From the IMG/VR virus record IMGVR_UViG_3300017963_003226, positions 1 to 21,063 of that record: DNA of 21,063 nucleotides. The stretch is one strand, 5' to 3'. The notes under the pieces were generated by a model. The model was not told the DNA's origin, did not search any database, and was given only the letters and a program-made list of their open reading frames with translations. How positions within the stretch are numbered: the stretch's first letter is position 1; the number at the start of each line of letters is the position of its first letter. This stretch comes from a virus. The translations under genes and the position numbers were made by a program. Below, one piece after another: positions 1 through 21,063 of this stretch.

Positions 1-210
1 CCTAGGCCATCCGATGCGCCCGCCGTAGCGGTCTAGAATAGGCTCCATGTGTCGGAGCACTGCGATGAGATCTTCTGGCGTGCCGCTCTCTACACGCCTC
101 ACGACAACATCGAATGACCTGTGATCGTCTTTGGTCTTTGGCAGGATGTTCATCGCACCAACCGACGAACACAACAGCGACACCGCAACGACAGCAAAAG
201 CAATGCGCAT
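1..210 (-). CDS. Exported protein, truncated by window edge
   Basis: The first 70 codons of a leftward gene are visible and its end lies outside the window. The start ATG is at 210, preceded by GGGG about six bases upstream. The N-terminus (MRIAFAVVAVSLLCSSVGA) is a compact signal peptide: one Arg, a hydrophobic core and a V-G-A signal peptidase I site near residue 19. The Cys at residue 14 is not in a good lipobox, so a lipoprotein is less likely. The visible mature part is charged and has no recognised domain. It begins 9 bases after the stop of the adaptor gene and probably shares its transcript. Exported proteins near head and tail genes can be lysis or envelope proteins, but nothing here identifies this one. 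Confidence 0.6.
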   Translation of the reverse strand, partial: MRIAFAVVAVSLLCSSVGAMNILPKTKDDHRSFDVVVRRVESGTPEDLIAVLRHMEPILDRYGGRIGWPR

Positions 211-219
211 ACCGGACCC

Positions 220-1029
220 CTAAGTGCTCGGGTAGATCTGCGTTCCGCCGACACTCATCGTGTAATTGTCCCTGTGCGTCTCAGACCCGCCAGCGCTGTG
301 ATTCTCATATTCACCATGAGTACCGACGTTCCCGAAGAACTTCGCGCTCTCAGCCTTGTCTCTCTCTATGGACGAAGCCAAAATGCGAATGAAATCAACG
401 AACTCGTCGCCACCACGGTTGCTATTCACTCGCGCCGCAGCAGCAGCTATACACGACGCGCGCAAGGTCTCGGCATACTTGATCCCGCCAAGAGGCTGCG
501 GGGCCGCGGACGTCAGCGCATCGACCAAGGCCTCATAGCGATACGTCACTTCGTAAGCATCGTCCGGCGTCGGATACCACATGACCTCCCAGAGCTGGCC
601 AGCAACGCCGTCGATAGTCTTGCGGCGGAATCCGGCTACTCGAGGCCGGCCGGTTTCCGACATCTGTAGACGCAGATTCCGGATCTTGCCTTCGCCGACA
701 TCAGCAAGCACTGGAGGTACCTGGGCGTTCGCGGCGAACGTGAACCCATCGCCAATGAGACGCCCGAAGTCCTCCGGCATGTCCTGATCAGCATCATCGG
801 CTGACGTCGTGATATTCGCGACCGGGCGCATAAACGTCCACTCGTACCCGGCCTGAATCCCCTCGGCCGCCGGCGGGTAAAGGAACTGCCGATAGCCAGT
901 CTGAACGGCTTCGTCGCACAAATTCTGTTGGGCGGTCGACAGGCTCTCTATGTCGGTCTTCCCATAGAGGAAGTACGCCACGTCAATCATCAACTCAACA
1001 TAGTCGAGAGTCAGCGTAGACAAAGGCAT
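220..1029 (-). CDS. Putative head-tail adaptor/connector protein
   Basis: A 269-residue protein. The N-terminal helical part (residues 1-50) leads to a YPP motif and YEWTFMRP near residues 60-70. A beta-rich middle ends in a pattern of the type WYPTPDDAYEVTYRY (about residues 150-165), and a helical C-terminal part contains GGDEFVDF. From memory, this arrangement (helix, FLYPP, W-F-RP, P-DxxY-x-xTYRY) recurs in tailed-phage proteins encoded just after the capsid genes and thought to act as head-completion or adaptor proteins in the connector. Its position downstream of the capsid genes agrees. The ATG at 1029 follows AAGGGG about nine bases upstream. A tail tubular A-like adaptor is the closest functional idea, but no sequence match could be run. 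Confidence 0.55.
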   Translation of the reverse strand: MPLSTLTLDYVELMIDVAYFLYGKTDIESLSTAQQNLCDEAVQTGYRQFLYPPAAEGIQAGYEWTFMRPVANITTSADDADQDMPEDFGRLIGDGFTFAANAQVPPVLADVGEGKIRNLRLQMSETGRPRVAGFRRKTIDGVAGQLWEVMWYPTPDDAYEVTYRYEALVDALTSAAPQPLGGIKYAETLRASCIAAAAARVNSNRGGDEFVDFIRILASSIERDKAESAKFFGNVGTHGEYENHSAGGSETHRDNYTMSVGGTQIYPST

Positions 1030-1056
1030 AGAACACCGCCCCTTCAGTCGGCGCGA

Positions 1057-1314
1057 CTACTTCTTGTCCCCAAGAGGCTTCTCTCCAGCGGAAGCCTTTT
1101 CCTTCTTCGCAGGCTTATCCTCAGCCTCATTGATGTGATCGCCAAACAGCGCGAGCATGATGAGTTCTTTCGTAGTGATCTGCCCTGCGCTACAAATCGA
1201 CACGATGCGCTCGTACGTGTGGTACGACCTCACAAGCTCAGCTGGGATCTTGTCCTCAGGACCGAGCTCCAAAATACGACGAAAATCGCTCTGTACAGCA
1301 GTCGGAAGTTCCAT
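1057..1314 (-). CDS. Small hypothetical protein in head gene block
   Basis: An 85-residue protein starting MELPTAVQSDF. The ATG at 1314 is preferred because GGAGAGG lies six bases upstream; an in-frame TTG at 1329 has no comparable site. Residues 1-60 look helical, and the last 25 residues are a Lys/Glu/Ala-rich polar tail (DKPAKKEKASAGEKPLGDKK), probably disordered. It sits directly after a strong terminator hairpin (1338-1368) and 27 bases before the adaptor gene, so its level probably depends on read-through. No known family is recognised. A head completion or tail assembly accessory role is only a guess from location. Confidence 0.6.
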   Translation of the reverse strand: MELPTAVQSDFRRILELGPEDKIPAELVRSYHTYERIVSICSAGQITTKELIMLALFGDHINEAEDKPAKKEKASAGEKPLGDKK

Positions 1315-1337
1315 GTCATTCCTCTCCAAAGCAAGAA

Positions 1338-1368
1338 GCCGAGGGGGAGAATGGTACTCCCCCTCGGC
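1338..1368 (-). terminator. Strong hairpin terminator after capsid genes
   Basis: A perfect 12-bp inverted repeat, GCCGAGGGGGAG (1338-1349) and CTCCCCCTCGGC (1357-1368), with a 7-base loop. Read leftward it is followed by TTCTTGCTTT, a moderately U-rich tail, as expected of an intrinsic terminator. It lies between the beta-rich capsid-associated gene (ends 1384) and the next small gene (starts 1314), so it would cut the late transcript after the most abundant head proteins. Confidence 0.75.
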
Positions 1369-1383
1369 GAAGTTGCATCGCTA

Positions 1384-2448
1384 CTACGCCTCTGTCGCGC
1401 CACCTACGACCATGATGGTTCGCCACAGTCCGGTCCACTGCAGATAACACGCATCGGCAGCGGCGTCGATGGCATTGATCTCGGCCAATGCCGTGCCAGC
1501 GAGTACGATTCCGCCTGTATCGAGATCCACCGTCACGTCATTGGTGGTCATCGTACCCATACAGACAAAGCCGATCTTTGCGCCATAGATCGTCTCGTCA
1601 GGAAGGTCGATGTCGAAGTCTGCAGCCAGAGTCACTCCGCCATTGATATACGAAATGCCGCCCAGCATCGGGGCGTAGTCCGTATCGCCGGCGTTCGGCG
1701 GGCTGATCCACGTCACGCAGCCCGAAGTCTCTTCCGTACCATCGTAGAGGTACGCGAGCGCTGTCGGGTTGCCCGTATAGACGTAGTACGAGCAGGTGAG
1801 CGAGCCAGTGCTGAGAGTCGACAGACAAGTCGCGGCAAGCACGATTGTTGTCGCGTCTGTGATGCTGCCGACAAGATACTTGCCAGCAACGAACACTCCG
1901 GTGCCATCGCCTTCGCAGGCCAGCATGACAACGGTGTCGCCGACTGTGAAGTCTGACGAGTCAGACACAGTGAGCGTCTTGCCGTCGGTCGCATCCAGCG
2001 AGCCGGTACCGTCCTTGACGCTCTCCAACACGCCAGTGACTGTCTGAAGCGCACGTGCAGCTCCGCGGCCGATGAAGCCCTTGTCGCTGAAGCGGCCAGC
2101 ACCCGTGCCTCCACCAGCCTGCGCACCGAGGATCGTGGTATCGATGACCGTATCGGCACCGAGAGCGATCGCGCAGACGGATCCTGGCTCGTTGATGGTT
2201 ACCCATCCCTCGCCAGTCGAATCGAGAGTCACGTTCGCATTGAGAACGCCTGCGAAGTGACGATGATTCGAGGTCGAGATCGGCTCGACACGCTTGTCCC
2301 TCGAGCCTTCCGAGGTCGTCGCAGTGCCATAATCGCGGTTGTAGGCAACACCTTCACCGCGATAGTAGGTCGTGCTGGCAGTGCCGACGAGATAGACACG
2401 CTTCTGCTTCTTGACAGACTGATTGATATGCTGCGCAGGATGAGTCAT
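1384..2448 (-). CDS. Putative capsid-associated structural protein
   Basis: A 354-residue protein encoded immediately downstream of the major capsid gene. The start ATG at 2448 (MTHPAQHINQ) is chosen because GGAGG lies eight bases upstream; the frame stays open a further 17 codons without a comparable site. Composition is that of a beta-rich structural protein: Gly, Thr, Ser, Val and Asp dominate. Features include a glycine-rich turn (AQAGGGTGAGRF) near residue 115 and repeated short segments of the type DGTG..LDATDGKTLTVSDSSDFTVGDT. There is no signal peptide or membrane segment. Genes in this slot often encode capsid decoration or stabilising proteins, but no family was recognised, so the role is inferred from position. 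Confidence 0.6.
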   Translation of the reverse strand: MTHPAQHINQSVKKQKRVYLVGTASTTYYRGEGVAYNRDYGTATTSEGSRDKRVEPISTSNHRHFAGVLNANVTLDSTGEGWVTINEPGSVCAIALGADTVIDTTILGAQAGGGTGAGRFSDKGFIGRGAARALQTVTGVLESVKDGTGSLDATDGKTLTVSDSSDFTVGDTVVMLACEGDGTGVFVAGKYLVGSITDATTIVLAATCLSTLSTGSLTCSYYVYTGNPTALAYLYDGTEETSGCVTWISPPNAGDTDYAPMLGGISYINGGVTLAADFDIDLPDETIYGAKIGFVCMGTMTTNDVTVDLDTGGIVLAGTALAEINAIDAAADACYLQWTGLWRTIMVVGGATEA

Positions 2449-2484
2449 GGTACGATCCTCCAGAAGTACATCTGCTTTCCAGGC

Positions 2485-2515
2485 GCCCTGCCAGGACACA
2501 TATCACCGGCAGGGC
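2485..2515 (-). promoter_or_regulatory. Intercistronic hairpin after the capsid gene
   Basis: A perfect 8-bp inverted repeat, GCCCTGCC (2485-2492) and GGCAGGGC (2508-2515), with a 15-base loop, lies in the 92-base gap between the major capsid gene and the next head gene. There is no U-tract in the leftward direction, so it is more likely an mRNA-stabilising or processing element than a full terminator. Confidence 0.4.
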
Positions 2516-2540
2516 ATCACTGGCAAATTGCTACGAGCGA

Positions 2541-3578
2541 CTACTGGTAGAACACCGCCTGGCGGCGCAAGTCATCGCAGCACATGTTCCACGCCATGCT
2601 GACGATTACCGCGAAGCAGTGCGGCTGCTTGTCGAGCCGCTTGACCTTCGTCCGCTTCATGAACCAGTTCTTGAGGAACTTGGCGTAGAAGTGGTTGAAG
2701 TCGATCATGTACAGCGGGTTGTCCGTCTTGCTGTCGAAGTACGGAACGTACCTGATGCCCGCACCGCGGAACACCGGCATCTGCGTGCTCAGGTCGAACC
2801 CCAGCGAGTCATTGTTCGACTTCGCCACGTTCTTCAGAGCGTACTTCGTCTCCCAGTTGGTGAAGATGCCGCGGCTGTATCCGCTGCGGCCCATCCCGGG
2901 CTCCGGAGCCGGCGCGATCCACTTCGTCTTGTCCGCGGCCTGCTCCATCATGTACACAAGACCGGTCGACGCGGTGTCGGTGACATCCGTGTACTGGCCG
3001 GTGAAGTTCTTGTGCCTCGCGTAATCGGTGCTGGAGATACCAGCACGACCAGCAGAGAAACCGGAGGGGTCAACGCCGTTGAAGCCCAGCGTTGCGGCCT
3101 TCGTGATCCAGTACTCGACACCAAACGGAGTGTCATTGTCGCTTGACGAGTCGGGCTTGCCCCACACATCGGCCTCCGACAGCTCGATCATCGACGTGAT
3201 CATTCGAGAATTTTCGGTCTGTACGAGATCGAAAAGCTCTTCGGGGCCATTGTTCATGGCCTCTTCGCGCTCGTCGTAGACCATGTTGCCATCGGTGTAG
3301 GTCCAGGGGACCGTGCCGACGACGGCAGCGTCATCACGGGAATAATCGATCTCATTGAAGAGACCGACGTGCTGAGCGCTGTGATTGTGGTCCATGATGT
3401 ACCGGACCGTGATTCCACGACCAGACTTCTGCTGCTCACGCCTCGTGCGAGCGATCTCGTTGAAGCCGACGTGCTCCTGCAGGTCGGTCATCTCGCCGAT
3501 CCACTTGCCCTTGTTCAGGTGATTCAGGGTCGCGAGAACAGCATCAGGCATCTGTTCAGGAGTAAGTACCTGACCCAT
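2541..3578 (-). CDS. Major capsid protein
   Basis: A 345-residue protein that would form the capsid shell. It starts with a polar N-terminus (MGQVLTPEQMPDAVLATLNHL) and has the alpha/beta composition usual for HK97-fold capsid proteins. The C-terminus (IVSMAWNMCCDDLRRQAVFYQ) resembles a terminal segment common to many phage capsid proteins, in which a strand ends in a CxxRRQ-type motif. Size is normal for the class. It lies after portal and scaffold-like genes and 31 bases past the scaffold stop, the expected order. The ATG at 3578 follows AAGGA seven bases upstream. Assignment rests on position, size and family resemblance rather than a diagnostic catalytic motif. Confidence 0.8.
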   Translation of the reverse strand: MGQVLTPEQMPDAVLATLNHLNKGKWIGEMTDLQEHVGFNEIARTRREQQKSGRGITVRYIMDHNHSAQHVGLFNEIDYSRDDAAVVGTVPWTYTDGNMVYDEREEAMNNGPEELFDLVQTENSRMITSMIELSEADVWGKPDSSSDNDTPFGVEYWITKAATLGFNGVDPSGFSAGRAGISSTDYARHKNFTGQYTDVTDTASTGLVYMMEQAADKTKWIAPAPEPGMGRSGYSRGIFTNWETKYALKNVAKSNNDSLGFDLSTQMPVFRGAGIRYVPYFDSKTDNPLYMIDFNHFYAKFLKNWFMKRTKVKRLDKQPHCFAVIVSMAWNMCCDDLRRQAVFYQ

Positions 3579-3609
3579 TGGTCATTCCTTCCAGAAAAAC
3601 GTCGAAAGA

Positions 3610-4659
3610 CTAGTCGTCCGAGTAGAACCCCTTCAGCTCTTCAAGAGCATCAGCTTCGCGCTCCGCAGCAGTGCCACCTTCAAGAGAACCAACAGCACCA
3701 CCGCTAGTGAAACGCCCGCTCGTGTTCCTGGGCCGATTGACGGACTGACGCGAACGACTCGCTGCAGCATTCTTCGCCGCAGCGCCTTTCAGTGATTTCA
3801 CTTTGTCGCTAAACGCGGAATCCAAGGCAGCCTTGAAGGCTGCCTGCTTACTGAGAGACCTACCCTCAGTCTTCGCCTCGGCAATGAGGAACTTGATATG
3901 GCGATCCATCTTCGCTCGCGCATTCTTCTGTTCCCCAGCCGGCAGATCGACGGCATTGCCTTCACCGAACAAATCGATGTAGTTCTTGCCGAGCTTAGCG
4001 ACTTCAACGTCAACCCACGTACCTTGCGAGTCGACACTCTGTTTGACTTCCTTCTGAAGCGCAGAAATCATCTCCTGCTGCTTCACGACAGTCTCCTGCT
4101 GTTTCACAACAAGGGACTTCACTGCCTTGATCGCGTTCGCGACACCCTCGTCATACTCCTCGGTGTCGAGATCCGGTATGCTGGCCAGCAACTCAGCGAA
4201 CTCGTCCTTCTGCTCGCTGCCGCCTTCCTTCTTCTTGTCGGAAGAAGCCGCCGCCTCGGATGCGGCCTCGAGCTTCGCGACAACACTTTCCAGCGCATCG
4301 TTGTTCCCGAAAGCCTTGACCTCAGCGACCGACATGCCAGCCTTCACGGCGCGCTCAAGCATCGCATCGTCCACTACGGGAGCTTGCTCTCCGCCAGCGG
4401 CCTCCTGCGAACCGTCACCATCACCACTACCGGTTCCCTCGTCAGGTTCCGTGGTAGCAGCCTCCTCTTCTTTGCCAGCAGCGGCCTGCGGCTTCGGAGG
4501 CTTCTCGCCGGCCGGAGCATTCCTCTCGGCGTCGGCTTTGGTTTCTTCTTCGATGATCTTGTTGAGCCCATCCATGAAATCAGGCTCCTTGTTCTTTCCG
4601 GCGTTCTCGTCGACGCCCTCTTCTACCTGCGGCTCAACCTTCGTGTCTACGTCGCTCAC
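3610..4659 (-). CDS. Putative scaffolding protein
   Basis: A 349-residue, highly acidic protein between portal and major capsid genes. Residues 1-95 are low-complexity and rich in Glu, Ala, Gly and Pro. A coiled-coil stretch follows (about residues 170-215, including repeated VVKQQETVVKQQE). The C-terminal region is basic and Ala/Lys/Arg/Ser-rich, with a short acidic end. An acidic disordered N-terminus, a central coil and a basic C-terminus are typical of scaffolds that bind capsid subunits through the basic tail. Translation starts at GTG 4659, with AGGAGG five bases upstream lying across the stop of the preceding gene, which implies translational coupling. No protease motif is seen. Confidence 0.7.
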   Translation of the reverse strand: MSDVDTKVEPQVEEGVDENAGKNKEPDFMDGLNKIIEEETKADAERNAPAGEKPPKPQAAAGKEEEAATTEPDEGTGSGDGDGSQEAAGGEQAPVVDDAMLERAVKAGMSVAEVKAFGNNDALESVVAKLEAASEAAASSDKKKEGGSEQKDEFAELLASIPDLDTEEYDEGVANAIKAVKSLVVKQQETVVKQQEMISALQKEVKQSVDSQGTWVDVEVAKLGKNYIDLFGEGNAVDLPAGEQKNARAKMDRHIKFLIAEAKTEGRSLSKQAAFKAALDSAFSDKVKSLKGAAAKNAAASRSRQSVNRPRNTSGRFTSGGAVGSLEGGTAAEREADALEELKGFYSDD

Positions 4660-4668
4660 AAATGCCTC

Positions 4669-5034
4669 CTACCCGGAGAATGCATCACCATATCCACCAT
4701 CGAAATCAGTGGCACCGACCAATTCGGCATACTTCTTCTTATGCTCCTTGGAACGCCATTCAGGACGCCCTCTCTCGTCGAAGTGAGTCGGGACGCCGTG
4801 CTTATCAGCGAATTCCATATACTGCTTGCTCTGAGTCGGGTGCACCGCCAGTGCGTTAGACTTCATGGGCCAGCACGACGGCGTGTCTCGACCGCGAGAC
4901 GCAATCTCTGCTCCTAGATGTCTCTCGCAGACGACCCCATCGTCGAGTGTGATTGTACGAGGTGCTTCACCACATGGATACTGACGCTCGATCAACTCCT
5001 CAGTCTCCGGGTGCTCGTATAGGAACCTCGCCAT
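4669..5034 (-). CDS. Conserved phage protein between portal and scaffold
   Basis: A 121-residue protein. Near the N-terminus Cys21 and a CERH motif (Cys36, His39) suggest a reduced zinc-ribbon-like element similar in outline to FmdB-type ribbons. A central SNALAVHPTQ segment and a C-terminal pattern of the type GVPTHFDERGRPEWRS...Y...DFDGGYGD follow. From memory, the combination of an A-VHP-Q motif with a terminal GGYGD recurs in small proteins in this slot of many tailed phages; their function is unknown. The ATG at 5034 overlaps the portal stop by one base (TAATG), and its own stop merges with the scaffold ribosome site, so the three genes are translated together. Confidence 0.65.
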   Translation of the reverse strand: MARFLYEHPETEELIERQYPCGEAPRTITLDDGVVCERHLGAEIASRGRDTPSCWPMKSNALAVHPTQSKQYMEFADKHGVPTHFDERGRPEWRSKEHKKKYAELVGATDFDGGYGDAFSG

Positions 5035-6803
5035 TACCCGACCGCCCTTCCAGCTGCAGCCGCCTCCGCCGGCTGGACCTTTCCGCCAAGCAACGTCTGC
5101 ATCAACGAGCCGTCTTTCCCTGCGCGAGTCGCGCCCGGCCGATTGATTCGCACATATTTCCGAGTCGTCGACGATGGCTTCGACACCGGGATTGGATTTC
5201 CAACAGGCCCATCGGCTTGCTGAAACTGATTAGGATCGAGCGCAACGATGAGCTGATCCAACTCAGGAAGATTCGAATAGTCGCCAAGAATATCGTTCAA
5301 CCGCCTGACGTCGAGCCCAAGTCCCTGCTGCTGGAAGAACGGCTGCAGTGGGATATAGAACTCGTTGATGATGCCCCTGATCTTCTGGAGCTTTGTAGAC
5401 GGGTTGTCATCACGCATCGAATGCGGATTGATCGAGAAGTTGAAGTCAAGGAAATCCCCCTGCCGAGTCTCTGGGGTCCACTTGACCGCGATGTAATCGC
5501 CAACTCCGGGGATCTCCTTTTGAAGCGTTCGCTCACGGACAGGATCAGTCCACTCGTACCACGATAGCTGACGAAAGATGCCACGGGTAAACTCGGCCAT
5601 CGCATCTTGCATGTCGGCGAGCTGAGCATTAGCGCTGTTCGAAAGAAGCTCTTCCTGACCGACAGTGTCGCTCTGCGGAGACAGACCACCGAGAGTATCG
5701 AGGTTGCCCGCTGCCCAGGAAAAGATGTCCTTCACCTGCACGAATGTGGCAAGTACTTGCTGGTCTACCCCGCCAACTGATACCTCTTCCGGCTTCTGCC
5801 CATTCCAGAAGATACCATCGCCATCCGAAGCGGCCTTGAATCTCTTGGCGCCCTCCTCGTCACTGAAGGCGGCGACACGCTTTTGGTTTTGTACCTGATG
5901 AGCCAGTCTTCGGAACATCCCGTTGGCAAGCTCATGCAGATTTCGCACAGCAGCGAATGGAGGGAGCGGCATCGCATTATCAGGGACATCGTTGTACCAC
6001 AGCGAGTGGTACGGCCCGTCTTCCGGAGCGTCGAAGTCGATGACCTCGAGTGCGCGCTCGGCCTTGTTGACGACGTAGGTCACGAGCTGGTTGCGCTTCG
6101 GCAGCCACACGTCCTGCATGGTGATTCGATCGGCGGCATTGTCTTCGCCGGAGCCAGGCGCATGGCTCAAAGCCTCAGCACGCTCAGCGCCATGATCATC
6201 AGTCATGCCGAGATCACTCGCAGCAAGGCCGAGTTTTTCCCACGCACCGGGGTACCTCAAGTCGAATTCGTCTCGAGGCAAGTAGTACATGTCACCTTCG
6301 AACATCGGGTCGCCCGCCGAACGCGCGGACATGTCACACACGTAATCGTCGAAGCTGACCTTCGCGATGAACGGCTCAGTCACGTCGACCATCTCGCCGG
6401 AAACTTCCTGCTTCCCCATGTACTCGAGGCCTACTTTGAGAATTACCTTCGGCGAGAAGAGCGAGTCGGCCGCGGCACGGCGTAGGAGCTTACCAAGATG
6501 AGTGTCCTTCGCGGTGTCGTCGCAGGCCAGCTCGAAGTTCTTGGCCAGGGGGCGCAGCGATGAATGCGGGGTAGTAATCTTTGCGGTAGGAGCACGCACG
6601 GCGAGTTGCCGGACGTAGATGCTCGTGGCCATCGACAGGAAATACAGGTAGACCTTCTTCGCCTGCGCGTCGTCACTGTATTCGCTGCCGACGAATGACT
6701 CCAGGAGTCTCTTCCGCTTCTCCCGAAACGGAACGAGCTTGCGATACGACTCACGCACCGCGGAGACGAGCCTCTTGAAGTCTTTCGGCTTCCTCGGGTC
6801 CAT
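5034..6803 (-). CDS. Portal protein
   Basis: A 589-residue protein that would form the dodecameric ring at the DNA entry vertex. The start is placed at ATG 6803 (MDPRKPKDFKRLVSAV) because GAGGAG lies five bases upstream; the open frame upstream overlaps the terminase end and is unlikely to be translated. The N-terminal half has the helical region usual for portals, with YSDDAQAKKVYLYFLSMATS near residue 40, then a long beta/alpha wing and a helical stem region (LDTLGGLSPQSDTVGQEELLSN, about residues 380-410). The C-terminal part after residue 520 is low-complexity and Pro/Gly/Ala-rich. Size and position directly after the large terminase support the call. Confidence 0.8.
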   Translation of the reverse strand: MDPRKPKDFKRLVSAVRESYRKLVPFREKRKRLLESFVGSEYSDDAQAKKVYLYFLSMATSIYVRQLAVRAPTAKITTPHSSLRPLAKNFELACDDTAKDTHLGKLLRRAAADSLFSPKVILKVGLEYMGKQEVSGEMVDVTEPFIAKVSFDDYVCDMSARSAGDPMFEGDMYYLPRDEFDLRYPGAWEKLGLAASDLGMTDDHGAERAEALSHAPGSGEDNAADRITMQDVWLPKRNQLVTYVVNKAERALEVIDFDAPEDGPYHSLWYNDVPDNAMPLPPFAAVRNLHELANGMFRRLAHQVQNQKRVAAFSDEEGAKRFKAASDGDGIFWNGQKPEEVSVGGVDQQVLATFVQVKDIFSWAAGNLDTLGGLSPQSDTVGQEELLSNSANAQLADMQDAMAEFTRGIFRQLSWYEWTDPVRERTLQKEIPGVGDYIAVKWTPETRQGDFLDFNFSINPHSMRDDNPSTKLQKIRGIINEFYIPLQPFFQQQGLGLDVRRLNDILGDYSNLPELDQLIVALDPNQFQQADGPVGNPIPVSKPSSTTRKYVRINRPGATRAGKDGSLMQTLLGGKVQPAEAAAAGRAVG

Positions 6804-6859
6804 TTCTACTCCTCGCCAGAAGCATACGTCGATATCCGAGTACAAGAAAGCACAATTTT

Positions 6860-8788
6860 CTACCAGTCGACATCTTTCTCGGCGGCGGCCAGGGCAGCTT
6901 CTTCCTCGCGAAGCCGCCAAGCGACACTCATATACGGGATCTCAGGCTCCTTCGCCTCAGCCTCGACCTTCTTCAGTATCAGAGCTCGGCTGACGAGAGC
7001 ATCAGCAATCGCCTCGTCACCGTGCGCCTCGCGCGCGCCACCAGGATCCTGGCTGTTCGCCGCCCTCGAGTGCTCGACCTTCCCGCCGGGCTGCACGATG
7101 AACTGCAAGCACTCAAGCATCCCCTCTTCCGACACGTTGATGTAATCTCGCCCCTGGAGCTTCGACCTGTACTCGCGCATCAATACCGCGCGGTCCTCGG
7201 CATTCATGTAGTAGCCAGGCTGATCAGAAATCCGCTGACGAGTGCGCTCCTCGTTGCGGCGGTAGTAGATCTTCGAGTACTTCCTCTCCACGATCACCTT
7301 CGTGAAGCTTCGACCAGGAGCTCCAGTCGCATCCCAAATCAGGAACCCGTTGTTGAACCACTTGGCCAGCGCGATCGTCTCTGCAGCGAACTTGTCGGGA
7401 GTCGTGAAGGGGTCACGCCACACTGCGACCTTCCGGCCGGTCGCGAGATCAACGACGGACGTCGCGCTGTTCGACGCGCCAGTCCCGAAAGACACGTCAC
7501 TACCGAGCGCGAATGAACGACCATCCATGTACTCGCGATCAGTCAACGTCCCACTGTCGCCGCGGAGATTGAACCACAAATGCAACGGGCCTTTGTCGTC
7601 GACCTGGAACCCGAGAGGCTCGAGCGTATCTCGATCGTACAGCAGTCGGCCGCGCAACATCGGCTTCGAACAGTACTCGGCGATCAGCTTGCGGATGAAG
7701 TCCTGATCGAAGAACTGATAGGCCGACCCAATGAAGTCGATGTTCAACTCTTGCGCGATCTTCTGCTTCGACGGACTCCGCGCACACTCGAAGTCAAACC
7801 ACGGACTGCGTATTGAGTAGTCACCATCAAGGATGAACGGGTACTGCTCGGGGTAGATAACGTATTCCGGTTTCTGCATCCCCTGGCGCAGAACCTTCAC
7901 CATACCAGTGAAGTTGTCGAGAAGCTTCAATCGATAGTTGCCAGTCGAGTCCTTCTCACTCGTGTACAAGCCTCGGTTGTAGACTGGGTGCTCCGTCCAA
8001 TGCAGACGAAGTATCCGAGCAGCCGTCTTGTGAACCACGTCGTAGAAAGCGTTAGCCGCGCCCTGCGGAGTCGAGTTGAAAATCCGGCAGAAGGCCGACT
8101 GCTGCGTCGAGTCAAGCGCCTTGAATCCTTCGGACACTTCGAACGCCGCGAACTCATCGATGAACATCGCTGTGCGGCGATCGCCACGAGCGGCGTCTGA
8201 AGTCGTCGACTCACCATCGATCGTACTGCCCGTCTCGGCGTTCTCGAGATGGAGCAGTGTTCGGTTCGGATCCTTCGAGCCGAGATGCCGGCCACGAGGC
8301 AGAAGCCAGCGCGGCTGATTCTTGTGCAGGAAATCGATCTTCCAGAACAACGACTTCACGTTGCCCTTCTTGTCTACATAATCTTCGTTGCGCGATACGA
8401 GCAGGAATGTCAGCTCATCCTTGAAATGCCAGAACCACTCGAAGACAGTAAGCCCCATCCATGACGCGCCCATCGTTCGGCTCTTCGGGAGCGCCACGTC
8501 GTATCCGTTTTCGATCGCGTCGAAAAGCGCGTCCATCGCCTTGTCTTGGAAATCGTATGTGAGGAATGGCTTCTTCGGGGCCTGCGTATCTCGCGGGTCA
8601 TAGGTCCAGCAGAAGAGGTTCACGTAGAACAGCATGTCCTCTGAGCACATCCGGTGCAGCGCGCCTGCGAACTCAGGATCCTTCGACGCGGCTAGAAGCA
8701 CCTGCTTGCGGAACTCGATGTTCTCGTCGAAGTCTTTCGGGACAAGGTGGTAGTGCGGGTATCGCTCGCTGTCGAGGTCGACTATCAC
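6860..8788 (-). CDS. terL: Terminase large subunit
   Basis: A 642-residue DNA-packaging ATPase and nuclease. The ATPase domain shows a Walker A-type loop (PKSRTMGASW, residues 101-110), Walker B (AMFIDEF, with Asp211 and Glu212) and a coupling motif (STPQG, residues 239-243). The RNase H-like nuclease domain carries an acidic residue in GSDVSFG (Asp431), a second in LIWDATG, and late acidic residues in DEAIADALVSRAL. The enzyme would pump DNA into the prohead at the portal and cut the concatemer. The start is GTG 8788, overlapping the previous stop in GTGA, with AAGG seven bases upstream. Length is in the usual range of 450-650 residues. Confidence 0.92.
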   Translation of the reverse strand: MIVDLDSERYPHYHLVPKDFDENIEFRKQVLLAASKDPEFAGALHRMCSEDMLFYVNLFCWTYDPRDTQAPKKPFLTYDFQDKAMDALFDAIENGYDVALPKSRTMGASWMGLTVFEWFWHFKDELTFLLVSRNEDYVDKKGNVKSLFWKIDFLHKNQPRWLLPRGRHLGSKDPNRTLLHLENAETGSTIDGESTTSDAARGDRRTAMFIDEFAAFEVSEGFKALDSTQQSAFCRIFNSTPQGAANAFYDVVHKTAARILRLHWTEHPVYNRGLYTSEKDSTGNYRLKLLDNFTGMVKVLRQGMQKPEYVIYPEQYPFILDGDYSIRSPWFDFECARSPSKQKIAQELNIDFIGSAYQFFDQDFIRKLIAEYCSKPMLRGRLLYDRDTLEPLGFQVDDKGPLHLWFNLRGDSGTLTDREYMDGRSFALGSDVSFGTGASNSATSVVDLATGRKVAVWRDPFTTPDKFAAETIALAKWFNNGFLIWDATGAPGRSFTKVIVERKYSKIYYRRNEERTRQRISDQPGYYMNAEDRAVLMREYRSKLQGRDYINVSEEGMLECLQFIVQPGGKVEHSRAANSQDPGGAREAHGDEAIADALVSRALILKKVEAEAKEPEIPYMSVAWRLREEEAALAAAEKDVDW

Positions 8789-9462
8789 GACGAAGCCTTC
8801 AGCGCGGCCTGCGCTTTGGCGAGCTTCTTCTCGGCCGCAATAATCATCCTCTCCCGCATCTTCTTGAGCTTGTCGATCGCCTTGATTATGTGGCCGCCGT
8901 CAATACGGTTGGGGTCTGGCGCGTCAAGCTGCGCGCGCGACGGAAGAAGCTTCGGGTAGACCTTGTCCCAGAAGTCGGCCTTCGCGTCTTCGTCTGCGCG
9001 ATAGCGGATGAGCATACTCCATGCCTCCGGACACGGGATGTCGTCGACGTCGATATTCCGGTAGTCGACGTCAAGATGCTTCCCGACCCACCGAATCTGC
9101 TCGACGATCGTCGCCTCTTTCGCCATGAAGGCTTTGTGCGCAGCGGGGCCGAGGTCCTCGGGCTTGCGAGTTACGAGGTCTCTCGATTTCATCGCAGTCG
9201 TGGTGGCGGGGGGTTCCTGGTCAGCAGTACCAGAAACCCCCGGCCCGGAAACCGCCACCTCGTGGGGGCTGGGTTGTACGCCGTTCTTCTTCCACTCGAT
9301 AATCTGCGGCATGAACTCGGCAAGCGCCCGGTCGCGCGCACTCGGCGCGTCGAGACCTTCATCACGCCTGATCGCATCACGCCTCTGACCGAACGCCTTC
9401 CACTGGCCTGCCTTCTTGAGCAAGCGCGCGGCTTCGGTCGGAGTGATCTTCGGCTCAGGCAT
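8785..9462 (-). CDS. Probable terminase small subunit
   Basis: A 225-residue protein directly upstream of the large terminase, with a four-base overlap. Residues 1-50 are basic and helical (TPTEAARLLKKAGQWKAFGQRRDAI), compatible with a DNA-binding domain. A Pro/Thr/Gly-rich linker follows (residues 63-90). The second half is helical and contains WVGKHLDVDYRN, with a Lys/Ala-rich tail. A DNA-binding N-terminus plus an oligomerising helical region matches small terminases, which recognise the packaging site, but sequence divergence in this family prevents a firm call. The ATG at 9462 has CGGAG seven bases upstream, and the gene overlaps the end of the zinc-ribbon gene by eight bases. Confidence 0.5.
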   Translation of the reverse strand: MPEPKITPTEAARLLKKAGQWKAFGQRRDAIRRDEGLDAPSARDRALAEFMPQIIEWKKNGVQPSPHEVAVSGPGVSGTADQEPPATTTAMKSRDLVTRKPEDLGPAAHKAFMAKEATIVEQIRWVGKHLDVDYRNIDVDDIPCPEAWSMLIRYRADEDAKADFWDKVYPKLLPSRAQLDAPDPNRIDGGHIIKAIDKLKKMRERMIIAAEKKLAKAQAALKASS

Positions 9463-9655
9463 CAGGTTTCTCCGAGGCGCCCTGCTTCAACGAACAACTA
9501 ACCGCCGGCATGTCGATGACCTTCGACGGCGGAACCCGCAGACTCTCCTTCCTCGAGTGGCACTTCAAGCACGTGTAGATGTCCCAGGCATGATTCTCGA
9601 CGTAGATCTCATGCCGGACGACACCGCCGCACTGACTGCAGACGAGAAGTTCCAC
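9455..9655 (-). CDS. Small zinc-ribbon protein
   Basis: A 66-residue protein with two CxxC knuckles (CSQC at residues 6-9 and CLKC at 29-32) separated by 19 residues, the spacing of a classical zinc ribbon. A third knuckle-like CH follows the second. The remainder is short and polar. Translation starts at GTG 9655, with GAGGAG eight bases upstream inside the end of the preceding gene. Such mini-ribbons just before terminase genes may be transcription or packaging accessories; its partner cannot be told from sequence. Confidence 0.65.
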   Translation of the reverse strand: MELLVCSQCGGVVRHEIYVENHAWDIYTCLKCHSRKESLRVPPSKVIDMPAVSCSLKQGASEKPDA

Positions 9656-9657
9656 CG

Positions 9658-10167
9658 CTACCGCTCCTCTTCGTCGAGCTTCACGTCCTTGAAGTCTGCA
9701 GGGATTCCGTACTCCATGGCGGATTCGTCACATCCGGAGAAGTGAGCAAGCGTGACGCCCATAGAGCTCAATATGTCTTCGGCCTTCAGCATGTAACCCT
9801 TCGCCACGAGCTTGTCGTCGATGTACAGCGCCTGCCAATGCTCATAGACAACGAGCTTCGCCTGGCGGGGAGGAGGGAGTGGCTCGTAGTTCGCTTCGAA
9901 GATGTCAGGCATCTGCGTATGAAGGCAGCCATCGCCAACTACAAGAATACGACCTCTTTCGAACCTTATGTGATCGAAACGCACTTCGTCTTCTGGAGCA
10001 GACACAAGGTAACAGTCATCATTCTCATGCGTGACGCGGTGACCAGCGAAATCAAACGACCACGGAATACCATTGTGGAGATTCGCCCCGGCGGCTATTC
10101 CGTGCGCCACGAGCTCATCGAACGTTACGGCCTCAACAGTATTCGGCTTCCTTCTGAACTTCGGCAT
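9658..10167 (-). CDS. Two-domain phage accessory protein, function unknown
   Basis: A 169-residue protein made of two modules that I recall as separate small phage proteins. Residues 1-95 start with a FRRKPNTVEAVTF element and end in MPDIFEANYEPL, the pattern of the common phage 'RKKP...FE..Y' domain. Residues 100-169 (VVYEHWQALYIDDKLVAKGY then a helical tail) resemble small proteins with a WxxLYVDGKLV...G motif. The start could be GTG 10170 or ATG 10167; the ATG is chosen because GGGAGG ends only one base before the GTG. Function is unknown. It probably belongs to the same leftward transcript as the paralog pair upstream. Confidence 0.6.
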   Translation of the reverse strand: MPKFRRKPNTVEAVTFDELVAHGIAAGANLHNGIPWSFDFAGHRVTHENDDCYLVSAPEDEVRFDHIRFERGRILVVGDGCLHTQMPDIFEANYEPLPPPRQAKLVVYEHWQALYIDDKLVAKGYMLKAEDILSSMGVTLAHFSGCDESAMEYGIPADFKDVKLDEEER

Positions 10168-10286
10168 CACGCCTCCCTCTGTCTTTCTCTCTCAACGCGC
10201 CGACCTGGGCCTGCGACTGCCAGCGGCCCAGACCAGTAGAGATTACGAGGCGACACGGTACCCCGGGCAGTCCTGGCTGGTCGGCA

Positions 10287-10631
10287 CTAATTCGTTCGGC
10301 CCTGCTGGCCAGTGCTCGCGTTTTCCTTCTTCAGCTTCTTCGCCTTCAACCACACAAGCGCACCAGTGACCCTCGCCAACGCCGCGGCATTCTCGTCACA
10401 GCCAAACGCCCCGCGCTGCGCCCGGCGTAAACGATCGGCTACGATCGCCAAAAGCGATTCGTTCGTGATTCCGTCGGTACCGAAACGAAGCGTGGTCAAC
10501 TCGGGGATCTTGCGCGGATCAGTAGCCGGTGTCTCGATCAGGTACACGCTGTTCACTTCGCCCGGCTCGTCCACTGTCGCGACTCTCGGGTACTCTTCGC
10601 CTTCCGACAGGTGGCGTGTCAACTCTCGCAT
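10287..10631 (-). CDS. Paralog 2: Acb2/Tad1-hairpin-like small protein
   Basis: A 114-residue protein clearly related to the upstream gene at 10644-11027. Both start MREL, share a YP..VT.DEPG segment, then a G.TNE.LLAIV.DRLR helix (here residues 54-70), a short loop with Cys, and a second helix with NA.AL......A..WL (residues 81-97). This copy lacks the RTRER..RGVEWL end and instead finishes in a Lys-rich tail. The helix-loop-helix end resembles, from memory, the hairpin domain shared by the anti-defence proteins Acb2 (anti-CBASS) and Tad1 (anti-Thoeris), which sequester cyclic nucleotide signals. That link is an inference. The ATG at 10631 follows GAGGAG by seven bases, and the leader matches the paralog's. 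Confidence 0.6.
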   Translation of the reverse strand: MRELTRHLSEGEEYPRVATVDEPGEVNSVYLIETPATDPRKIPELTTLRFGTDGITNESLLAIVADRLRRAQRGAFGCDENAAALARVTGALVWLKAKKLKKENASTGQQGRTN

Positions 10632-10643
10632 CGATCTGCTCCT

Positions 10644-11027
10644 CTACTGCTTGTTCAACCACTCGACTCCACGCATCACTCTTTCGCGCGTCCTCGACTG
10701 TAACCACATCAAGGCCTGCTCGATATTCGTCAAAGCAAGCGCGTTCGACCTGCAAGAAAACTCGCCAGACTGGAATCCACGAAGCCTGTCAATGACGATC
10801 GCAAGAAGGGCTTCGTTCGTCGTCCCGTTATAGCCAGCTTCCTTGACAGGACCCTTCTGGAAGCTCACATGTTGCAACGGCTCCTGCTGAAGCTCCTTGC
10901 GCAATAAGCCCGGAGATCCGAACTCAACCTGATACTCGTGGTTCGCTCCTCCTGGTCCCGGCTCGTCTGTCACGACGATCTTCGGATATTGCTCGTCTCC
11001 AACCAAGTGATTCTTTAATTCTCGCAT
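10644..11027 (-). CDS. Paralog 1: Acb2/Tad1-hairpin-like small protein
   Basis: A 127-residue protein and the first gene of the leftward operon. Residues 17-35 carry a VVTDEPGPGGANHEYQV segment. Residues 68-88 form a helix (NGTTNEALLAIVIDRLRGF), followed by a loop with Cys92 and a long second helix (residues 94-122, NALALTNIEQALMWLQSRTR then RGVEWL). Similar proteins with a TDEPGPGGA start and an NALALT..EEALMWL..RT..R..RGVEGT end are frequent in phages, and I connect their C-terminus to the Acb2/Tad1 hairpin domain. That is inference without a database search. The ATG at 11027 follows TAGGAG by seven bases. The frame stays open upstream to 11165, which is discussed as a finding. Confidence 0.65.
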   Translation of the reverse strand: MRELKNHLVGDEQYPKIVVTDEPGPGGANHEYQVEFGSPGLLRKELQQEPLQHVSFQKGPVKEAGYNGTTNEALLAIVIDRLRGFQSGEFSCRSNALALTNIEQALMWLQSRTRERVMRGVEWLNKQ

Positions 11028-11187
11028 CGATCTACTCCTAATGCATGTCTGGCATCGCATCTTCGTACTGCGGTGTTCCCAGGGATCGGGTGAGTCGGAT
11101 TGATTTCGACAGGGAAAGTCCTGCATAGGAAAGATTGCGTCTTTGGGCATTGTGTCTTCGGGCATCGTGTCCTCGCTCTCTGGACGG

Positions 11188-11215
11188 AATCTAGCTCGCA
11201 ATCGCGGGATGTCAA
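11188..11215 (-). promoter_or_regulatory. Leftward promoter for packaging/head operon
   Basis: Read leftward: -35 TTGACA (11215-11210, perfect consensus), a 16-base spacer, then -10 TAGATT (11193-11188). The predicted start near 11181 would give a leader of about 150 bases before the ATG at 11027. The -35 box lies within a GATGTCAAGGATG sequence, so it includes the GTCAAGG motif repeated elsewhere in this region and could be controlled by the same binding protein. Confidence 0.5.
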
Positions 11216-11305
11216 GGATGGAAGTGCTTATTCGTTCCTGCGGGGGTAACTCTGTATGCCGTCCCCGAAACGGGCGGGGGGCGTGGTAAAGATTCTGGCC
11301 AAGCA

Positions 11306-11333
11306 AGGAGTCCCGTTTCCTTTTGGGACTCCT
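11306..11333. repeat. 9-bp perfect stem-loop
   Basis: AGGAGTCCC (11306-11314) and GGGACTCCT (11325-11333) form a perfect stem around a 10-base pyrimidine-rich loop. There is no U-tract on either side, so it is more likely an operator or structural element than a terminator. Confidence 0.5.
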
Positions 11334-11391
11334 ACGCATGCGCCCTCTACGGGCCCATACGCGCACGTCCACGCGCACATGTGCCGTACGT

Positions 11392-11405
11392 GCCCGTATA
11401 CGGGC
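11392..11405. repeat. 14-bp perfect palindrome GCCCGTATACGGGC
   Basis: A perfect self-complementary 14-mer inside a stretch rich in CG and GTACGT/GCGCAC alternations (11336-11415). Similar half-sites (CGGGC, GCCC) occur at 11348-11356. Such sites can bind dimeric regulators. Confidence 0.45.
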
Positions 11406-11514
11406 GCTATGCGGGGATCTGAGTGGACACAAGGGATACGCTAGGCGTGAAAGTAGCACATTGTGCTGTCTAAGAGACGACCCCGGGCCGGCCGGAGGCG
11501 CCCGGTGTCAGGGG

Positions 11515-11534
11515 GTGCGAACGGCCGTTCGCAC
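11515..11534. repeat. 20-bp perfect palindrome, operator-like
   Basis: Half-site GTGCGAACGG and its exact complement meet with no spacer at 11524/11525. Extra half-sites TGCGAA (11535-11540) and TTCGCAC (11547-11553) follow directly. The whole cluster lies between two GC-rich arms (11483-11497 and 11566-11585) that are near-inverted copies. This is the pattern expected of a repressor or partition-type binding site. Confidence 0.6.
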
Positions 11535-11625
11535 TGCGAACGCAACTTCGCACTTAACCCCACCACTCCGGGCCGGCCCCCGGTAGCCGCACACCGCAGT
11601 AGCACCACTGCACCACCACCACATC

Positions 11626-11755
11626 CTCAATTCCTCTCGATCCCTCTCACCACGGCCGAATTCAAAACGTCAAGGGTGTCAAGGATGTCAAGGCGACCAT
11701 TTGACGTTTCGGTGAGACAACCTAATGAGACCTAAGACAATCTAAGAGGATTGAG
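11626..11755 (+). repeat. Motif block, left copy
   Basis: Ordered elements: CTCAATT (11626), CTCACC (11646), AAAACGTCAA (11664-11673), three GTCAAGG iterons starting at 11669, 11678 and 11687, TGACGTTTCG (11702-11711), GAGACC (11727) and GATTGAG (11749-11755). The same order recurs at 12011-12114, so the two stretches look like a diverged direct duplication flanking the inverted repeat and A+T island. Confidence 0.5.
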
Positions 11756-11811
11756 AATGTTACAAAGCCGGCCAGGTACTGCGCTTGCAGGATTGCTACC
11801 ACGACGTAACA

Positions 11812-11905
11812 GGCAAGGTGTCAAGGTGTCAAGGGGGGTGATAACACACACACCCACACACCCATACTCTAACATCCTGGGAGAGAGACCCCTTGACACC
11901 TTGAC
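11812..11905. repeat. Iterons forming a 17-bp perfect inverted repeat
   Basis: A degenerate GGCAAGG (11812) and two GTCAAGG iterons (11820 and 11828) occur at 8-bp steps. They are mirrored by CCTTGAC at 11891 and 11899. As a result 11820-11836 and 11889-11905 are exact inverted copies (17 of 17) around a 52-base loop containing a CA-rich tract. The right arm is nested in a second 8-bp inverted repeat, GAGACCCC (11885-11892) and GGGGTCTC (11906-11913). Confidence 0.65.
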
Positions 11906-11913
11906 GGGGTCTC

Positions 11914-11957
11914 TTACTTATATATCTATATATATATGTATATATATAATATATATA
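11914..11957. other. A+T island, candidate DNA unwinding element
   Basis: Of 44 bases only three are G or C, mainly alternating TA steps, in an otherwise G+C-rich genome. It directly follows the iteron inverted repeat. TA-rich alternation melts easily, so it fits a duplex-opening element at an origin. It may also supply -10 boxes to TTGACA (11893-11898) and TTGACG (11901-11906), but spacings are not ideal. Confidence 0.5.
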
Positions 11958-12010
11958 GACTTACAGGATATTCCAATATTCTCATTTACCATCAATCACA
12001 ATCACTCCCT

Positions 12011-12114
12011 CTCAATTATTCTCACCAAAACGTCAAATTCGACCCTTGACAAACCGTGACAGCCGTGACGTTTCGCCCGTTTAAGCGAGACCGATTGAGG
12101 ATGACATTCTCAAT
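12011..12114 (+). repeat. Motif block, right copy
   Basis: Repeats the order of the left block: CTCAATT (12011), CTCACC (12021), AAAACGTCAA (12027-12036), CCTTGAC and two CCGTGAC variants (12044, 12054, 12063), TGACGTTTCG (12066-12075), GAGACC (12087) and GATTGAG (12093-12099). The last pairs with CTCAAT (12109-12114) as an inverted repeat. A further CTCAATTAATCTCA at 12175 resembles the CTCAATTATTCTCA at 12011. Confidence 0.5.
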
Positions 12115-12196
12115 TCCTCTTACTTAAGGAGCAAGACCCATTGAGACACCATAAGACCTACTGAGAAAAAAATCCTCAATTAATCTCATAACGCGC

Positions 12197-12226
12197 TTGA
12201 CGAATCGGACCCCGATAGCGTAGATT
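12197..12226 (+). promoter_or_regulatory. Rightward early promoter candidate
   Basis: TTGACG (12197-12202), an 18-base spacer and TAGATT (12221-12226). The -10 box is identical to that of the leftward promoter at 11188. Predicted transcription would start near 12233 and enter the first rightward gene at 12279. The -35 box is consensus in five of six positions, the -10 box in four of six. Confidence 0.4.
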
Positions 12227-12278
12227 TCTCACGTCGTGAACATAGGTCGTGTACACGAATGAGAGTGAGTGAGAGTCA

Positions 12279-12530
12279 ATGAGTGATCTGGCCGGCGGGG
12301 GAGTGATAGATGAGCGAGTCATCAAGACCGGGGCGCGCGCGATGATAGGCACGAAGTACACGAGCCGACCGTACACGAAGCTCGCAGGACTCCGCAAGGC
12401 CCTGCTACCGTACAAGCATCTTGGTGACTGGCAAGTGCTGAGAGAGATTGGCTACTCGCGTACGGGTCGGGCAAGGCCGCAGTTCGTTGGTGTCGTATTC
12501 AACCAGAGCAAGGAAGGACGGTCGGCATGA
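12279..12530 (+). CDS. Hypothetical early protein
   Basis: An 83-residue protein, first gene of the rightward module. The chain is basic, with a central KYTSRPYTKLAGLRKALLPY stretch followed by DWQVLREIGYSR, a helical and positively charged layout that could bind nucleic acid. No family is recognised. The ATG at 12279 has only a weak ribosome site (GTGAGAG); the stop overlaps the next start as ATGA, which is the strongest sign that the frame is real. The exact start is uncertain. Confidence 0.45.
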   Translation: MSDLAGGGVIDERVIKTGARAMIGTKYTSRPYTKLAGLRKALLPYKHLGDWQVLREIGYSRTGRARPQFVGVVFNQSKEGRSA

Positions 12531-12712
12531 CGATAACAGTGTACAGGTTCGAAGATGGCGAAGGCTGCGAACAGGACTGGACAACGCAGAACGCAATCGA
12601 GGCAAAGGAGTATGCTTCTAAGCACGGATACAAGTGCTTCGCTGTAGAATTCGAGTACTCGGACGAGACTGTTGCGTGGGACTTCACCGAATCAGCCAGG
12701 GAAGGACGGTAG
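12527..12712 (+). CDS. Hypothetical early protein
   Basis: A 61-residue acidic protein (MTITVYRFEDGEGCEQDW...). The predicted fold is a strand, a helix (NAIEAKEYASKHG), then a strand pair (KCFAVEFEYSDETVAWDF), a compact alpha/beta arrangement seen in many orphan phage early proteins. AAGGA lies upstream with 8-base spacing. It overlaps the previous gene by four bases and is followed three bases later by the next gene. Its C-terminal codons encode REGR, and the overlapping sequence GGAAGGACGGT is nearly identical to that at the end of the previous gene and serves as the next ribosome site. Confidence 0.6.
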   Translation: MTITVYRFEDGEGCEQDWTTQNAIEAKEYASKHGYKCFAVEFEYSDETVAWDFTESAREGR

Positions 12713-12715
12713 ACG

Positions 12716-12943
12716 ATGAAACGAACAATAACACTCAAGAGCGGTGAGAAGATCAAGCAGGAAACTATCTACGTGATAGATAGCGAAGTATACGGGGAGT
12801 GCACGGACTTCGACACATTGGAGGAAGCCGAGGCCAGTATACGTGCATGTGGTGATGATTTTGCCGGCACCGTGTTACGCGAGGTAGGCCGCGCAATCCG
12901 TGACGAGCGCGATAACACCGTTGGATATATTCGGTACAAATAG
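12716..12943 (+). CDS. Hypothetical early protein
   Basis: A 75-residue protein (MKRTITLKSGEKIKQETIYV...) with an opening beta hairpin, an acidic helix (FDTLEEAEASIRAC) and a second helix (TVLREVGRAIRDERD) ending in a strand. The start ATG follows GGAAGGACGG by six bases. No known family. It closes a three-gene block: the next 87 bases hold a structured non-coding segment. Confidence 0.6.
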   Translation: MKRTITLKSGEKIKQETIYVIDSEVYGECTDFDTLEEAEASIRACGDDFAGTVLREVGRAIRDERDNTVGYIRYK

Positions 12944-12992
12944 ACTGCACTGCGTCGCGCATCGTGCGCCGGTGCGCGGCTTGGTGGCAGTC
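12943..12992 (+). promoter_or_regulatory. Structured intergenic element
   Basis: GACTGC (12943-12948) pairs with GCAGTC (12987-12992), enclosing a GC-rich segment that can fold as GCGCA/TGCGC (12957-12961 with 12965-12969) or alternatively CGCGCA with TGCGCG (12973-12978). The outer stem includes the last base of the preceding stop. There is no U-tract, so it is more likely an mRNA-stabilising or processing structure than a terminator. Confidence 0.35.
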
Positions 12993-13030
12993 AACAGTAG
13001 CCCACAATGGGCATAGAATAGGTGGAGGCG

Positions 13031-13198
13031 ATGACCATATTCATGGTTGAGCGAGCTTGTTACCGGGGGCCGCTCTGCTGGAGACCGATAACCTTCGATC
13101 TAGACCCGAGGCGAGCGGAACGCCTGAAGGATGATCGTGAGTTGCTGGACCCGGAGGCTAGGTGGCGAGTCATGCCGTATAATCGTGGCAAGAAATGA
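13031..13198 (+). CDS. Small hypothetical protein
   Basis: A 55-residue protein (MTIFMVERACYRGPLCWRPI...). It has two Cys five residues apart near the N-terminus, then a DPRRAERLKDDRELLDPEARW helix-rich region with strong charge. A GGAGG site lies two bases from the ATG at 13031 and 14 bases from a second in-frame ATG at 13043; neither spacing is ideal, so the start is uncertain. No family recognised. Confidence 0.45.
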   Translation: MTIFMVERACYRGPLCWRPITFDLDPRRAERLKDDRELLDPEARWRVMPYNRGKK

Positions 13199-13288
13199 CA
13201 GTCAGCCTCTCCACGCTGTCGGCTACCCTGAAACCGTGGCCGGCGTGGTGGTGAAGGCTTACGGGCTACGAGAGAAAAGGAGCGGGAC

Positions 13289-13528
13289 ATGAAGCGCTAT
13301 GTAGTAGTGATGTACGACGACGACCAACAACAGGCATTCTGGGACGTGCACGACGCGGAGTCTGAAGACGAAGCGACAATGATGTCATGCGAGTTGAGGG
13401 ACTACGCTGTACACGTAGATACTCTATCGCTTGACGAGCTACAGGGTGTATACGACCGCGTTGAGAAACCGTCACCCGAACAAGTGGTGGAGGACTGGCA
13501 GATGATTGTTGACTGTCACGAGAAATAA
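13289..13528 (+). CDS. Hypothetical acidic early protein
   Basis: A 79-residue acidic protein (MKRYVVVMYDDDQQQAFWDV...). A starting strand is followed by an acidic loop and two helices (EDEATMMSCELRDYA and SLDELQGVYDRV). GGAG lies six bases before the ATG. It is 12 bases upstream of the next gene, whose ribosome site (AAGGAGCGGGG) is almost the same as its own, suggesting local duplication of leader sequence. Small acidic early proteins of this kind often bind and inhibit host proteins, but no target can be inferred. Confidence 0.6.
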   Translation: MKRYVVVMYDDDQQQAFWDVHDAESEDEATMMSCELRDYAVHVDTLSLDELQGVYDRVEKPSPEQVVEDWQMIVDCHEK

Positions 13529-13540
13529 GGAGCGGGGATC

Positions 13541-14164
13541 ATGGCGCGGAAATACTACGTCGCAGTGACTACAGAGCAGACGGAAGCCGGCGAAGAGAAG
13601 ATAACACATGTCGGTGTGCCTCACGAAGAAGTCGACTATGCGATACGTGACGCGCTTGCATATCGCTACACGATGGCGAATGGTGAGTTTGTGTTTGTGA
13701 GCCGATGCCGACTTGAGAATGGAATGGTAGTCAGAGAAGAAGGCATTGACCTGGCGCCGGTTCATTTCATCGAGACAGACAACGGCCTTGAGCCGGACAA
13801 CAAAGACGATAGCATCGCGAGCACCAGATTGTTTCTCTTTAACAAGTTCGACGGCCCGCGAATCGGCGACTTCATCGTGTACGCTGATGGCGTGATTAAT
13901 CGTATCTGCTACCACCATGGCGACCGGGTACAGACTACTGGTGCGCACAATGGGAGGTACTATATCGGGCACAGAGGCGTTCCCGAGTATTCCGGTGGGC
14001 TCGACCCGTCAATTCCGACAGCTGAGCTGCTGAACTCCGGGCAAACCCGCCTCGGCGTATTCTGGTTCTTCCATCACAACATATCCCGAGCACACTACGG
14101 CATCAGTTTTGAAACTCCGTGCCGGGTGTTCGCATGCGAGCGCAAGCACAATGATCCCAGGTAA
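13541..14164 (+). CDS. Conserved phage protein of unknown function
   Basis: A 207-residue protein with two parts. Residues 1-65 (ARKYYVAVTTEQTEAGEEKI... then a helix) form a small alpha/beta module. Residues 90-200 form a beta-rich domain with characteristic elements: FDGPRIGDFIVYADG, the HHGDRVQTTG stretch, SGGLDPSIP, and an ending of the type FWFFHHNISRAHYGISFETPCRVF. I recall the sequence of elements 'FDGPR.GD', 'SG.LDPSIP' and 'FFHH...AH' from uncharacterised proteins of several phages. Several His residues (HH twice) suggest metal binding but no catalytic motif is evident. GGAG lies eight bases before the ATG. Confidence 0.6.
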   Translation: MARKYYVAVTTEQTEAGEEKITHVGVPHEEVDYAIRDALAYRYTMANGEFVFVSRCRLENGMVVREEGIDLAPVHFIETDNGLEPDNKDDSIASTRLFLFNKFDGPRIGDFIVYADGVINRICYHHGDRVQTTGAHNGRYYIGHRGVPEYSGGLDPSIPTAELLNSGQTRLGVFWFFHHNISRAHYGISFETPCRVFACERKHNDPR

Positions 14165-14175
14165 GGAGGCGCGAC

Positions 14176-14400
14176 GTGGTCACAGTTCACAAGCTGACGA
14201 AGATCTATCCGACTGGTGCGAGGAAACATTACGTCTCCGTGGTCGACGACTGCGACGGGTTCACAATACTGAGCAGTAGCGTCCTTATCGAATGCCCCGA
14301 CGATGAGAACGCCGAGACTATCGTCCAGACAATCAATGAGCTGTCACATGCGCCGCGCTCGAATGACGTCGAGGTCAGGGAAGGAGAAGAGCCGCAATGA
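14176..14400 (+). CDS. Hypothetical early protein
   Basis: A 74-residue protein that starts at GTG 14176, with GGAGG six bases upstream, which decides the start. Strand-rich N-terminal half (VTVHKLTKIYPTGARKHYVS), then an ILIECPD-like strand and a helix (AETIVQTINELSH), ending in an acidic tail. No family recognised. Its stop overlaps the next ATG in ATGA. Confidence 0.6.
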   Translation: MVTVHKLTKIYPTGARKHYVSVVDDCDGFTILSSSVLIECPDDENAETIVQTINELSHAPRSNDVEVREGEEPQ

Positions 14401-14663
14401 AAGAGAAAGCACGGGCAGAGGTACGACGTATCAAGTTCGAGACAACACTGATGGGAGACGGAGCGGCCGGCGAGATAGTCATGAAGCGGGAGGATGACGG
14501 CCGCTGGGTACTGGCCGGCATGGCAGGGTCGCAGGAGTGGGAGGGGTCGTCGTTCGTGCAGACTCGCCTTGGCCCGGTTCGCTTCAAGGCTCTACAGAAG
14601 AGGCTGGCCAAGAAGTGCAAGAAGATCGCGATTGAAATCGAAGCGAAGACGTACGAGCTCTAG
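14397..14663 (+). CDS. Hypothetical early protein
   Basis: An 88-residue protein (MKEKARAEVRRIKFETTLMG...). The N-terminal two thirds are predicted beta strands around GRWVLAGMAGSQEWEGSSFV; the C-terminus is a basic helix (ALQKRLAKKCKKIAIEIEAK). AAGGAGAAG precedes the ATG by about seven bases. It overlaps the preceding gene by four bases. No family recognised. Confidence 0.6.
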   Translation: MKEKARAEVRRIKFETTLMGDGAAGEIVMKREDDGRWVLAGMAGSQEWEGSSFVQTRLGPVRFKALQKRLAKKCKKIAIEIEAKTYEL

Positions 14664-14708
14664 TTGGCGGAACATTGAGCGCGCAGTTTGCGCGAGGGGA
14701 GAAGACGA

Positions 14709-15206
14709 ATGCCGGAGGAATCAATAGTAGAAAAGACGTTTAGGAAGATCGACCAGGCTCTCGCCGAATATCATGCTGGCGATATGACGAGACCGGAAGC
14801 CAGGCTTGGCAAGGACATGGCCGATCTGCTCGGACAGATACTGATGCGCCTGAACCTTGAAGAGCTCGAGCGTTTGCGTGACGGGGAGAGTAATGCCTTC
14901 CTGTGTGCCGGCTTCATTCCAGAAATCATCAATGTGCTGGAGAGATACCACGGCGAGACGCCGAAGATGCTGCCCAATGACATCACTGGGGTGGAGGCGA
15001 AGAATCCGGATCTGCCGCCATGGTGTCTGGCTCTACAGCCAAGCACAGGCAAACCGATCATGATCGAAAACGGCACGATGGGATATCGACCATGCGCCAA
15101 AGTCATGACACCAGAGTCCGTCGACTACGTGAACGGAGTGCTTGGTATCGATAAGGACACGGTTGCTAGGATGCAGGCCGCGTCAATGGTGGGCTGGACG
15201 TCGTAG
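14709..15206 (+). CDS. Hypothetical early protein
   Basis: A 165-residue protein. The ATG at 14709 (MPEESIVEKTFRKIDQAL) is chosen because GGGGAG lies seven bases upstream; an in-frame TTG 21 bases earlier has no good site. The N-terminal half is helical (RPEARLGKDMADLLGQILMR, then LNLEELERLRDG). The C-terminal half is more varied, with LPPWCLALQPSTGKPIMIENGTMGY and a final helix. There is no signal peptide or membrane segment. No family recognised. A long GC-rich hairpin overlaps its stop codon, marking the end of this sub-block. Confidence 0.55.
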   Translation: MPEESIVEKTFRKIDQALAEYHAGDMTRPEARLGKDMADLLGQILMRLNLEELERLRDGESNAFLCAGFIPEIINVLERYHGETPKMLPNDITGVEAKNPDLPPWCLALQPSTGKPIMIENGTMGYRPCAKVMTPESVDYVNGVLGIDKDTVARMQAASMVGWTS

Positions 15207-15258
15207 ACCTCCCGCACCGCGGGCCCTCACCCGCTGGGGCCCGCGTGGTGGTAGGTCT
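15205..15258 (+). terminator. GC-rich hairpin across a stop codon
   Basis: AGACCT (15205-15210) pairs with AGGTCT (15253-15258). Inside, GCGGGCCC and GGGCCCGC form a perfect 8-bp stem extended by CACC against GGTG with a small bulge. The fold begins within the TAG stop of the upstream gene. No U-tract follows (ATCACGAAAGG), so it may be a weak or factor-dependent terminator or an mRNA 3'-end stabiliser between two early gene blocks. Confidence 0.5.
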
Positions 15259-15278
15259 ATCACGAAAGGACACACAAA

Positions 15279-15755
15279 ATGGATGCGAGGGTAGAGGGAT
15301 TGCTCGACATGTTGATTGAAGCCCGGGCGAAGATTTGGGGGATGGAAGCCGACCAGGCAGAGCTGAAGAGAGAATACGACCAGGTGTATAGCAACTGGGA
15401 AGCTGTATCGAGGCAAGTGAACAAGGCCGAAGCCGAGCGCGACTCGCTCAAGGAACTCCTCGAGGATTCGAAGGAAGAGTCAGAAGTCAAAGCCATAGCG
15501 TGGAGGCCTGAGAAGAAGATCCCAGTTCATAAGGGAGGGTTGGCATTCGCTGATTCTGAGGCTGAGACCTGGAGAGGGAGTAACTATTGCTGTTGCAGCG
15601 GCCTAGGCTTGCACGGGACAGCGATCCTCCAATGCTTGAAAGAGCACAGGTCTACTTATGCCGCGCACATTCGCGTTGCTTTCGATTTCGAAGGCACTCT
15701 TCCTGACTGGGCGGAGTGGTCTCATGCTGGCAACCAGATAGAGGAGACAGAATGA
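15279..15755 (+). CDS. Coiled-coil protein with Cys-rich C-terminal module
   Basis: A 158-residue protein. Residues 1-70 form a long helical, heptad-like stretch (MLIEARAKIWGMEADQAELK, then AEAERDSLKELLEDSKEES). Residues 75-158 form a compact module with three consecutive Cys (SNYCCCSGLGLHG) and a later QCLKEH. AAAGGA lies eight bases before the ATG. Its stop overlaps the following start. The coil suggests oligomerisation; the CCC run could bind metal or form disulfides. No family recognised. Confidence 0.6.
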   Translation: MDARVEGLLDMLIEARAKIWGMEADQAELKREYDQVYSNWEAVSRQVNKAEAERDSLKELLEDSKEESEVKAIAWRPEKKIPVHKGGLAFADSEAETWRGSNYCCCSGLGLHGTAILQCLKEHRSTYAAHIRVAFDFEGTLPDWAEWSHAGNQIEETE

Positions 15756-16063
15756 GCACGGCATTCGAGGTCTGCCGGGGATGTATCTTCAACAGCAGAT
15801 GCAAGCGGCAGAAATGCAAGACTCTCCACCCGGAGCGGCCGACGTATAAGGACTGCCAGGGGTTACTTGCAAGCCTGGCCGAGGCTGAGCAGCTCATCAA
15901 GGACATGGCGAAACAGATATCACGCTATCAATTGCAGTTAAAAGAGCGTGATGCAATCGGGCACGCCAATCATGCCCTTGCGATACACAACAAGAATCTG
16001 TCGGAAGAGAATGCCAAGCTTCATGAATTGGTGCTGAAGCTGAAGGCGCAGGCGAGACCATGA
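15752..16063 (+). CDS. Cys-rich N-terminus plus coiled coil, small protein
   Basis: A 103-residue protein. Residues 8-22 contain four Cys in the pattern CxxC-x5-C-x4-C (CRGCIFNSRCKRQKC), a plausible zinc site, with one more Cys near residue 33 (KDCQG). The rest is a long helix (LLASLAEAEQLIKDMAKQIS through NLSEENAKLHELVLKLK) with heptad character. The ATG at 15752 has GAGGAG five bases upstream and overlaps the previous stop. Its own stop overlaps the methyltransferase start, so expression of the two is coupled. Function unknown; a DNA-binding or adaptor role is conceivable. Confidence 0.6.
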   Translation: MSTAFEVCRGCIFNSRCKRQKCKTLHPERPTYKDCQGLLASLAEAEQLIKDMAKQISRYQLQLKERDAIGHANHALAIHNKNLSEENAKLHELVLKLKAQARP

Positions 16064-16644
16064 GCAGGAAAGGTATCGGCGGGCACCACAGCGCTCTGTC
16101 TCACATGCGGACGGGGTCTGAAGACTGGCTGACCCCGAAGTTCATCATAGACGCACTCGGGAAATTCGATCTCGATCCGTGTACCCCGAAGAAGATGCCC
16201 TGGAAGACAGCTCGCAAGAGATACACGAAAGCCGACGACGGGCTATCGAAACCATGGCATGGTCGAGTCTGGTTGAACCCGCCATATGGTCGATCGACTG
16301 CAGCTTGGCTGAGGAAGATGGCCAGGCACAACGACGGTATAGCACTCGTCTTCGCTCGAGCAGAGACCGAGATGTTTCACGAGAGCGTGTGGCCCGTGGC
16401 CACCGGTTTGCTTTTCCTGCGCGGCCGAATCTCATTCATCAAGCCGCCAGGAATCGAGATCGCTCCGAACAGGAGAAACGAGAACGCCGGCGGTCCGTCC
16501 GTGCTCATCGCGTACAATCCTGACAATGCCGTGTTGCTTTCGAGATGCTCTTTGCCTGGGGCGTTCGTAGTCCCATGGAGTGCAAGACCAACAGTTGAAG
16601 GAAGAATGACAGAACTCTGCAAGAAGAACGGAGGCGCGCAGTGA
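16060..16644 (+). CDS. Phage DNA N6-adenine methyltransferase (Dam-like)
   Basis: A 194-residue methyltransferase that transfers a methyl group from S-adenosylmethionine to adenine N6 in DNA. The N-terminal EDWLTPKFIIDALGKFDLDP (residues 21-40) matches the start of the phage Dam family, in which a W-x-TP motif precedes a DLDP motif. The catalytic motif IV is WLNPPYG, with NPPY at residues 73-76. A third conserved piece, ALVFARAET followed by LLFLRGRI.F, completes the fold. The length is typical for this short family, which lacks a separate target-recognition domain. It probably protects phage DNA from host restriction or marks it for packaging or replication. It lies in an overlapping early operon and starts in ATGA. 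Confidence 0.9.
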   Translation: MSRKGIGGHHSALSHMRTGSEDWLTPKFIIDALGKFDLDPCTPKKMPWKTARKRYTKADDGLSKPWHGRVWLNPPYGRSTAAWLRKMARHNDGIALVFARAETEMFHESVWPVATGLLFLRGRISFIKPPGIEIAPNRRNENAGGPSVLIAYNPDNAVLLSRCSLPGAFVVPWSARPTVEGRMTELCKKNGGAQ

Positions 16645-16895
16645 AGGGTTTCACCCAGGGAACAATCGCAGATGTGTTGCACTCGTACATCCACAGACAT
16701 GCCGGCGACGGCCCGGCGGGCTTGCTCATCGTGACCGTGCTGCAGGAGCTGGCCAGCGACTTCGGGTTGACCAGCGAGGACATGAACGCCGCGCAGGAGC
16801 GGGCAATCATCGCCGGCCGACAGGAAGATCCAAGCAAGCCGAAGCTGAAGATTGTCGGGCAGCTTCCGGAGGGACTCGAGGAGGAGAAGGCATGA
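16641..16895 (+). CDS. Hypothetical helical protein
   Basis: An 84-residue protein starting at GTG 16641, which overlaps the methyltransferase stop as GTGA; GGAGG sits about seven bases upstream. It is mostly helical (TIADVLHSYIHRHAG, then GLLIVTVLQELASDFG and DMNAAQERAI) with a Pro/Lys/Glu-rich tail. No family is recognised. Because it follows the methyltransferase so closely it could be a partner of it, but nothing in the sequence proves that. Confidence 0.55.
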   Translation: MKGFTQGTIADVLHSYIHRHAGDGPAGLLIVTVLQELASDFGLTSEDMNAAQERAIIAGRQEDPSKPKLKIVGQLPEGLEEEKA

Positions 16896-17089
16896 CTACG
16901 AAAACACGACCGAAGCCAGACGTTCGCCGTTGTGACTGGTGCAAGGCAAAGCTCACGATGACACAAGGCCTGGAGAACTTCACTCTTACCTGCGACGGAT
17001 GTGGTCGGGAGATCTGCCTCGAGTGTATGAACAACACAAACTACGAGGAATGTCTCTGTGACGAGTGCCTCAAGCAGGAGGTGAGTTGA
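16892..17089 (+). CDS. Multi-cysteine zinc-binding mini-protein
   Basis: A 65-residue protein with nine Cys: CDWC (residues 14-17), CDGC and CLEC in the middle, a single Cys, and CDEC near the end. The CxxC pairs point to two zinc sites of the treble-clef or FYVE/RING-like type, though the family is not recognised. GAGGAG lies about seven bases before the ATG at 16892. The gene overlaps its upstream neighbour by four bases (ATGA) and the next by one (TGATG). Confidence 0.65.
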   Translation: MTTKTRPKPDVRRCDWCKAKLTMTQGLENFTLTCDGCGREICLECMNNTNYEECLCDECLKQEVS

Positions 17090-17211
17090 TGGCCGGACCC
17101 AGATTCGGCTTCAAGAAGTGTCTCGGATGTCATAGGACCACGACGCCGCACCGTGATTTCTGCAGGGTTTGCACGGACCTCCAGATAGCCGGAGGTTCAT
17201 GCCAGGCATGA
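17089..17211 (+). CDS. 40-residue zinc-ribbon micro-protein
   Basis: A very short gene (MAGPRFGFKKCLGCHRTTTP then a second knuckle) carrying CLGC (residues 11-14) and CRVC (residues 25-28), a minimal zinc-ribbon spacing of ten residues. It starts in a TGATG overlap with the previous Cys-rich gene, with CAGGAGG about six bases upstream, and ends in ATGA with the next. Two consecutive zinc-type mini-genes suggest a set acting together. Too short for family assignment. Confidence 0.55.
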   Translation: MAGPRFGFKKCLGCHRTTTPHRDFCRVCTDLQIAGGSCQA

Positions 17212-17348
17212 TTGTCAAGGCAAAGGGCGGGACAGTTAGGGGTGAGGTGCTGCGAGTGGACCCTCCCAGGGTGATGGTTCGGTGGAACGATCGAACAAAG
17301 AAGGTCTGCATGCCGATGGCGTCGACCATAGAGAGGGTTGTGGGATGA
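17208..17348 (+). CDS. 46-residue SH3-like beta-barrel candidate
   Basis: The sequence (MIVKAKGGTVRGEVLRVDPP then RVMVRW and a K-rich strand) alternates short strands with G-x-V and V-x-V-x-W patterns, as in small SH3- or KOW-like barrels that bind nucleic acid or proteins. The start ATG 17208 overlaps the previous stop (ATGA). An in-frame ATG nine bases earlier (17199) sits only three bases from GGAGG and is an alternative. The stop overlaps the next ATG. The fold is an inference from pattern only. Confidence 0.5.
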   Translation: MIVKAKGGTVRGEVLRVDPPRVMVRWNDRTKKVCMPMASTIERVVG

Positions 17349-17716
17349 GTGAGCACAAGCACACGCCGAGGCCGTGGAAGTGGGTTGGGGATACGCTGGC
17401 AACAGCCGACGGCCAGGCAGAGATTCTGTCAGCCGAAGACATGCCGGAGAATGAATACCCTGAGGATCAATCTGCTGCCCTCATAATGCCAAACGAGGAG
17501 GGAGACCGTCCGCTAATTGAGGCCGCGCCGGATATGCTTGAGGCGTTGGAGGGAGCTATCGAGGAGCTGAAGTACTATGGGCCACAAGTCCCACATTATG
17601 GCGCGTGCGGAGGTCCGAATTGCAAGTGCGACGCTTTGTGTGCAGAAGCCATAGCTTTTGAAAGGCGCGTATGCAACTACAAAGCCGCCATCAAGAAAGC
17701 CAAAGGTGAGGCATGA
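17345..17716 (+). CDS. Conserved phage early protein (HTPxPW family)
   Basis: A 123-residue protein. It opens with HKHTPRPWKWVGDTL and has DRPLIEAAPDMLEALEGAI (residues 54-72), the two hallmarks of a widespread family of phage proteins that start 'HTPGPW' and contain 'LIAAAPELLEAL'. Their function is unknown. A Cys cluster (ACGGPNCKCDALC, residues 87-99) follows, then a basic C-terminus. The ATG at 17345 has GAGGG seven bases upstream and overlaps the previous stop. The gene overlaps the next by four bases. Confidence 0.7.
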   Translation: MSEHKHTPRPWKWVGDTLATADGQAEILSAEDMPENEYPEDQSAALIMPNEEGDRPLIEAAPDMLEALEGAIEELKYYGPQVPHYGACGGPNCKCDALCAEAIAFERRVCNYKAAIKKAKGEA

Positions 17717-17922
17717 TCCGAGTGAAAACGGTAAGCGACATCGTCGCGTGCCTCAAAGAGGATATCGAGATTCTGGGACGGACAACGCAGTGCGACCACT
17801 GTATAAGCAAGAAGGTCAAAGAGCTGACAAAGTGGCAAGCGGTGCTCGACAAGATGCAAGCCAACAAGTGGACCGAGCTTCCGGAAGAGGAAGTAAAGAA
17901 GCTGCAGAGAGGAGTCTCGTGA
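17713..17922 (+). CDS. Hypothetical helical protein with CxxC
   Basis: A 69-residue protein: an N-terminal helix (TVSDIVACLKEDIEILG), then TTQCDHC with a CxxC (residues 27-30), then a longer basic/acidic helix (KVKELTKWQAVLDKMQANKW, ELPEEEVKKLQR). Possible single metal knuckle. GGTGAGG lies upstream of the ATG. Its stop merges with the next start as TGATG. No family recognised. Confidence 0.6.
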   Translation: MIRVKTVSDIVACLKEDIEILGRTTQCDHCISKKVKELTKWQAVLDKMQANKWTELPEEEVKKLQRGVS

Positions 17923-18029
17923 TGACGGAGACGGAACGCTACTTCCTCGCACTCACATTGTCGACAGTAATGCTGGCGATTATCACCGGCGTGCTCGTCA
18001 CGTTCGCAGTCATGGTCATGGCGTCATAA
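17922..18029 (+). CDS. 35-residue single-pass membrane protein
   Basis: Six polar residues (MTETER) followed by a hydrophobic helix of about 27 residues rich in Leu, Val, Ala, Ile and Met (YFLALTLSTVMLAIITGVLV onward), ending in MAS. Only a membrane segment is predicted. GAGGAG lies seven bases upstream of the ATG. The shape is compatible with a small membrane effector such as a holin-like or superinfection-exclusion protein, but no identity can be claimed. Confidence 0.5.
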   Translation: MTETERYFLALTLSTVMLAIITGVLVTFAVMVMAS

Positions 18030-18039
18030 GGAGCGAGAG

Positions 18040-18171
18040 ATGGACGAGAAGCAGAGAAAAGAGATCGAAGACAGGGACGATTCCGAGTGGATGACTGCGG
18101 AATTCATCGTCCTGGTCTTCACATTGGTAGCGTTCGCGCTAATGAATATCCTCATGAGGGCGCCACTGTAG
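18040..18171 (+). CDS. 43-residue single-pass membrane protein
   Basis: A charged N-terminal half (MDEKQRKEIEDRDDSEWMTA) and a C-terminal hydrophobic helix of about 17 residues (FIVLVFTLVAFALMNIL) with a short RAPL end, so an N-in or N-out anchored peptide. GGAG lies six bases before the ATG, ten bases after the previous stop. With its neighbour it forms a pair of tiny membrane genes just before the recombinase. Function unknown. Confidence 0.55.
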   Translation: MDEKQRKEIEDRDDSEWMTAEFIVLVFTLVAFALMNILMRAPL

Positions 18172-18185
18172 CGAGCGGAGGACCG

Positions 18186-18905
18186 ATGCCGAAACGAGCA
18201 ATCATCTACACGAGATTTTCCCCGCGCAAAGACGCGGACGAGTCGCAGAGCTGCGAACAGCAGCGTGACGCATGCATCAGGTATTGCGAGCAAAAAGGCT
18301 ACACCATCGATTTGAGAGGGCTGTATTTCGAAGACAGAGCGCAGTCCGGCAAAGAGTCGGACCGCGACGGGCTATGGTCCGCTATTGACGCATTGAGACG
18401 TAGAGACGTGCTGGTCGTTCGTTGGAGACACCGCCTGGCTCGAGACGTGTACCTGTCCGAGGTCATCAAGAGGGCCGTCAAGAAAGCCGGCGCGAGAATC
18501 GAAGCTGCGGAGGAGGGCAACAACGGCAACTCGGCCGACGAAGTGTTCATTCAGCAAGTACTCGCCGCATTCGCCGAGCGCGAACGCAAGGTCATCGCCC
18601 AGCGAACAAAGCACGCGATGAATCGCTATCAACGCGAAGGCCGCATCATGAGTAGGCAGACCCCGTATGGCTACCGACCAGATCCATTGAAGCCCACCAT
18701 GATGATAGAGGACCTCACCGAGCAGGAAATCATTCAGGTCATACTGCGTCTCGATGCAGATGGACTGAGTTCCAGGAAGATCGCTACTGAGCTGGATATG
18801 ATGGGCTACCCACCACGCAACACGGAGGATTGGTCCTTCAGGACGGTAGCGAAGATCATTCAGCGATCGAGGGAGTGGGGGATCGCTATAGGCGAGTCAG
18901 AGTGA
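18186..18905 (+). CDS. Compact serine recombinase
   Basis: A 239-residue site-specific recombinase. Residues 5-12 (AIIYTRFS) contain the nucleophile Ser12 and Arg10; Arg83 and Arg86 in RHRLARD match the conserved catalytic arginines of the resolvase domain, and QQRDAC and FEDRAQSG are further family marks. Residues 150-239 (RQTPYGYRPDPLKP, then SSRKIATELDMMGYPP) resemble the start of the 'recombinase' domain of large serine integrases but the usual zinc ribbon and coiled coil are absent. It is thus longer than resolvases (about 185) and shorter than integrases (above 450). It could resolve, invert or integrate DNA. GGAGG lies four bases before the ATG. The 3' end overlaps rusA, which is read oppositely. 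Confidence 0.85.
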   Translation: MPKRAIIYTRFSPRKDADESQSCEQQRDACIRYCEQKGYTIDLRGLYFEDRAQSGKESDRDGLWSAIDALRRRDVLVVRWRHRLARDVYLSEVIKRAVKKAGARIEAAEEGNNGNSADEVFIQQVLAAFAERERKVIAQRTKHAMNRYQREGRIMSRQTPYGYRPDPLKPTMMIEDLTEQEIIQVILRLDADGLSSRKIATELDMMGYPPRNTEDWSFRTVAKIIQRSREWGIAIGESE

Positions 18906-19278
18906 CTTCTACGCGGGGAGAGTCTTTGTCAATCTCGAAGGATGGCTCTTCCCGCTTCAAGTGTTCCGAGTCATCATCGACCAGCAGACCCGCATCAACG
19001 AATCCATCGTATGCACTCTTCAGCATCCCCATGAAATTGTCCGGATCTCGGCGCGACTTGGACTTGTGATAGAAAACCACCCTTACGCTGGCCAGCTCCC
19101 AGGGGCCAGTGGTGATTTCGGCTTCAAGCGCGGCTTTGCGGGCAAGCTTCTTCTGCTTCTTTGTTGCTGCGGCTCGTCCCATTCGTCCACCGAAGGACGC
19201 CGGCGGGCAGTTGGGGGAGAGGATGCCGGGCGGGAGGGGAAGAGTGATTGTGACTGTCTCTGCATCTTGCTGGTGCAT
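18886..19278 (-). CDS. rusA: RusA-like Holliday junction resolvase
   Basis: A 130-residue endonuclease that cuts four-way DNA junctions. The diagnostic centre is KSRRDPDNFMGMLKSAYDGF, with Asp78 and Asp80 in the RDPDN motif, followed by GLLVDDD, which holds the later catalytic Asp. The N-terminal PLPPGILSPNCPPA matches the family's first strand and the Asn that follows. Length fits RusA (about 120). In phages it resolves recombination intermediates and branched DNA before packaging. The ATG at 19278 has GAGGAG five bases upstream. The 3' end overlaps the recombinase gene by 20 bases. A terminator hairpin just upstream isolates it from the moron-like gene, so its own promoter was not located. 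Confidence 0.9.
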   Translation of the reverse strand: MHQQDAETVTITLPLPPGILSPNCPPASFGGRMGRAAATKKQKKLARKAALEAEITTGPWELASVRVVFYHKSKSRRDPDNFMGMLKSAYDGFVDAGLLVDDDSEHLKREEPSFEIDKDSPRVEVTLTRL

Positions 19279-19291
19279 TTGGGCTCCTCGT

Positions 19292-19319
19292 AAAAGCCCC
19301 GGCCTTTCGACCGGGGCTT
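19292..19319 (-). terminator. Rho-independent terminator
   Basis: AAGCCCCGG (19294-19302) and CCGGGGCTT (19311-19319) form a perfect 9-bp stem around an 8-base loop. Read leftward the stem ends in GGGGCTTTT, a clear intrinsic terminator for the gene at 19371-19727. It sits immediately before the rusA ribosome site. Confidence 0.8.
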
Positions 19320-19370
19320 CTGTCCTATTCGCGCATTCAAGGACAAGCGCCAGGCGACGCTTGCCCCGTC

Positions 19371-19727
19371 TCAGGCGGTAGCTCCTGAAAACCTCCCGCT
19401 CCGGAGTCCGTGGTCCTGGTCGAGTAGATGTCTAGCAAGGATCTGGCTATCAGGCCAGACGCCTGCAGCACCATCTGCTTCCACGATTCGGTGATTGCTA
19501 TGCCGCTCTGTGTGTTCAACGACAGACTCGACCTTTGATGCGATTTCATCGAGGTCGAGGCTGGATACGACTTCGAGGTCAGCGGAGACCGCCTCCTCGG
19601 CCTGGTTGCCCAGCGACACCAGACAGTGCGCTGTATCGCTATGACACTCGCTGCATGCCAGCGCAACCGATGCGCTGAAAAGCATGAGTACCATAGCAAT
19701 GAGCATGGATACAACCCTGTGAAGCAT
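19371..19727 (-). CDS. Moron-like exported protein with CXXCH motif
   Basis: A 118-residue protein with its own promoter and terminator. Residues 1-24 (MLHRVVSMLIAMVLMLFSAS then VALA) are a strong signal peptide with cleavage after A-L-A expected at residue 24, so the mature protein begins with CSECHSD. That places a CxxCH (residues 25-29), the sequence used for covalent heme c attachment, at its very N-terminus, with one more Cys at residue 35. The rest is polar with a helix (LDLDEIASKVESVVEHTERH). A heme or metal site is possible but unproven; a lipoprotein is less likely because the lipobox is poor. GGGAGG lies six bases before the ATG. A lysogeny-conferred envelope function is plausible. 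Confidence 0.6.
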   Translation of the reverse strand: MLHRVVSMLIAMVLMLFSASVALACSECHSDTAHCLVSLGNQAEEAVSADLEVVSSLDLDEIASKVESVVEHTERHSNHRIVEADGAAGVWPDSQILARHLLDQDHGLRSGRFSGATA

Positions 19728-19772
19728 GACACACCTCCCTCTTAAGGAACCAAGAAAACGCCTCAGGCTCTT

Positions 19773-19801
19773 AGTATACTATCCTTTGTCGCTGTCGTCA
19801 A
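19773..19801 (-). promoter_or_regulatory. Strong sigma70-like promoter of the moron-like gene
   Basis: Read leftward: TTGACG (19801-19796), a 17-base spacer, TATACT (19778-19773). Five of six bases in the -35 box and the optimal spacing make this the best promoter seen in the window. Transcription would start near 19766, leaving a leader of about 39 bases to the ATG at 19727. Confidence 0.7.
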
Positions 19802-19816
19802 TCTTCTGGATGTCAC

Positions 19817-20065
19817 TCATTGGGTGTCCTTCCCGCATGCTGAACCCTTATCGGCATGCATCGCGTGACGCATCTGTAGGTATTCTTCACGCCGCTTCTC
19901 TTCTCGGCCCTCTGCCGTGTGGTTGCGGTAGATGTGCGTGTAGATGGCCTTAGCGTCAACCAGGCACGCCAGATGAGCAGCCGGGCAGTGCTTGATTGCC
20001 CACTCCAGCGCTTCGATGTTATTCTTGACCTTATTTACGTCGCGCATTTCGAGAGTTACTTGCAT
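19817..20065 (-). CDS. Hypothetical small helical protein
   Basis: An 82-residue protein. The ATG at 20065 (MQVTLEMRDVNKVKNNIEAL) is chosen because CAGGA lies six bases upstream; the frame is open ten further codons without a good site. The pattern is a strand then helices (KVKNNIEALEWAIKHC), a Cys-containing middle, and a Glu/Arg-rich helix ending in a His-rich tail. No family is recognised. It overlaps the upstream coiled-coil gene by ten bases and is the last gene of that operon. Confidence 0.55.
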   Translation of the reverse strand: MQVTLEMRDVNKVKNNIEALEWAIKHCPAAHLACLVDAKAIYTHIYRNHTAEGREEKRREEYLQMRHAMHADKGSACGKDTQ

Positions 20066-20820
20066 GCCGAATCCTGATCCTCTCGCAGCGTCCACAGCAT
20101 TTTTCCGCAGTACGTCAACGTGTGGCCATCAACATGTACCTGGTTCCCCGGATCAAAGACAACTACGTCTTTCCTCTCTGTCCTATCCGTTGCAGACACA
20201 TTGTCAGATGACATGTCTGACAGTAGCGCCCTAGCTGCCGCTTCCATGTCTTCATCCAGCAACTCTTTTGCGTTCTTCACCGCTAGCTTGTACGCCTCCA
20301 GTTCCTCACGCAGCTTGGCGTTCTCGGTCTGCGCATCTATCCGCTTATCGCGCTCCGCTTCAAACGCAGCGTTCGCATGATCACGAGACTGAATCCATAC
20401 GAGTCGAAGATCCTCCAGCCCCTTCACCTTCTCCTTGAGTGCGGCGTTCTCGGCTTGCGCCTGATTGGCGATGTCTCTTTCGTTGTCGTGAAGATCTACA
20501 ACCCTGTCTCGATCATCGCGCATTCGTTTGATTGACGTCTCTAAATCCGCGATGCGCTCTTCGGCAGCCTCACGCGCTTCATTCTGTTCAACATAGCGTA
20601 AAGCTAGTTTACTGAGTGCCGTCTTCACTGTCTCAACTGGAGAGTCACGTCGTTCGTGCAGTTCGAGGTATCTGGCAGCAGCTTCATTCGCCTCGTTGAT
20701 TTGCGACTCCAGCTCCGCGATTTGCTTACTCAGAGAATTGATCGTCCTTTTCAGGTCTTCTGCTGCTCGCGTGTTTAGATCGGCTTGGTACTCGAAGTCC
20801 TCTTTCATTGGCATTGCCAC
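20056..20820 (-). CDS. Long coiled-coil protein
   Basis: A 254-residue protein starting at GTG 20820 (GGGGGAG lies five bases upstream; the ATG six bases later is further from it). Residues 1-195 are almost continuous heptad-type helix rich in Glu, Ala, Lys, Arg and Leu (SLSKQIAELESQINEANEAA, AQAENAALKEKVKGLEDL, AQTENAKLREELEAYK). Residues 215-254 form a short beta-type end (VVVFDPGNQVHVDGHTLTYC). No signal peptide. Repeated 'AENA.L.E' segments suggest internal repetition of the coil. It may be a structural or scaffold-like filament or a host-interaction protein; no family recognised. Confidence 0.65.
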   Translation of the reverse strand: MAMPMKEDFEYQADLNTRAAEDLKRTINSLSKQIAELESQINEANEAAARYLELHERRDSPVETVKTALSKLALRYVEQNEAREAAEERIADLETSIKRMRDDRDRVVDLHDNERDIANQAQAENAALKEKVKGLEDLRLVWIQSRDHANAAFEAERDKRIDAQTENAKLREELEAYKLAVKNAKELLDEDMEAAARALLSDMSSDNVSATDRTERKDVVVFDPGNQVHVDGHTLTYCGKMLWTLREDQDSACK

Positions 20821-20850
20821 GGCTACTCCCCCTCCTTGCGTGCAAACGAG

Positions 20851-21054
20851 CTATCGGCTTACCAACACGGCCCCTTTGGCCCATGAGTGCCACTCAGCCT
20901 CGGTACAGCGTGCTTCCCAATGGTTGCGAAACGCGCCGTAGTAGTAGCAGACATCGCCGCAACCGGTTCTGTCGATGACGTGCCGAGTCTCCTGTTTCCC
21001 ATTGATACGTTTACGGTAAGTCTGCCCAGAGTATGGAGGGTCGTGCCAAGTCAT
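20851..21054 (-). CDS. Hypothetical small protein
   Basis: A 67-residue protein whose ribosome site (GGAG, five bases before the ATG at 21054) is the last sequence in the window. It is rich in aromatic residues and has two Cys around a YYY run (CGDVCYYYG) plus a later Cys, and ends AEWHSWAKGAVLVSR. It may bind metal. No family recognised. The next gene begins 30 bases after its stop with its own strong ribosome site, so they are likely one operon. Confidence 0.55.
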   Translation of the reverse strand: MTWHDPPYSGQTYRKRINGKQETRHVIDRTGCGDVCYYYGAFRNHWEARCTEAEWHSWAKGAVLVSR

Positions 21055-21063
21055 CTTTACTCC

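Follow-up and report, generated by a model that had tools for sequence, protein, structure and literature searches.

The phage record IMGVR_UViG_3300017963_003226 carries two adjacent genes, of which the first very probably encodes a Tad1 sponge (P0002) and the second its diverged paralogue (P0001). Tad1 soaks up the molecules by which bacterial antiviral immunity raises the alarm; gcADPR/CDN and trinucleotide ligands have been reported to occupy separate sites on it. P0002 is an ordinary further Tad1, and the variant copy is the mildly interesting part: judged from its sequence, P0001 has lost most of the known gcADPR/CDN-pocket side and has retained the helical hairpin. The window comprises the whole IMG/VR virus record of 21,063 bases, and the features of the gene pair are located in it as follows.

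10644-11027, minus strand: P0002, full-length Tad1 homologue, 127 aa (phmmer, PHROG, AF2/Foldseek, residue conservation)
10287-10631, minus strand: P0001, diverged Tad1 paralogue, 114 aa (PHROG, BLASTP, AF2, tree)
11035-11039, minus strand: ribosome-binding site AGGAG of P0002 (sequence)
10639-10643, minus strand: ribosome-binding site AGGAG of P0001 (sequence)
11188-11215, minus strand: sigma-70-like promoter TTGACA-N16-TAGATT upstream of the pair (consensus match only)

P0002 was recognised as Tad1 by sequence and by predicted fold. In a phmmer search of solved structures it decisively matched CmTad1 (8kbb, E 2.3e-22) and CbTad1 (7uav, E 1.8e-19), and its matches were essentially to Tad1 only, together with the hairpin of gp184 (8y6v). 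It belongs to PHROG family 2428 (phrog_2428, E 6e-33), has homologues in 135 matching phage records, and is 50% identical, across 71% of the query, to the protein annotated as Tad1 in Bacillus phage SBSphiJ7. Tad1 consists of four strands and two long helices (PMC12043709), and the AlphaFold2 (AF2) model of P0002 (50-sequence alignment, pLDDT 87) likewise has four strands (residues 2-4, 16-19, 31-35 and 51-56) and two long helices (71-87 and 93-119), giving the order beta1-beta4, long alpha1-alpha2 hairpin and C-terminal tail; Foldseek aligned it with ligand-bound CbTad1 (8kbf) at TM 0.85 and E 7.5e-10. Against the Pfam model Acb2_Tad1_hairpin (PF24729) P0002 scored 25.6 bits, just under the curated cut-off of 27, and P0001 gave no match, but this model is insensitive here, as it matches just 12 of 18 relatives at E <= 1. 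PADLOC and NCBIfam returned nothing for either protein.

Compared with the known Tad1 proteins (CbTad1 7uav/8smd/8kbf, CmTad1 8kbb, SBSphiJ7 and PHROG 2428), P0002 is of equal length, matches the solved chains at E values of about 1e-20, and shares the FQxGPxxE loop, the R..R pair and the RGVE tail. Where at least 70% of 49 aligned relatives have the same residue, P0002 departs only in having Trp for Gly123 and Leu for Thr124, position 123 being Gly in all 49; it retains the residues that the family conserves in loop, helix and tail (His30, Gln57, Gly59, Phe85, Asn95, Arg112, Arg116 and Val121). Its identity to the family is 0.62 in the hairpin, 0.37 in the N-terminal domain and 0.52 in the tail. 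The preliminary description had linked both proteins to the hairpin of Acb2 and Tad1, and had named a profile match to that family and the presence of paired helices as the check. The helical hairpin is indeed common to Acb2 and Tad1, and two long helices are present in both AF2 models; the solved chains and the fold bear out the link and narrow it to Tad1 rather than Acb2. In Acb2 a short N-terminal helix takes the place of the beta domain (PMC12043709), whereas the models of P0002 and P0001 both carry Tad1-type N-terminal strands, which rules out membership of Acb2, and no Acb2 chain was found among the sequence or fold matches of either protein. The same hairpin also terminates phiKZ gp184 (8y6v), phrog_22140 and phrog_23843, whose hairpin and tail match P0002 at E 1.4e-8, but these proteins have a long extra N-terminal part and do not occur in tandem.

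Although P0001 is by descent a paralogue of Tad1, it does not qualify as canonical. It falls in phrog_2428 (E 1.2e-11), and it matches the solved Tad1 chains over the hairpin only (8kbb, residues 48-103, E 3.6e-6). In its AF2 model (pLDDT 81) there are three strands along with the two long helices, and all 20 of its confident Foldseek matches are Tad1 structures, which superpose well on it only along the hairpin. With beta4 and the FQKGP loop missing, the canonical beta1-beta4 layout is absent and the hairpin remains. In P0002 numbering, 13 strongly conserved positions are lost, namely Gly26, His30, Gln57, Gly59, Pro60, Glu63, Phe85, Arg112, Thr113, Arg116, Arg119, Val121 and Glu122, leaving P0001 without most of the conserved pocket-side residues of Tad1; in the beta domain the alignment is uncertain (34% identical), and Tyr30 of P0001 may be the counterpart of Tyr32 in P0002 if a two-residue gap is allowed for. 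The Gln57-Gly59-Pro60-Glu63 loop has gone through an eight-residue deletion, and Arg112 and Arg116 have become Lys. Conversely, Leu74, Asp80, Arg81, Leu82, Gln86, Gly88, Cys92, Asn95, Ala98, Leu99 and Trp108 are kept, and identity to the family, 0.49 for the hairpin, drops to 0.24 for the N-terminal domain and 0.14 for the tail. The gcADPR contacts of CbTad1, which we take to be Phe82, Asn92, Arg109 and Arg113, would correspond by alignment offset to Phe85/Ala71, Asn95/Asn81, Arg112/Lys98 and Arg116/Lys102 in P0002/P0001.

It had also been proposed that the two proteins differ at their ends and may bind different ligands. The end of P0001 is indeed odd, a Lys-rich stretch standing where the RGVEG tail is missing, but RTRERVMRGVEWL in P0002 is simply the usual Tad1 C-terminal tail, slightly changed. 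That P0001 binds ligands other than those of P0002 is plausible, and such ligands are putative.

The two genes are true duplicates, as the preliminary description had recognised from the motifs that they share (MREL at the start, DEPG, TNE[AS]LLAIV.DRLR and NA.AL....AL.WL), all of which are present in both products. BLASTP aligned P0001 with P0002 at 45 of 112 identical residues (40%, E 3e-24), and the second copy was recovered at E 4.8e-17 when the whole 21 kb record was searched, so that chance similarity is ruled out. In a maximum-likelihood tree of 91 sequences the two are sisters, with support of 90/81, which falls short of the tool's strict threshold, and the branch of P0001 is about five times longer (2.58 vs 0.52). 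Synonymous differences between the two genes are saturated (pS 0.74) and pN is 0.39, from which the duplication appears to be old and the protein to have been constrained for much of that time, although this estimate comes from a single pair and the low pN could stem partly from P0002.

The arrangement of the pair likewise agrees with the earlier description. The tad1 genes are the first of a leftward run that continues with genes for terminase, portal and major head protein; terminase and head protein were named by PHROG matches, and the portal gene is a putative one, proposed from gene order and from conservation beside the terminase gene. The TAG stop codon of P0002 (10646-10644) immediately adjoins the AGGAG of P0001, which makes it likely that translation of P0001 is coupled to that of P0002. 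The leader containing the ribosome-binding site is shared as claimed: from Shine-Dalgarno to start, 19 of 20 bases are common to the two genes, AGGAG[T/C]AGATCGATGCGAGA. The promoter-like TTGACA-N16-TAGATT, about 160 bp upstream of the pair, matches the consensus at 10 of 12 positions, and the pattern occurs once in the window and not at all in 100 shuffles. The divergent intergenic region contains seven copies of CCTTGACA, on both strands, between 11210 and 12051 (nine in the window, vs 0.60 expected); these overlap with inverted repeats as well as with the promoter-like site of the gene pair, and look like an operator or promoter array. Elsewhere in the window there is a gene for a Dam-type DNA adenine methyltransferase (16060-16644, plus strand; Pfam Dam, E 4e-11; PADLOC orphan MTase), possibly a second, anti-restriction function of the same phage, and one for a serine recombinase (18087-18905, plus strand; Resolvase, E 7e-25), which suggests that the phage is temperate. 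Rfam and tRNA scans of the 21,063 bases were empty.

Paralogous tad1 genes within one phage are rare, but not unique. Tad1 was found at one place per record in the 135 phage records. Of 85 viral records that carry Tad1, 84 have a single full-length copy, accompanied in one of them (G049) by a shorter hairpin protein far from Tad1; a tight tandem is thus ruled out as the norm for the family. The profile scan of viral contigs used an alignment smaller than 18 rows, and the profile search was biased towards pocket-bearing relatives because the conserved stretches used for its patterns take in the pocket loop. The remaining record (L127, IMGVR_UViG_3300016457_000580) shows an apparent tandem that was rejected as an assembly artefact: the contig is palindromic, repeats 459 bp perfectly in tandem and contains an inverted repeat of 3.2 kb, and is likely to be a misassembly that mimics a tad1 tandem. 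A scan with hairpin-motif patterns did reveal two intact tad1 paralogues on the minus strand of one phage contig (L160, IMGVR_UViG_3300034690_000027; 2737-3123 and 4705-5100). Like the present pair these share a strand, but they lie about 2 kb apart, are 68% identical, and both have complete pocket signatures. The same scan yielded Tad1-like proteins with an altered loop or tail, L163 (without the FQxG loop), L155 (without the tail) and L152, which make up a further set of pocket variants. Among the records searched, the present pair is the only case of two closely spaced copies of which one has a degenerate pocket. Conservation of tad1 across this phage group was ruled out: among 23 terminase relatives, many of them fragmentary records, only one has tad1, beside the terminase gene and in a position that differs from the one here, so that tad1 looks like movable cargo in this terminase group.

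What the two proteins do, and with which ligands and in which oligomers, is something that we infer from these comparisons. Tad1 forms hexamers, takes up gcADPR, CDN and CTN, and counters Thoeris and CBASS. By homology, P0002 most likely sequesters gcADPR and CBASS nucleotides: it would assemble through its helical hairpins and take up gcADPR (Thoeris) as well as cyclic di- and trinucleotides (CBASS), and the effectors would stay inactive. P0001 would be made from the same message, right behind P0002, and is most likely a specialised or partner subunit, either with the trinucleotide-type site on its hairpin as the sole site left, or as a component of mixed oligomers that also contain P0002. 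These roles fit P0001 best because the pocket elements are lost and the helices kept, and P0001 alone may not be a working sponge. A trinucleotide-only role is a real possibility, if a somewhat doubtful one. We propose only tentatively, and with considerable doubt, a two-protein Tad1 system, in which the pocket-stripped hairpin subunit would act as a trinucleotide-only sponge or as an obligate partner, broadening or tuning the first protein.

The main rival to a specialised subunit is that P0001 is a tad1 duplicate that no longer functions and is decaying. Its long branch, the disappearance of most conserved pocket residues and the failure to find any close relative of P0001 would all agree with decay, but the reading frame is open and has its own ribosome-binding site, the hairpin is still 57% identical to that of P0002 and is confidently predicted, and pN lies well under the saturated pS. 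In simulations of neutral drift to comparable divergence, only about 2-6% of runs ended with an open frame. We consider decay improbable. A functional P0001 might also have no sponge activity of its own and join P0002 in mixed oligomers, to which it would contribute its alpha1-alpha2 face and in which it would adjust the ligand range or the stoichiometry. The adjacency of the genes, the stop codon abutting the Shine-Dalgarno sequence and the conserved hairpin are all in keeping with this, as is the fact that each Tad1 pocket uses alpha1-alpha2 from the partner protomer (PMC12043709); but the other Tad1 relatives examined have one gene per record, and we regard this version as rather unlikely. 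That both proteins belong instead to a general family of phage helical hairpins that has nothing to do with immune sponges might be suggested by the Pfam results, but it is scarcely credible in view of the full-length matches of P0002 to experimentally characterised Tad1 proteins, its similarity to part of the SBSphiJ7 protein and its Tad1 fold, and for P0002 it is already contradicted.

If the proposed two-protein system is correct, gene duplication would have subfunctionalised a multi-ligand immune sponge. A natural paralogue in which one set of residues is lost and the other part kept provides a ready-made test of part-by-part function, and the pair also bears on whether a sponge for several signals is divided up by phages into specialised copies.
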